Assembly (NCBI GenBank): GCA_900696645.1
Contig: CAADGV010000004.1
Coordinates: 1 to 64,000 of the forward strand
Reading direction: 5' to 3'
Source of the DNA: an uncultured Chlorobiota bacterium
GTDB lineage: Bacteria > Bacteroidota > Ignavibacteria > UBA10030 > UBA6906
Length of the DNA stretch: 64,000 nt
Part shown: positions 1 to 64,000 of the stretch, in pieces
How the letters are laid out: each line of letters starts with the position of its first letter
Numbering within the stretch: position 1 is the stretch's first letter
Notes under the pieces: model-generated
Told to the model about the DNA's origin: nothing
Databases searched by the model: none
The model's input: the letters and a program-made list of their open reading frames with translations, nothing else
Position numbers and translations under genes: made by a program

Positions 1-53
1 AACTCCCGGAGAATCTCGGCTTTGGTCTGAACGGTGATGACGTTGCGTTCCAT
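1..53 (-). CDS. 5' end of an unknown protein, cut by the window edge
   Basis: An ATG on the minus strand at 53 opens a frame that runs off the left edge; only about 17 residues are visible (MERNVITVQTKAEILRE). A strong ribosome binding site, AGAAGGAG, sits about 8 bases upstream of that ATG, which is the main support for a real start. The visible residues are too few to name a family. The gene diverges from the helicase remnant to its right. Confidence 0.5.
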   Translation of the reverse strand, partial: MERNVITVQTKAEILRE

Positions 54-118
54 AACGTGGCTCCTTCTGGTTGTGAGTTTCCTATATTCTACCCTTTCAG
101 GAGTCCATTTTCAACTGA

Positions 119-616
119 AGCGGAACACCTGACCACCAGCAACCAGAGGCAGAGGCATTTCGCGACTTGTCACGATTGTATGTTGCCATGACACGCGCTA
201 AATACGAGCTGATCATTTCCTATTCAGGGAAGTTAAGCAAATTCATCTCCGGGTCCGGGCACCTGTTCACGTTCTCACGGTGGAGCGAACATTCGAAGCC
301 TACTCAGGCCATTGCTTTTCCCCGAAGTATCACCAACAATAAGAAACTGACATTGGATGATCTTAATATTCCCGCCCTCGATTTTCTGTATCAGAGAACA
401 GCTATCGGTTTACCCTCACACCTACAGGATCGTTTACTTCTAACAGTAACAGGTGTTCGAAGTATCACAGGTGGCAGGCAGACTGAATGGCCGACCATAA
501 AGGACATGCTGCTGCATGATAGAATCGACCGACCCCTTGTTTCTCGTGCATTTGGAGCACAATGGTACGCGGAATTCAAAGAGTGGCTTCGGCAAGCCGG
601 CGTTGAAATCGGCTAG
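119..616 (+). pseudogene. Remnant of a UvrD/PcrA-type helicase (C-terminal end only)
   Basis: The open frame begins right after an in-frame TGA at 116-118. It reads EAEAFRDLSRLYVAMTRAK, which is motif VI of superfamily 1 UvrD/PcrA/Rep helicases (typically LLYVAMTRA). About 145 further residues follow with no recognised domain. Walker A, Walker B and the other helicase motifs are absent, and upstream lies a divergent gene, so this is the tail of a much longer gene whose body has been lost. A TTG at 167 could act as a start but would give a protein without ATPase activity. I infer a truncated gene left by a rearrangement at about position 118; an unrelated short protein is less likely given the motif match. 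Confidence 0.65.
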
Positions 617-831
617 CTATGCAACAGGTAGAGATCCAGAGGCTTCGGTTCCAAGCGACAAGTTGCTCAAGTAGTCTGCATTGTCACGAGGGAAGCATTG
701 AGATCTTCCGACAGTGTGAAAGACCACAAATGATCTCTTACGTAACGATGCAAGAGGAGTATATCGAACGGAAGCGTAGAGAGAGTATGAAACGCAGAAA
801 ACCGACTGAATTGAAATGACGTTGAGTTGAA

Positions 832-1347
832 ATGATGCATTGTGAGGGCAACAAGCGGTTGCTACAACTTGGAAAGACAGCGTTCGTCTGCTCTCGGCGA
901 TGCCCTGCATCAGTAGTGCTAAAATCTTACGACTGGGCAAAGTCAATGCGAGATCAGGGTGAATGCGTCGTTTGCGGCAACCATTCGCAAATCGAGAAAG
1001 ATGTCGTGCACTTTTTGTTGAAGGGATCGCAGCCATTGATCATAGCCCTTGCGCGTGGATTGAAGAAGCGGTTGGAACCGGAAATAAAAGAAGCTACCTC
1101 TTCCAATCGGTTGCTTCTGGCAACACCATTTGACACAGGCGTGACTCGTGTAACTCAAGTCACTGCAAACCAACGTAACGAGATGATGGCTCAGTTGGCA
1201 GACGAGATCTTTGTCGCTTATGCGCATCCGGGAGGAAATCTGGAAAAGCAGGTCTTCAGGTGGTTACAGAGTGGCAAAAGTGTGACGTCCTTTGCTGTTG
1301 AGGAGAACAGGAAATTGATGGATGCTGGAGTTAGGTGCGTTGATTAA
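832..1347 (+). CDS. DprA/SLOG-like Rossmann-fold protein
   Basis: The 171-residue protein reads like a stand-alone DprA-like SLOG (Rossmann) domain. Visible features are the CSRRCPASVV segment at residues 20-30, CVVCGNHSQIEKDV near 45-58 followed by a hydrophobic strand and LARGL at 73-77, an RNEMMAQLADEIFVAY segment at 115-130, and a PGG turn at 133-135. Full DprA proteins load RecA on incoming ssDNA and are longer; stand-alone SLOG proteins often sit in accessory or defence loci and may bind nucleotides. The ATGATG at 832 has no clear ribosome binding site, so the true start may be a few codons downstream. The neighbouring helicase remnant and nuclease-like gene suggest a DNA-related role, which is inference. 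Confidence 0.7.
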   Translation: MMHCEGNKRLLQLGKTAFVCSRRCPASVVLKSYDWAKSMRDQGECVVCGNHSQIEKDVVHFLLKGSQPLIIALARGLKKRLEPEIKEATSSNRLLLATPFDTGVTRVTQVTANQRNEMMAQLADEIFVAYAHPGGNLEKQVFRWLQSGKSVTSFAVEENRKLMDAGVRCVD

Positions 1348-1389
1348 CTGATGAAGTACAATACAGATTCAATTACTTGTGGAGAAAAC

Positions 1390-1671
1390 ATGAACACACC
1401 AAAGAACCGCAACAAGAAGTTTACATTCGGCACATGCGCGTACGAACGCACGAGTCCTGCCCGTGATAAGGTATCGCCTGCCACAAAGGTCCTGAATATT
1501 GTTGTTCCTTTCGAAGAAGCACTGAAACTCAATCTTGCCGTCGATGAATGCGTACGGAAGTTGAATTCATACAAGAAGAGTACAACGGAGGGTAAAAGGG
1601 CCGCGATGAATCTGACTATCTACTTTGATTTGAGCAGGATCGCGGTGAACGAAACAAAGACAAAACGGTAA
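1390..1671 (+). CDS. Small conserved-looking protein of unknown function
   Basis: The 93-residue product is basic at both ends, with a central helix rich in Glu, Leu and Lys (VVPFEEALKLNLAVDECVRKLN) and a C-terminal beta-like stretch. The ATG at 1390 is chosen because GGAG lies 6 bases upstream; an in-frame ATG at 1351 lacks such a site. No signal peptide, membrane segment or metal motif is visible. It follows the SLOG gene on the same strand after about 40 bases and precedes a 49-codon ORF with its own ribosome binding site, so the group may be one transcript. I do not recognise the family. Confidence 0.55.
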   Translation: MNTPKNRNKKFTFGTCAYERTSPARDKVSPATKVLNIVVPFEEALKLNLAVDECVRKLNSYKKSTTEGKRAAMNLTIYFDLSRIAVNETKTKR

Positions 1672-1703
1672 CCAGGTTTCAAACACGTTTAGGAGATTAC
1701 TCA

Positions 1704-1853
1704 ATGGCAATCATGACGGCAGCCCAACGCGCATCGCAAATCTGGTCTGTGTTGGCATCGGCAAGGGTGAAGCAGAGGGAGAGTGAGAAAGAGCTGAAAA
1801 ACCCGCTTCAGTCGCTCATGCAGAGGGCGTTTAAGGGGGTGCTCATTGGATAA
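1704..1853 (+). CDS. 49-residue micro-ORF
   Basis: The ATG at 1704 follows AGGAG at 1691-1695 and gives a 49-residue basic helical peptide ending SLMQRAFKGVLIG. The same ending recurs at 2007-2051 (GLMQRAFNGVLMG), immediately before the next gene, with many third-position changes. Conservation of the peptide but not the codons suggests this ending is selected as protein. An inverted-repeat element (1855-2005) separates the two copies. Function unknown. Confidence 0.5.
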   Translation: MAIMTAAQRASQIWSVLASARVKQRESEKELKNPLQSLMQRAFKGVLIG

Positions 1854-1854
1854 C

Positions 1855-2005
1855 GTCATTGCGAGGAGTGCCCCTGAGCGGAGTCGAAGGGTCAACGACG
1901 AAGCATCTGCACTCCTTACAGAAAAGAGAGATTGATCGCCTTCCAGAATCCCGCTCATAAGCGGAATCGAGAAAGCGGGTCTTCACAAAAGAAGTTCGCA
2001 ATGAC
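1855..2005. repeat. MITE-like element with GTCATTGCGA / TCGCAATGAC ends
   Basis: The element is bounded by a perfect 10-base terminal inverted repeat, GTCATTGCGA at 1855-1864 and TCGCAATGAC at 1996-2005. The inside contains GGAGTGCCCCTGAGCGG near the left end, and CCCGCT and AGCGGA around 1951-1965. From memory, sequences starting GTCATTGCGAGGAG are dispersed in many bacterial genomes. It carries no transposase, so any mobility would depend on one elsewhere. It lies directly after the stop of the 49-residue ORF and ends where a second copy of that ORF's tail begins. Confidence 0.75.
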
Positions 2006-2047
2006 ACAGGGTTTGATGCAACGAGCATTCAATGGAGTGTTGATGGG

Positions 2048-2584
2048 ATGAAAACTCATTCTGTAGACTTCCTCCGCACAATTCATAACCGAACTGCCGA
2101 AGCCGCAGTTGGCCCCTCGGCGTTGCGAAATCAAGGTGCTCCGGGTGTGATCAGGGTGGCTAGAGAGTACTTCAAACGGTTGGACTTGAGGACATTTGCC
2201 GTTTCTAATGAGAGGGATTTCGTGAGGAAATTGGATGCGGCATGCGACGATCTCCGCAAACGATTCCCCAAGGGCGCAAGGAATTGGGGAGCTGCGAGAA
2301 AAGCATTGAACTTGTTTCTCAGAGACGCCCTTTACAATACATTCCTTTCGAAACATTATCATCTGGAAAAGATTGAGTCATGGCTGGAAGTACCGCTCGA
2401 TCAGTATGTTGCGAAAGGGCTGCGTGGGGATTACGAGGGCACAGACCTTCCAAAGTGGAACGGCATCAAGCGCCTGTCGCCGGAAGACAGTATGGCCTAT
2501 CAGCGGGCAGCGAAACTTGTTGCTCAGAAGAAGAATATAGCACGGATACATCTCGACCTTCTTTATTGGAGAAGCGGAACATAA
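2048..2584 (+). CDS. Hypothetical protein, 178 residues
   Basis: The start ATG overlaps the TGA of a short in-frame tail (ATGA at 2048-2051), so translation may be coupled to the frame that encodes the duplicated micro-ORF ending. The protein is soluble, mixed helical and basic. Notable segments are an RNQGAPGVIRVAREY stretch near residue 27-41 and a helix followed by WLEVPLDQYVAKGL around 112-125. There is no signal peptide, membrane span or catalytic motif I can name. Position between a SLOG protein and a nuclease-like protein suggests the same accessory unit. Confidence 0.55.
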   Translation: MKTHSVDFLRTIHNRTAEAAVGPSALRNQGAPGVIRVAREYFKRLDLRTFAVSNERDFVRKLDAACDDLRKRFPKGARNWGAARKALNLFLRDALYNTFLSKHYHLEKIESWLEVPLDQYVAKGLRGDYEGTDLPKWNGIKRLSPEDSMAYQRAAKLVAQKKNIARIHLDLLYWRSGT

Positions 2585-2609
2585 CCACATTCACAAAACC
2601 AACAACCTC

Positions 2610-3683
2610 ATGTCCATTATCATTACACAAAACAGAAAACAGGCGCAACGGTTGGAACGGTCGACATTTGAAGACGAAGACACGTTGCAGGAATACATTT
2701 TCGAGAATCCGAACAGTCTGCCATTAGACGAGATCAAGGAAGACATCCGGCTACTCGTGCTGGCAAGGGAATTCCCCACGTTGAGCGGCCCGATTGACGC
2801 GCTGGGGATTGACAGGTACGGCGACATCTACGTGATAGAAACAAAGCTCTGCAGAAATAGTGATAGGCGCAAGGTTGTGGCGCAAGTGCTGGATTACGGG
2901 GCCGCTTTGTGGGCACGTGATGATTTTCCAAGCATGATGAAAAAGCTGGAGTCTGCCGTGCGCAACACATTCGGTACAGGTCTCAGCGAGCGGCTTCAGG
3001 ATTTCTTCGGGATTACATCCGATGAATGTGCCGAACTGGTTGAGAATATGAAGGCAAACCATTCAGGTGGAAAATTCAGATTCGTGGTGTTGATGGACCA
3101 TCTGAATGATGAGCTGAAGGACCTGATCAAATTCCTGAACTCCAAGAGTGGCTTCGCAATCTATGCCGTTGAAATGGAATACTACAAGTTTGACTCGTAC
3201 GAGATTATCATCCCGAAGCTGTTCGGCTCGGAAAGTGTGAAGGAAGCAGAGTTTTCCGCAGGGACGAGCGGCCGAAAGCGTTGGAATGACGAGATGTTTT
3301 TTGATGATCTGATGAAGCGGGTTTCAGGCAGGGATGCCGAGGCTGTGAAGAGACTGTTTGAGTTCGCCAAATTGAAAGCGAACGACATTTCATGGGGCAC
3401 GGGGAAAACGTCGGGGTCGTTCAGTCCGAAGTTTAACACAATCAGCGTACGGTCGCCGTTCACTGTCTACTCCGACGGGACGCTGCAATTGAGTTTTGAA
3501 TGGTTGAATGACGACGAGAACGCTGCGGCGTTTCGTGAGAAGTGGAGAGCGCAGCTTATGGCAAAGCTTGCGTTTCCGATTGATGAGCAAACACGGTACA
3601 AGAGTCTCTCACCTACCGAATGGTCAGACAAAGTATCGGAATTTATTGATGTGTTTGATTCTGCGCTTCGGGTCCTCCGCTGA
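2610..3683 (+). CDS. PD-(D/E)XK nuclease-like protein
   Basis: The 357-residue protein has the signature of the PD-(D/E)XK fold near its N-terminus: Asp63 in GPIDALGID, then Glu77-Thr-Lys79 in GDIYVIETKL, then Gln92-xxx-Tyr96 in AQVLDYG. This D...ExK...QxxxY layout is the RecB-like catalytic core. Residues from about 140 onward have no domain I recognise; they may form a DNA-binding or regulatory part. It follows the 178-residue gene after 25 bases on the same strand. A role in DNA repair, restriction or defence is plausible, but substrate and partners cannot be read from sequence. Confidence 0.7.
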   Translation: MSIIITQNRKQAQRLERSTFEDEDTLQEYIFENPNSLPLDEIKEDIRLLVLAREFPTLSGPIDALGIDRYGDIYVIETKLCRNSDRRKVVAQVLDYGAALWARDDFPSMMKKLESAVRNTFGTGLSERLQDFFGITSDECAELVENMKANHSGGKFRFVVLMDHLNDELKDLIKFLNSKSGFAIYAVEMEYYKFDSYEIIIPKLFGSESVKEAEFSAGTSGRKRWNDEMFFDDLMKRVSGRDAEAVKRLFEFAKLKANDISWGTGKTSGSFSPKFNTISVRSPFTVYSDGTLQLSFEWLNDDENAAAFREKWRAQLMAKLAFPIDEQTRYKSLSPTEWSDKVSEFIDVFDSALRVLR

Positions 3684-3749
3684 ACCCGACAGGAGTTGTT
3701 TCTGCTGCTTTCGGACAAGCTCAATCAGCGGCTCTGGTGAGGTGACATC

Positions 3750-3853
3750 TCACCCCTTCAGGGTGATGACCAATTGTTTGGTACATGAGTTATTGGGGCT
3801 GTGCCCTCTACGAGTCGTAGACCAACCTGTAGTATCTGACCCCTTCTGGGTCA
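3750..3853. repeat. Hairpin array in the 3684-4218 gene-free stretch
   Basis: Three perfect hairpins lie in about 100 bases: TCACCC/GGGTGA (3750-3755 and 3761-3766), CTACGA/TCGTAG (3808-3813 and 3815-3820) and TGACCC/GGGTCA (3837-3842 and 3848-3853). The outer two share a CTTC-containing loop and look like copies of one REP-like unit. No RAYT transposase is in the window. Apart from this array and the hairpin at 4056-4092, I see nothing convincing between 3684 and 4218. Confidence 0.6.
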
Positions 3854-4055
3854 TCGCACAGAATCATCTCCCTCCCTCCTACTCTCCATAACAGCTTGCT
3901 GATCATCTGCACAATATTGGTCACGCCGTTTTCGCCCGTTGAAACAATCGTACATACAAAACTGCTAAAAAATCTGTCAATCGAGTGGCATACCTTCTGC
4001 TATGTTGAAGGAAGGAGGGTTTTGCCATTGTACCCTCTGGCCATGCGGGGCACAT

Positions 4056-4092
4056 GCCGGCGGAACGTTTGTCAACAAGCGGTACCGCCGGC
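4056..4092. repeat. GC-rich inverted repeat
   Basis: GCCGGCGG at 4056-4063 pairs perfectly with CCGCCGGC at 4085-4092 across a 21-base loop. No T-run follows, so it is not a standard terminator. It lies about 125 bases upstream of the next gene and may be a structured RNA or a REP relic. Confidence 0.4.
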
Positions 4093-4218
4093 GGGCTTCG
4101 TGAAACACATGTACTGTGCGGGGGATGAGCTATTGTGACGGGGTTAGAGCAGAACACTCGGTGCACTGGGTGAATAACACAACCAACTAATCCATAAACA
4201 ATATATACAGGAGGTAGT

Positions 4219-4776
4219 ATGATACTCGAGCTTCATCCATCCATCAAAGCCATGCGCGGCAAAACCGGGCAGTGGATTTACAAAAAGGTCGGCAACACGA
4301 CGTATGCCGCCGATAAGCCGAAGGCCAGCACGAAGCCGCCGACGACGGATCAGCAGGAAGCGCGCGACAGGTTTGTTCTTGCGACGAACTATGCCAAGGC
4401 GGTTGTTGCCGACCCGCAGAGCAAGGCGTTGTACGAACCCGCATCGGGAGCGCTCGGCAAACCCGTGTTTGCACTGGCACGGAAAGACGCCCTGACGCGG
4501 CCGAGGGTTATGGACATTGACCTGAGCGCGTACAACCGCCAGACGGGAGACACGATCGCCATCCGTGCGGTTGATGACTTCGAAGTCACTGCGGTTGAAG
4601 TGACGATCAGGAACGGACAGGTTCTTGAGAGCGGTACGGCTGTGAAATCCAATGACGGTCTTGGCCGTTGGATTTACACCGCGACCACGAATGCCGCCTC
4701 GGGAGAGCTCACCGTTGAGGCTGTGGCAACCGACAGGCCCGGCAACAAGGGAACGAAAACGGAAGTGCTGCAATAG
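4219..4776 (+). CDS. Hypothetical protein, 185 residues
   Basis: A strong site, AGGAGG, precedes the ATG by about 5 bases. The N-terminal 35 residues contain RGKTGQWIYKKVGNTTYAA, a compact basic beta segment. A helical middle is followed by a C-terminal beta-rich half (about residues 105-180) with alternating hydrophobics that could form an Ig-like sandwich. No signal peptide or membrane span is visible. It is monocistronic, flanked by repeats and followed by a good terminator at 4911-4944. I do not recognise the family. Confidence 0.6.
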   Translation: MILELHPSIKAMRGKTGQWIYKKVGNTTYAADKPKASTKPPTTDQQEARDRFVLATNYAKAVVADPQSKALYEPASGALGKPVFALARKDALTRPRVMDIDLSAYNRQTGDTIAIRAVDDFEVTAVEVTIRNGQVLESGTAVKSNDGLGRWIYTATTNAASGELTVEAVATDRPGNKGTKTEVLQ

Positions 4777-4910
4777 CGCGATCCGTTTGCGAACCCGGAG
4801 GAGAGGATCCAGCGCGGCGAAATACCAGGGCCCGGATCGCTGCGGTACTGAGTCCAACTGAATTACCACATACGATGATGCAGTAATACCATGAAACACG
4901 TGTTGTGAAG

Positions 4911-4944
4911 CGCCTCGCAGGCATGCGGGGCGTTTCTGTTTTTT
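4911..4944 (+). terminator. Rho-independent terminator
   Basis: CGCCTCGCA and TGCGGGGCG form a 9-base-pair stem with one G-U pair, followed by a T-rich tail to 4944. It lies about 135 bases after the 4219-4776 gene. Confidence 0.7.
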
Positions 4945-5092
4945 GGGGGATACGTGTCTTCGACACGCCTCGACACGCCTGCAGTGAGCTTGCTTGAGGA
5001 AAGACTTGGATTTCTTGGTGACCGTTTCTTTAAGAAAGTCCCGCTCTTTCCCTGCGAGAGTGGATTGGCAACCTGCTCTGCAAAGCCTGAAA

Positions 5093-5321
5093 CGGGACGG
5101 AGTCCCGCGCTACGTCTTGGGGGGGACGGGGCGGAGTCCCGCGCTACGTCTTGTTGTAGGTTGTAGGGCGATTCTCCTGAATCGCCTTACGCGGATTCAG
5201 CCCGACGGGCCCCGTTGGGGTCGGGTGCGGGTGGCCTCGTGGCTTTGGTAAGGCATGATACGGGACGGAGTCCCGCGCTACGCCTTGTGGGGTACGGGAC
5301 AGAGTCCTGCGCTACGTCTTG
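5093..5321. repeat. Four copies of a 27-base palindromic repeat plus a hairpin
   Basis: Near-identical copies of CGGGACGGAGTCCCGCGCTA followed by CGTCTTG lie at 5093-5119, 5127-5153, 5261-5287 and 5295-5321, arranged as two close pairs. Each contains a GGGAC/GTCCC-type palindrome, degraded in some copies. Between the pairs is a perfect hairpin, GGCGATTC (5167-5174) with GAATCGCC (5179-5186). Spacing of 7, 107 and 7 bases excludes a CRISPR array. A diverged copy appears at 46522-46547. The rest of 4777-5569 holds only the terminator at 4911-4944 and no supported gene. Confidence 0.75.
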
Positions 5322-5446
5322 TAGAAGCTACTGAAATCGCAAGCTCGGTTGGAATGCCCTCCCGCATACCGACGATTTCAATGCAGGAAGGTCACCTGAC
5401 TTGCAGCGCATGTTACGCGACGGAGGGTTACGGGATTTCTTGTTGA

Positions 5447-7744
<2,298 letters not shown>

Positions 7745-7946
7745 TGTCATCCGGCAACCGGTTCAGTAGTCAGGGTTCAGTTCAGAAGCTGGCGCCGGTG
7801 GTTGTCACGCTTGGTGAAACGAACGAAAAACCGTTAGATGCGCAAGCTGGTCTTGATGAAGTAGTCACCATCAGTGCGGCGCGGCGCCGGCGGTAAGTTG
7901 CGGCGTGCCGCATGAATTCTTTAACAACAACTAATCGGAGAGTGTG

Positions 7947-9125
7947 ATGAAACATGCACCAAAGCTCTTTGCAGGATTTCTCAGGGTAACAGCAACCATC
8001 GTTGTTGCGCTCGCGCTCTGCCCGACAGCCCTCGCCCAAATCACCATCACCAACACCACTTTTCCCGTTGCAGGCGATACACTGAAAATGGCTATCGACA
8101 ACTCTCCCGCCGCCGGCATCGGGACTATCACGCCGCCGGGCGGCAACCAAATCTGGAACTTCAGCGGCTTGCAAGTGGATGCGACCCGAGACATCATCTT
8201 TCGCCCTGCCAGCGAAGGCAGTGTACAAGTGCCCGGAGCGGAATTGTTCACTCGCCTCTCCCCCACTCTGGAGGAGTATTACAACGTGACAAGCAATAGG
8301 TTTGAACTACAAGCTGATTATGGCATTCATTATGATGTAGTTGGCAATTCTTTGTTCAATTACACTCCGCCGCTGGTCGAGCGCCGTGCGCCGTTGAATT
8401 TCTTCGACATCAACCAGTCCAGCTCATTGATATATGCAATATTTCCGCCCGGGGCATTTCCGCCCGCATTAATAGCAGCATTACCGGTGTCCGTGGACTC
8501 CCTCCGCTATCGCATAGCGATTACTCGTCTTGATGTGGTGGACGCCTGGGGCAGCCTGAGCATACCCGGCGGCACTTACAATGTGTTGCGGGAAAAACGT
8601 ACCCGGCTTCAGGAAACCCGCTTAGATACCAAAGTACCCCCATTGGGTTGGTTGGACGTTACCGATGTTGCGGTTCAGGCTGGCTTTCGCGGCATGGGAA
8701 CCGATACCCTCATCACGTACAATTTTTGGAACAATCTGGCAAAGGAACCCATCGCCGTCGTGAACATGGGCCGGGACGGTCTCATCGTGCAGTCGGTGAC
8801 CTACAAATACAACGGTCCGCCAACCACCGTGCAGGAGCAAAAACCGATTGAGTTTGCATTGTCGCAGAACTATCCCAATCCGTTCAACCCGGCAACGACA
8901 ATTGAATACGCGCTTCCCGTCGATGCACGCGTGACGCTGGAAGTGTACGATGTTCTCGGATGCCGCGTCGCGGAATTGGTGAACGGGTACGTTGCGACGG
9001 GCTATTACGCTGCCGAGTTCGACGCATCAACTCTTGCCAGCGGAGTTTATTTGTACCGGATTAAGGCGGATGGGATTGACGGGAAGTCGTTCAATCACGT
9101 TCGCAAGCTGGTGTTGATGAAGTAA
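7947..9125 (+). CDS. Secreted protein with T9SS sorting domain
   Basis: The ATG at 7947 follows a GGAGAG site. The product begins with a Sec signal peptide (basic start, hydrophobic core, likely cleavage after ALA near residue 31). The middle of about 260 residues is beta-rich and unrecognised. The last 85 residues form a type IX secretion C-terminal domain, with SQNYPNPFNPATTIEY, then VYDVLGCRVAELV and a GVYLYRI strand. Such domains direct export through the outer membrane and are usually removed on attachment or release. Substrate or role is unknown. Confidence 0.85.
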   Translation: MKHAPKLFAGFLRVTATIVVALALCPTALAQITITNTTFPVAGDTLKMAIDNSPAAGIGTITPPGGNQIWNFSGLQVDATRDIIFRPASEGSVQVPGAELFTRLSPTLEEYYNVTSNRFELQADYGIHYDVVGNSLFNYTPPLVERRAPLNFFDINQSSSLIYAIFPPGAFPPALIAALPVSVDSLRYRIAITRLDVVDAWGSLSIPGGTYNVLREKRTRLQETRLDTKVPPLGWLDVTDVAVQAGFRGMGTDTLITYNFWNNLAKEPIAVVNMGRDGLIVQSVTYKYNGPPTTVQEQKPIEFALSQNYPNPFNPATTIEYALPVDARVTLEVYDVLGCRVAELVNGYVATGYYAAEFDASTLASGVYLYRIKADGIDGKSFNHVRKLVLMK

Positions 9126-9149
9126 CGCTGTCAAGTCTGCGCATCATTC

Positions 9150-9178
9150 GTAGGGGTTTGATTTATTCAAACCCCTAC
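9150..9178. terminator. Perfect 12-bp inverted repeat between convergent genes
   Basis: GTAGGGGTTTGA (9150-9161) pairs perfectly with TCAAACCCCTAC (9167-9178) over a 5-base loop. It lies between the convergent ends of the T9SS protein and the alarmone synthetase. T-runs on either side are short, so it may act as a weak bidirectional terminator or be a repeat. Confidence 0.5.
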
Positions 9179-9218
9179 TCTACAATTCGCGGGGCAATTC
9201 TTCTGAACCACCTGGCGG

Positions 9219-9908
9219 TCAGGTGCATTCATTTTTGGGATAGAGAATGTTGTAGAGATTCTGCATTCTTCTTTCGACATTGGTAATTGCGTCGGCACAT
9301 TCCCTCAATTCTCTTATTTGATCTTCAGATTTCCCTTCGGTAAGCTTGTACGCAAGCTCGTGTTCCAGCGACGCCCAAAAATCCATTGCGATTGTACGTA
9401 TCTGAACTTCCGCCTTCACAATCTCCTTATGATCTGAGAGGAACACCGGCACAGTCACGATCAGGTGCAGACTCCGGTAGCCGTTCGGTTTCGGATTCTT
9501 GATATAATCTCTGGTCCGGATCAGTTCTATATCGTCCTGTGATGTAAGAAGCTTTGCGACGAGGTAAATGTCGCTCACATACGGGCAAATAACGCGGATG
9601 CCGGCAATGTCGTTCAGATTGGCCCTGGCGGATTCCGCACTCAACTCGCAGCCGAGTCTTTGCAACTTGTTGTAGATGCTGCGCGGCGTTTTTATTCTGG
9701 TCTTGATAAGGTGAATGGGATTACGGTCTTTGATGTGTTTGAATTCGTCATTCAGGATTTCCAGTTTGGTCGTGATTTCCCGTGTAGCGGACACATAGAG
9801 ATGCTCGGTTTTCAAGAATGAGCGGATCGCTTTCACCACTTCATCGGGGAGAGTACTTTCCGTCACTCCCTCGAAGAGATATGCGGTTTTCGGTTGGTCG
9901 ATGTTCAT
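9219..9908 (-). CDS. Small alarmone synthetase (RelA/SpoT synthetase domain)
   Basis: The 229-residue protein carries a single (p)ppGpp synthetase domain without the HD hydrolase or the TGS and ACT domains of long RelA/SpoT proteins. Key segments are LNDIAGIRVICPYVSDIY (residues 98-115), RDYIKNPKPNGYRSLHL (133-149) and EVQIRTIAMDFWASLEHEL (167-185), which match the GTP-binding and ATP-binding parts of the YjbM/YwaC class. It transfers pyrophosphate from ATP to GTP or GDP to make (p)ppGpp or related alarmones. No hydrolase or toxin-antitoxin partner is adjacent. The exact subclass (RelQ, RelP or other) is not certain. Confidence 0.9.
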   Translation of the reverse strand: MNIDQPKTAYLFEGVTESTLPDEVVKAIRSFLKTEHLYVSATREITTKLEILNDEFKHIKDRNPIHLIKTRIKTPRSIYNKLQRLGCELSAESARANLNDIAGIRVICPYVSDIYLVAKLLTSQDDIELIRTRDYIKNPKPNGYRSLHLIVTVPVFLSDHKEIVKAEVQIRTIAMDFWASLEHELAYKLTEGKSEDQIRELRECADAITNVERRMQNLYNILYPKNECT

Positions 9909-10439
9909 TGCGGATTTACCTTGGGCATGTTGGATGGAATTCCGGTTGTTGAAGAGTCAGTACACAGACATTCCCCTCTTCACTACTAAATCCTGTGTAC
10001 AAGAAACAACAAGAAATTCTCATAAACAATTCGCCCGTTAGCATCTTGCTGCTCCCCTCCACCGAGGCGGAACGTTCGTCGATTTCCTCCCAAAAGAAAT
10101 CAACAGCCAAATAGCGGATGTTGCATGCTGTCAAAGCTCGTAGCGCAATCCTGCCGCTGACCTATTCAGCATTGGCATACGGCCTGAATCCGGTGCTTGT
10201 TCCTTCACGTGCCCTGCGTGGTCATACCTTGTCTTCCCGGAGCAAGGTGCCCCGATCATGTCGGCGATGGTGAAAGGTAATTATGGGGATGTTTTGAAGT
10301 AGCGTGTTGCAATTCGCAACAGTCAGGCAAATTATATGACAACTGTTAAGTTGCAATCTGTATTGTCAGATCGCCCTGTGACAGCGCTCATCTCTGACAA
10401 ACAAACCCTCAAGTAACTTTCCTGTGCGTTCATTCACAA
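9909..10439. other. Gene-free stretch with a possible decayed frame
   Basis: No gene is well supported here. A 52-codon frame on the plus strand (10144-10302) runs from one TAG to another without a convincing start and ends APIMSAMVKGNYGDVLK, which reads more like protein than noise; it may be the remnant of a lost gene. A 72-codon minus frame at 9916-10134 has no clear ribosome binding site. TTGC- and GCAA-containing inverted segments lie around 10308-10352. Confidence 0.3.
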
Positions 10440-10476
10440 GCCGGAATTTCTCCTTGCGAGAGATTCCGGCTTTTTT
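10440..10476 (+). terminator. Rho-independent terminator just upstream of a secreted-protein gene
   Basis: GCCGGAAT (10440-10447) and ATTCCGGC (10463-10470) form a perfect stem followed by six Ts. It ends 25 bases before the next start codon with no convincing gene upstream, so it either ends a decayed transcript or acts as a leader attenuator for 10502-11965. Confidence 0.65.
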
Positions 10477-10501
10477 CTTTACACACTGAGAAGGAGACTT
10501 T

Positions 10502-11965
10502 ATGCGACTTGCAACAATCTTCACCCGAATGCTTGTGCTTGCTGTTGCCACTGCACGCGCTCAGGAATTCCCCATTGCGAACGGAAACGACAACACCTTC
10601 GGCGGCGGTGGAGCGTATGATGGAACAAATTTTCTGTTCGGCATCCTCGGAGATGCACAAAACAAATACAGTATTACCGCACAGTTTGTGTCTCCCACCG
10701 GCGTCCTCGTTGGTTCCAGAATATCGCTGGGACAAATGGGCAGTACCCCGCTTGTAGCATTTGACGGAACAAAGTACCTCATGGTCTGGACAGACAGTTT
10801 TCCGTCGTTTGCAGGAGGAGATACCAATGGCATTGGCAACATCTACGGACAATTCCTGAGTACTTCCGGCGCACTCATCGGGTCACGGTTCACGCTGGTC
10901 ACGGATGTCAATATCAAATTTGCGCAGGGACGCGGTTCGATTTCCTACCAGGATACAACGTACTTTCTGACGTATCTGAAAGGAGGCGACCACCATCATC
11001 AGTACATGTACGGACAACGCATCAGCAGAACGGGAAGCCTCATTGGTGCACCGATTCAAATCAGCAGCCACTACGCACGGGAATGCGCCGTCGCATTCGA
11101 TGGTACGAATTACTTGGTGGCGTGGTGCCGTGTCGAACATCCGAATGTCGACAAGGCACTTTACGGACAATTCGTCAGCAAGACGGGTACGTTAGTCGGG
11201 ACGAATTTCGTAATTGACGAAAGCGACAACGCAAGCGACAATCCCGTGACTATGACATTCGACGGCACAAAATTCTGGGTGGCATATCATGAACAAGCGG
11301 CCGATACTAACGAACGTTGGAACATCTATGCGCGTTTCGTCTCCACTTCCGGCGTTGTTGCAGGCAGGTTTATGGTATGCGATTCCACAACGTATCCAAC
11401 ATTTGCTTCTGCTGCATTCGACGGAACAAACTATTTGATTACGTGGATGGAGTTTGGGGCGACGCCGCGCGTACAGGGAAGATTTTTCAACGCATCGGGC
11501 GTACCTCTCAATGCTCCGTTTACCGTGTTCGGCATCCTTGGAGGAAAGGTCCCGGTCGGCGGAGTCGGCGGATTTGTCAACGGCAAGTTCGTTCTGAGTG
11601 CCACACGAGTCAATTCAAGCTTCGGCGAAGGAGACGTGTACGGTCTCTTTCTCCCCAGCTCGACGGCTGATGTGGACGAGGAGGGAGTGAACCTGCATCC
11701 GGGTCAGTACGCCCTAATGCAAAATTATCCGAACCCGTTCAACCCGAGCACAACAATTCGATACATTGTCGGAACGGAGGGATATACATCATTGCGTGTG
11801 TACAATCTCCTGGGAAGCGAAATCGCAACTCTTGTGGATGAAGTGAAGAAGCCGGGGATGTACAACGTTGAATGGAACGCGGCTGATGTGCCCAGCGGAG
11901 TGTATTTCTATCAACTCAAATCCGGAACGGCGACGTTGACGAGAAAAGCCGTTCTCGTTCGATAA
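10502..11965 (+). CDS. Secreted repeat protein with T9SS sorting domain
   Basis: The ATG follows AAGGAG by about 7 bases. A short signal peptide ends near ARAQ (residues 18-21). The body of about 375 residues is built from repeats of roughly 50 residues, each with a core like AFDGTNYLVAW followed by GQFVS and a GxLVG turn, as expected for a beta-propeller or similar fold. The C-terminus is a T9SS sorting domain, with LMQNYPNPFNPSTTIRY, VYNLLGSEIATLVDE and GVYFYQL, ending in basic residues. It is probably exported to the cell surface; ligand or enzyme activity cannot be inferred. Confidence 0.87.
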   Translation: MRLATIFTRMLVLAVATARAQEFPIANGNDNTFGGGGAYDGTNFLFGILGDAQNKYSITAQFVSPTGVLVGSRISLGQMGSTPLVAFDGTKYLMVWTDSFPSFAGGDTNGIGNIYGQFLSTSGALIGSRFTLVTDVNIKFAQGRGSISYQDTTYFLTYLKGGDHHHQYMYGQRISRTGSLIGAPIQISSHYARECAVAFDGTNYLVAWCRVEHPNVDKALYGQFVSKTGTLVGTNFVIDESDNASDNPVTMTFDGTKFWVAYHEQAADTNERWNIYARFVSTSGVVAGRFMVCDSTTYPTFASAAFDGTNYLITWMEFGATPRVQGRFFNASGVPLNAPFTVFGILGGKVPVGGVGGFVNGKFVLSATRVNSSFGEGDVYGLFLPSSTADVDEEGVNLHPGQYALMQNYPNPFNPSTTIRYIVGTEGYTSLRVYNLLGSEIATLVDEVKKPGMYNVEWNAADVPSGVYFYQLKSGTATLTRKAVLVR

Positions 11966-12047
11966 AGCGAGACGGAGGCTCAACTATACTTCGGTTGGGT
12001 ATTCATATAACTATCTGGTCCTCAGTCAATTTGCTGTTCGTTGCAGT

Positions 12048-12099
12048 CGAAAACCTCTTTTTCTCATTGGCACGATGAGCAGGAGAGGTTTTCGTTTTT
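12048..12099 (+). terminator. Strong stem-loop terminator
   Basis: CGAAAACCTCT (12048-12058) pairs perfectly with AGAGGTTTTCG (12084-12094), with an inner CTCAT/ATGAG stem, and five Ts follow. It lies between the T9SS gene ending at 11965 and the next start at 12143. Confidence 0.8.
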
Positions 12100-12142
12100 C
12101 AGAAGAATCATCACCCAATTTACTCTCGAAAGGAAGACAGGT

Positions 12143-12709
12143 ATGCATCCATCAAGAATCATTGCGCTATCCGCCCTCTGCTTTGTGCTTGCGGTACATG
12201 CAGGATATTCTCAAAAATCCGCGGGTCGTGTCGGAATAGGAATTAATGTTGGAGAAACGGTGAGCATCGGGCTGGCGCCTGTGCCTATGTACGGCGCATC
12301 GTTCATTTATGTCGTAACTCCTTCAATCTACACCGGTGTCCAACTCGGGTTGCTTTCCGGGTCGGCATCCGGTGATGACAAGGTTTTTGACCGTGTGACT
12401 GCCTTCGAAGTCTCGCCCTATGCAAAAATCCTCTTCACCCCGGCAAAGGAACTCAGCCCGTTCTTCAAGCTCAATATCGCATTTATCAACTATAATGCGA
12501 AGCTTCCGGCAACGAACAGCGATCCTGAATCCGAACGCAATGAATCGTACTCCTCGTTATGGGGAACGTTCGGCCTGAGTTATGCGCTGGGGAAGAATGT
12601 CCAAGTCATCGGGCAGGTGAGGTTCTTTGACATCGGCATGTCGGGCAAAGGGAAGATATCACAATTCGGGCTCGGTGCCCCGGCCGTGGGAATTGAAGTG
12701 TTCTTTTAG
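12143..12709 (+). CDS. Probable outer-membrane beta-barrel protein
   Basis: The start at 12143 is preferred over an upstream frame because AAAGGAAG precedes it, a signal peptide follows immediately (hydrophobic core near residues 6-20, cleavage near GYSQ), and the longer frame would run through the terminator. The mature part of about 165 residues shows alternating hydrophobic and polar residues, glycine-rich turns and a C-terminal VGIEVFF strand ending in Phe, typical of small outer-membrane barrels. It stands alone between a terminator and a repeat. Confidence 0.75.
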   Translation: MHPSRIIALSALCFVLAVHAGYSQKSAGRVGIGINVGETVSIGLAPVPMYGASFIYVVTPSIYTGVQLGLLSGSASGDDKVFDRVTAFEVSPYAKILFTPAKELSPFFKLNIAFINYNAKLPATNSDPESERNESYSSLWGTFGLSYALGKNVQVIGQVRFFDIGMSGKGKISQFGLGAPAVGIEVFF

Positions 12710-12724
12710 ACTCACAATGGCATT

Positions 12725-12841
12725 GCCACCGAGACACAGAGGCACAGAGATTATGAAGGTAAAGCATACATAGCTGCTCAATGATTGCTCCTTTAACCTT
12801 TCTGCTCAGAAGGAGACTCTGTGACTCAGTGTCTCTGTGGC
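12725..12841. repeat. Inverted-repeat element, CCACAGAGACACAGAG family (copy 1)
   Basis: The left arm at 12725-12749 (GCCACCGAGACACAGAGGCA and on) pairs with the right arm at 12817-12841 at 22 of 25 positions. Purine-rich arms reading C/ACAGAG are shared with the element at 45326-45392. No coding sequence lies inside. It sits just upstream of the TonB receptor gene, and a long frame reading through its right arm would falsely extend that protein. Confidence 0.75.
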
Positions 12842-12912
12842 TGCCGAAAAACTGTTTGTCAATAACATGCTGGACGAATTCATTTCGGACAGATTTCCTG
12901 CGGGGTCCTGAC

Positions 12913-15564
12913 GTGAACGCGCATCGCATTCGTACGCTTGTCATCACACTGATGGTGGCATCTCCCCTTCTTGGCATGAACCCGTTTGCCGCGCAAGCCG
13001 GCGTGCTGAAAGGAATTGTTGTCGACACGCGAGGCATGCCGTTGAGCGGCGCTTTTGTCTCGCTGCTCGATGACGCGAGAAAAGCATTCACGAATCAGTT
13101 CGGCAGGTTTCAGATACGAGACGTGCCGTCCGACAGTGTTGCGGTCAGGATTTCGCTTGTGGGTTACTTGAATTTGACTCAGACGGTTTACCTTGGAATC
13201 GCAGACACCACGGAATATCGCTTCGTCCTAACCGAAACGACGTATCCCCTTCAAAGTGTTGAAGTAGTTGCACGTCGCGCAAACACGCAGCACGGATTGC
13301 TGAATGGTGTCACGTACTTGCGGCCGCGAGAGGTAAAATACAAGGCGGGCGGAGCGGAGGACGTTCTTCGTTCACTGCAATCTGCCCCGGGAGTGATAGC
13401 GCCGAACGATTTCAGTTCGCAGCTTGTCATACGCGGCTCAACGCCCGACCAGAATCTGATCATCCTCGACGGTATAGAAGTCTTCAATCCGTATCGTCTG
13501 TACGGTGTTGTGTCGATGTTCAACCCCGAAACAGTCAGCGATATTACCCTTCTCACTGGCGGATTTCCCGTACAGTACTCCGACCGATTGTCCGCCGTGA
13601 TCGATGTAACCAACCGCGAGGGACCGCCCAACCGCGCCGGATTCAACGCAAAACTGGGGATGAGCGTTACCAACCTGAATCTTGTTGGCGAAGGCGCTTT
13701 TACCATGGCAACTACGGAAGAAGATTCACAGACGGAGGGCGCTTACTACGATGAAACCGACCCGCCATGGAACGGCTCGTGGCTCGTATCCACACGCCGT
13801 ACGTTTTACGATTTGATTGCCGGCCCCATCGCCCGCTCATCCGGCGCAGCCAAGGGCAACACGGTTTTTCCGAGCTTTCAGGATTTCCAGTTCAAGCTTA
13901 CACTTCAGCCGCATTACCAGCACAAATTTCTCTTCACAAGCCTCACGAACAGAGATCATGTAGACCTTGGCGAATTCAAGGGGGCGGGATCGATCGAAGA
14001 GATTTCCATCGATGACGTGACATTCAATGATGTCGCCGGGCTGACATGGATCTGGGCGCATTCGCCGGATGTCGTCGGACAGTACCAACTCTCTTTCTAC
14101 CAAAACGGCGGCTCGAACAACTTCGGCTCGACATCAAGTGCATGGCTCTCGTTCGGCCGGAAACTCTCTTCGGAGGAATACGAACATCTTCGGGATTCAT
14201 TGAAGTCTCTCGGACTCAGTATTCCAAAACTGCTGGAGGCACTCGGCAACTATCGTTTCCTGTTTCGACAGTTCACCGCCAAGGGAACTCTCGCGTGGAA
14301 TCTAAATGATCGGCATGCTGTGTCGGCAGGCGCGGGGATCAGCGCATGCCTTACAGAACTGAATGTGGGAACGAAGTTCGACCAAGGGATTCTCGCCATC
14401 CGCTCGTCAAACTTCAGATATCCTGCATTACCGGAGGCATTCGAGTCGAACATGCGGGAAACACGCCGTCACATTTTTCTGCAAGACGTCTATCTCCCGT
14501 CGGGCGATGTGGCAATTCAAGCGGGACTCAGGCTTGATCATTTTGGCGGAATCAATCGTACCTATCTATCGCCGCGGATTTCGGGGTCATGGGATATTTC
14601 ACCGCGGATGACAGTCAAGTGGGGATGGGGAAGGTATTACCAATCGCCCGGACAGGAAAAGTCCTTCCTCCCCGGCCATGAAGTCTATCTTCGAAACACC
14701 ATTTACGACTATTCAAACATGAGGAGTCTGAAAGCGGAGCAGGCGACGACCATGTCGTTGTCGTGGGAGTACATGATCACTTCTGAATGGCAACTCAGGA
14801 TCGAAGGGTATGATAAGCGACTCCGCAACCTCGTCGCGCCGAAAATCGCGCAGGGCACATCATATGAGGTTTCGCGTATCGAAGGATTCGATATTCGAAA
14901 GCCGGAGGCGTGGAGTACTCCTTTCATGGTTACAAAAGATTCTCTCACAACTATACCTGAGAACAACGGCACCGGTGTATCCCAAGGAATAGAAGTGACG
15001 TTGCAGAAAGTACAGTCAGAAGGCGCAAATACCCTGTACGGGTGGATCTCGTACGCGTATGCACAATCAACACGTACACAGGATGGCATTACTTACCCAT
15101 TCGACTACGACCGCAGACACACGGCCAATCTTGTTCTCGGTTGGAAACCGTTGGATGACCTTGACCTGAGTCTCACCTTCACATACAGTTCAGGTTTCCC
15201 CAACAGTATTCCGGTCGGATTCAAGCCCAATATCGTGATGGAACACGACCCCGTTTCCGGTATGCAAATACCAAAGCTGGATACAGATGCCTTCGGTGTC
15301 ATATTTTTTCCTGATCGGGGCGGGCTCAGCAACATGAATCGAGCGCGCTACCCCGATTATCACAGGCTTGACTTCCGGGCTACAACCTACACGGAGTGGT
15401 TCGGGTTGAACTGGAGTGTCTATCTTGACATCATTAATCTCTACAACCGCAAGAATGTCATTCTTGCCGAATATTTTGTGGACCGGGAAACGCTGCAAAT
15501 CCAGACTGTGGAAACTACAATGTTTCCATTCCTGCCTACGCTCGGCTTCACGATAACATTCTGA
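12913..15564 (+). CDS. TonB-dependent outer-membrane receptor
   Basis: The protein of about 884 residues has a signal peptide, a carboxypeptidase-like regulatory domain (GVLKGIVVDTRGMPLSGAFV, then GRFQIRDVP), a plug domain (AEDVLRSLQSAPGVIAPN, then LVIRGSTPDQNLIILDGI) and a large beta barrel ending LPTLGFTITF. Such receptors take up bulky ligands using TonB energy. The GTG at 12913 is chosen because GCGGGG lies upstream and a signal peptide follows; the longer frame from 12781 starts inside an inverted-repeat element. No SusD-like lipoprotein follows, so it is not a classical Sus pair. The substrate is unknown. Confidence 0.88.
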   Translation: MNAHRIRTLVITLMVASPLLGMNPFAAQAGVLKGIVVDTRGMPLSGAFVSLLDDARKAFTNQFGRFQIRDVPSDSVAVRISLVGYLNLTQTVYLGIADTTEYRFVLTETTYPLQSVEVVARRANTQHGLLNGVTYLRPREVKYKAGGAEDVLRSLQSAPGVIAPNDFSSQLVIRGSTPDQNLIILDGIEVFNPYRLYGVVSMFNPETVSDITLLTGGFPVQYSDRLSAVIDVTNREGPPNRAGFNAKLGMSVTNLNLVGEGAFTMATTEEDSQTEGAYYDETDPPWNGSWLVSTRRTFYDLIAGPIARSSGAAKGNTVFPSFQDFQFKLTLQPHYQHKFLFTSLTNRDHVDLGEFKGAGSIEEISIDDVTFNDVAGLTWIWAHSPDVVGQYQLSFYQNGGSNNFGSTSSAWLSFGRKLSSEEYEHLRDSLKSLGLSIPKLLEALGNYRFLFRQFTAKGTLAWNLNDRHAVSAGAGISACLTELNVGTKFDQGILAIRSSNFRYPALPEAFESNMRETRRHIFLQDVYLPSGDVAIQAGLRLDHFGGINRTYLSPRISGSWDISPRMTVKWGWGRYYQSPGQEKSFLPGHEVYLRNTIYDYSNMRSLKAEQATTMSLSWEYMITSEWQLRIEGYDKRLRNLVAPKIAQGTSYEVSRIEGFDIRKPEAWSTPFMVTKDSLTTIPENNGTGVSQGIEVTLQKVQSEGANTLYGWISYAYAQSTRTQDGITYPFDYDRRHTANLVLGWKPLDDLDLSLTFTYSSGFPNSIPVGFKPNIVMEHDPVSGMQIPKLDTDAFGVIFFPDRGGLSNMNRARYPDYHRLDFRATTYTEWFGLNWSVYLDIINLYNRKNVILAEYFVDRETLQIQTVETTMFPFLPTLGFTITF

Positions 15565-15645
15565 GCATCAATTCGTATATTTCTGTCAAGGAATCCGATA
15601 CACGGATTGCCAGGTTTCGTTCAAAAACAGATTGGATCAATACGA

Positions 15646-15846
15646 ATGGGAATTGAAGAGGCAAAAGCCGCAGTAAAGGAGCTTTCTCCCGAAGAACGCC
15701 GAAAAATTGCTTTGTACGTTCTTGAACTCGAAAAAGAACATATCCAAAAAAACGTCGGGCCGAAGATCTCGGAAGAGCTGGACAATGCTCTCGGGGTTAT
15801 TCAGGATGGAATTGAAAAGTTGAGGAAGTACATCAACAGAACTTAA
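15646..15846 (+). CDS. Small helical protein, 66 residues
   Basis: The ATG at 15646 begins MGIEEAKAAVKELSPEERRK, a highly charged amphipathic helix, followed by a second helix ending in KYINRT. The LSPEER motif resembles the start of small addiction-module-type antidotes, but no partner gene is adjacent. A longer frame from 15607 lacks support. Function unknown. Confidence 0.5.
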   Translation: MGIEEAKAAVKELSPEERRKIALYVLELEKEHIQKNVGPKISEELDNALGVIQDGIEKLRKYINRT

Positions 15847-15946
15847 TACAAAGCATTTGCGGGTGGAATCACGGATTGAAACCACGATGCAGTCGGATAT
15901 TGCTATTGTGAACGGGAGTTCAGACTGCCTCGTTGAAATCGACTAC

Positions 15947-15974
15947 AAAAAAAGGAGCGCCGCAAAAGGCGCTC
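15947..15974 (-). terminator. Terminator of the korDABC operon
   Basis: On the minus strand GAGCGCC and GGCGCTC form a perfect 7-base-pair stem over a 6-base loop (15955-15974), followed by a run of Ts (the A-run at 15947-15953 on the plus strand). It lies 36 bases beyond the korC stop codon. Confidence 0.8.
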
Positions 15975-16009
15975 TTGTTGATTTTGAAAAGAGACGGGTA
16001 CCGAAGCGA

Positions 16010-16585
16010 CTACCCTGTTACCGCTTCCTCTTTCTTTTCACCACTCATCACTTCCATTCCGTATTCAAAACCGCGTTCGAATGCTTTCATGTTCAGCTCT
16101 TCCGTTCCTTTCGGAACGGATGCGAGCACAGCCTGCTCCATCGCCTTCTTTCCGACAATGCCTGTAACGGCAGTCAGGAATCCCATCATCACGATATTCA
16201 CAACGAGTTTCTTGCCGAGTTCTTCAGCGATGCGGGTGGCGGGAATGGAGAAGTGTTTGATATCCTTGCGGAGATTGTGTGTCTTGACCAGCTCTTCTTC
16301 CGTGATCAACACGCCTCCGGTTGCCAGTTCGGGTGAGAACTTCGTGTACGCTTCCTGCGACATGACGATCATGAGTTCGGGAGACGTGATGTACGGATAT
16401 GCAATCGGCTCTTGTGCAACTATCACCTGGGCGCTGCATGCGCTTCCCCGCGCCTCCGGCCCGAATGCCTGAATCATCGTCGCATGCTTCTCATCATAGA
16501 TTGATGCCGCCCTGCCGATGATGTAGCCGCTGAGAATAACTCCCTGTCCGCCGAATCCGCCGATTTTGATTTCTGTTCTTGACAT
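16010..16585 (-). CDS. korC: 2-oxoacid:ferredoxin oxidoreductase, gamma subunit
   Basis: This 191-residue subunit begins with the family core EIKIGGFGGQGVILSGYIIGR and continues with GPEARGSACSAQVIV, both diagnostic of the gamma domain of CoA-acylating 2-oxoacid:ferredoxin oxidoreductases. The ATG at 16585 is used because GGGAT lies upstream and because the longer frame overlaps the beta gene. It is the last gene of a minus-strand korD-korA-korB-korC operon, 4 bases after korB. The complex oxidises a 2-oxoacid to acyl-CoA and reduces ferredoxin, or runs in reverse. 2-oxoglutarate is the likely substrate, but branched 2-oxoacids are possible. Confidence 0.9.
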   Translation of the reverse strand: MSRTEIKIGGFGGQGVILSGYIIGRAASIYDEKHATMIQAFGPEARGSACSAQVIVAQEPIAYPYITSPELMIVMSQEAYTKFSPELATGGVLITEEELVKTHNLRKDIKHFSIPATRIAEELGKKLVVNIVMMGFLTAVTGIVGKKAMEQAVLASVPKGTEELNMKAFERGFEYGMEVMSGEKKEEAVTG

Positions 16586-16589
16586 CGTC

Positions 16590-17465
16590 TTATCCCTTGT
16601 ATGGTGTGTAGGCGGCGCCGAGTTTTTGTTGGTAATACTCATTCATCACGTCGAGGTACGTGGGACGCTCCTTGTCCACGAACTTGCCGACAACAATCTT
16701 GCCCTGAAACTCAAGCGGTATGGTCTTAGTATCGGCCCCGTTCCGGATTTCACTATGATCGCGATAGTAGACCATTTGATCCAATCCGTCGCCGAGTTTG
16801 TTTCTGCGGCTGTACAGCGTCGGGCATGGAGCCAGGACTTCGATAAACGAGAATCCCTTCTTCGCCAACGCCTCCTTGATGGATTTGGTAAGATGGCGAA
16901 CGTGGAACGCAGTCCAGCGTGCAACATACACAGCGCCGCACGATTCGGCAAGATATGGCAAGTTGAACGACTGCTCGTAGTTGCCGTAGGGGGTGGTTGA
17001 GGCAGTAGCTGTCATCGGCGTTGTGGGTGCCACCTGTCCGCCCGTCATTCCATAGATGAAGTTGTTGACAAGAATAACCGTCATGTCCACGTTGCGGCGA
17101 GCCGCGTGAATGAAATGATTGCCGCCAATCGCCGTCAGGTCGCCGTCGCCGCTGTACACAACTACTTTCAATTCGGGGTTGGCGAGCTTGAGTCCGGTGG
17201 CAAAAGGAATTGCCCTTCCGTGCGTTGTATGGAACGAATCGAGATTCACGTACCCCGCAACGCGCCCCGTGCAGCCGATGCCCGATACAACCGCAACTTT
17301 CTGCAAATCAAGTCCGCTGGTTTCCAGCGCATGCGCGAAGCAGTTGACCGTTGTTCCGATGCCGCAACCCGGACACCAGATATGCGGCATCCTGTCCATG
17401 CGGAGAAAGGATTCGACAGTATTGGATGGAACTGCCTGCTCGACTTCAAAAACCTCTTGACCCAT
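16590..17465 (-). CDS. korB: 2-oxoacid:ferredoxin oxidoreductase, beta subunit
   Basis: The 291-residue beta subunit binds thiamine diphosphate and an Fe-S cluster. Visible signatures are HIWCPGCGIGTT near residue 28, GIGCTGR near 62, and the ThDP/Mg motif YSGDGDLTAIGGNHFIHAARR followed by NNFIYGMTGGQ. A further Cys lies in LAPCPTLYSR. It is one base after korA and 4 bases before korC in the same operon. A paralogue of similar size but different pairing lies at 37515-38552. Confidence 0.93.
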   Translation of the reverse strand: MGQEVFEVEQAVPSNTVESFLRMDRMPHIWCPGCGIGTTVNCFAHALETSGLDLQKVAVVSGIGCTGRVAGYVNLDSFHTTHGRAIPFATGLKLANPELKVVVYSGDGDLTAIGGNHFIHAARRNVDMTVILVNNFIYGMTGGQVAPTTPMTATASTTPYGNYEQSFNLPYLAESCGAVYVARWTAFHVRHLTKSIKEALAKKGFSFIEVLAPCPTLYSRRNKLGDGLDQMVYYRDHSEIRNGADTKTIPLEFQGKIVVGKFVDKERPTYLDVMNEYYQQKLGAAYTPYKG

Positions 17466-17467
17466 GA

Positions 17468-18628
17468 CTATCCTTTTACACTCTTCTTGATGACGTTGTA
17501 GATGTCTTTCGGGTTATGCACTGTACCGCCCGCATGACCAACCAATTCGACACGCGCTTTGCCTGCTGCGCATCGTTCCACCTCATACACAATCTGACCC
17601 AAATTCAACTCGGGAACGACGAACAATTTCACTTGTGCCGCAAGCTCCCGAATGCGGGATTCGGGAAAAGGCCACACAACGACAAGGCGGAGATGGCCGA
17701 CTTTGATGCCTTCTTTTCGTGCCTGCTCGATTGCCGGAATCGCCGTACGCGATGATATGCCGTACGTTACCACAACAACATCGGCCCCCTCTACTTCATC
17801 CTCGATGTATTCGACTATCTTGTGTGCATTGTGTTTTATTTTGTTGACGAGTCGGGGGATGAGCTTCTCCTGCGTTTGAATAGTCATGCTCGGATAGCCC
17901 CGCTCGTCGTGCGTCAATCCCGTAACATGAATGTTGAACCCGTCGCCGGCTTTTACCATGTCGGGAACGAGGTTGCCGTTGGTTTTGTAGGGAAGATATT
18001 CCGACTTTGCGCCTTCATAGAACTTGCGGGGCACAATCTCAATCTGATCGGCCGGAGGAATGACAACCCGTTCGGTCATGTGTCCGACACATTCATCCAT
18101 CATGAACATCACCGGCACACGATATTCTTCTGCAAGATTGAATGCCTTGATGGTCAGATCGAAACACTCCTGCGGCGAATTCGGCGAGAGGGCAATAACG
18201 CCGTAGTCACCGTGCGAGCCCCACCTCGCCTGCATCATATCGCCCTGTGCAGGCTGTGTCGGCAAGCCGGTGGATGGCCCTGCACGCTGCACATCGACAA
18301 ACACGCAAGGCGCTTCTGTCATTGCCGCCAGTCCGATGTGTTCCATCATCAGCGAAAAACCGGGACCCGACGTGACAGTCATTGCCTTCTTGCCGGCCCA
18401 CACTGCGCCTTGAATTGCAATGGAGGACGCGATTTCATCTTCCATTTGTATAAACATTCCGCCGACATACGGAAAGCGTGCCGCAATCCGCTCGACAACT
18501 TCCGTTGACGGTGTGATCGGGTATCCGGCAACGAAACGACATCCCGCGGCAATAGCTCCCTCGGAACAAGCATGATCGCCGTCGAGAAAGTGGAAGCCCG
18601 TCAATACTCCTTTTGGATCAGCTTTCAC
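17468..18628 (-). CDS. korA: 2-oxoacid:ferredoxin oxidoreductase, alpha subunit
   Basis: The alpha subunit contains GYPITPSTEVVERIA and MTVTSGPGFSLMMEHIGLA, then QRAGPSTGLPTQPAQGD, all signatures of the pyrimidine-binding alpha domain. The GTG at 18628 is chosen because GGAG lies 7-8 bases upstream and it overlaps the korD stop (GTGA), a typical coupled start; the longer frame runs into korD. It gives about 386 residues, normal for an alpha subunit not fused to gamma. Confidence 0.92.
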   Translation of the reverse strand: MKADPKGVLTGFHFLDGDHACSEGAIAAGCRFVAGYPITPSTEVVERIAARFPYVGGMFIQMEDEIASSIAIQGAVWAGKKAMTVTSGPGFSLMMEHIGLAAMTEAPCVFVDVQRAGPSTGLPTQPAQGDMMQARWGSHGDYGVIALSPNSPQECFDLTIKAFNLAEEYRVPVMFMMDECVGHMTERVVIPPADQIEIVPRKFYEGAKSEYLPYKTNGNLVPDMVKAGDGFNIHVTGLTHDERGYPSMTIQTQEKLIPRLVNKIKHNAHKIVEYIEDEVEGADVVVVTYGISSRTAIPAIEQARKEGIKVGHLRLVVVWPFPESRIRELAAQVKLFVVPELNLGQIVYEVERCAAGKARVELVGHAGGTVHNPKDIYNVIKKSVKG

Positions 18629-18891
18629 GCGGGTACTCCTTGTTTCTTTTTCTTGTTGATAAAACCGTAGATGGCAAAATCGGGGCACAGTAATCCGCAG
18701 ATGTTACATCCGTTGCATAACTCCTGCGCAATCAGCACAGGCGGATGATACCCTTTTGCATTGTACTGCTCGGAAAACTTCAGCGCCGTTGTCGGGCAAA
18801 ACTCGATGCAAAAGCCGCAGCCTTTACATCGCTCCACTGTTACAACCAGCGACCCGATGCCTTTCTTGGTCGCTTGCTCTGTTGTGGCCAT
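18625..18891 (-). CDS. korD: 2[4Fe-4S] ferredoxin-type delta subunit
   Basis: The 88-residue protein has two cluster motifs, CKGCGFCIEFCP near residue 22 and CNGCNICGLLCPD near 59, giving eight Cys for two [4Fe-4S] clusters. It passes electrons between the catalytic beta subunit and soluble ferredoxin. It is first in the korDABC operon and its stop overlaps the GTG of korA. No clear Bacteroidetes-type promoter was found upstream. Confidence 0.92.
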   Translation of the reverse strand: MATTEQATKKGIGSLVVTVERCKGCGFCIEFCPTTALKFSEQYNAKGYHPPVLIAQELCNGCNICGLLCPDFAIYGFINKKKKQGVPA

Positions 18892-18977
18892 TCGCTAATC
18901 CTGACAATGAGAAATGATGGAATTACCTCATTTCCATCACAATCCGCGCCAAGAGAAAACAATCAAATTAAGCAGAA

Positions 18978-19178
18978 TTGGACATTTCTCACGCTTTCAT
19001 TGTCAGATTTGGAAAAAGCGAGAATCAGTTTCTTGAATTTGGAAATGATGCTGTTGAGAAAATAAGCAGGAGTGGGTTTGTAGAATCGACAGGTTTGGAA
19101 ACCAAGGGCCGGAAGAAAAAGTATCGATATGTGCTGCAAAAACCCAAGCACGGAGCGGCACATATCTTGAACCTGTAA
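18978..19178 (+). CDS. Possible small or decayed protein, winged-helix-like
   Basis: In the 328-base gap between korD and the lipoprotein gene, a frame opening at a TTG encodes 66 residues. Its middle, VEKISRSGFVESTGLETKGR, followed by KKKYRYVL, resembles the recognition helix and wing of a winged-helix domain. There is no good ribosome binding site. It may be a remnant of a longer regulator or chance; nothing else is seen in the gap. Confidence 0.25.
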   Translation: MDISHAFIVRFGKSENQFLEFGNDAVEKISRSGFVESTGLETKGRKKKYRYVLQKPKHGAAHILNL

Positions 19179-19219
19179 ATTCCCGAACCCGTATCTCTCA
19201 CCAACCAGGGGAATGTCGT

Positions 19220-19852
19220 TTGAAGAAATCTATCGTGATTGTTCTTGGGCTTTCATTCACACTTGCTATTTGGGGATGTAATGTTGCCGAGCCGCCCGTG
19301 GATTCTTTGCAACATGGCATTATAGGGCAACATGAGAATCCTGCGGGCAATACAAATCCCGGACCTTCACCGGGAACATTACTCAAGTTGCCCAGACCTC
19401 TGCTCTCGCAACCCAACAGTGTGCGGGTTACAAAACTGGTATCGCCATCCGGAACAACAATCCTGAGCGGAACGATCAGCTACGTAACTGAGAGGTTCGG
19501 CACTGCAATGTTCGATGTAAAATTCACGGTTCCCGGCGGAGCGGTAAGTGATACGACACCCGTGACGATGACGATCGACAGCTCACATGCAGTTATTGAA
19601 TTCCAGCCGGAGGGATTGCAATTTCTCAAGCCTGCATTGTTGGATGTTACGCTGATCAATCTCGATCCGTTCTCGCCGCGTGAAATCATCAAGTTCGTGT
19701 ATGTTACTTCCTCGGGCGGTTTTGTTTCTCAGGACTTCGAGAAGATCACGATAAGCGGCAATAAGGGAAACATCATGCTGAAGAAGGGCATAATCAACCA
19801 CTTCTCGGCATACGGGTTTGGAAGGCTGACTTCAGAGGAAAACTGGCACTGA
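19220..19852 (+). CDS. Probable lipoprotein, 210 residues
   Basis: The start is a TTG preceded by AGGGGAA. The signal sequence is short and hydrophobic and ends at a lipobox-like LAIWGC (Cys20), so the protein is probably lipid-anchored, although Trp at -2 is unusual. After a Pro/Gly/Asn-rich linker comes a beta-rich domain beginning VSPSGTTILSG and including FTVPGGAVSDTTPVTMTID, reminiscent of a ZU5-like sandwich. It converges with the TIR gene, 8 bases between stop codons. Function unknown. Confidence 0.7.
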   Translation: MKKSIVIVLGLSFTLAIWGCNVAEPPVDSLQHGIIGQHENPAGNTNPGPSPGTLLKLPRPLLSQPNSVRVTKLVSPSGTTILSGTISYVTERFGTAMFDVKFTVPGGAVSDTTPVTMTIDSSHAVIEFQPEGLQFLKPALLDVTLINLDPFSPREIIKFVYVTSSGGFVSQDFEKITISGNKGNIMLKKGIINHFSAYGFGRLTSEENWH

Positions 19853-19860
19853 CATTCACG

Positions 19861-20592
19861 TCAGATTTTTAGGTGTTCTTCAATACCTTTGATAAGTCTG
19901 TCCATATCCTGATGAAAATCGGGATCGGGGCGGACAGCAATTCCGTTGCGATAGGAAAGCGAGTGTAGTGATGGCGGCAGATCGCTTTCACGCGGCATTT
20001 GCGAACCCTGAACGAGTACAGGCACAACAGGAATGTCGCGTTGGAGTGCAGCTTCAATTTCTACTCTGACAAAATCACGCTCATTGTTCAATCGACTTCC
20101 CCCTTCTCCCGAAGCCCACTGTCTGCCGATAACCGCGATAAGAACGTCGCATTTTCCGACTGAATCACCCAGATGTTTCCGGAAATCGACGCCCAGGGGA
20201 ATTGAATCGACGTCTTTGAAAACCGACTGCTTCCCGAAATGCTGGCTCAGGCGATCATACATTCGTCCCGTTACATCGCTGCTGTCTTCGCGACGGTAGG
20301 AGATGAAAATTACGGGAGCGGCGGCAACGGAACTAGAAGGAGTTTTCTTCTTCTTGGATCGTGAAGGATTGGGCTTTGGAGATTGAATTTTTGGAGTTTG
20401 CTTGCCGGTTGTTTGCGTTTCTGTCTCTTCCCGTTTTTCAATCCACACTTTCCAAACGTACCCTAATACTGCTAAGACAATCACCGCGATTCCGATGTAG
20501 AGTTGGAAATCCCAAAACCCCCACGAATCATCCGGTTGGTTTGAAGGCGTTTGAAAAAGCATCACGCCGAGAAGCGTCAGGAATGCAGTCAT
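19861..20592 (-). CDS. Membrane-anchored TIR-domain protein
   Basis: The 243-residue protein has one transmembrane helix (about residues 31-50), a Lys/Pro/Ser/Thr-rich linker (52-90) and a TIR domain from about 93 to the end. TIR landmarks are VIFISYRREDSSDVTGRMYD (94-113), VFKDVDSIPLGVDFRKHL and CDVLIAVIG. A candidate catalytic Glu lies in FVRVEIEAAL (178 or 180). Some bacterial TIR domains cleave NAD+ in anti-phage defence; others act in signalling. A GAGGAGG site precedes the ATG. The gene upstream on the same strand (20659) encodes a multi-pass membrane protein; whether the two work together is inference. Confidence 0.85.
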   Translation of the reverse strand: MTAFLTLLGVMLFQTPSNQPDDSWGFWDFQLYIGIAVIVLAVLGYVWKVWIEKREETETQTTGKQTPKIQSPKPNPSRSKKKKTPSSSVAAAPVIFISYRREDSSDVTGRMYDRLSQHFGKQSVFKDVDSIPLGVDFRKHLGDSVGKCDVLIAVIGRQWASGEGGSRLNNERDFVRVEIEAALQRDIPVVPVLVQGSQMPRESDLPPSLHSLSYRNGIAVRPDPDFHQDMDRLIKGIEEHLKI

Positions 20593-20658
20593 GGTTCCTC
20601 CTCAATACATGTTAGACAAAGTCAATGCGTTACCGTCCCCGCAAGATCAGTTTCCTAT

Positions 20659-21318
20659 CTAACTATTGGGAACCCGGAGTGCCACCATTCGACGAGCCGC
20701 AAGCATCCCGACCCGGAAGAAATACGTCATCCACGCAATAATGCCTGTCAGTTTCGCCCCGTCTTCATACAAATACCTGTCCAATTGCGGTGGTTTGTAG
20801 AAATCGAGAACGAAAGACACTGCAAAGAAGAAAAGTGCTGTCGCGAGAAGCATGTACTCCGTGCTCAATATCAGAAAACGAAACCGGAAAAGGTAGAGCA
20901 ATACGAATCCGGGATAACTGAGAACTACAACGTTTTCCGGTATCCCGAAGTATGGAAACACTTCTTCATGAAGGAGAAAGACATCATCAAAACTGAGAAA
21001 CAGCGTCATGAGTCCCGACACAATAAGGAACTTTCTTGTCTCAGAACTCTCCGCATGTTGCGTGAGGATTGCAGCAGCCAGAAAACACACAGCCGCTGCA
21101 CCGGCCCAAAAGAATATACCAAGTTGCGAGAAGAAGCCGATGTACGCCTGTACACCGGCGACCGCAGTCGGGTCACGGGTAAGGTAGCCGATGGGAATCC
21201 CTCTCCAGTAATGAAGAAACAATACCGCGCCGATGAACAGCGCCGCGACACACAAAATCAATGCAATAATGTGTCGTACTGCGCGAACCTGGGAAATCGG
21301 TGAACGTTGCAGTGTCAT
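20659..21318 (-). CDS. Multi-pass membrane protein of unknown function
   Basis: The 219-residue protein has about five or six hydrophobic segments (near residues 14-36, 60-84, 96-112, 128-148, 152-170 and 188-205). A conserved-looking acidic/His motif, SFDDVFLLHEEVFP, lies between helices 3 and 4 and could bind metal. GGGGGA precedes the ATG. The stop is 66 bases upstream of the TIR gene on the same strand. I do not recognise the family. The long plus-strand frame over this gene is antisense noise. Confidence 0.7.
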   Translation of the reverse strand: MTLQRSPISQVRAVRHIIALILCVAALFIGAVLFLHYWRGIPIGYLTRDPTAVAGVQAYIGFFSQLGIFFWAGAAAVCFLAAAILTQHAESSETRKFLIVSGLMTLFLSFDDVFLLHEEVFPYFGIPENVVVLSYPGFVLLYLFRFRFLILSTEYMLLATALFFFAVSFVLDFYKPPQLDRYLYEDGAKLTGIIAWMTYFFRVGMLAARRMVALRVPNS

Positions 21319-21464
21319 GAGTCAGGATCCCCCTTAATAGTGTGATGGTCTCAGTTGAGACGGACAATCAACAAAATAGGATGCAACCCCAGTCACCTCC
21401 GAACGACATGAATGGCCGTTTTCAAATTGAATTGTCAATCAAGCAATTCAAGTGCAAATGAGCT

Positions 21465-21989
21465 TCACCGATGCAGCACAGACAGATACTGTTCCCAAGG
21501 TCCAACAGCCTTCCTGTACTGCTTTCCCATTACGCGGGAAATCTGGGCAAGATGGTCGAGGTCGTGCACTACCCAGGTTGCAAGAAGCTGCTCAAGCGTT
21601 ACAGTCCCGAACTCCGGATGCTCGCCTGTTAGTCGCAAATGGCCGTCGTTGAGGTTCAGCGCCTTCAAATCAGCGAGATTCTTTGCCCGAAGTTCGGAGA
21701 ATCGTGCAAGGAGTTCTTCAAGTGATTTCCCTTTGTTTGTTTGAAGGTGACGGAACCGGTCGAAAGGTTCGAACTTGCGATTGAACCCCTGCCCAAGAAT
21801 GATGCGCAATCGTGCCATCCAGTCCGTTTCATCGCCATCGATAAGATGGCCGATAACGTCGAAAGGACTCCACGAATCTCCGCCTTCGTTGTGATGCGTC
21901 CATTCATGTGAAAGGCCCGACAGTAAGGTTCGCAGAACGTCGGGGGTGCGTCCAAGGATAGCGATGCTATTGTTCAGATTGAAGCTCAT
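21465..21989 (-). CDS. DinB-like four-helix protein
   Basis: The protein of about 174 residues matches the DinB/YfiT-like fold. Three metal-binding His are recognisable: one in FDVIGHLIDGDETDW and two in WVVHDLDHLAQI. Members are putative metal-dependent enzymes, often thiol or detoxification transferases. The ATG at 21989 gives the usual family start (MSFNLNNSIAILGRTP); a GTG at 22025 would add 12 residues and neither has a strong ribosome binding site. It appears monocistronic. Confidence 0.8.
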   Translation of the reverse strand: MSFNLNNSIAILGRTPDVLRTLLSGLSHEWTHHNEGGDSWSPFDVIGHLIDGDETDWMARLRIILGQGFNRKFEPFDRFRHLQTNKGKSLEELLARFSELRAKNLADLKALNLNDGHLRLTGEHPEFGTVTLEQLLATWVVHDLDHLAQISRVMGKQYRKAVGPWEQYLSVLHR

Positions 21990-22136
21990 GTTGGAGAATT
22001 GGACATTGAGAAATTCGTTGCTCACTGATGGCAGATATGCCTTTGCTCAAGGTACAGGGGTAATTGAGCAAAGAGCGGTGTTGAGAGCATGAGAACAAAA
22101 ACTGCGAAAGTTAACAGCATATCGGATGACATCTCT

Positions 22137-22997
22137 TTACTGCGCCGCAACCAAACGCAATGGTGCCTGCCACGTGCGCTCCACTTCACGAGCGTATTCG
22201 AAGCCTGCGTTCGTGAGTCGCGCTATCACTTCAACCGGTTCCAGTGCGGAACCGCCGGACCGGACGGTGATCATGGCATCAATGGCTTCTGCCAGCGGGT
22301 CGCCTCCTCCTTCAATCACCCCGACAATCAGAAAGCCGTTTGGACGAAGGAAATTCTTGGCCCTTCTCATCGCGTCGTCAATCACAGATTCGGGAATGAA
22401 AAACGACGGAAGCCAGATGAGATCGAAGCCCTCTTTGTCTTCAAAGGATTGGATCGGAAGGCCATGAAGCGTGATGCGCGATTCAAGGCCTGCGTTGGCA
22501 ACATTCGTCCGCGCCAGCGAAAGCGCCGGCTCCCAAGGGTCAAGCCCGACCACAGTCGAGTTCGGAAAAGTCTTGCAAAAAGAAATCGCCAATCCGGCAA
22601 CACCGGTGCCGATATCGAGGATATGAATTCCCTGCCCCCCGAACCCGGCGTCGGCAATCAGCTTCGCAACAACTGCCGACGCGGAGCCTTGCGCTTGAAG
22701 GATAGTCGGATCGCTATGAGACCAGGCATTAGTCCGGGCGGGATCATCCATCAACTCCAATGCCTGATGGAGATACGATCGAGCAAAAGAGGTAACGACA
22801 GCCCGTTCCTGGTTATTGAGATCGGCGAGCGCTTGTCGGGCACCAAGCAAATCCACGACACGTTCGAGATGTCCATGGAGTGCAGGATTTACCTTGCGGC
22901 CATCCTCGTTCAGTTTCAGATATGCTGTGGCAGCGCCAAGTGCCTGCGTCTGGGCGAGAAGACGGTTCGTCAATGCCATTGCTTCTTCCATTGCCAT
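22137..22997 (-). CDS. SAM-dependent methyltransferase
   Basis: A perfect AAGGAGG precedes the ATG at 22997, which fixes the start; the longer frame upstream is spurious. The 286-residue protein has an N-terminal helical region of about 110 residues and a class I Rossmann domain with motif I ILDIGTGVAGLAISF, then VVGLDPWEPAL (SAM-ribose acid), then FDLIWLPSFFIPE and FLRPNGFLIVGV. The N-terminal helices may be a dimerisation domain as in O-methyltransferases. Substrate unknown. Confidence 0.85.
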   Translation of the reverse strand: MAMEEAMALTNRLLAQTQALGAATAYLKLNEDGRKVNPALHGHLERVVDLLGARQALADLNNQERAVVTSFARSYLHQALELMDDPARTNAWSHSDPTILQAQGSASAVVAKLIADAGFGGQGIHILDIGTGVAGLAISFCKTFPNSTVVGLDPWEPALSLARTNVANAGLESRITLHGLPIQSFEDKEGFDLIWLPSFFIPESVIDDAMRRAKNFLRPNGFLIVGVIEGGGDPLAEAIDAMITVRSGGSALEPVEVIARLTNAGFEYAREVERTWQAPLRLVAAQ

Positions 22998-23266
22998 GGT
23001 GTCCTCCTTATGTGATTGCCTGATCTCACGCGAATCTTGAATCCTTGCTTTCGTACGAAACCGACCTACTGCCGAGGTTTGAGCACAGATGTGCCGGGCG
23101 TGAGGTTTCATTTCTGAGGTACAGGCTTCGCTGAAACGAACTCTATCCTGTTCGCGGCTGCCTGCCGGCACAGGCAGGAGCATCAGCGGGTCGGGTTTTC
23201 TTCGACAAGCGCTGTCACATTCATGCCGGGGTCGGTGATGGACAGCGGGCCTTCTGCGAAACCGCA

Positions 23267-23554
23267 CTACTTCTTGTCAAAATTATGCTGTGTGAGGATT
23301 GTGCCGAGATCATCAATCGTGAACTTCGTGAGTTGCACAACTGTGCAGCGGGATCGGTAGGCAGGAGGAACCAACAACGCGGCCTGTTCTTTGGTGTCAA
23401 CATCGGCAATCATCCATGCCTTGTGTACCGAGTCCGAGCAGCCCCACTCCGCCGTAGAGACAAAATGCGAGCCCGACCCGAGGAGAAGCTCGATAGCTCG
23501 CCCGCATTCTCCGGGTGTCGGATCGTGCGCGACTTCGATGAGAAATCGTGGCAT
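23267..23554 (-). CDS. Hypothetical protein, 95 residues
   Basis: The product begins MPRFLIEVAHDPTPGECGRA and looks like a small ferredoxin-fold alpha-beta protein, with a His/Trp-containing middle (STAEWGCSDSVHKAWMI) and an alpha-beta C-terminal half. Similar small proteins occur alone in many genomes, but I cannot give a function. It is separated from the methyltransferase by about 270 bases with no other gene. Confidence 0.65.
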   Translation of the reverse strand: MPRFLIEVAHDPTPGECGRAIELLLGSGSHFVSTAEWGCSDSVHKAWMIADVDTKEQAALLVPPAYRSRCTVVQLTKFTIDDLGTILTQHNFDKK

Positions 23555-23640
23555 TGCGGATTTCCTCCATATTGATGTATCAAAGAACGTTCGCTTACAG
23601 CGGGTTCACGCGTGACATTCCTCGGTCATTCCTCACACGG

Positions 23641-23829
23641 CTATTTGATCCGCTCCACACCCAAATCTTTGCAGATCTTGTTTGCCAGAATATCCTTAAT
23701 CTCAGAATGTCTTGGAACAGCAGAGCGCTTATTCAACTTCGGATTACTCCACCACGAATGTTTTCCACCTTCTCTCACGAATTCACAACCTTGCTCTTGG
23801 AGGTAGCGGAGTAGCTCCTTCCTTTTCAT
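23641..23829 (-). CDS. hicA: HicA-family mRNA interferase toxin
   Basis: The 62-residue protein is a compact HicA/YcfA double-stranded-RNA-binding-like domain. It shows KELLRYLQEQGCEFVREGGK, the catalytic-type His in GKHSWW, and the PRHSEIKDILANKICKDLG end. HicA toxins cut mRNA. Its start overlaps the end of the HicB gene by 4 bases (23826-23829), as in coupled toxin-antitoxin pairs. Here the antitoxin gene comes first. Confidence 0.88.
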   Translation of the reverse strand: MKRKELLRYLQEQGCEFVREGGKHSWWSNPKLNKRSAVPRHSEIKDILANKICKDLGVERIK

Positions 23830-24041
23830 ACCGCAATTTTTTCTTCCTGAAATCCACTGCCCGCAGCTGATAATGCGTCCTGCCGGTTAAATTCCAGCGC
23901 CTCTTTTAGAGTAATCTCGAGGCTTTCCTTCAGTTCCTCGTACGTCTTCTCCTGGCAGTTAACACCGGGCACTTCTTCGATCCACCCAATCCACCAACCA
24001 TTATCTTGTTTAACTACCGCCGTGTATTCATTTTTCATCAT
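23826..24041 (-). CDS. hicB: HicB-family antitoxin
   Basis: The protein of about 71 residues begins MMKNEYTAVVKQDNGWWIGW and continues with EEVPGVNCQEKTYEELKESL, the partial RNase H-like fold of HicB antitoxins. No separate C-terminal DNA-binding domain is visible; it ends soon after EALEFNR. The ATGATG at 24041 follows AAAAGG. It lies 17 bases after the bioY stop on the same strand, so the pair may be co-transcribed with bioY. Confidence 0.85.
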   Translation of the reverse strand: MMKNEYTAVVKQDNGWWIGWIEEVPGVNCQEKTYEELKESLEITLKEALEFNRQDALSAAGSGFQEEKIAV

Positions 24042-24058
24042 GGTGCCTTTTCTGATTA

Positions 24059-24622
24059 TTAGCCAAGTCTTCTCCACCTCTTCGCAACCTCAAAGTAAAT
24101 CATCGAAGCCGCAAACAGCTTCAACACATCCCACCATGAAAAAATCAGGAAGCCCGATGTGAACGCGGCTGCCAGATCTTTGATGTAGAACGCATAGAGA
24201 TGCAGCGTGCCCGACGTGAAGATGACAAGCAATCCGGCAAACATCGAAAGCAAAACGGCAGGAAAACTCTTGTACTGATGCACAAGGTACCCGACAAGTG
24301 CCGCGGCAACCGGAAATGCAATCAGATAGCCGCCTGTGGGCCCGAGAAGTTTCGCAAACCCGAATCCGCCGAGCGAAAATACCGGCGCGCCAAGGGCTCC
24401 GACTGCAAGGTACAGCATCATGCTGATGGCCCCGTTGCGTGCGCCGAGAAAAGCTCCGGCCAGCAGCACGAACAATGTCTGTAATGTGTACGGAACGGGA
24501 ATGTTGGGAATTTCCACACGTGCGCCGATTGCCGTTGCCGCTGCAAATGCCGTAATCCAGAGCGTTTGTGAGAGCACGCTTGTTGATACTGCCGGTTTTG
24601 TCAGGATTGCGTTTGTACTCAT
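24059..24622 (-). CDS. bioY: Biotin transporter BioY (ECF S-component)
   Basis: The 187-residue membrane protein has about six hydrophobic segments and BioY landmarks: ARVEIPNIPVPYTLQTLFVL, the AGAFLGARNGAISMMLYLAVG helix, and the glycine-rich GGFGFAKLLGPTGGY loop. It binds biotin for uptake, alone or with the EcfA/EcfT energising module, which is not in this window. The ATG at 24622 follows GGAGA. A Bacteroidetes-type promoter match lies at 24672-24702. Confidence 0.92.
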   Translation of the reverse strand: MSTNAILTKPAVSTSVLSQTLWITAFAAATAIGARVEIPNIPVPYTLQTLFVLLAGAFLGARNGAISMMLYLAVGALGAPVFSLGGFGFAKLLGPTGGYLIAFPVAAALVGYLVHQYKSFPAVLLSMFAGLLVIFTSGTLHLYAFYIKDLAAAFTSGFLIFSWWDVLKLFAASMIYFEVAKRWRRLG

Positions 24623-24671
24623 ACTGTCTCCATGTGTTGTTTTGTTGGTAGGAAATAGGAATGAACTAGGG

Positions 24672-24702
24672 TCAAAATACTCATTGGCTAAGAGAGAATC
24701 AA
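24672..24702 (-). promoter_or_regulatory. Predicted promoter of bioY (Bacteroidetes type)
   Basis: On the minus strand TTG (24702-24700) is followed after exactly 20 bases by TATTTTGA (24679-24672), close to the TAnnTTTG -7 box. It lies about 50 bases upstream of the bioY start and is back to back with the promoter of the carboxypeptidase gene. Confidence 0.4.
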
Positions 24703-24707
24703 TTGCC

Positions 24708-24738
24708 TTGTGGTTCACGACATCATTCCGTACTTTTC
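24708..24738 (+). promoter_or_regulatory. Predicted promoter of the carboxypeptidase gene
   Basis: TTG at 24708-24710, 20 bases, then TACTTTTC at 24731-24738 match the Bacteroidetes TTG-N20-TAnnTTTG pattern at all but the last base. The start codon is 44 bases downstream. Confidence 0.5.
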
Positions 24739-24781
24739 TTCAGGTATTCCCCCCAATTGTTCTCACCATATTTGGAGTTCA

Positions 24782-27700
24782 ATGATGTTCCGCAGAGTCA
24801 CGTTCATTCTCATTGCCGCATTCTGTTTTGCCGTTGCGTTTGCGGCGGAAACATTCAAACAAGTCAGTATTTTCGTCCCCGACAAAGCCACTCTTGACCG
24901 CATCTGGTCGACGGGCATTGATCACGAGGGATCAGAAGGCAAGATCGGCGGCATGATGGAGTTTGTAGCCGGCGAGTTCGAGCTTCAGGAACTTGCCCGT
25001 CAGGGTATCGGCTACAGTGTTGTGATTGACGATCTCGCCGCATACTACGAGCAGCGCCTTTCCGGCGGCCCGGTGAATGCTCTCGGCTTCGGCCTCGGCA
25101 GTATGGGGGGCCACTACACACTTCAGGAAGTGATCCAGCAACTCGACTCGATGCGCCTTCTTTATCCAAATCTGATTACGGTTCGCGACTCCATCGGACG
25201 CTCGCAACAGGGTCGGGCAATCTGGATTGTGAAAATCGGCAGCAGTCAAAGCGCGGGAACACCCGAAGCTCTCTATACGTCGCTGCACCACGCACGCGAG
25301 CCTGCCGGAATGATGTCGGTTGTGTACTACATGTGGTGGCTTCTGGAGAATTACACTACCGATGCTCGTGCAACGTATCTCGTCAACAACCGCCAGCAGT
25401 GGTTCATCCCTGTTGTCAATCCCGACGGTTACGAGTACAACCGCTCGACGAACCCGAACGGCGGAGGCATGTGGCGCAAGAACCGTCGCGATAACGGCGG
25501 CAGCTTCGGCGTCGATCTCAACCGCAACTACGGCCCGATGTATATGTGGAATGCGTCGAACGGCGGATCGAGCACAACGCCGAGCAGCGATACCTATCGC
25601 GGGCCTTCTCCCTTCTCCGAACCGGAAACCCAGGCAATCGACAACTTCATGCGGTCACGCAACATCAAGACATGCCTCAACTATCATACATACGGAAGCT
25701 ACCTGATTTATCCGTGGGGATATTTGTCGAGAGAGAATGGCGATTCGCTGACGTACCGCGACTGGGCGTATTTCATGACGGCGCATTCAAGAGCTACGAA
25801 CGGCACCGATCAGCAAACGGTGAACTACTCTACTCGCGGCAACTCGGATGATTACATGTTCGGCGATACAACGAAGCCGATTGCCTATGCAATGACGCCG
25901 GAAGTTGGCATTGAAACCGACGGATTCTGGGCGCCTTCGGCGAGAATTCTGCCGCTTGCAATGGCTTTCCATCCAACGAACATGCTGCTTGCATATTTTG
26001 CGGGACAGTACACAACTGTTGTAAGGCACGAAGTTCAGGAAAGCAATAATGGATTTTTGAACAGAGGTGAGAACTTCTCGCTCGCTGCGACAGTAAAGAA
26101 CAAAGGTACAGGCTACGGAAATATGATTTCGGTTCAGGCAACGAGCAGTCTGCCAACCGTCCAGTTCACGAGTCCTGTTCTCATCAATCAAATAATGCCG
26201 CAACAAGAACGTCAGGTCATTCTGAACGGAACGGTGGCCACCAATGCAACGGAGGGCGTTCCTGTTTTCTTTTACGTGACGATTACTGACGGTGACGGTT
26301 TCCTGAAAATAGATACGTTGCAATACTTCATCGGCACGCCGACTGTGTTGTTCGCCGACAGTGCCTCGAACGGAACGGGTAATTGGAATACAGGCACGGG
26401 TTGGGGTACGACATCCAACGCGCATACTCCCCCGTTTGCATTCACCGACAGCCCGACGGGAAACTATGCGACGAACGCAAACAATTCTCTCACACTCAAT
26501 AACGCCATCAATCTGGCGGGCTACAATCATGCACAACTGAAGTTCTGGACGAAGTGGGCTGTTGAGCCGACGTGGGATTTTGCGACGGTCGAGATTTCAT
26601 CCAACAACGGAACAACCTGGACAACGCTCCGCTCTGAGCTTTCTCATTTCGGCTCGGCACGTAGCGGCAGCAAGCAACCCGCCGGTACCTGGGGATACGA
26701 TAGCTACACGCCGGGGGGAACGTGGGTCGAGCAATCGGCGGATTTGTCCGGCTATGTCAATTCCCAAATCAAGTTGCGATTCCGAATGTCTGCGGACGGA
26801 GGAGATAATCGTGACGGGATTTATGTTGATGACATTCGAGTGCACGGCTTCACGACAATAGCACCACCGCCTGATACCGGCATTGTTGTGTTCCCTTCAG
26901 CATTTGCGTTCAACGGACCGACGGGACGAGTGTTCAGGGATTCGTTGAAGATCAAGAATTTGACGGCGGGACAAGTCTCGGTCAACCTCATCGAATCCGG
27001 ACAAACATCTACGGCACTTTCCGGCGGAGCAAGTCAAGGAGCCGGATTCAATCTGCAATCAATCATTGACAAACTACGTCCGGCGTTTCAACGGGCGAAT
27101 CTTACACCTTCCTCATTTATAGGAGGCGGAGAACCCCCGAGCAATCCGTTGGCATACACTACGATTCTTACGGACGAACGCGGGGAAGTCGGGCCTGCGG
27201 CGGCGGATATTTATCGTGTGCAATATCAGTTCAGAACCGGCCCATTGGGATCGTATCATGACTTCAAGGTGGTAATGAACGATCTCCCCGATACGAACAT
27301 CATCATCATTCTCTCGGTTGATACGGATCAGGATTTTGGAACGGGACGGTTTCCTACTCCTCTTGGACTGGGTTTGCCGTCACGTGACATCGGCTCGGAG
27401 CGTGAGATATTGATTGATGCGAGCGGAATTTTGATTGACTCACTTACCGGTTTCGGAAGGATTCGTGCGGGCGTCGTCATCAGCACGGAAAACGACACGC
27501 TCACGATTGTAGGGTTGCCGTTCTTGCTGAGCATTCAGCGCGACAGCGTGCTGACGATTGGAACCGAAACTGCAATCAGCGGCATCACAGTCAGTTCCCT
27601 GAACGACCCGGACGGCAAGATGAATATCGGGTTCCTCTCGTCTCACATCCAACCAAATGCAAATCCGCTCCCCGATTTTGCTCCGCAGATCGGGCATGCG

Positions 27701-28522
27701 AATATCGGCGGCGAGACGGGTGTTTCGTGGCTGACATTCAAGCCGGCAAGTCTCGTTCTCGAAAGCAATGATTCGGCAATGGTGCAGGTAACATCTCTGG
27801 CGGCAAAACCTGCCGGAACGTTCAATGCCAACATTGCATTACAGTCGCCCGGAAGAGTTTCCGTCGATGTCCCAATCAGCATGAATGTTTCTACGCCGCC
27901 GGCAGCAATCATTCAGGTTTCGCCGACGATAATTCGCGACACGCTTGTCATCGGCGACAGCGTGACAAACACGATCTCCGTTCGCAATCTTGGCGGAGGC
28001 ACGCTGAACTTCGCCGTACTCGACACAAGCGGTGCATCGTGGCTCACCATCTCTCCACAAATCGGAACAGCGGACTCGGGCATGACCGTTGCCGTGTCAG
28101 TGAATGTCAAGTCTGCCGGACTTCAAATAGATTCGACATACTCAGTTCGTCTCTTCGTTGTTAGCAACGACCCGAACTCAACGACTGTGCCCGTCGAGTT
28201 GACATTGCGCGTGAAGAACGTAACATCGGTTGGCGAATCCGACGTTATCCCCGTATCGTTCGCGTTGCATCAGAATTATCCAAACCCCTTCAACCCCGAA
28301 ACAAACATCAGCTTCGACTTGCCGAGAAACTCATTCGCAACATTGAAGATTTTCAATCTGATCGGGCAGGAGGTGGCAACGATTGTCGATGCACAACTTG
28401 CAGCCGGCACGCATTCCTACATAGTTGGAAAGAACCAACATAAGCTCTCAAGCGGCGTGTACTTCTACCGTCTGCAGGCAGGCGAATACACGGCGACAAA
28501 GAAGCTCGTTTTACTCAAATAA
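24782..28522 (+). CDS. Secreted M14 zinc carboxypeptidase with T9SS sorting domain
   Basis: The ATG at 24782 follows TTGGAG and starts a signal peptide (FILIAAFCFAVAFAAE); the product has about 1246 residues. The peptidase domain spans roughly 100-420, with zinc ligands His170 and Glu173 (HHAREPAG) and His302 (NYHTYGSY), substrate-binding Asn-Arg 247-248 (DLNRNYGP) and catalytic Glu near 374 (TPEVGIE). Next come a CARDB-like sandwich, a jelly-roll around residues 520-680 like that of immune-inhibitor-A-type proteases, and repeated beta-sandwiches with WLTFKPASLVL and WLTISPQIGT. It ends in a T9SS sorting domain with LHQNYPNPFNPETNISF. It probably trims peptides outside the cell. Confidence 0.93.
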   Translation: MMFRRVTFILIAAFCFAVAFAAETFKQVSIFVPDKATLDRIWSTGIDHEGSEGKIGGMMEFVAGEFELQELARQGIGYSVVIDDLAAYYEQRLSGGPVNALGFGLGSMGGHYTLQEVIQQLDSMRLLYPNLITVRDSIGRSQQGRAIWIVKIGSSQSAGTPEALYTSLHHAREPAGMMSVVYYMWWLLENYTTDARATYLVNNRQQWFIPVVNPDGYEYNRSTNPNGGGMWRKNRRDNGGSFGVDLNRNYGPMYMWNASNGGSSTTPSSDTYRGPSPFSEPETQAIDNFMRSRNIKTCLNYHTYGSYLIYPWGYLSRENGDSLTYRDWAYFMTAHSRATNGTDQQTVNYSTRGNSDDYMFGDTTKPIAYAMTPEVGIETDGFWAPSARILPLAMAFHPTNMLLAYFAGQYTTVVRHEVQESNNGFLNRGENFSLAATVKNKGTGYGNMISVQATSSLPTVQFTSPVLINQIMPQQERQVILNGTVATNATEGVPVFFYVTITDGDGFLKIDTLQYFIGTPTVLFADSASNGTGNWNTGTGWGTTSNAHTPPFAFTDSPTGNYATNANNSLTLNNAINLAGYNHAQLKFWTKWAVEPTWDFATVEISSNNGTTWTTLRSELSHFGSARSGSKQPAGTWGYDSYTPGGTWVEQSADLSGYVNSQIKLRFRMSADGGDNRDGIYVDDIRVHGFTTIAPPPDTGIVVFPSAFAFNGPTGRVFRDSLKIKNLTAGQVSVNLIESGQTSTALSGGASQGAGFNLQSIIDKLRPAFQRANLTPSSFIGGGEPPSNPLAYTTILTDERGEVGPAAADIYRVQYQFRTGPLGSYHDFKVVMNDLPDTNIIIILSVDTDQDFGTGRFPTPLGLGLPSRDIGSEREILIDASGILIDSLTGFGRIRAGVVISTENDTLTIVGLPFLLSIQRDSVLTIGTETAISGITVSSLNDPDGKMNIGFLSSHIQPNANPLPDFAPQIGHANIGGETGVSWLTFKPASLVLESNDSAMVQVTSLAAKPAGTFNANIALQSPGRVSVDVPISMNVSTPPAAIIQVSPTIIRDTLVIGDSVTNTISVRNLGGGTLNFAVLDTSGASWLTISPQIGTADSGMTVAVSVNVKSAGLQIDSTYSVRLFVVSNDPNSTTVPVELTLRVKNVTSVGESDVIPVSFALHQNYPNPFNPETNISFDLPRNSFATLKIFNLIGQEVATIVDAQLAAGTHSYIVGKNQHKLSSGVYFYRLQAGEYTATKKLVLLK

Positions 28523-28549
28523 AGCGCGAGTTTTTCGGTGTGGGGAATG

Positions 28550-28582
28550 AAAGCCGCGTCAATCAAAGGCGCGGCTTTCCTT
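28550..28582 (+). terminator. Terminator after the carboxypeptidase gene
   Basis: AAAGCCGCG (28550-28558) pairs perfectly with CGCGGCTTT (28570-28578), followed by a T-rich segment. It lies 27 bases after the stop codon. Confidence 0.8.
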
Positions 28583-28624
28583 TAATCTTTCTTAATAACT
28601 CACCAATGAGCGACGAACGAATTT

Positions 28625-28716
28625 GCCGCAAAGACTCCAAGACTCAAAGGTTTCACGAAGAAAAGCCCATGGTTGGAATCCTCGGCGTTTTGCGAAAAAG
28701 TCTCCTTCTTTGAGGC
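28625..28716. repeat. Degenerate inverted-repeat element, GCCGCAAAGAC family
   Basis: The left arm starts GCCGCAAAGACTCCAAGACT at 28625; a weaker complement ends at TTTGAGGC (28716), with GGCGTTTTGCG between. From memory, purine-rich GCCGCAAAGACGCAAAG arms belong to a widespread dispersed repeat. The rest of the 28523-28845 gap holds the terminator at 28550-28582 and the prs promoter. Confidence 0.5.
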
Positions 28717-28731
28717 ACGCCCACATGTACC

Positions 28732-28762
28732 TTGCACAACTCTCCCCTTTTCCGTATCTTTT
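28732..28762 (+). promoter_or_regulatory. Predicted promoter of prs (Bacteroidetes type)
   Basis: TTG at 28732-28734, 20 bases, then TATCTTTT at 28755-28762 fit TTG-N20-TAnnTTTG except for the last base. The prs start codon lies 84 bases downstream. Confidence 0.5.
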
Positions 28763-28845
28763 TCGGGCTGAAAGGTACAGGTTCTGCTGTAGGTAGGCCT
28801 TCCCCTGCTGCAAGTCCCGATATCGCAATCTTTTGCATCACCTGA

Positions 28846-29787
28846 ATGGCAAGCGAACTCAAGGTTTTTTCAGGACGTTCCAATAAACCACTTGCCGAGA
28901 AAATCTCGGCCGAGTTGGGTAAGCCATTGGGTCATTGCGAGATCAAGGTGTTCAGCGACGGGGAAATGTGGGTGAAGTACAGTGAGAACATTCGCGGCAG
29001 CGATGTGTTCATCGTGCAGTCCACAAATCCACCTGCCGAGAACCTGATGGAGTTGCTGATCATGATTGATGCAGCGAAGCGCGCTTCGGCGCGGAAGGTT
29101 GCGGCAGTGATTCCGTACTTCGGATACGCCCGGCAAGACAGAAAAGATCAGCCGCGGGTTTCTATCACGGCAAAGCTGGTTGCCAACCTGATTACGGTTG
29201 CGGGAGCCGATCGTGTGATCACGATGGACTTGCATGCTCCGCAGATTCAGGGATTCTTTGACATACCGGTTGATCACTTGTATTCATCGGCAGTGCTGGT
29301 GAAGCATTTCAAAGATCATCCGATCGAGAATCTGGCTGTTGCCTCGCCCGATGTCGGCGGAATCAAGATGGCACGGGCCTACGCCAAGCGGCTTGAGGCA
29401 GATCTCGTTGTAATTGACAAGCGTCGCCCGAAGCAGAACGAAGCCGAGGTGATGAACATCATCGGCGACGTCAAAGGAAAGAACATCCTGATTGTTGACG
29501 ATTTGATTGACACGGCAGGAACGCTTTCCAATGCTGTTGTTGCGTTGCAGAAGGCGGGCGCCAACGATGTGTATTCGGCGGCAACACATCCGGTGTTTTC
29601 CGGCGCAGCAATGGATCGCATCAACAAATCGAATTTGAAGAAGATTGTTGTTACCGACACCTTGCCGATGAAGACGACGTCGCCGAAAATCGAGGTTGAC
29701 AGCATCGCCCAGCTATTCGCCGAAGCTATCAAACGAACATACAAACATCTGTCGATTAGTTCGCTGTTCGACATTGACAAGGGATGA
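28846..29787 (+). CDS. prs: Ribose-phosphate pyrophosphokinase
   Basis: The 313-residue enzyme makes PRPP from ribose 5-phosphate and ATP for nucleotide, His, Trp and NAD synthesis. Signatures are FSDGEMWVKYSENIRGSDVF, the ATP-binding YFGYARQDRK, MDLHAPQIQGFFDIPVDHLY (divalent-metal site) and the PRPP loop ILIVDDLIDTAGT. Length is normal for class I enzymes. It is followed after 64 bases by rplY and then pth, a common order in bacteria. Confidence 0.97.
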   Translation: MASELKVFSGRSNKPLAEKISAELGKPLGHCEIKVFSDGEMWVKYSENIRGSDVFIVQSTNPPAENLMELLIMIDAAKRASARKVAAVIPYFGYARQDRKDQPRVSITAKLVANLITVAGADRVITMDLHAPQIQGFFDIPVDHLYSSAVLVKHFKDHPIENLAVASPDVGGIKMARAYAKRLEADLVVIDKRRPKQNEAEVMNIIGDVKGKNILIVDDLIDTAGTLSNAVVALQKAGANDVYSAATHPVFSGAAMDRINKSNLKKIVVTDTLPMKTTSPKIEVDSIAQLFAEAIKRTYKHLSISSLFDIDKG

Positions 29788-29851
29788 CTGCTGAGCTGTT
29801 TTGGATTAAGAAGAAACCTCATTTACGAACATCAGTTTTACAAGGAGTGTT

Positions 29852-30520
29852 ATGGCTGAAATTACGTTGAACGCGGAACTCCGAACCGCAACCGGTAAAA
29901 CGGCAAAGCGTGTCCGGTGGGAGGGCAAGATTCCCGGCGTGTACTACGCGCACGGCGAAGAGAACATCCCCATTCAGGTTCCGAAGCTGAGTCTCGATCC
30001 CTTCATTTACACATCGGAGACACATGTAATCGATCTGCGAGTCGGCGACATCAGTAAAAAGGCGATTCTGCGGGATCTGCAGTTCGATCCGGTCACAGAC
30101 CGGGCGATTCATTTCGATCTGCAAGGTCTGCGTGAAGATGAGGAGATATCGTTGGATGTTCCCGTTGTGTTGGTTGGAGGAATTCCTGCAGGTGTTCGCG
30201 ATGGCGGTATGTTGCAGCACATTATGCACAAAGTGAAGATTTCTTGCTTGCCGAAACACATTCCCGGAAAGATTGAATTGAATGTGTCCGGTCTCGGGAT
30301 TCATCAGTCGATGTATGTTCGTGATCTTACGATTCCGAACGTTACTGTTCACGAGGACCCGGATGATCCGGTCGTGTCTGTTGTACCGCCGACCGTTGTG
30401 AAGGAAGCGGCACCTGCAGAGGCAGCAATTGCGGAGGCGCCGAAAGAGCCCGAGGTTGTCGGCAAAGGCAAGAAGCCCGAAGAAGGCGCCGAGGGCGGCG
30501 AAGCGGAAAAGAAGAAGTAG
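29852..30520 (+). CDS. rplY: 50S ribosomal protein bL25 (CTC form)
   Basis: The 222-residue protein has the 5S-rRNA-binding N-terminal domain (AELRTATGKTAKRVRWEGKI, PGVYYAHGE) and the TL5/CTC C-terminal beta domain (LPKHIPGKIELNVSGLGIHQ). A low-complexity Ala/Glu/Pro/Lys tail of about 35 residues ends in KKK. The start follows AAGGAG. Long minus-strand frames over this gene are antisense noise. Confidence 0.95.
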   Translation: MAEITLNAELRTATGKTAKRVRWEGKIPGVYYAHGEENIPIQVPKLSLDPFIYTSETHVIDLRVGDISKKAILRDLQFDPVTDRAIHFDLQGLREDEEISLDVPVVLVGGIPAGVRDGGMLQHIMHKVKISCLPKHIPGKIELNVSGLGIHQSMYVRDLTIPNVTVHEDPDDPVVSVVPPTVVKEAAPAEAAIAEAPKEPEVVGKGKKPEEGAEGGEAEKKK

Positions 30521-30529
30521 TCTACCGGA

Positions 30530-31129
30530 GTGTTCGACAATCCCGTCATTGTGGTCGGGCTGGGAAATCCCGGCTTCGAGTATGAAGATACGAGACACAA
30601 TATCGGATTCATGGTTGTCGACGAAGTCAGTGTACGGCTTAGGTGCATGTGGAAGCCCGGCAAGGGCGAGTACCTGTTCAGCCAATCGACTATAGGTGGA
30701 AAGAAAATAATCCTGGTCAAGCCGCTCACGTACATGAACAACAGCGGCTCGGCTCTGATAGAGGTGCTTGAACGGTTCCCGACTCCGGAGAGGAACATTC
30801 TTGCAGTTGTTGATGATGTTGCAATCTCGCTCGGAACGATCCGGGTACGGGCGAAGGGAAGCGATGGCGGGCACAACGGACTTCGTTCGCTGATATACTA
30901 TTTGAACTCGAATGAGTTCCCCCGGATTCGATGCGGCATACGAAACGAGAACACGCCCTCGAAACATGAAATGGCTGATTTCGTCCTCTCCCCTTTCGAG
31001 AACGATGAGCGGAATGAGGTCGAGAAGATGGTTCGAACCGCAGCCGATGCAGTCGAAGAATTTATTCGCTCAGGAATCGAGCGAACGATGAATCTGTACA
31101 ATACACGAAGCAGGGACATTTCTGAGTGA
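30530..31129 (+). CDS. pth: Peptidyl-tRNA hydrolase
   Basis: The 199-residue enzyme releases tRNA from stalled peptidyl-tRNA. It begins at a GTG 9 bases after the rplY stop. Family motifs are VGLGNPGFEYEDTRHNIGF (catalytic His in RHN), KPLTYMNNSG (substrate Asn), VVDDVAISLGTIRVR and GSDGGHNGLRS. Tight spacing to rplY indicates co-transcription. Confidence 0.96.
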   Translation: MFDNPVIVVGLGNPGFEYEDTRHNIGFMVVDEVSVRLRCMWKPGKGEYLFSQSTIGGKKIILVKPLTYMNNSGSALIEVLERFPTPERNILAVVDDVAISLGTIRVRAKGSDGGHNGLRSLIYYLNSNEFPRIRCGIRNENTPSKHEMADFVLSPFENDERNEVEKMVRTAADAVEEFIRSGIERTMNLYNTRSRDISE

Positions 31130-31278
31130 GTTTGGCCGGTCGGAATTGCTGATCGACAAACCGCATCACAAAGCCCTCTACTCTTCAATTCGCCACCCGG
31201 CGATTATTGAAGGGTCAAACTAACCTGTCCGCCGCAGAACCGGCGGGCATCATTAGAAGTCCAAAGGGAGGTGACATC

Positions 31279-31683
31279 ATGGACAAGCACAAAACGTACG
31301 AATCCACCGTTATCATCAACGCTTCGCTTGATGATCCGCAGATTGAGGCAATTGTTACGCGTATTGCGGAGTTGATAACAAAGAACGGCGGAACTATTGC
31401 CGCTCTGAACAAATGGGGACGCAAGCGTCTTGCATATTCCATCAACAAAAAGACAAACGGGTTTTACGTGAACTACGAGTTCACGGCCCCGCCTTCGTTG
31501 ATTGCTGCGCTCGAACGTTCCTACCAGCTCGACGAAATGGTTCTTCGCTATCTCACCATAGCGCTCGACTCAAAGGCTCTCGCTGCAAAAGCAGCCGCCC
31601 CTGTCGTCGAGCCCCCGGCAGAGCAACCGGTTCCTGTGCGCGAACCGCTGTTCAAAGAGACGGACGAACCGGCGGCATCATAA
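31279..31683 (+). CDS. rpsF: 30S ribosomal protein bS6
   Basis: The ATG at 31279 follows GGGAGGTGA. The 134-residue protein has the S6 ferredoxin-like fold, recognisable from YESTVIINASLDD, KWGRKRLAYSINKKTNGFYV and LRYLTIAL. A Pro/Glu/Ala-rich tail of about 30 residues follows. It starts the rpsF-rpsR-rplI operon; ssb, which sits between rpsF and rpsR in many bacteria, is absent. Confidence 0.95.
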   Translation: MDKHKTYESTVIINASLDDPQIEAIVTRIAELITKNGGTIAALNKWGRKRLAYSINKKTNGFYVNYEFTAPPSLIAALERSYQLDEMVLRYLTIALDSKALAAKAAAPVVEPPAEQPVPVREPLFKETDEPAAS

Positions 31684-31712
31684 CTCATCAACGATAGGAC
31701 AAGGAGCTTACA

Positions 31713-31979
31713 GTGTATAATTCACCGCGAAAACCGCGCCGCGAGAAGGAAGGCCAGATGCCCCGCAAAAAGCGGACTTGCCGCTTCTGTGACGCGAAAG
31801 AAATCTACATCGATTACAAAGACGAAAAAAAGCTGCAGCGCTTCACTACCGAGCAAGGCAAGATCATTCCGAAGCGCATCACCGGCACGTGTGCAAAGCA
31901 TCAGCGACAGCTTGTTTCCGCAATCAAGCGTGCACGCCACCTTGCGTTGCTGCCGTTTGTTTCCGATGCCATTCGCTAA
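31713..31979 (+). CDS. rpsR: 30S ribosomal protein bS18
   Basis: The 88-residue basic protein starts at a GTG with AAGGAG upstream. The S18 core is [15 protein letters not shown], then [20 protein letters not shown] and [19 protein letters not shown]. It keeps several Cys (CxxC and TCAKH), so it is the zinc-binding-type variant. It binds next to S6 on the platform of the small subunit. It lies 29 bases after rpsF and 24 before rplI. Confidence 0.96.
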
Positions 31980-32003
31980 CGTGCCCACGAGGAGAATCAA
32001 GTC

Positions 32004-32447
32004 ATGAAAGTCATACTACGCAAAGAGCATGAGAAGCTGGGCAACATCGGAGAGGTTGTTGATGTGAAAGACGGCTACGCCCGCAACTATCTTTTCCCGC
32101 GCAACATTGCCTACCCGGCAACAAAAGGTGCAATGGCCGCGCTGGAGGAGGAGAAGAAGCAGGCGGGTCGCCGGATAGCAAAGGAATTGAAGGGAAGCGA
32201 GAAACTCGCCGCCGAGCTGGAGAAAGTCTCCATCACCATTCAAATGAAGGTGGGTGAAGATGAGAAGCTGTTCGGTTCCGTCACATCTCAAATGATTGCC
32301 GACGCGCTGAAGGAGCAGAACTTCAATATCGATAAGCGCATCATTGAACTCGAGGAGCCGATAAAGGCGCTCGGCATCTACAACGTGAACGTGAAGCTGC
32401 ATCAGAACGTCTCTGCAGTCGTCAAAGTCTGGGTTGTTCGGGAATAA
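32004..32447 (+). CDS. rplI: 50S ribosomal protein bL9
   Basis: The 147-residue protein has the N-terminal rRNA-binding domain (VILRKEHEKLGNIGEVVDVK, DGYARNYLFPRNIA), the connecting helix rich in Glu and Lys, and the C-terminal domain with LFGSVTSQMIADALKEQ. Length is normal. It is the last gene of the operon, with a terminator 26 bases after the stop. Confidence 0.97.
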   Translation: MKVILRKEHEKLGNIGEVVDVKDGYARNYLFPRNIAYPATKGAMAALEEEKKQAGRRIAKELKGSEKLAAELEKVSITIQMKVGEDEKLFGSVTSQMIADALKEQNFNIDKRIIELEEPIKALGIYNVNVKLHQNVSAVVKVWVVRE

Positions 32448-32472
32448 TCCCGTCGCATACTGGACCCGATTC

Positions 32473-32508
32473 ATGCCCGTTTCCTTTTTCAGGGAACGGG
32501 CATTTTCT
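32473..32508 (+). terminator. Terminator of the rpsF-rpsR-rplI operon
   Basis: ATGCCCGTTTCC (32473-32484) and GGGAACGGGCAT (32492-32503) form a 12-base-pair stem with one G-U pair, followed by a short T-run. Confidence 0.8.
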
Positions 32509-32598
32509 TCATGTGATTTGACCTTCCCCTTCTTATTCCGTTTCTTGTAGCCCAAACACAAGCGCCCAGAAACCGCAACATACGAAAAGGAACTCCCC

Positions 32599-33552
32599 AT
32601 GCCGGTGTTTCCGAAGCCGTCGTTCCCGTTCGACTTCGATGTGCAGCAGGAGATTCAACGCCTGCACAAGCACAGGCAATCCCGCGCCATACCACAGAAG
32701 AAGAACACACGTCTGCTTGTCGCAACATGGAACGTTGCCAATTTCGGCGCGCAGTTGCGGCAGGATGCACATCTCGACCTCATCGCAGAAATCATCAGTT
32801 GGTTCGATATCGTCGCCCTTCAGGAGTGCAGGGAGAACTACGGGCATCTCTTTGACGTGCACGCCAAGCTCCCCGCTTCGTATCGCGTGATCATGTCCGA
32901 CGTTGCCGGCAACAATGAACGAAAGGCATTCCTCTACAACAGCAGAAAACTCAAACCGCTGGAAGAAATCGGCGAGATCGCATTTCCGCCATCCGACTAC
33001 AAGAACGTCAAGCTCCCCGGCGTCACCGAATTGTTCAACGGTTTCGACCGAACGCCGTACTTCGCAACATTCCAAGCGGGGAACACCTCGTTTGTCTTTG
33101 CCAACGTCCATCTCTACTACGGAGATACCGGCAAGAAATCCATCGAGCGCCGTTCGTTGGAGACATTCGCCGTTGCGCGCTGGGCGGACAAGCGGAACAG
33201 AAGTAATTTTTCATTCACCCGTGAACTTGTAGCATTGGGTGACTTCAATCTGCCGAAAGTCCATCCCGATGATCCCATCTTCAAAGCCCTGACAAAGCTC
33301 GGGCTTGAACTTCCGAATCACTCTTCGCAGATCGCCTCCAATCTTGCCAACGATGCCTACTACGATCAGATAGCTGTTCTCCCGAAAACAACTCAGCACA
33401 CGTTCTCCGGCAACAAAGGTGTGTTTGATTTCGATACCGTTCTTTTTCCCGACCTGTGGGGGAACGGAAAGAACAAAAAGAATTTCGACGCGTATTTGCG
33501 CTATTATATTTCCGACCACCGTCCGATGTGGATGGAATTCAAGATTGGATAG
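32599..33552 (+). CDS. Endonuclease/exonuclease/phosphatase-fold protein
   Basis: The 317-residue protein has the DNase I-like EEP fold. Visible motifs are ATWNVANFG near residue 42 (metal-binding Asn), VALQECRE near 75 (Glu ligand), FANVHLYYG, ALGDFNLPK (Asp-x-Asn) and the terminal SDHRPMWMEF (Asp-His pair). All catalytic positions are present, so it should hydrolyse a phosphodiester or phosphomonoester. It has no signal peptide and so is predicted cytoplasmic. AAAAGGAA precedes the ATG. It is followed after 42 bases by a membrane protein and then an endolysin-like amidase on the same strand. Confidence 0.85.
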   Translation: MPVFPKPSFPFDFDVQQEIQRLHKHRQSRAIPQKKNTRLLVATWNVANFGAQLRQDAHLDLIAEIISWFDIVALQECRENYGHLFDVHAKLPASYRVIMSDVAGNNERKAFLYNSRKLKPLEEIGEIAFPPSDYKNVKLPGVTELFNGFDRTPYFATFQAGNTSFVFANVHLYYGDTGKKSIERRSLETFAVARWADKRNRSNFSFTRELVALGDFNLPKVHPDDPIFKALTKLGLELPNHSSQIASNLANDAYYDQIAVLPKTTQHTFSGNKGVFDFDTVLFPDLWGNGKNKKNFDAYLRYYISDHRPMWMEFKIG

Positions 33553-33594
33553 TATCAACCCTTTTCCCCACACAATGATGTAAGGAGAAACGTC

Positions 33595-34665
33595 ATGTTC
33601 GACCTTATCGACAGTCTCATTGCCACCATTACCGTCGTGTTGCTGTTGAGCCTGATTGTTCAATCCATCCAGCAAATCGCCAAGCAGGTATTCCACATGA
33701 AGTCAAAACTGATGGAGCGTGAATTGATGGCGTTGCTGACAAACACGCCGTACAAGCGGACGTGGAAGCCTCAGGCTATGCAGTTCACGGAGGCCGCCGA
33801 GCAGCATCCTGAAGCGAAGCAGCTTGTTGACAAGATTCGGAACAAGCTTTCCGGGTTCGGCTACAACGATGCCGGCATGCTGGAGGGAATGAACAAGGAT
33901 ACATTCTTCAGAATTGCAGGCGATCTGTTCGACACTGCCGAGCTTGAGCAGCGCGACCGTTCGTCTCTCTCACAATCCGAGAAAGATGAAATAGAGAAGA
34001 AAGCCCGATTCCTGGAAAAGGCCCGCTGGGATATCGAGCAATGGTATGAACTTACGATGACGTCGTTCAAAGATCACTACGAACGGCGCATGAAGATGTG
34101 GGCGTTTCTGATGGGAGCTGCGGTTGTTGTGTGGCTGAATGCGAATATCTTCGACATCTACAAAGAATTCAGCACAAACCGCGTTCTGCGGGATTCCGCC
34201 GTGAAAATCGGAGAGCGCCTTGCGGCAACGCCGAAGGATTCTCTCATTGTAGCAAAGTTGGCCGACGGCAGTGACTCCGTGCAGTACGTTCCCGACAGTC
34301 TTGCCTTCAAGGCGATTCAAACACACATCAAGTTCATCGACTCGACAGTGAATGCCCAGTCGTTCCAGCTTATGCGTTGGAATACAGCATCGGGAACGCC
34401 GCTAAGCTGGAATATGGGAGTCATCTTCTCAGCAATTTGGGGAAACATACTCGGCTGGCTTGGTATGACGCTGCTCGTTGGACTGGGCGCGCCATTCTGG
34501 TATGATATCCTGAAAACCATCGTCGGCCTTAAGGAACGCGCTCGCGGCACTGTACAAGGCGGCGGACAAAGCAGCAGTAATATCGAGCGGGAGAGATTGA
34601 CGCAGGAAGGTCGAACTCCTCCACCGCCTCAGCCGGCAAGCGGTGAAACTCCGGCGTACGGCTAA
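33595..34665 (+). CDS. Membrane protein of unknown function
   Basis: The 356-residue protein starts with a hydrophobic helix (residues 5-30), followed by a soluble, charged helical region of about 130 residues. A second membrane helix lies near 166-187 (MWAFLMGAAVVVWLNANIF), then a soluble loop of about 95 residues, then hydrophobic segments at 279-310 ending in VGLGAPFWYDILKTI. The tail is Gly/Ser/Pro-rich. From memory, a GAPFWxDxL end appears in other uncharacterised membrane proteins. AAGGAG precedes the ATG. It sits between a nuclease-fold gene and an amidase gene with short gaps of 42 and 18 bases. Confidence 0.75.
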   Translation: MFDLIDSLIATITVVLLLSLIVQSIQQIAKQVFHMKSKLMERELMALLTNTPYKRTWKPQAMQFTEAAEQHPEAKQLVDKIRNKLSGFGYNDAGMLEGMNKDTFFRIAGDLFDTAELEQRDRSSLSQSEKDEIEKKARFLEKARWDIEQWYELTMTSFKDHYERRMKMWAFLMGAAVVVWLNANIFDIYKEFSTNRVLRDSAVKIGERLAATPKDSLIVAKLADGSDSVQYVPDSLAFKAIQTHIKFIDSTVNAQSFQLMRWNTASGTPLSWNMGVIFSAIWGNILGWLGMTLLVGLGAPFWYDILKTIVGLKERARGTVQGGGQSSSNIERERLTQEGRTPPPPQPASGETPAYG

Positions 34666-34683
34666 TCAGAAAGGAAGACGACC

Positions 34684-35481
34684 ATGGCATTCAAAGAGAA
34701 ATACTCCATCACGCCGCGTTATCTTACGCCCAATACAAAACGCCGCTCGGGCTTGAAAATGTCGCCCGGCGTGAAGTTCATTGTGGCGCACGATACCGGC
34801 AACCCGAACTCCACTGCAAACGGCAACGTGCGCTACTACGAGAACTCGCGCAACGAAATGAGCGCATCCGCTCATCTTTTTGTGGATGATAGAGAGATCA
34901 TCGAATGCGTTCCGGCACTGACAGGCCCGCCGGAAAAGGCCTGGCACGTACTTTACGGCGTTCCGACGGACAATCAGTTGTTCGGCTTCAACGCAAACGA
35001 TGCAGCGGTCGGAGTCGAGTATTGCTACGGCACCAATATCAATGCGGATGAGGCATACGCCCGATTCGTGTGGGTGATGGCATTCATCTGTTACAAGTTC
35101 GAGCTGGATCCGCGAAAGTCCGTTGTGGGACATTTCTTTCTCGACCCGAACAGAAAAACCGACCCCGTGACGGGTCTTGCTCGCAGCCGCCGGACGTATG
35201 AACAACTTCTGGAGCACGTCGTTAAGGAATATGAAGAGTGTACGAAAACGGAACTTCCCGCCATTTCTCTTCCTATAAAGAAAGGGGGGACGGTTAAAGC
35301 GACCGTCCGATTGAATGTCCGAAAGGGAGAGCCGAACACAATTGCGCCGGTCGTTCAGTCAATTGATCCGGGAACGACTCTCGATTATGCATCTTCAGTG
35401 CTCGGGCAATCCATCAACGGTAACCCGAAATGGTACAAGGACCCGAACGGGAATTACTTCTGGAGCGGCGGTGTAGTCTGA
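34684..35481 (+). CDS. Endolysin-like N-acetylmuramoyl-L-alanine amidase with SH3-like domain
   Basis: Residues 30-180 form an amidase_2 domain: zinc His in FIVAHDTGNPNSTANGNV, SASAHLFVDDREIIECVP, GVEYCYGTNINADEAY, and VVGHFFLDPNRKTDP with the second zinc His and the catalytic Lys. This is the arrangement of phage and Bacillus CwlA-type amidases. The C-terminal 65 residues resemble an SH3-type domain (VRLNVRKGEPN). No signal peptide is visible, as in phage endolysins that need a holin or cell lysis to reach peptidoglycan. GGAAG precedes the ATG. It is the last gene of the nuclease-membrane-amidase trio. Confidence 0.88.
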   Translation: MAFKEKYSITPRYLTPNTKRRSGLKMSPGVKFIVAHDTGNPNSTANGNVRYYENSRNEMSASAHLFVDDREIIECVPALTGPPEKAWHVLYGVPTDNQLFGFNANDAAVGVEYCYGTNINADEAYARFVWVMAFICYKFELDPRKSVVGHFFLDPNRKTDPVTGLARSRRTYEQLLEHVVKEYEECTKTELPAISLPIKKGGTVKATVRLNVRKGEPNTIAPVVQSIDPGTTLDYASSVLGQSINGNPKWYKDPNGNYFWSGGVV

Positions 35482-35533
35482 ATCGCCGCATTATGTTGCA
35501 GACGGGATGGGAAACTAGGGGAATTCCTTCACC

Positions 35534-35564
35534 TTGCTTTTCCTTCCTAAACAACGTATTTTTG
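35534..35564 (+). promoter_or_regulatory. Promoter of the second ferredoxin oxidoreductase operon
   Basis: TTG at 35534-35536, exactly 20 bases, then TATTTTTG at 35557-35564 is a perfect match to the Bacteroidetes sigma-factor consensus TTG-N20-TAnnTTTG. It lies 117 bases upstream of the first start codon, leaving a leader of about 110 bases. Confidence 0.7.
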
Positions 35565-35680
35565 TTCATAGAAAATGTTGCAATTGTGTACAATTTCTAA
35601 CCGATAGCAGAGTCGGCTTCTCGTACTGAGAAATGTCGATTTTTTTTTATCAACACTACTCAACAACTACAGAGATAGGT

Positions 35681-37522
35681 ATGGGACGAACTGTTAAGAC
35701 CCTCGAAGATGTTACCATTCGCTTCGCGGGTGATTCCGGAGACGGCATGCAGCTCACCGGAACGCAATTTACCAACACCGCTGCCGCGCTCGGCAATGAC
35801 CTGAGCACGCTGCCCGATTATCCGGCGGAGATTCGCGCCCCCGCGGGAACGACGTACGGCGTCAGCGGATTTCAGATTCACTTCGGCAGTACGGATATTC
35901 TTACGCCCGGCGATACATGTGATGTTCTTGTCGCCATGAATCCCGCCGCGCTGATTACCAATGTGAAGATGCTGCGGGAAAACGGAACGGTTATCGTCAA
36001 CGAAGACGCGTTCAACGAAAAGAACCTGAAGCTCGCCGGACTAACGACCAACCCGCTGGAGGATGGTTCGCTCAGCCGCTTTCAGGTGTACAAGGTTCCT
36101 ATCAGCAAAATGACGAGCAATGCGATTGCCGACATGAACCTTTCGACAAAATTCGTAGACAAAACGAAGAACTTCTTTGCGCTCGGACTGATGTACTGGA
36201 TGTACAACCGTCCGCTGGACCAGTCAATCCGCTACATTCAGGACAAGTTCAAGAAGGATCCACAGGTAATTGAAGCCAATACACGCGTGCTTCATGCAGG
36301 CTACAACTACGGCGATACCGTCGAAATCTTCACTACTCGTTATGAAGTAAAGCCGGCAAAACTTTCCCCCGGAAAGTACCGCAACATCATGGGCAATGTT
36401 GCCACCGCACTCGGACTTGTTGCAGCAGCGAAGAAAGCAGGCTTGGAACTTTTCCTCGGCAGCTACCCCATTACACCGGCAAGCGATATTCTCCATGAGC
36501 TTTCGACGATGAAAAACTTCGGCGTGAAGACGTTCCAAGCCGAAGACGAGATTGCCGCTATTTGTTCGGCAATCGGCGCGTCGTATGCGGGAGCGTTGGG
36601 CGCGACAACAACCAGCGGCCCCGGTATGGCGCTCAAAACTGAGGCAATCGGCCTCGCGATCATGCTGGAACTACCGCTTGTTATCGTGAACGTTCAGCGC
36701 GGCGGGCCAAGTACCGGACTTCCGACAAAAACGGAACAGGCAGATCTTCTGCAGGCAGTTGTCGGGAGAAACGGTGAGGCTCCACTCTGTGTCATTGCCG
36801 CATCAACTCCGGCTGATTGCTTCTCTACAGTCTATGAAGCAGCCCGTCTCTCCATCAAGTTCATGACTCCGGTTATCTGTTTGACAGACGGCTACGTGGC
36901 AAACGGTGCCGAACCCTGGCTGATTCCGAACGTCAATGACTTGCCTGAAATTCCTGTAACCTTTGCTAAAGATAAGGCGACATTCCAGCCCTATGCGCGT
37001 GACGAGAAGACCTTGTCACGCCCGTGGGCAATTCCCGGAACGCCGGGACTTGAGCATCGCATCGGAGGATTGGAGAAGGAACATATCACGGGAAATATCA
37101 ACTATGACCCGGACAATCACGATTTCATGATCAAACTCCGTGGAGAAAAAATCGAACGCATCGCTGATGATATCCCGCTGCAAACGGTGGAGGGCGACAG
37201 CGAAGGCGATCTGCTCGTTCTCGGCTGGGGTAGCACCTACGGTTCCATCAAGTCGGCGATTGCGGAAGTACGCGAAGCAGGATATTCTGTTTCACACGCC
37301 CATCTTCGCTATCTCAATCCGTTCCCGAAAAATCTCGGCGAGATTCTCTACAAATTCAAGACTGTGTTGATTCCCGAGATCAACAACGGCCAGCTTATCA
37401 AGCTCATCAGGTCGAAGTATCTTGTTCCGGCTATCGGCTTTAATATGGTCAGAGGGTTGCCGCTTCGGTCAGAAGAAATCGAACAGAAAATTTACGATAT
37501 ACTTGGAGTTAAGAATGGCTGA
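35681..37522 (+). CDS. 2-oxoacid:ferredoxin oxidoreductase, fused gamma-alpha subunit
   Basis: This 613-residue subunit joins the gamma domain (VTIRFAGDSGDGMQLTGTQF, PDYPAEIRAPAGTTYGVSGF, about residues 9-190) to the alpha domain (from about 220: LGSYPITPASDILHEL, ATTTSGPGMALKTEAIGLA, VQRGGPSTGLPTKTEQADLL). The ATG at 35681 follows AGATAGG; the longer frame upstream starts in an AT-rich leader. It is preceded by a perfect Bacteroidetes-type promoter and its end overlaps the beta gene by 8 bases. Two-subunit enzymes of this kind act on 2-oxoglutarate in several Bacteroidetes; substrate is not proven here. Confidence 0.93.
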   Translation: MGRTVKTLEDVTIRFAGDSGDGMQLTGTQFTNTAAALGNDLSTLPDYPAEIRAPAGTTYGVSGFQIHFGSTDILTPGDTCDVLVAMNPAALITNVKMLRENGTVIVNEDAFNEKNLKLAGLTTNPLEDGSLSRFQVYKVPISKMTSNAIADMNLSTKFVDKTKNFFALGLMYWMYNRPLDQSIRYIQDKFKKDPQVIEANTRVLHAGYNYGDTVEIFTTRYEVKPAKLSPGKYRNIMGNVATALGLVAAAKKAGLELFLGSYPITPASDILHELSTMKNFGVKTFQAEDEIAAICSAIGASYAGALGATTTSGPGMALKTEAIGLAIMLELPLVIVNVQRGGPSTGLPTKTEQADLLQAVVGRNGEAPLCVIAASTPADCFSTVYEAARLSIKFMTPVICLTDGYVANGAEPWLIPNVNDLPEIPVTFAKDKATFQPYARDEKTLSRPWAIPGTPGLEHRIGGLEKEHITGNINYDPDNHDFMIKLRGEKIERIADDIPLQTVEGDSEGDLLVLGWGSTYGSIKSAIAEVREAGYSVSHAHLRYLNPFPKNLGEILYKFKTVLIPEINNGQLIKLIRSKYLVPAIGFNMVRGLPLRSEEIEQKIYDILGVKNG

Positions 37523-38552
37523 TACAATCACACAAGACAAAACAACGCCCGTCAAGTTGACGATCAAGGACTTCCAATCCGATCAGGATGTCCGCTGGTG
37601 TCCGGGGTGCGGCGATTACTCGATTCTTGCCCAGGTGCAGCGAGTATTCCCGGAGTTTCCTCATGCGAAGGAGAATTTCGTTGCAGTCTCCGGCATCGGA
37701 TGCTCGAGCCGCTTTCCCTACTACATGGATATCTACGGCATTCACGGCATTCACGGCAGGGCGACTGCAATAGCGTCAGGGGTGAAGATTGCGAATCCGA
37801 AGCTCGACGTGTGGGTGGCAACCGGCGACGGCGACGGCCTGAGCATCGGCGGCAATCACATGATTCACATGCTGCGCCGCAATCTGAACATCAAAATCCT
37901 TCTCTTCAACAACCAGATATACGGACTCACGAAGGGGCAGTACTCGCCCACTTCGTTGTTGGGTCAGGTAACGAAATCCACTCCGATCGGTGTCATCGAT
38001 TATCCGTTCGTTCCTGTTTCGCTGGCACTCGGAGCGAGCGCAACGTTCGTTGCCCGCACGATGGACCGTGACCCGAAACATTTACAGGAAATGGTTCGCA
38101 GAGCGGAAAAACATCAGGGTTCTGCATTCGTTGAGATTTATCAGAACTGCAATGTGTTCAACGACGGGGCGTTCTTCCAGTTCACGGAGAAGGAAACTCG
38201 TGACAATACGATTGTCTACCTCGAGCATGGTAAACCGCTTGTATTCGGCAAGCAAAAGGAAAAAGGAATCCGACTCAACGGCTTCACTCCCGAAGCTGTA
38301 AACATCACGGAAGGTAAGTACTCCGTTACCGATCTTCTCGTTCACAACGAACATGATTCAACGCTTGCGTTCATTCTCGCCAATATGATTCACAACCCCG
38401 AGTTGCCGCGACCGATGGGCGTGTTCCTGTCGCAGGATCGCCCGACGTACGAACATCAGGTTGAGGATCAAATTGCAAGAATGAAATCCAAAAAAGGCGA
38501 AGGCGATTTGCAGAAGTTGTTGGATGGCGATGAAACGTGGGTGATTCAGTAG
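37515..38552 (+). CDS. 2-oxoacid:ferredoxin oxidoreductase, beta subunit (second set)
   Basis: The 345-residue beta subunit has VRWCPGCGDYSILAQVQ, VSGIGCSSRFPYYMD, the ThDP motif VATGDGDGLSIGGNHMIHML and NNQIYGLTKGQYSPTS. Another Cys lies in EIYQNCNVFNDGAF. Its ATG overlaps the end of the fused subunit by 8 bases (ATGGCTGA), so the two are translationally coupled. It is followed by a strong terminator at 38573. It is longer at the C-terminus than the korB paralogue at 16590-17465. Confidence 0.93.
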   Translation: MADTITQDKTTPVKLTIKDFQSDQDVRWCPGCGDYSILAQVQRVFPEFPHAKENFVAVSGIGCSSRFPYYMDIYGIHGIHGRATAIASGVKIANPKLDVWVATGDGDGLSIGGNHMIHMLRRNLNIKILLFNNQIYGLTKGQYSPTSLLGQVTKSTPIGVIDYPFVPVSLALGASATFVARTMDRDPKHLQEMVRRAEKHQGSAFVEIYQNCNVFNDGAFFQFTEKETRDNTIVYLEHGKPLVFGKQKEKGIRLNGFTPEAVNITEGKYSVTDLLVHNEHDSTLAFILANMIHNPELPRPMGVFLSQDRPTYEHQVEDQIARMKSKKGEGDLQKLLDGDETWVIQ

Positions 38553-38572
38553 CCCATTTCTGAATGCTCAAC

Positions 38573-38601
38573 AAAAAGGGAGGCTCTGTGCCTCCCTTTT
38601 T
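38573..38601. terminator. Bidirectional terminator between convergent genes
   Basis: AAAAAGGGAGGC (38573-38584) pairs perfectly with GCCTCCCTTTTT (38590-38601) over a 5-base loop. The A-run on one side and the T-run on the other let it serve both the ferredoxin oxidoreductase operon and the converging lipoprotein gene. Confidence 0.9.
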
Positions 38602-38612
38602 CATTTAGTCAA

Positions 38613-39005
38613 CTACCCTTTTATTACGTAGTGTTTCAATTTCGTTGCACACTCCAACCGCCCTGCCCCTCTTGTAAAACCGTAGTTCTCAATCCTCGCA
38701 TCAGGCTCGAATAGCTCGACGGTAAATCGTGCGCCGATGGGATCCGCACAACGATTGTCAATCGGCTGCCACGCCTGAACAACCGGAAGTCCTGCCGATA
38801 TCATCTCCGAAAGAAGGGCTTCAGGATTCAGAAGAGTTGAGTTGTAGAAGTAGACGAACGAGGTCGAGCCGAATTGCGGAACCTGACCGGCGCTGATTTC
38901 AGATACGGAGAATCCTGCGGCATCGACGGGTGTCGTGTCATTGCAGGCAGATATGCAGAAGGGGATTGCAAGCAAGACTGAAAAGCAGAACTTTCTCATA
39001 CGCAC
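38613..39005 (-). CDS. Small lipoprotein, 130 residues
   Basis: The ATG at 39005 follows AAAGGAG by 7 bases. The signal sequence is short and ends in the lipobox FCISAC (Cys21). The mature part of about 110 residues is beta-rich with two further Cys (NRCADP and LECATK) that could form a disulphide. A Bacteroidetes-type promoter lies at 39043-39073 and a terminator at 38573. Function unknown. Confidence 0.75.
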   Translation of the reverse strand: MRMRKFCFSVLLAIPFCISACNDTTPVDAAGFSVSEISAGQVPQFGSTSFVYFYNSTLLNPEALLSEMISAGLPVVQAWQPIDNRCADPIGARFTVELFEPDARIENYGFTRGAGRLECATKLKHYVIKG

Positions 39006-39042
39006 ACTCCTTTCTCACAAAGAAGTCCATCTTCTCGTAACT

Positions 39043-39073
39043 CGAATCTATGCATGACTTCCGAGACATGCAA
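39043..39073 (-). promoter_or_regulatory. Predicted promoter of the lipoprotein gene
   Basis: On the minus strand TTG (39073-39071), 20 bases, then TAGATTCG (39050-39043) match TTG-N20-TAnnTTTG with one mismatch. The start codon lies about 38 bases downstream. Confidence 0.55.
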
Positions 39074-39114
39074 CTGCTTTGCCTTTTTTGTTGTTAGCCG
39101 ATTGAGTATATTGA

Positions 39115-40152
39115 GTGAACATTCAACAGGATTTCCCCGTTTTATTGATGAACCACAGAATACAGGCGGTCGCCGACGTACTTAAGAAATACAGGACTTT
39201 TGTTCTCACGACACACGTCAATCCCGACGGCGACGGGCTGGGCTCGGAAGTGGCGCTTGCAGAATGGCTCATCACTCAAGGCAAGCAGGTTCATATACTC
39301 AACCACAGCGCCACGCCCGATTTCTATTCCTTTCTCGACCCGAACAATCGCATCAAGCAGTTCAACGAAGCGACCGATGCCCGCACACTCGCCGACGCTG
39401 ATGTCATTGTCGTGTTGGATACGAACCACACGGACAGGGTTCGTTCGATGCAAGCACATCTTCTCAGCAGCAAGGCAATCAAAGTGTGCATCGACCATCA
39501 TCTCGATCCGGAGGATTTTGCTGATCATTATCTTATCGATGATGATGCAACTTCAACGGGCGAAATTGTGTACCGCTTGCTGGTTCACCTGAACGAAAAC
39601 AGCCTCTCCCCTCTCATCTCGCAGGCTTTATACTGTGCAATCATGACGGACACCGGCTCGTTTCGCTTTCCTCGTGTCGATGCGGAGATTCACAGGATTA
39701 TCGCCCGCCTGATAGAATGCGGCGCCGACCCCGTGCAGATTTATCACGAAGTGTACGAACAATGGACTGCAGGGCGTGTGCAATTACTCGGCGACGCTCT
39801 GGCGAGTCTGCGAACAGAATACAACGGCCGTCTCGCCCACATTACTATCACGCAGAATGATCTGAAGCAAACCGGTACAACAGAAGTCGACACGGACAAT
39901 TTCACGATCTACCCGATGCAAGTAGCGGGAGTTGTAGCGGGAATACTGTTTCTCGAATTGAAAGACGGTATCAAAATGAGTTTCCGTTCGAAGGGCGATA
40001 TTCCCATCAACGAGCTTGCAAAGGAATTCGGCGGCAACGGACACAAAAACGCAGCAGGGGCCAGACTGTATAATTGCTCACTCGCCGACATAAAGGAAGT
40101 AGTTTTGAAAGCGGCATCCAAATACATCACCAACGGGGGATTTCCTGCATGA
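39115..40152 (+). CDS. nrnA: DHH-family phosphoesterase, NrnA-like
   Basis: The 345-residue protein is a DHH/DHHA1 bifunctional oligoribonuclease and pAp or cyclic-dinucleotide-product phosphatase type. Motifs are THVNPDGDGLGSEVAL, VIVVLDTNHTDR, KVCIDHHLDPEDFADHYLID (DHH) and the C-terminal GGNGHKNAAGAR of DHHA1. The start is a GTG at 39115; an ATG at 39148 is an alternative. Its stop overlaps the pepA start (ATGA), so the two are coupled. Cleavage of nanoRNA and pAp is the usual role; other DHH substrates are possible. Confidence 0.88.
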   Translation: MNIQQDFPVLLMNHRIQAVADVLKKYRTFVLTTHVNPDGDGLGSEVALAEWLITQGKQVHILNHSATPDFYSFLDPNNRIKQFNEATDARTLADADVIVVLDTNHTDRVRSMQAHLLSSKAIKVCIDHHLDPEDFADHYLIDDDATSTGEIVYRLLVHLNENSLSPLISQALYCAIMTDTGSFRFPRVDAEIHRIIARLIECGADPVQIYHEVYEQWTAGRVQLLGDALASLRTEYNGRLAHITITQNDLKQTGTTEVDTDNFTIYPMQVAGVVAGILFLELKDGIKMSFRSKGDIPINELAKEFGGNGHKNAAGARLYNCSLADIKEVVLKAASKYITNGGFPA

Positions 40153-41657
40153 TCTCATTTCGCACTGAACACGCAAGTGTAACACGGATACAGGCCGATG
40201 TTGTCACTTGCTTTATTTCTGAAGATGAACGCAACTACAAGCAACAAATCGCTTCGCTCAAGCAGCATTTTCCGAGTCTGTTGCCGGCCTTCAATGCGGG
40301 AACGTTCACCGGGAAGTTTCAGGAAACCATCACCCTTTTTCCTTCTGAAAGGACGTTCACTCTGCTTCTTGTCGGATTAGGCAAGAGTGAGAAGCTGTCG
40401 ATTGAAAGAATCCGGAAAGCCGCAGCAACCGCAGCAAAGACAGCAAACTCCCTGATGGGTAAATCGCTTGCCCTCATCGTGCCTGACCCGGCAACAATTT
40501 CATCAGAATGTTTCGAGAGTGATGTATATACCATCAGTGTTGCGCTTGCTGAAGGGTCGGGTCTCAGTCTTTACAAATTCAATAAATATCTGACCGGAGA
40601 GAACGGCGGAAAGATTTCGATCAAGCAGATCATTCTTGTTGCCGGTAGAGCCGACGGGTTGAGGGATGTCAAGAATGCTGTCGCATTTGCAGCTACTGTC
40701 ATTGAAGCCACGTGTTTCGCCCGCGATCTTGCCAATGCCCCGCCAAATGAGATATACCCCGAAACTCTCGCGCAAAATGCAAAGCAGGCAGGAAGGAAGA
40801 ACAGGATTTCTGTTACTATCCTGGATGAGAAGAGAATCCAACGCCTGAAGATGGGCGGCGTGCTTGCTGTTGCCAAGGGAAGCGAGAAACCGCCGCGGTT
40901 CATCATCATGGAATACAACAAGAAGCGTAACACTTCAACTATCGTGCTTGTCGGAAAAGGCGTCACGTTCGACTCGGGCGGCATTTCCATCAAGCCCGCC
41001 GCAGGAATGAGCGAAATGAAAATGGATATGGCGGGAGCTGCTGCTGTTATTGCAACAATGCAGGCAGTGGCAAAGCTCAAACTTCCGCTTCATGTTGTGG
41101 GATTGGTCCCTGCGGTCGAAAACCTGCTTTCCGGCCGGGCGATGAAACCCGGAGACATCATCACGCATCTAAATGGCAAAACATCCGAAGTGGATAATAC
41201 CGACGCCGAAGGACGGCTGATTCTCGCAGATGCACTGTCGTACGCTTCGCGTTACAAACCCGAGATAGTCATCGACCTGGCAACTCTGACGGGTCACGTT
41301 GTTGTGACTCTCGGCCACTTCGCAACGGGAATGCTGGGCAACGACCAGGCAACAATAAACAAGTTGAACGAGGCCGGCGAACGCACGTACGAACGCGTCT
41401 GGCAATTGCCGATGTTTGATGAGTACGAGAAATTGAACAAAAGCGACGTTGCCGATGTTAAGAATTCAGGAGGCCGGGCTGCCGGAACCATTACAGCAGC
41501 ATTCTTCCTCAAACAATTTATCGGAGAATACAAGTGGGTTCACCTCGACATTGCGGGGACGGCAATTCTCGCGGAGCCGTCGGATTATATTCCCAAAGGC
41601 GGATCGGGTGTCGGGGTACGCTTGCTGGTTGATTTTCTCCGTCATTTCAAGAGGTAA
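40149..41657 (+). CDS. pepA: Leucyl aminopeptidase (M17)
   Basis: The 502-residue enzyme has the M17 core: GKGVTFDSGGISIKPAAGM, KMDMAGAAAVIATMQAV and the signature NTDAEGRLILADAL, with all metal-binding Asp, Glu and Lys residues recognisable. The ATG at 40149 overlaps the nrnA stop. It removes N-terminal residues from peptides in the cytoplasm. It is followed after 29 bases by the GWxTD protein gene. Confidence 0.95.
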   Translation: MISFRTEHASVTRIQADVVTCFISEDERNYKQQIASLKQHFPSLLPAFNAGTFTGKFQETITLFPSERTFTLLLVGLGKSEKLSIERIRKAAATAAKTANSLMGKSLALIVPDPATISSECFESDVYTISVALAEGSGLSLYKFNKYLTGENGGKISIKQIILVAGRADGLRDVKNAVAFAATVIEATCFARDLANAPPNEIYPETLAQNAKQAGRKNRISVTILDEKRIQRLKMGGVLAVAKGSEKPPRFIIMEYNKKRNTSTIVLVGKGVTFDSGGISIKPAAGMSEMKMDMAGAAAVIATMQAVAKLKLPLHVVGLVPAVENLLSGRAMKPGDIITHLNGKTSEVDNTDAEGRLILADALSYASRYKPEIVIDLATLTGHVVVTLGHFATGMLGNDQATINKLNEAGERTYERVWQLPMFDEYEKLNKSDVADVKNSGGRAAGTITAAFFLKQFIGEYKWVHLDIAGTAILAEPSDYIPKGGSGVGVRLLVDFLRHFKR

Positions 41658-41686
41658 GTTGTCACAGGATTTATGAGGAGGGTAGA

Positions 41687-43048
41687 ATGATACGCATGAT
41701 CGTTGTGTTGGCTGGTGTGTTGCTGATAAGCTCAGTCCGGGCGCAACAACAAGGGGCATTGCAGCCCACTGGTCAAGCCGAAACTCCGCAGTTCATGTTC
41801 TACGAAGCAATCAATCTTGTGGATCAGGACTCGACACAATCACGCATCGATATTCCGTATCGGGTCGACAACAATTTCTTTATTGCTGTAAAGAATACTG
41901 AGCCTTCCCTCCAATCGCCATTCATGCGGCGGGGCGAAGTTTTGATCGAGTTGCTGGACAAGAACGGTATTTCAAAGGCCCGCGACATTAACCGCTTCAC
42001 GATTCCCGCTTTTAGTACAGAATCCGTTCCTGAGGAGAAGAACTGGTATCACGGCATCGCGTCGTTTTCCGTGGTACCCGGCGAGTACACGATCGTCTTT
42101 GAAATTGACGATTTAGAATCCGAGCGCAAATTTCTTGAGCGCAACAAGAAGATCGGGGCGGTGCATTTCTCCGGGTCCTCGTTGCGTACCTCAACTCCCA
42201 TATTTGTTCAGACTGTACGGAATGACACTCTCGCGTTGCAGAACTTCGGCGGCAATATAGGTTTTGGCAGTACAGCATCCCTCTATCTGCAACTCTACTC
42301 CGATGCATTGGTGGCGGAGCCGGTTCGTGTCGAATACACGATTTCAACCCAGCCGTTCATGTTTCAGGATCCGAAAGTGATGGTGTCCGACACGATCAAT
42401 CAGCTTCCGCTTATGTTGCACACCAGGCCTGAAGTCGTCAGTGCCGGGAATGCGGCGCCGTCTTATGTACCAACGCCCGATGAGAATGCAAAGAATACGG
42501 CTGCCATCCTCATTTCATTAGGCGCGGAAAAACTCCCTCTTCGCCCGTTTGAGCTGGAGATGAGAATCATGCAGGGAACGCTATCCGCAACCGTGAAGAA
42601 ACCGTTCCTGATGGTGTGGCCCGAAATGCCGTCATCATTGCGCGACGTCGATTTTGCGTTGGAGGCGCTGCGACATATCACTCGCGAGTCCGAGTATGAT
42701 TCGTTGCTGCGAGGTTCACGGGATGCGCGACTTCGGAACCTCGAAGAATTCTGGAAACGGAAAGATCGCACGCCCGACACCGACTACAACGAAGTGATGG
42801 TTGAATACTACCGGCGTGTGGATTACACAATGCGGGCATTCAGTTCAATGAAAGGAGGCGACGGATACAAAACAGATCGTGGCAAAATCTATATTCTCTA
42901 CGGCCCGCCGACAAAAACAGAGCGTTCGCTTGACCCGAACGCAGGCTTTCAAGAAGTGTGGCTGTATGAGAAGCAAGCCCGAAGGTTCGTCTTTCGTGAT
43001 CAAGCACGGTCCGGCAACTACACATTGGTGGCAACGCAAAATCTCTGA
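41687..43048 (+). CDS. GWxTD-domain exported protein
   Basis: The start follows GAGGAGGG. A signal peptide ends near VRAQ (residue 19). The C-terminal 130 residues form the GWxTD domain: LRHITRESEYDSLLRG, a helix with FWKRKD, then MVEYYRRVDY and DGYKTDRGKIYILYGPP. The name-giving motif reads GYKTDRG here, with Tyr replacing Trp. The N-terminal 300 residues are beta-rich and unrecognised. Such proteins are typical of Bacteroidetes/Chlorobi and related phyla; function is unknown. It overlaps pdxA by one base (TGATG). Confidence 0.82.
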   Translation: MIRMIVVLAGVLLISSVRAQQQGALQPTGQAETPQFMFYEAINLVDQDSTQSRIDIPYRVDNNFFIAVKNTEPSLQSPFMRRGEVLIELLDKNGISKARDINRFTIPAFSTESVPEEKNWYHGIASFSVVPGEYTIVFEIDDLESERKFLERNKKIGAVHFSGSSLRTSTPIFVQTVRNDTLALQNFGGNIGFGSTASLYLQLYSDALVAEPVRVEYTISTQPFMFQDPKVMVSDTINQLPLMLHTRPEVVSAGNAAPSYVPTPDENAKNTAAILISLGAEKLPLRPFELEMRIMQGTLSATVKKPFLMVWPEMPSSLRDVDFALEALRHITRESEYDSLLRGSRDARLRNLEEFWKRKDRTPDTDYNEVMVEYYRRVDYTMRAFSSMKGGDGYKTDRGKIYILYGPPTKTERSLDPNAGFQEVWLYEKQARRFVFRDQARSGNYTLVATQNL

Positions 43049-44037
43049 TGCGCACAAGCAACAAGCCCGTCATAGCAATTACGGTCGGTGATTTCAACGG
43101 CATTGGGCCGGAGGTGACGCTCAAAAGCCTCCGGCATCCCGCTCTCCGAAGTGCTTGTCGCATTGTCCTCATCGGGCCGCGAGAAGTGTACTCGTATTAC
43201 TCCGGCAAATCATGGTTTGATCCTCCGCCCGGATTCTCGCTCATTGAGACACCCGCCATTTCCCGAACAAATATCTCCCCCGGAAAACTCTCGAAGCAAG
43301 CAGGCGCCACTGCGGCGTTCGCCATCGAAGCCGCCGCCAGAGCTGTTCAAGTCGGTATTGCTGATGCAATCGTTACCGCGCCGGTTTCAAAGCAGGCGTT
43401 ACATCTTGCGGGCGTTGATTTTCCGGGACAAACGGAAATGGTGCAGCAACTGTCGCATTCGCCGAAGGTTGCCATGATGCTCGTGTCGCGAACGATGCGC
43501 GTGGGGCTTGTTACCATTCACATTCCTCTCAGCAAAGTCGCAAAGATGCTGACAACGCAGCTTCTTCGGGAAAGAATCGGTATCATTCATTCGGCGTTGA
43601 AGACGGATTGGAGAATTCGCAAGCCGACACTTGCCGTGCTCGGACTCAATCCTCACGCAAGTGAAGGCGGTGATATCGGGACTGAAGATGTGAAGATTGT
43701 CCAACCGGTTGTGCACGAGTTTCAGAGGGAGGGAATGAAAATCGAGGGCCCTTTCCCTGCCGATGCATTTTTCGGAACATACAAGCCGGGAATGTTCGAC
43801 GCAATTGTTGCAATGTATCACGATCAGGGATTGATTCCGCTCAAGATGTCGTCGTTCGGCAAGGGGGTTAACATCTCCGTTGGACTCAATATCGTCCGCA
43901 CGTCGCCCGATCACGGCACGGCATTCGACATCGCAGGAAAAGCCATAGCTAATCCCGGCAGCATGATTGAGGCAATCACGCTTGCAGCACAAGTTGTACG
44001 GAACAGAAGACTCGCTCAGAAAGCAGGAAGAACATGA
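43048..44037 (+). CDS. pdxA: 4-hydroxythreonine-4-phosphate dehydrogenase
   Basis: The 329-residue enzyme acts in the DXP-independent-of-plants route of pyridoxal 5'-phosphate synthesis. Motifs are ITVGDFNGIGPEVTLKSL, TAPVSKQALHLAGVDFPGQT, LNPHASEGGDIGTED (metal His) and AMYHDQGLIPLKM (metal His), with the last His in TSPDHGTAFDIAGK. Length is normal. Its stop overlaps the ftsE start by 4 bases. Confidence 0.95.
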   Translation: MRTSNKPVIAITVGDFNGIGPEVTLKSLRHPALRSACRIVLIGPREVYSYYSGKSWFDPPPGFSLIETPAISRTNISPGKLSKQAGATAAFAIEAAARAVQVGIADAIVTAPVSKQALHLAGVDFPGQTEMVQQLSHSPKVAMMLVSRTMRVGLVTIHIPLSKVAKMLTTQLLRERIGIIHSALKTDWRIRKPTLAVLGLNPHASEGGDIGTEDVKIVQPVVHEFQREGMKIEGPFPADAFFGTYKPGMFDAIVAMYHDQGLIPLKMSSFGKGVNISVGLNIVRTSPDHGTAFDIAGKAIANPGSMIEAITLAAQVVRNRRLAQKAGRT

Positions 44038-44696
44038 TTCAGTTTTCCAACGTCACGGCGGCGTTCGACGGGCACAATGTTCTTGAAGATGTGTCCGTTC
44101 AAATCAATCCCGGAGAGTTCGTCTTTGTTGTCGGGCAAACGGGCAGCGGCAAGAGTACACTGCTTCGCCTGATGTATATGGATGTGATGCCGGAAAAGGG
44201 AGCCGTTATCGTCGGCAAGTACAACTCGCAAACCATTCAAACAAATGAGAAGCCCTACTTGCGGCGGACGCTTGGCATTGTGTTTCAGGATTTCCGGCTG
44301 ATGGAAGACAGAAGCGTGTACGAAAACGTCGCTTTCACGCTGCACGTAACAGGAACGCCGAGAAAAGAGATCAAGAAAAGCGTGCTGCGGGCGCTTGCGG
44401 ATGTGGGATTGAGTCACCAGCGCAACAAAATGGCGCTTGAACTTTCAGGAGGCGAGCAGCAGCGCGTGGTGATTGCGCGGGCGCTTGTGAACGACCCTCT
44501 CTTCCTTCTCGCCGACGAACCGACCGGAAACCTCGACCCCACAACATCATGGGACATCTTGCAGCTTCTCAAGGCTATCAACACCCGCGGCACTGCCATA
44601 ATAATGGCAACGCACAACCATGAGCTGGTGAAACGAATGAACGCAAGAGTTATTGAGATTCGTGACGGGAAGTTGATTGAGGTGAAGGATTTTTAG
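44034..44696 (+). CDS. ftsE: FtsE-type ABC ATPase
   Basis: The 220-residue protein has Walker A VGQTGSGKSTLLRLMYMDV, Q-loop VFQDFRLMEDRSVYENV, signature LSGGEQQRVVIARAL and Walker B FLLADEPTGNLDP. The QTGSGKST and MEDRSVYENVA segments fit FtsE more than other lipoprotein-exporter ATPases. FtsE works with the membrane partner FtsX to control septal peptidoglycan hydrolases. No ftsX follows; the next gene is a DUF2283 protein. A LolD-like role is a less likely alternative. Confidence 0.85.
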   Translation: MIQFSNVTAAFDGHNVLEDVSVQINPGEFVFVVGQTGSGKSTLLRLMYMDVMPEKGAVIVGKYNSQTIQTNEKPYLRRTLGIVFQDFRLMEDRSVYENVAFTLHVTGTPRKEIKKSVLRALADVGLSHQRNKMALELSGGEQQRVVIARALVNDPLFLLADEPTGNLDPTTSWDILQLLKAINTRGTAIIMATHNHELVKRMNARVIEIRDGKLIEVKDF

Positions 44697-44731
44697 TGCT
44701 TGATGCTTACCGGACGATGGGAGAAAAAAGG

Positions 44732-44935
44732 ATGAAAATAGAGTACGACTCCAAAACGGATTTACTGTATCTCAGGTTCGATGAACGGAAGCAGCAAGCC
44801 GTGAACAAGCGAGTATCCGATGAGATCGTCCTCGATATCGGAGATGGGGATAAGATTATCGGGATCGAAATTCTGGATGCATCAAAAATGGTCAGTCTCG
44901 ACCGACTGCTTCCTGTGGCAACCGAGGCTGCATAG
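44732..44935 (+). CDS. DUF2283 protein
   Basis: The 67-residue protein begins MKIEYDSKTDLLYLRFDERK and contains DEIVLDIGDGDKIIGIEILDASK, the typical DUF2283 beta-hairpin domain. The ATG at 44732 follows AAAAAAGG; an upstream in-frame start at 44696 adds residues outside the domain. Function unknown. It ends the plus-strand run that began at nrnA. Confidence 0.85.
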   Translation: MKIEYDSKTDLLYLRFDERKQQAVNKRVSDEIVLDIGDGDKIIGIEILDASKMVSLDRLLPVATEAA

Positions 44936-44991
44936 AGAGAGTTTCCCAAGTTAGAGTTTATTCGTGACCTTCGTGTTCTTCGTGGATTATC

Positions 44992-45064
44992 TCACCGCTG
45001 AGGCGCAGAGAACGCGGAGGGAAGCTCAGAACCTCACTCAGCGACCTCGGCGTCTCTGCGGTGA
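44992..45064. repeat. Inverted-repeat element, TCACCGCAGAG family
   Basis: The left arm at 44992-45019 (TCACCGCTGAGGCGCAGAGA and on) matches the complement of 45037-45064 at about 22 of 28 positions. From memory, arms of this kind are a widespread dispersed repeat. Just before it, 44962-44986 reads CTTCGTG twice, part of a related repeat. The element ends 10 bases from the stop of the NifU-like gene. Confidence 0.7.
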
Positions 45065-45073
45065 ACTCTCTCG

Positions 45074-45310
45074 TCACCCCGCCACCGCCTCCACCCTTTT
45101 CACCTCGGGGACGGCCTTCATCACAGCCCGCTCAACTCCTGCACGGAGAGTTAAAGCCGAGAGCGGACAAATCAGGCAAGTCCCCTCCCACTTCAATTCC
45201 ACGACGCCCGATTCGGGCTTAAACCTGAGGAACTTCACATCGCCGCCATCCGCCTGAAGGTAGGGTCGGCAGATTTGGAGGGCGAGTTCTATGCGTTCCG
45301 AGATTTCCAT
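45074..45310 (-). CDS. NifU-like Fe-S scaffold domain protein
   Basis: The 78-residue protein is a stand-alone NifU C-terminal domain (Nfu type): EISERIELALQICRPYLQAD, GGDVKFLRF, then GTCLICPLS with the CxxC that binds a [4Fe-4S] cluster, and ERAVMKAVPEV. It can hold and deliver Fe-S clusters. The ATG at 45310 begins the usual family start. It is downstream of mrp on the same strand, which fits Fe-S assembly, but an inverted repeat lies between the two genes and another lies just after this one. Confidence 0.9.
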   Translation of the reverse strand: MEISERIELALQICRPYLQADGGDVKFLRFKPESGVVELKWEGTCLICPLSALTLRAGVERAVMKAVPEVKRVEAVAG

Positions 45311-45325
45311 TGCATAACATTGTCG

Positions 45326-45392
45326 GCCACGGAGACCCCGAGACACAGAGACAATCTCTACATCTCTCTCTGTGTCTCCGTGACTCTGTGGC
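45326..45392. repeat. Inverted-repeat element, CCACAGAGACACAGAG family (copy 2)
   Basis: The left arm at 45326-45350 and the right arm at 45368-45392 complement each other at 21 of 25 positions; they share GCCAC and GAGACACAGAG with the copy at 12725-12841. It occupies almost all of the gap between the mrp stop and the NifU-like start, so it would form a hairpin in the mrp-to-NifU transcript. Confidence 0.75.
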
Positions 45393-45403
45393 GTCTTTCT
45401 TTC

Positions 45404-46492
45404 TTATTGCATCAACTGAATATCGATTGCCGGTGCAGCTTCCTGCTGAGCGTTGCGAATGCTGATCTGCGCAGCAAGATTGCGTGCGATGGTTTGAATG
45501 ATATCGCCTTGTGCTGTGTACCGCTCATCCAGCACAATGGGTTTTCCCGTGTCGCCGCCAACCCTGATGGAGGTAAAAATCGGAATCTCGCCGAGGAACG
45601 GGACAGCAAGTTCTTCAGCTGCACGCTTGCCGCCTCCGTTATCAAAAATCTCTTCACGATGTCCGCAATGCGTACAGGCATAGTAGCTCATGTTCTCGAC
45701 GATGCCGAATACCGGCACGTTCACTTTCTGGAACATCACAAAGCCTTTGCGTGCGTCGGCAAGCGAAATATCTTGTGGCGTCGTGACAATCACAGCGCCC
45801 GTCAGAGGAATCGTCTGCACAAGCGTCAACTGAATATCACCCGTACCGGGAGGAAGATCAAAGACAAGATAATCCAACTCTCCCCAATCCACATCCGACA
45901 TAAACTGCTTCACCGCGCCGCTCGCCATCGGCCCGCGCCAGATAACGGCTTGCATCGGATCGACAAGAAAACCGATCGACATTACCTTCACACCGTATTT
46001 TTCCATTGGTTGAAGGCGTTGATTTTTCACCATCGGACGACCGGTCAGGCCCATCATCAGCGGGATGCTCGGCCCGTACACATCGGCATCCACCAGCCCG
46101 ACCTTTGCCCCGTCTTTTGCCAACGCAACGGCGAGATTGACAGCAACAGTCGATTTGCCGACACCGCCCTTGCCTGACGCCACCGCAATTGTGTTGCGAA
46201 CGCCGGGCAACACCGCTTCCTTCTGCTGGTTCGTGTGTCGCGTAACGTTGGATGTCATCTCGATATTCACCTCACCGACATCTATCGTACTTCGAATCGC
46301 CCGCTCGGACTGGGCTTTCAGCTCGTCGCGAACGGGACAGGCAGGCGTCGTGAGTTCAATGTCGAAGCTGAGATTGCGACCATCGATTTTCACATTCCTC
46401 ACGAAATTCAATGCGACGATGTCGCGGTGAAGGTCGGGATCTTTTACGACTTTCAACGCTTCGAGGACGTTGGCTTCGGTCAATTGCTTCAT
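45404..46492 (-). CDS. mrp: Mrp/ApbC-type Fe-S cluster carrier ATPase
   Basis: The 362-residue protein has an N-terminal MIP18/DUF59 domain (residues 1-90, with PDLHRDIVALNFVRN and TTPACPVRDEL) and a deviant-Walker P-loop ATPase: VASGKGGVGKSTVAVNLA, VDADVYGPSIPLMMGL, LPPGTGDIQLTLVQ. The CxxC in YYACTHCGHREEIF binds a bridging Fe-S cluster. It loads Fe-S clusters onto apoproteins. The gene for a NifU-like scaffold follows. Confidence 0.95.
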   Translation of the reverse strand: MKQLTEANVLEALKVVKDPDLHRDIVALNFVRNVKIDGRNLSFDIELTTPACPVRDELKAQSERAIRSTIDVGEVNIEMTSNVTRHTNQQKEAVLPGVRNTIAVASGKGGVGKSTVAVNLAVALAKDGAKVGLVDADVYGPSIPLMMGLTGRPMVKNQRLQPMEKYGVKVMSIGFLVDPMQAVIWRGPMASGAVKQFMSDVDWGELDYLVFDLPPGTGDIQLTLVQTIPLTGAVIVTTPQDISLADARKGFVMFQKVNVPVFGIVENMSYYACTHCGHREEIFDNGGGKRAAEELAVPFLGEIPIFTSIRVGGDTGKPIVLDERYTAQGDIIQTIARNLAAQISIRNAQQEAAPAIDIQLMQ

Positions 46493-46521
46493 GGAACACT
46501 CCCTGTGGTTCTATCAATTGA

Positions 46522-46547
46522 ACGAGACAGGAGTCTCGCTCTACCTC
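46522..46547. repeat. Diverged copy of the GGGACGGAGTCCCGC repeat
   Basis: ACGAGACAGGAGTCTCGCTC at 46522 onward aligns with the 5093-5321 repeats with a few changes and one inserted A, and keeps the GAGAC/GTCTC palindrome. It fills most of the 55-base gap between kbl and mrp. Confidence 0.45.
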
Positions 46548-47765
46548 TCAGATTACTTTCATTCTCTTGCCGACTTTTTCGAAGGCTTCGAGAGCCCGAT
46601 CAATATCTTTCGTTCGTAATGCGGCAGAAATCTGTGCACGCAACCGCGCTTCCCCTTTCGGCACAACGGGGAACCACAAGCCTTTGATGTACACACCAGC
46701 CTTCAGCAACTCCTTGCTCATATCTTGCGCAACTGCCGCTTCACCTAACATGATCGGCACAATGGGATGGTCGCCTTCGAGAATGGTGAATCCGAGCTTC
46801 ACGATCTCTTTACGGAAGTAGGCTGTGTTCTTGTGCAAACGCGTTACAATTGATTTATCCTTCATCAGCAAATCGAACGCCGCTGTTGCGCCGTACACGA
46901 TTGGCGCCGGAAGGGAGTTCGAGAAGATGTACGTGCGAGCCTTCTGCCGCATGTACGAAATCAGTTCTTTCTTCCCGCTGATATAGCCGCCCGCAGCTCC
47001 GCCAATTGCTTTACCGAGCGTTCCGGTGAGAACGTCGATTTTACCATGAACGCCTTTTGCTTCCGGTGTTCCGCGCCCGCGCTTGCCACAGACTCCGACT
47101 GCGTGTGAATCATCAACAAAAAGAATTGCGTTATAGTTCTTTGCAATATCAACCAGCTTGTCGAGATGGGCAAGATCGCCTTCCATACTGAACACGCCGT
47201 CGGTTGCAATAATGCGCAAGCGGTAGTCGGTGTTCTTATCCTCCTCAAGCTGGCGGATAAGATCATCAACATCGTTATGTTTGTAGATTTTTTTGTCCGT
47301 TGTCTCCGCTTTACACAACCGCTGCCCGTCGATGATACTGGCGTGATTGAGGCGATCGGAGTAGATAACATCTTTGTACGTCTCATATCCCAACTTCTCA
47401 TTCGTTAGCGACGCAAAGAATGCTTCGTTTGCCGCCCAACAAGAGGAAAAGAGAATGGTGTCTTCCGTTCCGAGGAACTTGGAGATTTTCTTTTCGAGAT
47501 CGAAATGGATGTCTTGCGTGCCGCAAATGAACCGGACGGATGCAACGCCGTACCCGTATTCCTTGATGCCCTTGATCGCCGCCCTCCTGACTGCAGGATG
47601 ATTGGAAAGCCCGACGTAATTATTTGACGCAAGCATTACTACTTTTTTGCCATTAACGCGGACGACGCCATCCTGCGGACCTTCGAGGGGGACTTCGTAC
47701 TTGAATGTCTTCGTTTCTTCAAGTTGCTGAAGCTCTTGTGAAACGAGTTCCAGATAATTTGCCAT
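46548..47765 (-). CDS. kbl: Glycine C-acetyltransferase (2-amino-3-ketobutyrate CoA ligase)
   Basis: The 405-residue PLP enzyme of the alpha-oxoamine synthase family has [65 protein letters not shown] and the PLP Lys in [16 protein letters not shown]. Kbl converts 2-amino-3-oxobutyrate and CoA to glycine and acetyl-CoA in threonine breakdown. No tdh is adjacent, so a related synthase such as BioF or serine palmitoyltransferase is possible, though the sequence reads as Kbl. Confidence 0.88.
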
Positions 47766-47803
47766 AGTGTATTCTCTTTTGATGTTGGTAGGTGATGGAA
47801 CCC

Positions 47804-49186
47804 TTACGCCACCTTCTTCACAAGTCGTGCGGCGAACGAGCCGTCCATTCCGTGCTTGTGAGGAAACGTCTCGACGAACCCCTCTGCATTGACGAGATCG
47901 CTGTTGACGAATTTGCCGGCATGTTCCAATTCAAATTCCGGATGCATTGCAAGAAATTTCTTTACCACTTCCTGATTCTCTTCCGGCTCAGTCGAACAGG
48001 TACTGTATACTACCACGCCCCCCGGCTTGACAAGCCGTGAGGCATTCTCCAGCAACTCTGCTTGAATCTTGCCGAGCTTGATGATATCCGAGATGTCCCG
48101 CTTCCATTTCAGGTCAGGTTTCTTGGTCAGCACGCCGAGTCCGGAACACGGCGCGTCGAGCAGCACACGGTCAACAGGTTCATGCTCGAACGACGACGCA
48201 TCGGCAACAACAAGCTTCACATTCTTCAATCCCAATCGATCACACGCTGCCCTGATGAAACTCAGTTTCACTTCATACTTGTCGATTGCGAGGACTTCGC
48301 CTTGATTCTTCAGAATTTCCGCAATGTGAGTCGTCTTGCCGCCGGGAGCTGCACACATATCCATCACACGCTCGCCGGGTTGGGCACCGAGAAGAAGGCA
48401 GGGCAATGCGGCGCTTTCGTCCTGAATCGTAAACATTCCACTCCGGAACATTTCATTTTGTCCGATACGCGGAAAGCTCTTTACTCTGATGAAATAGTTG
48501 ATATGGTTCGAGCCTTGATACTGGATTTGCTGGGCCTCAAGCTGCCGCAGCAACGTTGCCGGCTCGGTTTTGAGTTTATTGATCCTAAGAGTAAGCGGCG
48601 GACGCTCGTTGTTGACGCTGAGCAGCTTCTGGGTTTCTTCGCCGCCGAATCTTCCCACCCAACGCTTCACCATCCAATGCGGATGGGAGAACATAACGGA
48701 GAGGTACTGCACCTCGTCATTCGCCGGATCGGGATAGCGGATGCTTTCGAGGTTCCGTATGATGTTGCGGAGAACAGCGTTCACCAGCCCGGCCGGTTTG
48801 TCGCCGCGAATCCGTTTGATAAACTCGACCGCTTCATTTACCGCCGCCGCGTGCGGAATGCGTTCCAGAAAGAGAATCTGATACAACCCCACCCGAAGGG
48901 CGTTCTTCACGTTGATTTCCGACTTGGCAAAATTGCCGTGCGAGAAGCCGTTCAACACCCAGTCGAGTTTGTTCTGCCAGCGCAGAACCCCGTGAACCAA
49001 TTCCGTCAACAATCCTTTGTCAACATCGGGCAGGTCGCCGGAGCGAAGTTCGTTGTCCAGCAGCTTGTCGAGATACGCGTCCGTCCGCTCCACACGGTTC
49101 AGAATTTTCACGGCAGTGCCGCGAACCCCGTCATAGAGGTTGCGCTTGTGTTCAACAGCAGTATTGTTATGAGTTTGATTTATCAT
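47804..49186 (-). CDS. rsmB: 16S rRNA m5C967 methyltransferase RsmB
   Basis: The protein of about 460 residues has an N-terminal NusB-like RNA-binding domain ([20 protein letters not shown] to about residue 150) and a C-terminal RsmB/NOP2-type methyltransferase. Motif I is [17 protein letters not shown]; the catalytic pair of Cys lies in [10 protein letters not shown] and [12 protein letters not shown]. The ATG at 49186 begins a plausible N-terminus; upstream residues of the longer frame look non-coding. The ribosome binding site is weak. Confidence 0.93.
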
Positions 49187-49376
49187 GGTGCGATTGGAGT
49201 GCGTGGCACACGCCGGTGATGCGATGAGGAATACCGAACAAGAAGTGGTTAATACATCCAAGGTGCATGAGGCGCGCTCAAATAAAGGACAACTTTACAA
49301 GACAACTGTGGCGCCTGACTGCCGACCGGCATGCACAAGGCGCCACAAGAATGTTTCAGCTTACAGCAGTCCTGCT

Positions 49377-49595
49377 CTATGCCGCAGGAGCTTCGGCCTT
49401 CTTTGCGTATTTCCGGTTGTATTTCTCAACACGCCCTGCCGAGTCAACCAACTTCTGGCGCCCCGTGAAAAATGGATGGCAGGCTGAGCAAATTTCAAGT
49501 TTCAAATCACCAATGGTTGTACGGGTTTCGAACGTATTTCCGCACACACATGTGACGGTAGCTTTCTTGTACATTGGATGAATGCCGGGTCTCAT
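49377..49595 (-). CDS. rpmE: 50S ribosomal protein bL31
   Basis: The 72-residue protein has the L31 core with four Cys of the zinc-binding (C+) form: [14 protein letters not shown] and [15 protein letters not shown]. The start follows AAAGGAATGGGG. The C-terminus is Ala/Lys-rich. A near-consensus promoter lies at 49647-49677, divergent from the PorV-like gene. Confidence 0.95.
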
Positions 49596-49646
49596 TCCGC
49601 CCCATTCCTTTCTGCAAAAACAATGATCTCTTTTGAATTAACTATA

Positions 49647-49677
49647 AAAAGATACACAAAACGTCGGAGAGACGCAA
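49647..49677 (-). promoter_or_regulatory. Predicted promoter of rpmE
   Basis: On the minus strand TTG (49677-49675), 20 bases, then TATCTTTT (49654-49647) match TTG-N20-TAnnTTTG except for the last base. It has the same -7 box as the prs promoter. Confidence 0.55.
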
Positions 49678-49700
49678 ACAGACTTTTCCGGCCGATTTCC

Positions 49701-49731
49701 TTGATATTCCGATATTGAATTGATAGATTGG
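49701..49731 (+). promoter_or_regulatory. Predicted promoter of the PorV/PorQ-like gene
   Basis: TTG at 49701-49703, 20 bases, then TAGATTGG at 49724-49731 match TTG-N20-TAnnTTTG with one mismatch. The start codon lies 33 bases downstream. The arrangement is back to back with the rpmE promoter. Confidence 0.55.
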
Positions 49732-49764
49732 AAACACGCAGTTCACTTGTGAAGGAGATTCCCG

Positions 49765-50715
49765 ATGAAACACACACGGCTGTTTGCGCTGGCAGTTGTC
49801 CTCGCATCACTTCCGCTCACCCTTGCAATAAGCGGCAGTAATTCGACGTACGATTTCCTGAGAACAGATGTCGGCGCACGCGCCGGCGCGTTGGCGGGAA
49901 GCTTCGTCACCATCACTAACGATCCCGCAACGATTTTTTACAATCCGGCCGGACTCGGCACGTTGGAAGAGCCAATGGGCTCGCTCGGTTTCTTCAAACA
50001 TCTTCTTGATATCAATTCAGGATATGCAACGTACTCACAGCCGATCTCCGACCTCGGGCATTTCGGCGTGGGGGTGTTGTATGTAAACTATGGTTCGTTT
50101 GATGAGACGGATGATTTCGGCAACAAAACAGGAAATACATTCAGCGCAAGCGATCTCGCATTCAGCTTGGGATATTCCAATACGATTGATGAAAATCTCT
50201 ATTGGGGAGCGAATGCAAAGTTCATCTATTCGTCAATTGCCGGAGAGAAGTCAACGGGACTTGCAGCCGATCTCGGAATTCTGTACACCATACCAGAGAG
50301 CAACGTTACGCTGGGCGCAAGCCTCAGAAACCTGGGAACACAGTTGACCTCATACCTCTCAACAAAAGAGAATCTCCCTGTTGATTTTGTCGTGGGAGCC
50401 TCTGTTGTGCCGAAAGGAATTCCCCTCCTTCTCAATCTGAATTTTCACAAGTTGAATGAAGAAGCAAAAACGTTCGGTGACAGGTTCAAAGCGTTTTCCA
50501 TCGGCGGAGAATTCACATTAAGCCGCGTGTTACAGGCGCGGGTAGGTTACAGCAATGAACAACGGCAGGAGTTGAAGACCGGGGCTTCGGCAGGGCTTGC
50601 AGGATTTTCGGGAGGAATAGGAATTACGGTCAAGGAATACAAAGTTGATTATGCCCTTTCGTCGCTCGGCTCAATCGGAGCTTTGCATCGTATTACAATA
50701 GGGGCGATTTTCTAA
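49765..50715 (+). CDS. PorV/PorQ-family outer-membrane protein
   Basis: The 316-residue protein has a signal peptide (cleavage near LAIS) and the PorV/PorQ start FLRTDVGARAGALAGSFV, then DPATIFYNPAGLGTL, followed by about 250 residues of barrel-like beta strands ending HRITIGAIF. PorV family members are outer-membrane barrels of the type IX secretion system that shuttle cargo, or related proteins of the same fold. It fits with the T9SS cargo elsewhere in the window. GAAGGAG precedes the ATG. Which subfamily it belongs to is not settled. Confidence 0.82.
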   Translation: MKHTRLFALAVVLASLPLTLAISGSNSTYDFLRTDVGARAGALAGSFVTITNDPATIFYNPAGLGTLEEPMGSLGFFKHLLDINSGYATYSQPISDLGHFGVGVLYVNYGSFDETDDFGNKTGNTFSASDLAFSLGYSNTIDENLYWGANAKFIYSSIAGEKSTGLAADLGILYTIPESNVTLGASLRNLGTQLTSYLSTKENLPVDFVVGASVVPKGIPLLLNLNFHKLNEEAKTFGDRFKAFSIGGEFTLSRVLQARVGYSNEQRQELKTGASAGLAGFSGGIGITVKEYKVDYALSSLGSIGALHRITIGAIF

Positions 50716-50739
50716 CTTCCAACAGTCAGGACAACGGAC

Positions 50740-50777
50740 AGCCGTCGCTGCTCATCAAGAGCGACGGCTATTTTTTT
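50740..50777 (+). terminator. Terminator after the PorV/PorQ-like gene
   Basis: AGCCGTCGCT (50740-50749) pairs perfectly with AGCGACGGCT (50760-50769), then a run of seven Ts (50771-50777). It lies 25 bases after the stop codon and just before the convergent ZIP gene. Confidence 0.9.
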
Positions 50778-50789
50778 GCCCGGGATTGT

Positions 50790-51554
50790 TCAATGAGCGT
50801 GATGAAAATAGGCAGACACCAGCATCTGCCCAACGTAAAAAAGCGCCATTCCGCCAAACACAAGTACAGGGATTATCCGATTCTTGGAATGATTGATTTC
50901 AGGAATCAGATCGCTTGCACCTACGTAGGTTGCAATTCCTGCCGAGAAGGCAAAGGCTTTTCCAACAATTTCTTCATTCACGCTCGCCAGGAAGAACACA
51001 CTCACAATGCCCAGCATTGTTGCAACCCCGATCGCCGCCGATGCGAGAAAAGCGGTTCGCCTCCGATGTTCAGCAGCGAGCATCACCGAAGCAATGGTCA
51101 ATCCTTCCGGAATCTTGTGCAGAAGAACCGCTATGAAGATGAGAAGTCCGAGCGAGAAATCGAACTGCATACCAGCCGAGATCGCGAATCCGTCGAAGAA
51201 CGCGTGAATGAAAAGTCCGGCAAACGTCGATATACTTGCAATCTTCGACACCATCACATCGCGATGCGTTTCTTCGCCGAAGTGCAGGTGCCCGACAATT
51301 GTATGTTCAAAGAAATGAAGCACCGAATATCCCGCCAGCATATACAACGGAGCCTCGAAACCCACGGCGTGAATTCCTTCCGGAATCAACTCCAAGAATA
51401 CAAGGGCAAGAATGAAGCCGGCGCTCAGGGCGAGCAAGTATTCCTGAATCTTCGTTGGCCATTCTTTACGGAGAACAACCAATGCGCCGCCGAGAATTTC
51501 GGCCAGCGCGGCAATAAGTCCATATATGATGATCGTGAAGGCCATCGGGTTCAT
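50790..51554 (-). CDS. ZIP-family metal transporter
   Basis: The 254-residue protein has about eight membrane helices. The ZIP metal sites are visible in FIHAFFDGFAISAGMQ (helix 4) and LLHKIPEGLTIASV (helix 5), with further acidic residues in LIPEG. A His-rich loop (HTIVGHLHFGEETH) may bind metal. It probably moves zinc, iron or manganese into the cytoplasm. Its start overlaps the TPR gene by 4 bases (51551-51554). Confidence 0.88.
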   Translation of the reverse strand: MNPMAFTIIIYGLIAALAEILGGALVVLRKEWPTKIQEYLLALSAGFILALVFLELIPEGIHAVGFEAPLYMLAGYSVLHFFEHTIVGHLHFGEETHRDVMVSKIASISTFAGLFIHAFFDGFAISAGMQFDFSLGLLIFIAVLLHKIPEGLTIASVMLAAEHRRRTAFLASAAIGVATMLGIVSVFFLASVNEEIVGKAFAFSAGIATYVGASDLIPEINHSKNRIIPVLVFGGMALFYVGQMLVSAYFHHAH

Positions 51555-52696
51555 TTTGTGTAGGGAGTTTTGATGAACTGACGTGCCTGACTGTGCGAGT
51601 CGCGATACTCTTTCATCCCCAACACTTTGCGGTATTGCAACATTGCAAGGTCACGTTTCGATAACACGTCGTGAATGTTACCTGCCTTCAGGTTGGCCAG
51701 CACCATGAAGCCGGAAGGACCGTCGACATCGAGTTTTCTGCTGAGTTCGTCGCAGCGATAGAAATGCTTCAGTCCGGCCTCGGGATTTCCCGCGGTCAAT
51801 TCATACATGCCGAGATAGTATTCTGCCTCACGCTCAGTGCTTGCGCCGTATCCGCGCTGGTTCTTCCGACATCGTTCTGCAATAACGCCGAATATCTCCT
51901 TCACTTTCTCCCAATTTGCGGTCACGACATAGCATCGTCCAAGGTATTTGTGGAACAGCATGTTATTTGGAAAGCGGGTGTGGAGTTTCATCGCCAACGC
52001 CAACGCCTGCGGATAGTCCTTCTCAAACTGATAATACAACTGCATCAGGAAGTAGGAAGACTCAATACTGGCATACTTACCCTTCTCCGCTGCGGCCCTG
52101 ATCTGCTTAATGCCCTTCTCTTTGTCGCCGCGAGGAACGAACAGGAGAAGCGGTTTTACAAAGGGGTATTCGTTGGGAATGACTTCTGCATAATAGTTAT
52201 AGATTCCCGAACCGAGCAGGATGTCGTAGTTATTCGGATCGAGGGATGACGCCTCCTGCACAATCGGCAAGGCCCTCCGTCCGGCATTTGCAGCATCGAA
52301 CCAAGAACTGCGATGGGCCTTCAACCGTCCGCGGAATCCAATTGCGCCGCCTTTGAAGAAGAGAGCCGTAACATCGTTCTCATTCTTGTCGAGCATCTTG
52401 TCGCACAGTTCGACGACAGTGGAAAGTTCGTCGTAGAACCGGTCGTCATACTGCTCGTTTTCCATGTCAATAAGAATTCTCCACCACGTCACCATTGCCC
52501 GAAAGAAGTATCCCGCAGGATGATTCGGGCGCATTCTGACAAGTTCGTTGAATTCGTTGTCGGCATTTTCGAATTCAAGATTATAAACGTATTCGATTCC
52601 TCTAAACGTCTTTGCATCGAAGTCCTCATCGCTTTGCGCCGCAAGCGGAGCGGAAACAAGCAGACAGAAAAGTGTCAACCAAAACCAACGGATCAC
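51551..52696 (-). CDS. Exported TPR-like protein
   Basis: The 381-residue protein has a signal peptide (WFWLTLFCLLVSAPLAAQ) and then an all-helical region of TPR-like repeats from about residue 30 to 360, such as EFNELVRMRPNHPAGYFF and ALAMKLHTRFPNNMLFHKYL. It is likely periplasmic and mediates protein contacts. It overlaps the CPBP gene upstream (52693-52696) and the ZIP gene downstream by 4 bases each, so the three are translationally coupled. Confidence 0.8.
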   Translation of the reverse strand: MIRWFWLTLFCLLVSAPLAAQSDEDFDAKTFRGIEYVYNLEFENADNEFNELVRMRPNHPAGYFFRAMVTWWRILIDMENEQYDDRFYDELSTVVELCDKMLDKNENDVTALFFKGGAIGFRGRLKAHRSSWFDAANAGRRALPIVQEASSLDPNNYDILLGSGIYNYYAEVIPNEYPFVKPLLLFVPRGDKEKGIKQIRAAAEKGKYASIESSYFLMQLYYQFEKDYPQALALAMKLHTRFPNNMLFHKYLGRCYVVTANWEKVKEIFGVIAERCRKNQRGYGASTEREAEYYLGMYELTAGNPEAGLKHFYRCDELSRKLDVDGPSGFMVLANLKAGNIHDVLSKRDLAMLQYRKVLGMKEYRDSHSQARQFIKTPYTK

Positions 52697-53616
52697 GCCG
52701 CTTTTCTCCTCTCCAGGAAATCAACGGTCAGATTTTCGTCCTTGCGTTCAAGCGTGACTATCCCCTCAAACGGATGCAGGCTCCGTGACAGAACCAGATA
52801 GACACCGCACAGAAGAATCACAAGCGTTGCAAGCGCGCCGCCTTCGGGACCGTACGCGCCGCCGGTCATCCACTCGGGGCCGAATTGTGTAAGCCGTGTT
52901 AGTTCGTACGATGTAAAATGCATGCCACTCGTCGGGTACCCGAAGAGCGTAGTTTGCGAAAAGTTCCACGCAAAGTGAATACCGAACGGCAGCCACACTC
53001 CCCGTGTCCGCCAGTAGGCAATACAGAAAACAATTGAAACGAGAACCGTGTTGACAACTCCAAATGCACCGGCGTTGGGATTGCGAATGTGGGCAAAGCC
53101 AAACAACACACCAACAAGTACTGCGGCCGGAATGAACCGTATACCGCGCACGAGAGTTTGAAAAAGGTAGCCGCGGAATAAAACCTCTTCGAACATTGCC
53201 GCGACAGCAAAAAAGACGATGGCAATTCCGAACATTGTAAGTCCTTCAGTCCACGTCACCTCAACGGCAACCACCTTCACGTATCCCGACAGGTACTGAA
53301 TTCCGAAGATGGCCGTCATCATCAACCAACCGATAAGGCATCCGATGCCGAGTTCACGCATCGTGTGTGCGTTGATTGCAAGTCCAACGGCGGTCAGCGG
53401 TTTGCGATTGACAAATTTCGTGACGAGAAATGTTGTGATCACTGCTGCGACGAGAGATGCCGCCGCGAGAGTAAAGGTGTCTTGAATCTTTAAGAAAACA
53501 ATGAGAGGAAGGGTCAAGGCCGCCGTTGCGGCCCCCAGCACAATCAGAAAGAGGGCTATCTGCCAACCTGCCCGAAGCTCATCGAATTGGTTTTTGAATA
53601 TGTATTTCACATTCAT
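52693..53616 (-). CDS. CPBP-family intramembrane protease
   Basis: The protein of about 307 residues has eight or so hydrophobic segments and the CPBP/Abi motifs: FEEVLFRGYLFQTL (EExxxR), VLFGFAHIRNPNAGAF (FxxxH) and PFGIHFAWNFSQT (HxxxN). These form the glutamate-type intramembrane protease site. Starts at 53616 or 53625 are both possible; GGGAT lies close upstream. It leads the CPBP-TPR-ZIP coupled group. Substrates are unknown. Confidence 0.85.
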   Translation of the reverse strand: MNVKYIFKNQFDELRAGWQIALFLIVLGAATAALTLPLIVFLKIQDTFTLAAASLVAAVITTFLVTKFVNRKPLTAVGLAINAHTMRELGIGCLIGWLMMTAIFGIQYLSGYVKVVAVEVTWTEGLTMFGIAIVFFAVAAMFEEVLFRGYLFQTLVRGIRFIPAAVLVGVLFGFAHIRNPNAGAFGVVNTVLVSIVFCIAYWRTRGVWLPFGIHFAWNFSQTTLFGYPTSGMHFTSYELTRLTQFGPEWMTGGAYGPEGGALATLVILLCGVYLVLSRSLHPFEGIVTLERKDENLTVDFLERRKAA

Positions 53617-53636
53617 ACGTATCATCCCGTGTACAC

Positions 53637-53664
53637 AAAAAGGGTGGGCATTTACTCCCACCCT
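53637..53664 (-). terminator. Terminator of the OmpA-like lipoprotein gene
   Basis: On the minus strand AGGGTGGG (53664-53657) pairs with CCCACCCT (53648-53641) over 8 bases, followed by four Ts. It lies 40 bases after the OmpA-like stop and just before the CPBP start, so it may also reduce read-through into that operon. Confidence 0.75.
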
Positions 53665-53704
53665 CAAGCCGGAAAGTCCTGGCTTACGCTTGTACGTTGT
53701 GCGC

Positions 53705-54379
53705 TCAGTAACGAAGCTGGTTCTTTTCTGCAGCCTCTTTCAGATCGTCATTGGCAAAGATAGCAATTTCCACGCGGCGGTTTTGCCGTTTCCCGTCCGC
53801 GGTTTCGTTACCTGCAATCGGCTGCAATTCGCCATAACCCACTGTTGTAATCCGCGTGCCCGCCACGCCCTGACCTTTGGCATAATTTGCAACAGAGCTT
53901 GCTCGTGACTCGGAAAGCTTCTGGTTGAACTCTTCCGACCCATCAGAATCCGTGTGCCCCTCGATGAGTACGTTCGTGTCTTCGTACTTGTTCAATATCA
54001 CCGCGAGCTTTGCGATATTGGATTGGGCTACAGGCTGCAGAGTTGACTTACCGGTTTCGAACAGAATGCCGGAATCGAACGTAATTTTTATTCCTTCACC
54101 AACACGTTCGACTTTTGCGCCTTCGATATCCTTCTGGATTTCTTCGGCTTGCTTATCCATATATCGCCCGATTAACGCTCCGGCTGTACCGCCGACGGCG
54201 GCACCGATAATTGCACCGAGCGCAGTGTTGCCTGCTGCCTTTCCGATTACCGCACCGACAGCACCGCCGGCAGCGGCGCCAATCACTCCACCCTTTACCG
54301 TTTTACTGGCGCTGCATCCCGACATGACGAGTGCTGCAAGGACCAGAACAGCGATTGCCGACTTCCACGATGTATACAT
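53705..54379 (-). CDS. OmpA-like lipoprotein with glycine-zipper region
   Basis: The 224-residue protein has a lipobox (LVMSGC, Cys22), a glycine-zipper segment (residues about 30-75, many GxxxG repeats, VIGAAAGGAVGAVIG) that may insert in or near the membrane, and a C-terminal OmpA domain (about 100-215) with VLIEGHTDSDGSEEFNQKLS, then SRASSV and NRRVEIAI. The OmpA domain binds peptidoglycan and so tethers the outer membrane. TAAGGAG precedes the ATG. It ends in its own terminator. Confidence 0.92.
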   Translation of the reverse strand: MYTSWKSAIAVLVLAALVMSGCSASKTVKGGVIGAAAGGAVGAVIGKAAGNTALGAIIGAAVGGTAGALIGRYMDKQAEEIQKDIEGAKVERVGEGIKITFDSGILFETGKSTLQPVAQSNIAKLAVILNKYEDTNVLIEGHTDSDGSEEFNQKLSESRASSVANYAKGQGVAGTRITTVGYGELQPIAGNETADGKRQNRRVEIAIFANDDLKEAAEKNQLRY

Positions 54380-54416
54380 TGTTTTTCTCCTTATTGTTCA
54401 GTAGTGAATATGCAAC

Positions 54417-55814
54417 CTACGACCTGATGCTGACACTAAGATAATTCCGTACCTGAGAAATTGCAACTCTTTCTTGGTTCATCGAATCACGTTCACGCAC
54501 TGTCACTGTTTGATTCGTCAGCGTTTCGGAATCAATCGTAATGCAGAACGGCGTACCAACTTCATCCTGCCGCCGGTAGCGCCGGCCTACCGCGCCGCCG
54601 TCATCGTAGAACACACGCATATGCGGGCGAAGGTCCGCCTCGAGGTTGCGCGCTATTTCGGGCATTCCGTCACGATTGACCAGCGGAAACACAGCCGCCT
54701 TCGTCGGAGCGAGACGGGGATGAAATTTCAACACCGTTCTGATTTCAGACTTGCCATCTGCCGTCGGCGCCTCCTCTTCGTTGTACGCATCAACCAGGAA
54801 CGCCATGAACGAACGGCTCGCCCCGGCCGAGGTTTCGATGATATAGGGAGTGTATTTTTCTTTCGATTCCTGATCGAAATACTGCATCGATTTACCCGAA
54901 TACTTTTCGTGTTGGGAGAGATCGAAGTCGGAACGGTTGTGAATTCCTTCTATCTCGCCCCACCCGAACGGGAACTGATATTCAATGTCGTACGCATCTT
55001 TTGCATAGTGAGCGAGCTTGTCCGGTTCATGCTGATGCCATTGCAACTTCTCTTTTGTCATGCCGAGATCGATGAACCATTGCATCCGTTCGGCCCGCCA
55101 CTTCTCGAACCATTCAACATCGGTTCCGGGCTTGACGAAGAATTGCATCTCCATCTGCTCGAACTCACGCGTTCTAAACAGAAAATTCTTCGTGTTGATT
55201 TCGTTGCGAAATGCCTTGCCGATTTGCGCAATGCCGAACGGCGGTTTCTGTCGTGAACCGGACGCGACATTCAGGAAATTGACGAAAATGCCCTGCGCCG
55301 TTTCGGGCCGAAGGTACACTACAGCGCCCTCGTCTTCTACAGGTCCGACGAATGTTTTGAACATAAGATTGAATTGGCGGGCTTCCGTAAACTTCCCTTC
55401 CGCCTGACACTTTGCGGCTTTACGCCCTTTGTACGCGGGACTTCCGCACATAGCTTCGTCGACCTGATCGGCGCGGAAGCGAGCTTTGCATTCTTTGCAA
55501 TCCACCATCGGATCCGTGAAGTTGGAAACGTGACCCGATGCTTCCCACACGCGCGGATGCATCAAGATAGCTGCATCAATCCCTTCGATGTCTTCCCGGT
55601 ACGTCATCGACTGCCACCACGCATCCTTGATGTTGCGCAGCAATTCGACGCCCAGCGGGCCGTAATCCCAGCAGCCGTTTAGGCCACCGTAGATTTCGCT
55701 CGACTGAAATACAAATCCGCGTCTCTTTGCCAACGAGACGATCTTATCCATTACCCCGGCTGTGTTCTGATTCGCCGCTTTCTGTTGTTTTGGTTCTGAA
55801 CTGATAGGTGTCAA
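54417..55814 (-). CDS. glyS: Glycyl-tRNA synthetase (dimeric type)
   Basis: The class II synthetase of about 440-465 residues has DKIVSLAKRRGFVFQSSEIY, GGLNGCWDYGPLGVELLRNI, a Cys-rich insert (VDCKECKARF), GIAQIGKAFRNEINTK (motif 2), FRTREFEQMEMQFF and a C-terminal anticodon-binding domain. The start is unclear. AAGGAG at the 5' side abuts a TTG at 55814, too close for normal use. The first ATG (55751) lies 2 bases after GGGG and would begin right at the conserved core. An AUC codon about 9 bases after AAGGAG is a non-standard third option. Confidence 0.93.
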   Translation of the reverse strand: MTPISSEPKQQKAANQNTAGVMDKIVSLAKRRGFVFQSSEIYGGLNGCWDYGPLGVELLRNIKDAWWQSMTYREDIEGIDAAILMHPRVWEASGHVSNFTDPMVDCKECKARFRADQVDEAMCGSPAYKGRKAAKCQAEGKFTEARQFNLMFKTFVGPVEDEGAVVYLRPETAQGIFVNFLNVASGSRQKPPFGIAQIGKAFRNEINTKNFLFRTREFEQMEMQFFVKPGTDVEWFEKWRAERMQWFIDLGMTKEKLQWHQHEPDKLAHYAKDAYDIEYQFPFGWGEIEGIHNRSDFDLSQHEKYSGKSMQYFDQESKEKYTPYIIETSAGASRSFMAFLVDAYNEEEAPTADGKSEIRTVLKFHPRLAPTKAAVFPLVNRDGMPEIARNLEADLRPHMRVFYDDGGAVGRRYRRQDEVGTPFCITIDSETLTNQTVTVRERDSMNQERVAISQVRNYLSVSIRS

Positions 55815-55855
55815 CTCCTTTCGCCCACTATAAGGATAACCGTTCCCGGACTCCG

Positions 55856-56293
55856 TTAGTTTGTTTCTTTCTTGATTGTGAATACAACACTCTGATGAAT
55901 CACTCCATCTTTCCTGACGTGCATTGTCACCGACTTATCTTCAGACTTCTCCGTCGCTACAACCGTCGCCCCTAACAGCGCAACTTCCCGACTCAAGTCG
56001 TAGTTGAAACTCAGTGTGCTGAATGTCGCAGGAACCGTAACCCGCAATTCGGTTCGGGAAAACGTTCCCTCGCTGCTTTTCACTTGCCGGGTTCGCACGG
56101 ACTTGAGGTCAATGCCGTGCTTCAGCAACGATTGCCGGACAGCCGTCTGAAGATCCGGTGCAGCCGCCGTTGGCGAGACTTCCTGTTTCGAGGATTCGTA
56201 CAGAATTATCCCGACCGACACCGAGGCTGTCAACACTCCGACAAATGCCAGCAGAAGAACTTTGTTCTTCGCTTTCCGATTCTTTCCTCTCAT
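55856..56293 (-). CDS. Membrane-anchored hypothetical protein, 145 residues
   Basis: One N-terminal membrane helix (about residues 10-30) is preceded by a very basic start (MRGKNRKAKNK), so the rest faces the periplasm. The outer part of about 105 residues is alpha-beta with alternating strands (TELRVTVPATFSTLSF, VTMHVRKDG). Its start overlaps the enoyl-CoA hydratase stop by 4 bases (56290-56293). Family not recognised. Confidence 0.7.
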   Translation of the reverse strand: MRGKNRKAKNKVLLLAFVGVLTASVSVGIILYESSKQEVSPTAAAPDLQTAVRQSLLKHGIDLKSVRTRQVKSSEGTFSRTELRVTVPATFSTLSFNYDLSREVALLGATVVATEKSEDKSVTMHVRKDGVIHQSVVFTIKKETN

Positions 56294-57072
56294 TTACTTT
56301 TGAAGGCGGGCTTTCTTTTCTCGAGAAAAGCCGCCGTTCCTTCTTTGAAATCCTCGCTGTCGCAACAGACACCGAACAATGATGCTTCGAGCTGTTGTCC
56401 GTCACTGAGCGTAGTTTCTTGCGTCATGTTTACAGCTTTGAGCGCCATTCGGATGGCAATTTGTCCTTTACTTGCGATCTGCTCCGCCATCGCAATCGCG
56501 GCACCCATTAAATCGGCTTGCGGCACGACTTTGTTGACAAGCCCGACTCGCAGCGCCTCCTGTGCGTCGATTTGATTTCCGGTAAGGATGAGTTCCATCG
56601 CCCGGCCTCGTCCAATTAAACGGGCAAGCCGTTGCGTACCACCATAGCCGGGAATGATGCCGAGGTTCACTTCGGGCTGACCGAACTTTGCATTCTCCGA
56701 CGCAATGCGGACGTGACAGGCCAGCGCAAGTTCGCAACCTCCGCCCAGCGCGTAGCCGTTGACTGCAGCAATCATCGGCTTGCCGAGGTTCTCGATCAAG
56801 TCAAATACTTCCTGCCCCTTCGCAGAGAATTCCTTGCCCGTTTCCGAATTCAGCAATGTCAACTCTTTGATATCAGTTCCTGCAACAAACGCCTTCTCCC
56901 CTGCCCCCGTCAAAATCACGACGTTCACATTGCTGTCAGTTTTGATTTGCGTGAACACGTCCCGCAATTCCGACTTTGCCTGCGCATTCAGCGCGTTCAG
57001 TTTGTCGGGACGATTGATGGTGACAGTGGCAATTCCGTTGTTTATGTTGAACAATAATGTTTGAAGATGCAT
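56290..57072 (-). CDS. Enoyl-CoA hydratase/isomerase family protein
   Basis: The 260-residue protein is a crotonase-fold enzyme: TINRPDKLNALNAQAKSELR, the oxyanion-hole segment AAVNGYALGGGCELALACHV (Glu) and GQPEVNLGIIPGYGGTQRL with the second catalytic Glu, then GLVNKVV. Both Glu positions of enoyl-CoA hydratases are present, so hydration of 2-enoyl-CoA in beta-oxidation or crotonyl-CoA metabolism is likely. No other beta-oxidation genes are near. Confidence 0.9.
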   Translation of the reverse strand: MHLQTLLFNINNGIATVTINRPDKLNALNAQAKSELRDVFTQIKTDSNVNVVILTGAGEKAFVAGTDIKELTLLNSETGKEFSAKGQEVFDLIENLGKPMIAAVNGYALGGGCELALACHVRIASENAKFGQPEVNLGIIPGYGGTQRLARLIGRGRAMELILTGNQIDAQEALRVGLVNKVVPQADLMGAAIAMAEQIASKGQIAIRMALKAVNMTQETTLSDGQQLEASLFGVCCDSEDFKEGTAAFLEKRKPAFKSK

Positions 57073-57122
57073 GTTCTGATTATTGATTATTTGATTGTTG
57101 ATTACTGACTTCTGACTTCTGA
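57073..57122. repeat. Low-complexity repeat between genes
   Basis: The 58-base gap between the sugar nucleotidyltransferase and the enoyl-CoA hydratase holds repeated GATTATTGATT-like units and CTGACTT/TCTGACTTCTGAC units on the plus strand. It looks like slipped simple repeats; no hairpin with a T-run is seen. It might place or remove spacing between the two genes. Confidence 0.5.
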
Positions 57123-57130
57123 CCTCCGCC

Positions 57131-58195
57131 TTACGCCACTTCCACCCTGCTCTGATCGCCGATCATGAATCGGTGAACTCGCGGCTTTCCCGTTGCTTCA
57201 ACAATCTCAACATCGTTGCCGAGAATGCTGCCTTCAAGCCGCAACCCGACATCCACAATCTTGCAGTCGCGCAGCACAATACTGTATTCCACTTCGCTGT
57301 TCCGAACAACAGTCCGGTCACCGATTGAGGCGAACGGCCCGATGTAGCTGTTCTCGATAATGCAATTCTTGCCGATAATGACGGGGCCGCGTACTTTACT
57401 GTTGAGAATGCGGGCTCCGCCTTCGATGATGACCTTCCCTGCAACATCGGATTGTGCATCAACTTCTCCGTCGATGCGCGGCGTAATCGAATCGAGAATC
57501 AGCCGGTTTGCTTCAAGCAAATCGACGGGTTTGCCGGTGTCCTTCCACCATCCGGTAATTTCCGTATATCCGACTTTGAATTTCTTGTCAATAAGAAATT
57601 GATGGGCGTCGGAGATTTCAAGCTCGCCGCGAGAACTCGGTTTCAATGCCTTGACCGCCTCGAAGATATGACTGTCATACAGATAAATTCCTGCAACGGC
57701 GTACTGACTTTTCGGGTGGGCGGGTTTCTCTTCGACGCTGACAATTTTCCCGTTCTTGATTTCGGGAACACCGAACCGCTCAGGGTCTTTGACTTTCGAC
57801 AGAGTGAGAAAGCAATTGCAGCCGCTCTTTTCGAACTCGTCAATGAATCGCTTTATACCTCCAACAACCATATTATCGCCGAGGTAGAAAATGAACTTAT
57901 CGTTGCCGACGAATTTCTCGGCAAGCATGACAACTTGTGCGAGCCCGCCCGGAACCTCCTGCGGTATGTAGGTGATTTTCACGCCCCATTTTGATCCGTC
58001 GCCGACATAATCCGGCACTTCAAAGCTGTCGGCGTTGTGCACAATGCCGATTTCCTTGATGCCCGCTTCCGCCGCTGCTTCAATTGCGTAATACAAAATC
58101 GGCTTGTTGGCGATGGGAATAAGATGTTTGTTCTGTGTATGCGTAATCGGACGAAGGCGGGTACCGCGTCCGCCGCTTGCAATCAGTGCTTTCAC
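57131..58195 (-). CDS. Sugar-1-phosphate nucleotidyltransferase (RmlA-like, long form)
   Basis: The 354-residue protein begins MKALIASGGRGTRLRPITHT, with nucleotide-binding loop and sugar-site Lys in NKHLIPIANKPILYYAIE. LGDNMVVGG (metal Asp) follows, and a C-terminal left-handed beta-helix region (about residues 245-335) contains IIEGGARILNSKVRGPVIIG. This is the archaeal/long-type glucose-1-phosphate thymidylyltransferase family, used for activated deoxysugars. Specific sugar and nucleotide are not proven. It lies 4 bases after the DUF2520-type gene. Confidence 0.88.
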   Translation of the reverse strand: MKALIASGGRGTRLRPITHTQNKHLIPIANKPILYYAIEAAAEAGIKEIGIVHNADSFEVPDYVGDGSKWGVKITYIPQEVPGGLAQVVMLAEKFVGNDKFIFYLGDNMVVGGIKRFIDEFEKSGCNCFLTLSKVKDPERFGVPEIKNGKIVSVEEKPAHPKSQYAVAGIYLYDSHIFEAVKALKPSSRGELEISDAHQFLIDKKFKVGYTEITGWWKDTGKPVDLLEANRLILDSITPRIDGEVDAQSDVAGKVIIEGGARILNSKVRGPVIIGKNCIIENSYIGPFASIGDRTVVRNSEVEYSIVLRDCKIVDVGLRLEGSILGNDVEIVEATGKPRVHRFMIGDQSRVEVA

Positions 58196-58199
58196 GAAG

Positions 58200-59090
58200 T
58201 CATATCCTCATGTTGGAGAAGATCAGATTGTACATCATTCTTGCCTGCTCGTGGTCAATGGAACCCTTCATTTCGGCAAGCCTCGTTGTTTCCGCCGACA
58301 TTGAACCGTAGTACGGAACAAGATTCGACGCAAACCGTTGCAAGGCTTCGAAGTGATGCGACACCGTTTCGACTCCGCCGCGTGCAATCGGTCCGCTGAG
58401 CGATTGTGCAGGAGACGTCCGGGCCGCATTCTGCAACGCAGCCATGATGATCGGCTCGAAGACGGGATAGAATTTTTTCTCACTCGTCTTTAGCGCTGCG
58501 AACATTTGCTCGAGAATCCACAACAGGGTTGTCACGTGATTCGAAGCAACAACGCATGCCGCATGATAGAACGTTCGCATCTCCGGTTTGATATAGATTG
58601 TTTTGCCTTTCAGCTTTGCCGCGAGTTGTTTCGCTTTTCGCATTGCCGCGGCATTTCCGTCAACACCGTAGTAAATTCCGCGTACCGTGGGCAAAATATC
58701 CTTCGGCTCAAAGTCACGCGGGAATGTCTGCAGCGGATGAAACGAAAAGACTGTAGCGCCTTTGGCCGCAAGCGGTTCAAGCACATCGGCATTTTGAATG
58801 CCCGACGCATGACAGACCGAGAGTTTCTTGAAATCGAGATGCGCAACCGCAGCCAGTTTATGTGCAACTTCTTCAACAGCCCTGTGTGGTGTTGTAATCA
58901 TCACGAGATTCGTTCGCGGCGGAATTGCCGCCAAAGACGTCGAGATGTTCCGGCATCGTACATATTTCCCCGTCTTCGCAGCCGAACGGTTGCTCCGCGA
59001 CACAACAGCAACAATCTTCTCTCCGTTTACGGACAACACTTTCCCCAGCACCGAGCCGACCTTGCCGGCGCCGACAATTGCAATGTTCAC
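58200..59090 (-). CDS. DUF2520-type Rossmann protein (NADP reductase-like)
   Basis: The protein of about 296 residues begins VNIAIVGAGKVGSVLGKVL, a NAD(P)-binding loop, followed by LVMITTPHRAVEEVAHKL. The C-terminal half (DUF2520) has SFHPLQTFP, YGVDGN and MRTFYHAACVVASNHVTTLL. The family resembles proline-type reductases and some members are near pantothenate genes, but the reaction is not established. GTG at 59090 has AAAGG upstream; an ATG at 59123 directly after the Memo stop is possible. Confidence 0.85.
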   Translation of the reverse strand: MNIAIVGAGKVGSVLGKVLSVNGEKIVAVVSRSNRSAAKTGKYVRCRNISTSLAAIPPRTNLVMITTPHRAVEEVAHKLAAVAHLDFKKLSVCHASGIQNADVLEPLAAKGATVFSFHPLQTFPRDFEPKDILPTVRGIYYGVDGNAAAMRKAKQLAAKLKGKTIYIKPEMRTFYHAACVVASNHVTTLLWILEQMFAALKTSEKKFYPVFEPIIMAALQNAARTSPAQSLSGPIARGGVETVSHHFEALQRFASNLVPYYGSMSAETTRLAEMKGSIDHEQARMMYNLIFSNMRI

Positions 59091-59123
59091 TCGTTGAGAC
59101 CTTTCATTCGGTTGGTGGTACAT

Positions 59124-59978
59124 CTATGCCGGGACATCGGGCACAGGGCTCTCATAGGCAACTGCGGATACATAACCTACAACACTGCTGTAATCCCCGG
59201 TCGTATCGCCGGAGGTGGCGTAGTGCAGCACTTTAATATTCTTCACGCCAAGACGATCGAGCGCAGAGAGTACTGCAACAGTTGGTCCGCCGCCGCAGGC
59301 TTCGGTTCGCCGTGACTCCAGATCGCGCATCAGTTGTTCATAATCGAAATGCTCAATATCTCTGATCATTACATCATCAAGATGCTTCGCAACATCGGAT
59401 GAATAGAAATGCGACAAGTCCGTGCTGGCAACAAACAGCACATTTTCGTCACGGACTGCATTAGCGAGTGCTACGCCGAGCTCGAAACAGAATTCCGCCG
59501 TCTGATCTCCCGCTACAATCGGCAGCAACTTGAATGACGGCAACGCCTTTTGCAGGAACGGCAGTTGCACTTCAAGTGCATGCTCACCCCGATGCCCATC
59601 CTCCGAAGCATGAATATGCTCGCTTGCTTCAAGCAACCGCTCGCGCAAGGCCGTGTTCACTTCAATTGCACCGAGCGGCGTCACGTACATATCACCCGAA
59701 TACACGGATGCCCCTCTGAAAAACTCCCGATGACTGGGTGAAACAACAACAACAGTGTCGAACGACTCACCCCGAAGCATTGCGTATGCATGTGCAGCCG
59801 TCAAGCCCGAATATATATACCCGGCATGCGGAGCAATGATGCCGCGAATTCTGCCGGCAACGCTTTTCTTCTCCGCTTGTTCAAACAAGCTGTCGATTTC
59901 TTCCGCCAATTCCGCCGGATCGGAGGGATAGAACATTCCGGCAACGACGGGAAAGCGTATTGTGCGTGCCGTGCTCAT
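59124..59978 (-). CDS. amrB: Memo-family protein (AmmeMemoRadiSam system protein B)
   Basis: The 284-residue protein contains IRGIIAPHAGYIYSGLTAAH (conserved metal-site-type His), VVSPSHREFF, GEHALEVQLPFLQKALP, ASTDLSHFYS and TEACGGGPTVAVLSAL. These match Memo, a fold related to nonhaem iron dioxygenases. It is followed in many genomes by AMMECR1 and a radical SAM protein; only AMMECR1 is here, 9 bases upstream. The ATG at 59978 follows AGGAG; the TTG two codons earlier is unlikely. Confidence 0.9.
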   Translation of the reverse strand: MSTARTIRFPVVAGMFYPSDPAELAEEIDSLFEQAEKKSVAGRIRGIIAPHAGYIYSGLTAAHAYAMLRGESFDTVVVVSPSHREFFRGASVYSGDMYVTPLGAIEVNTALRERLLEASEHIHASEDGHRGEHALEVQLPFLQKALPSFKLLPIVAGDQTAEFCFELGVALANAVRDENVLFVASTDLSHFYSSDVAKHLDDVMIRDIEHFDYEQLMRDLESRRTEACGGGPTVAVLSALDRLGVKNIKVLHYATSGDTTGDYSSVVGYVSAVAYESPVPDVPA

Positions 59979-59987
59979 GTTCAACTC

Positions 59988-60542
59988 CTAATGAAGCACA
60001 CCAGCTTCCCGGGCAATCTCTGCTTCGAAAACAAACAGTTCCACTTCCGGAAATCGCCAGGCATACGGGGGAAGTCCGGCTTTTTGCATTGCTGCTTTGA
60101 GGAATGTCTCGCGGTCGAGCGTGTATTCTGCTGCAACCTGTGGAAGAAGCAACCCGCGTTGTTTGCCCAAAGCAACTACCAATCCGTGTGTGCCGAGTTC
60201 AATTTCTTCGGGGCCGTTGATGCGGCGAAGCGGAGAGAGAACCGAAATCTCGAGCGTTGCCTCTTCCACTTCCGTTAGTGTCATTGCTGGAAAACGAGGA
60301 TCGTCAAGAGCCGCTTTGACGGCAACTTCGGCCACGACCTCAATGACAGGCTTTTCCGATTCGATTTGTCCGATGCACCCGCGCAATTTGTGATCAATCC
60401 GTATTGTCACAAATGCTCCGGCCGGCTGTTTCAGACCCCCGGTAGCTGAAACCGGAAAATGAAACTCCTGCTGCTTCAACGCGCACACTATGGCCTTCCG
60501 CGCAACAGCCAATAATACCTGCTTCTCTTCCTGCGATAACAT
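59988..60542 (-). CDS. amrA: AMMECR1-domain protein (AmmeMemoRadiSam system protein A)
   Basis: The 184-residue protein has the AMMECR1 signature LRGCIGQIE near residue 53, and also AALDDPRFPAMTLTEVEEAT, LEISVLSPLRRI and EIELGTHGLVVALGKQRGLLLPQV. The function of the AMMECR1-Memo pair in bacteria is not established. The start follows AAAGG. The promoter at 60588-60618 likely drives this gene, amrB, the DUF2520-type gene and the nucleotidyltransferase, which have gaps of 4-35 bases. Confidence 0.9.
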   Translation of the reverse strand: MLSQEEKQVLLAVARKAIVCALKQQEFHFPVSATGGLKQPAGAFVTIRIDHKLRGCIGQIESEKPVIEVVAEVAVKAALDDPRFPAMTLTEVEEATLEISVLSPLRRINGPEEIELGTHGLVVALGKQRGLLLPQVAAEYTLDRETFLKAAMQKAGLPPYAWRFPEVELFVFEAEIAREAGVLH

Positions 60543-60587
60543 GGCCCTTTGTCCCGTTTTTCCCGGAAGAAGACGCTTTCAACAAAG

Positions 60588-60618
60588 AAAACCTAACCAA
60601 AAACGGCGCGAGTTTCAA
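60588..60618 (-). promoter_or_regulatory. Predicted promoter of the AMMECR1 operon
   Basis: On the minus strand TTG (60618-60616), 20 bases, then TAGGTTTT (60595-60588) match TTG-N20-TAnnTTTG except for the last base. The AMMECR1 start lies 46 bases downstream. Confidence 0.5.
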
Positions 60619-61108
60619 GCAAACAGACCTGATGATGAGCTCGGAAATATCTGAAGAAACTCACGAATGGATTTCTCTTTTCACTGATTCTTCTTTGACT
60701 TTGGAGAACGACAAACGTATATTTCGTGTGAACGTTACCCACCTCATTAATCCGGTTCAAGTTCATTCTCATATCATTGAACCAACAGACTTACCGCCTC
60801 AGCAGGATCATCAGGGCATCCAGCTACGCACGGTAATTCCGGCACGATTCGATCGAGAACCAGGAACTCGATGGAAGACGGCCGGCGCGTTGTGCAGATG
60901 AAAGCAACTTAGTTCATGACTGCGTGCTTTCTGCACAAAGAATTCTGCAATTCATTGCAACCGGGACAATTATCTAAGCAACGGGAGCAATAGAATGCAG
61001 AACGATATAGTGCTACTTTGCTTTGAATATCCGCCGGCACGTTCACGATTCCGGACGCCGGTGTGAACCTTCCGCATGCATCTGCGGAAACCACTATCCG
61101 GAGGGAAT
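60619..61108. other. Gene-free stretch before the sigma-54-type regulator
   Basis: An 89-codon plus-strand frame at 60632-60901 begins with ATGATG but lacks a ribosome binding site and a recognisable domain, so I do not accept it as a gene. No strong hairpin, sigma-54 -24/-12 site or repeat stands out. The stretch presumably holds the promoter of the regulator at 61109. Confidence 0.4.
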
Positions 61109-62488
61109 ATGGATACCCTGCTTCTCGTCGACCGCGACAAATCGTTTCAGGAACGTGCAACTTCCTGTTGGGCTGCGCACTTTTCTGTCATCTGCTCTGA
61201 CAGCATCAATGCCGCTCTCGAAGCCCTTACAACACGCAAAATCGGTGTTGTGCTGATTGAACTCTCCTTCCTAATAGGAGACGTGAACCTCATCGCCCGC
61301 ATCAAGAAAGAATTCGACCCCCATATTCCCGTGATTGTTCTGTGTGAGCAAGGCAATCTCGATCAGGCAATCACGGCGATGCGAAGCGGAGCCTACGATT
61401 TCACACTCAAGGGACTCAATCCCGAACTGCTCTTCGAGAAAATCGCCGGCGCCCTCCGCTTCCGGGAATCGGAGATACATGTACAGCTCCTTCATGCGAA
61501 TGCTGCCGAGAAGCATGATCGATTTGTGTTTGCAAGTGATGCCATGAAGAAAATCCATTTTGAAATCACGCGACTTGCAGAGCAGAATTTTGACGTGCTC
61601 CTGTGCGGAGAAACCGGAGTCGGAAAGGACTTGCTGGCGTTTGAGCTACATCGTCGCAGCGGCCGCGCAGCAAAGCCGTTTATCACGCTTCCCATGCGGT
61701 CGTTGAGCGAGACGTTGATTGAATCCGAACTATTCGGTCACGAAAGAGGCGCCTTTTCCGGAGCCGACAGTATGAAAATCGGAAAGCTGGAAGCCGCAAA
61801 TCAGGGAACACTCTACATACCGGAAATCTCCACACTCACCGAGTCGCTGCAGTTGAAGCTTCTTCATTTTCTGCAGTACAAAACCATCACGCGTGTCGGA
61901 CAGGATCCCAGAAAGCCGGAAGTTCCGCTCGATGTCCGGTTGGTGTTTGCCACAAACAAACGCATGGAAGATGAGGTGGAGAAAGGACATATTCGTGACG
62001 ATTTCTACTATCGAATAAGCGGCGTGAAGATTATGATTCCGTCGCTTCGCGAACGGGTCGACGATATCAAGCCTCTCTTCAGTTACTTTCTGAGCAAATA
62101 CACACCCCCGACAACTGCAGTGTCCTTCTCCGTTTCTGACGAACTCCTTGATGCTTTGCGACGCTACCGGTGGCCCGGTAATGTTCGCGAGCTTGAGAAT
62201 TGCGTGAAACAGATACTTGCAAAGTCAAGCAACAACATGCTGAATGTGTCTGATCTTCCGTTCCCGCTTGAAAGTGCCCCCGCAGGCACAACGTGCCGCG
62301 TCTGCCTCGGGACACAGTTTGCCAACTTCACGAGGTATTCTCAAGCTGAGACACAATTCAAACGGGCCTATTTATCGGTTCTGATGGAGCATGTCGGAAA
62401 TAACATCCCGCTTGCAGCGAAGACGGCCGGGATGACACCCCAAGGACTTCGTAAAGCACTCAAAGCCTTGAGTTTGGACAAGCACTGA
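61109..62488 (+). CDS. Sigma-54-type response regulator with degenerate key residues
   Basis: The 459-residue protein has a receiver-like domain (1-120), an AAA+ sigma-54 interaction domain (about 135-370) and a Fis-type HTH (420-457). Walker A is GETGVGK (167-173), the sigma-54 loop is GAFSGA (214-219, Thr to Ser), and the Arg fingers lie in IRDDFYYRI. Two key sites are altered. Position 51, the phosphoacceptor Asp, is Glu in VVLIELS, and the switch Thr is Cys79. Walker B reads GTLYIPE, with Pro238 for the Asp of GTLFLDE. C396 and C399 form a CxxC in the linker. GGAGGG precedes the ATG at 61109. ATPase activity may be weak or lost. Confidence 0.88.
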   Translation: MDTLLLVDRDKSFQERATSCWAAHFSVICSDSINAALEALTTRKIGVVLIELSFLIGDVNLIARIKKEFDPHIPVIVLCEQGNLDQAITAMRSGAYDFTLKGLNPELLFEKIAGALRFRESEIHVQLLHANAAEKHDRFVFASDAMKKIHFEITRLAEQNFDVLLCGETGVGKDLLAFELHRRSGRAAKPFITLPMRSLSETLIESELFGHERGAFSGADSMKIGKLEAANQGTLYIPEISTLTESLQLKLLHFLQYKTITRVGQDPRKPEVPLDVRLVFATNKRMEDEVEKGHIRDDFYYRISGVKIMIPSLRERVDDIKPLFSYFLSKYTPPTTAVSFSVSDELLDALRRYRWPGNVRELENCVKQILAKSSNNMLNVSDLPFPLESAPAGTTCRVCLGTQFANFTRYSQAETQFKRAYLSVLMEHVGNNIPLAAKTAGMTPQGLRKALKALSLDKH

Positions 62489-62649
62489 TTTCCACCATCC
62501 GGCGCTCTGCGGAAACTTATGTTGCCAAGAAAGTAACCTGAGTTTCTTCACCACCCACTTCTATCCCCTTCTGCATTCAAAACAACACCATTTTCGCCGC
62601 ATATCACTGGCACGTCGTTAGCGGGAGCTAACCTGATTCCACATTTTGC

Positions 62650-62916
62650 ATGTCTCTTTCCCCAAGAAGAGCGGTGATTCATAGCGCGGCCAATAAGGAT
62701 CGGGATGTTGTTGTACGAAGCCGGTACAAGCTCTGTCCGCACTGCGGCAATTTCTCCGAGTTCTCGGCGGAACATATATTCTGTATTGTTTGTGGCGTCA
62801 AGTTGCTTGAAGAATGCAAGCAATGTCGGGAGCCGATCATCTATCCAACGGCCCGATACTGTCCGGCTTGCGGAACGCAGTTGGTAAGAAACGGGAGTGA
62901 TCCAAAACCTTCATAA
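62650..62916 (+). CDS. Small double zinc-ribbon protein
   Basis: The 88-residue protein has eight Cys in four CxxC-type knuckles: LCPHCGNF, FCIVCGVK, ECKQCREP and YCPACGTQ, forming two zinc ribbons after a basic N-terminus. Such proteins bind nucleic acid or protein partners; no target can be named. The ATG at 62650 has no strong ribosome binding site. It lies 160 bases after the regulator on the same strand. Confidence 0.7.
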   Translation: MSLSPRRAVIHSAANKDRDVVVRSRYKLCPHCGNFSEFSAEHIFCIVCGVKLLEECKQCREPIIYPTARYCPACGTQLVRNGSDPKPS

Positions 62917-63090
62917 CTCCCAAGGGTTTGCAGCGGGAATATCTATTGCTCAACTAATTTGTTCAACGCTTAGAAAGGGGGTATTGACGCACTTTGTATG
63001 ACACGTAAACCTAATTCTTCGGTTGAGATCCCCCGTCTCACTAACGAGAGAGAGACTCAACATACTATTCATAATTCAGGAAACATAGCT

Positions 63091-64000
63091 ATGAGAATCT
63101 TCTTTTTGTGTTTTGTCGTTGCCCTCATAGTCCTTGCTGAAACTACACCGGCGACAGGACAACCGATGGGCCCGAATCACCAACGCCCCGCCATTGCGGC
63201 ACCGGACATCACAATGCCGATTTTTTCAGGGTCCAATACGGGCAAACAAGTAGTTCAACCAATGCCAAACTCCATGTTGACTCTCTCTTCGTCACTCTTG
63301 AATGGAGGGAATAGGCTCGTGGCAACTCAGAACGCCGACGGGGGTTGGGGTTGGCCGCTGACAGGCGGGAGCGCGCTGAACACGGTGGGTCCAATCGCCA
63401 TGGGGATGGCTCATGCGTACGAATATACAGGAAGCACATCGCAGAAAAACGGTCTGGCAAAAGCGGGGATGTACCTTCTCGCAAAAACAAACAACTTCTC
63501 GCCTTCGGATGGCTACCTTGCAACAAAGTTGGATAAAATCTTTGGTGGAACGACATACACAAATCATGTCAGGAACAATTTTTATAATAAACTCGCCGCG
63601 GGAACATATAACCGAAACGGAGCAGGAATCCTGTTCAACACTGCAAGTTATGTTCAATCGATCAGAACTGCCAGGGCCAATCAATCAATACCAAACCTGG
63701 CTGCATGGGATATTGGGATGGGTCTCGTGGGAGCGGCAGCGTGCGGTGCACCCACGGTAGACTGGGTTGGCGGAACAAAAGCGGAAATAGACGAGTTGAA
63801 TGGAAACGATTATTACGACGTAATTGGCCTAGCCGGTGCACTTTACGGGCTGGCGTACGTTAACGAGGAATTCGATCCCACTTCGGGACAGCATGCTGCG
63901 GCAAACAGCATTTCAGATCTCGCTGCAACCCTCGCCAGCTACCAAATCAGCGGGGGTGGATTTACTTGGAACTCGAACTACATGAGTTCGGGAGATGAGA
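63091..64000 (+). CDS. Secreted repeat protein, cut by the right edge
   Basis: The frame opens at 63091 with AGGAAAC upstream and stays open for 303 codons to the window end. A signal peptide (IFFLCFVVALIVLAE) is followed by a Pro-rich linker and, from about residue 75, helical repeats with VATQNADGGWGWPLTGGSA and later AWDIGMGLVGAA and SYQISGGGFTW. The NADGGWGW and GGGFTW segments resemble the QW-type turns of terpenoid cyclase-like alpha-toroids. Proteins like this in related genomes often end in a T9SS domain; the C-terminus is not visible here. Confidence 0.75.
   Translation, partial: MRIFFLCFVVALIVLAETTPATGQPMGPNHQRPAIAAPDITMPIFSGSNTGKQVVQPMPNSMLTLSSSLLNGGNRLVATQNADGGWGWPLTGGSALNTVGPIAMGMAHAYEYTGSTSQKNGLAKAGMYLLAKTNNFSPSDGYLATKLDKIFGGTTYTNHVRNNFYNKLAAGTYNRNGAGILFNTASYVQSIRTARANQSIPNLAAWDIGMGLVGAAACGAPTVDWVGGTKAEIDELNGNDYYDVIGLAGALYGLAYVNEEFDPTSGQHAAANSISDLAATLASYQISGGGFTWNSNYMSSGDE

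Follow-up and report, generated by a model that had tools for sequence, protein, structure and literature searches.

A nuclease, membrane protein and endolysin-like amidase gene trio as one version of a candidate exchangeable-enzyme cassette

The three genes described here encode an EEP nuclease-like protein (NUC), a membrane protein (MEM) and an endolysin-like amidase (AMI). Sequence comparison indicates that they represent one variant of a broader arrangement, with a constant membrane protein and exchanged enzymes, a pattern missed by an earlier sequence-only reading of the window (the whole 64,000-nucleotide stretch of DNA analysed). Our favoured account, held tentatively and at somewhat less than an even chance, is that they form a membrane-scaffolded hydrolase cassette whose cytosolic enzymes dock on MEM and which serves regulated self-killing, either anti-phage or social. 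A modular scaffolded effector cassette of this kind would fit the constancy of MEM, the swapping of signal-free enzymes, a MEM C-terminus to which enzymes are fused or would dock, the patchy distribution and the insertion into a housekeeping operon. The positions of the genes and their features are collected in Table 1.

Table 1. Trio genes and associated sequence features in the window.
Feature	Position	Strand	Description
Terminator-like hairpin, T-rich tail	32473..32503	+	3' of rplI; 13-bp stem, consensus scan
NUC gene	32599..33552	+	complete ORF, 317 aa; EEP (DNase I/TDP2-fold) phosphoesterase
MEM gene	33595..34665	+	complete ORF, 356 aa; predicted three-TM inner-membrane protein, wide unnamed family
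MEM TM1	33604..33660	+	residues 4-22; hydropathy
MEM TM2	34096..34152	+	residues 168-186; invariant Y..R.M..W stretch precedes; alignment and hydropathy
MEM TM3	34420..34506	+	~residues 276-304; contains family motif LGAPFWYD; alignments and hydropathy
MEM C-terminal tail	34501..34662	+	residues 303-356; predicted cytosolic; Q/S/P-rich; ends TPAYG; proposed docking tail
AMI gene	34684..35481	+	complete ORF; N-acetylmuramoyl-L-alanine amidase (Amidase_2) with C-terminal SH3-like domain
AMI SH3-like domain	35284..35478	+	~residues 201-265, ...NPKWYKDPNGNYFWSGGVV; putative receptor for MEM tail

The three genes are complete and, as the sequence-only reading had described, tightly packed, with gaps of 42 nt (NUC-MEM) and 18 nt (MEM-AMI), and a purine-rich ribosome-binding-like sequence lies upstream of the ATG in all three. 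Its description of the surroundings was also accurate: the neighbours are housekeeping genes, ribosomal ones among them, and the flanks are free of phage genes. The order at the site is prs-ctc-pth-rpsF-rpsR-rplI, the trio, korA-korB, and the predicted hairpin with its T-rich tail after rplI suggests that the trio is transcribed as a separate unit.

Judging by gene order among relatives, the trio is an insertion at a single site, between rplI and korA, in the genus of the window, since nine genomes from its family have prs-ctc-pth-rpsF-rpsR-rplI-korA running on without it. In eight of these rplI and korA are nearly adjacent, and in the ninth (G007) the matches to the two genes lie at most about 367 nt apart, which is too short for the trio. 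No target-site repeats of 9 nt or more were found between the two gaps that flank the insertion. The G+C content of the trio equals that of the neighbouring genes and thus shows no obvious sign of a recent acquisition. A congener (G001) carries the trio at the same place with 95, 90 and 92 % identity; no copy was found in the genome of G002, whose contig starts just upstream of korA and so cuts off the site. One outcome that would have told against the sequence-only reading, three genes that never co-occur elsewhere, did not come about: a search for the same order recovered it in G001 and, over contig breaks, in two other genera (G053 and G073), where contig ends split each locus and the joined order is presumed. 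Because the order recurs in this way, the trio is not a chance arrangement.

The first gene of this order is the variable one. The first-slot EEPs L042_10 and L038_4 (G053/G073 loci) and L034_4 (G047, in which no AMI was found) have no significant similarity to NUC, and the comparison of NUC, L034_4/L038_4 and L042_10 finds none among the three, so that non-orthologous EEPs of unrelated subfamilies occupy the slot. On these alignments the EEP slot is conserved and the gene filling it is not. A NUC relative (43 %) also lies about 8 kb from MEM in G041.

NUC itself is an EEP superfamily member, as proposed, with its metal residues intact: it matches Exo_endo_phos (PF03372) at 26.8 bits against a curated Pfam cut-off of 24.5 and has the N/E/H/D-N/D-H set of catalytic-type residues (N45, E76, H171, D215/N217, D306/H307). 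A Foldseek search with the NUC model (pLDDT 63, moderate) gave TDP2 as the top match followed by DNase I, to which the sequence is also weakly matched. NUC has the fold and catalytic-type residues of the MnuA membrane nuclease and DNase I but differs from the MnuA family, its best NCBIfam match, in a weak score (45.9 bits against a cut-off of 185) and in lacking a signal peptide or TM segment. Hydropathy finds no hydrophobic segment of any kind, and NUC is probably cytosolic. EEP enzymes also act on RNA, lipids and nucleotides; we regard NUC as a putative DNase, the fold and catalytic-type residues supporting the phosphoesterase class.

The claim of an unsecreted, endolysin-like amidase was likewise borne out. 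AMI belongs to Amidase_2 (PF01510, 7e-16, 59.2 bits against a Pfam cut-off of 26), with the zinc/catalytic-type residues H36, E112, H150 and D160, and it matches PHROG endolysins (6.8e-36); no signal peptide or N-terminal hydrophobic segment is seen in its hydropathy profile. Its nearest relative is the endolysin of Brevibacillus phage Sundance (55 % identity over 196 aa), and AMI alone of the trio is probably of phage-related ancestry. The C-terminal SH3-like domain went unmentioned in the earlier reading, and homologous domains are present on subtilases and a GH25 lysozyme that adjoin other MEM genes. The sole other Amidase_2 match in the genome of the window (L156, G000:C7:111504-111725) sits among phage-looking genes that are Mu-like by eye.

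MEM has three hydrophobic segments, in agreement with the several helices first noted. Lysine and arginine are absent before TM1 and present after TM1 and before TM2, from which we infer, by the positive-inside rule, an external N-terminus and a cytosolic C-terminal tail. The structure model is poor (pLDDT 50) and shows, at low confidence, an all-helix protein with three TM segments. Alignments of the near subfamily (profile A1) and of the wide family (A2) share a signature that the MEM of the window carries, namely an N-terminal TM, Y-x-R/K before TM2, an Asn in TM2 and a C-terminal LGAPFW[FY]D segment, with LGAPFWFDLL as the motif of the wide family. MEM was found in 13 of 100 near relatives, some copies being fragments, and with the broader profile in 29 of 395 genomes across the phylum. 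The whole-genome searches covered the phylum of the window and other phyla were sampled via plasmid records; in all, the family spans Bacteroidota, Pseudomonadota, Cyanobacteriota and Actinomycetota, with relatives on replicons of Nostoc, Kovacikia, Caballeronia, Rhizobium, Agrobacterium, Paracoccus, Vitreoscilla, Hymenobacter and Nonomuraea. A degenerate-pattern scan of genome contigs for distant relatives recovered nothing beyond the near subfamily, the patterns being narrow. MEM remnants with several stop codons occur at G091:C163 and G089:C114, suggesting gene turnover. On plasmids of Rhizobium, Agrobacterium and Paracoccus (L111, L112, L113), MEM relatives belong to a conserved cluster in which they follow a vanadium-dependent haloperoxidase.

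No established identity could be given to MEM. Pfam offered no credible family for 25 members, MEM profiles found no relative in the PDB, PHROGs and PADLOC gave no credible match to the window copy, and NCBIfam returned a sub-threshold match to that copy. A literature search, with most subscription journals outside its reach, found no description of the family, and an earlier description is possible. The other outcome that would have counted against the sequence-only reading, a MEM from an unrelated housekeeping family, did not materialise, as MEM falls in no known family of that kind. A holin-type pore was rejected: MEM is 356 aa long with large soluble parts and has no relative in PHROGs or phage records and no confirmed one in viral contigs, so the idea of a holin-like phage-lysis partner is unsupported.

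What recurs around MEM is a changing set of enzymes. Directly downstream lies an amidase in L037, L039, L086 (Caballeronia) and L087 (Hymenobacter), a subtilase in L090, L100 and L102, and a GH25 lysozyme in L123. Patatins stand beside MEM in L036, L088 (Rhizobium), L103 (judged from the sequence start) and L107, and other loci have EEPs, a papain-like peptidase (L126) or a SIR2-TPR protein (L121). Among 94 MEM neighbours, the best 25 of 86 Pfam families are headed by Amidase_2 (6), Peptidase_S8 (5), PG_binding_1 (4) and Patatin (4); no STAND NTPase was found in the window or recurs among the families listed. With the exception of L032_5, representative partner enzymes have no N-terminal signal-like or TM segment by hydropathy. 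In L120 the C-terminus of MEM is fused to Lipase_3 (3e-24), and in L119 to a domain with a weak Trypsin_2 match (0.0015, below the Pfam cut-off); the C-terminal extension of L108_8, for which Pfam gave no match, resembles that of L119 by eye only. Several MEM loci (for example L091, L093, L096, L097, L101 and L106) have no obvious hydrolase neighbour, and therefore MEM has some function without hydrolases.

A secreted protein, possibly of the outer membrane, is a further product of many cassettes; it belongs to the f3 (~640-890 aa) or fam3 (~350 aa) family, and a purely cytosolic model leaves it unexplained. The f3 family, with the motif ADGLAKFLV.R...EL..AFF, occurs at L102:9466-11514, L123:10459-12450, L090:4299-6227 and in L100, L108 and L119; when two f3-type proteins were compared with Pfam, one had no match and one a weak match to DUF5685. 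In other genomes fam8 and fam3 genes come after a MEM-amidase pair. In the genome of the window, away from the trio (L155:7752-10427, G000 contig C14), three genes in a row encode a small protein of the fam8 type, a secreted one of the fam3 type and a TIR-like protein.

The proposed docking of enzymes on MEM comes from a correspondence between its tail and the SH3-like domain, which is common to AMI, the subtilases L100 and L102 and the GH25 protein L123_8, all adjacent to MEM, and to a further subtilase-like protein (L123_9). MEM tails that end in -A[VY]G extend 43-54 residues beyond the GAPFW motif, as against 14-42 for most other tails. All six MEMs with this ending adjoin an SH3 enzyme, as do 7 of 52 MEMs overall (hypergeometric 3.4e-7, uncorrected for kinship), a value that is descriptive, the motif having been found in the same sequences and several of these being kin. 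The exception is L100, where an SH3-subtilase accompanies a short tail ending in -KTG. The MEM of G073, which lay outside the 52 and whose tail was read later, in a different frame at the start of a contig, ends in -TPPFG just before an SH3-amidase, a small out-of-sample agreement with the rule. The amidases of L086/L087 and the subtilase of L090 likewise come after MEMs with longer tails (-LPAAxGGV and -KPIG, respectively), and L118 has a long tail and no evident partner. An SH3 profile (A3) matched 6 of 395 genomes, in 5 of them beside MEM and in the sixth (G027) as a broken amidase fragment without MEM; since its rows derive partly from MEM neighbourhoods, this result speaks for specificity and not for an unbiased association. 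The MEM of the window, with its long tail ending in -[VYF]G and an adjacent SH3-like enzyme, belongs to the proposed docking class by sequence.

In the model that we build on these observations, MEM would be the constant part, a three-TM inner-membrane protein with a cytosolic C-terminal tail, and the signal-peptide-free enzymes the exchangeable part. The SH3-like domain of AMI would bind the MEM tail (-TPAYG), so that the amidase is kept at the inner face of the membrane, with the EEP nuclease encoded together with it. Some trigger would act on MEM and lead to a breach of the membrane or a change in the state of MEM; AMI could then reach the peptidoglycan while NUC degrades nucleic acid, and lysis together with DNA destruction would amount to regulated self-killing. 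Self-killing is the role that we favour, by analogy: an amidase kept in the cytosol does no damage as long as it has not crossed the membrane, and a nuclease is encoded alongside. The topology, the tail-SH3 binding, the membrane opening, the killing and the trigger are the conjectural parts of this model, and the present analysis found no regulator or trigger.

The sequence-only reading had offered a self-lysis, DNA-release or defence module. Part of this stands, in that the trio belongs to a recurrent unit for which self-lysis with DNA destruction is the best functional guess; a defence-island setting is unsupported. In PADLOC-DB 2.0 none of the trio proteins matched a family at E 1 or better, and the recurrent ones among the best 25 families matched by the 94 MEM neighbours are all generic models (phospholipase, subtilase, SIR2-type, IetS and CARF). 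DpdF is among the strong single matches near MEM, its member untraced. A known defence system or island was accordingly rejected as the identity of the trio and its relatives.

The main rival to self-killing, and one that we consider unlikely, is effector delivery or antagonism: the hydrolases would serve as toxins against other bacteria, and their movement or loading would fall to MEM together with the secreted partner. With its amidase, GH25, GH19, patatin, nuclease and protease members, the partner set of MEM resembles sets of antibacterial effectors; the f3/fam3 proteins in many cassettes, the contractile tail-sheath genes beside MEM in L125/L126 and a Pvc16_N protein in the neighbour set point the same way. 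However, no immunity gene was recognised, the cassette of the window lacks a secreted partner (its fam3 relative being on another contig), and the contractile genes are confined to one genus. In that genus (G299, G318), MEM adjoins both tail-sheath and tube genes, and a link to an injection system is unproved. Somewhat less probable again is constitutive envelope maintenance, with MEM positioning wall and lipid enzymes for ordinary remodelling. Several partners are such enzymes, the G+C match points to long residence and two species of the genus retain the trio, but so patchy a family, with the site empty in family members, is not what ordinary remodelling would lead one to expect, and the nuclease, SIR2-like and protease partners and the want of signal peptides fit it poorly.

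The kinship of AMI to the Sundance and PHROG endolysins raises the prospect of a domesticated phage lysis cassette, holin plus endolysin, to which a nuclease was added. We find this improbable, as MEM differs from holins in both size and domain make-up, no phage relative or confirmed viral one was found for it, its relatives pair with non-lysin enzymes and no phage genes lie nearby. That the neighbours are unrelated and have no joint function is very improbable: some MEM genes do stand alone, but the recurrent order, EEP swapping, C-terminal fusions and tail/SH3 co-occurrence all argue for a connection.

The self-killing account can be extended to an undescribed, cross-phylum class of regulated death systems, in which MEM is a universal dock whose -[AP][VYF]G tail captures any SH3-bearing cytosolic hydrolase and fusion to lipase or trypsin-like domains elsewhere is the equivalent; we put this forward as a doubtful proposition, though not a far-fetched one. 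If it were true, an unannotated membrane-protein family in at least four bacterial phyla would stand at the centre of a plug-in effector system, and cassette enzymes could be found and assigned by a simple sequence test, the tail/SH3 rule. Endolysin-type enzymes of cellular genomes would be tied to regulated cell death, and many operons of a hypothetical protein and a hydrolase would become interpretable. The tail-SH3 prediction is specific and cheaply testable even if the killing role is wrong.

Compared with known systems, the trio resembles a phage holin-endolysin cassette in that a membrane protein gene is followed by one for an unsecreted endolysin-type amidase. It departs from such a cassette in the added nuclease, in a 356-aa, three-TM MEM with large soluble parts for which no phage relative was found, in the lack of linkage to phage genes and in the proteases, lipases and other enzymes that MEM relatives use in place of a lysin. 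Bacterial gasdermin operons, in which a membrane-acting protein for cell suicide is encoded beside hydrolases, are similar in layout, whereas the low-confidence model of MEM is all helix with three TM segments and MEM has no PADLOC match. In EAD1 systems, as presented under System 3 of an eLife 2020 article (PMC7159879), a small adaptor domain links exchangeable effectors that include lysozyme- and papain-like peptidoglycan enzymes. The MEM cassettes would be alike in joining swappable effectors through a shared small adaptor, but here the adaptor would be SH3-like and the hub a membrane protein.
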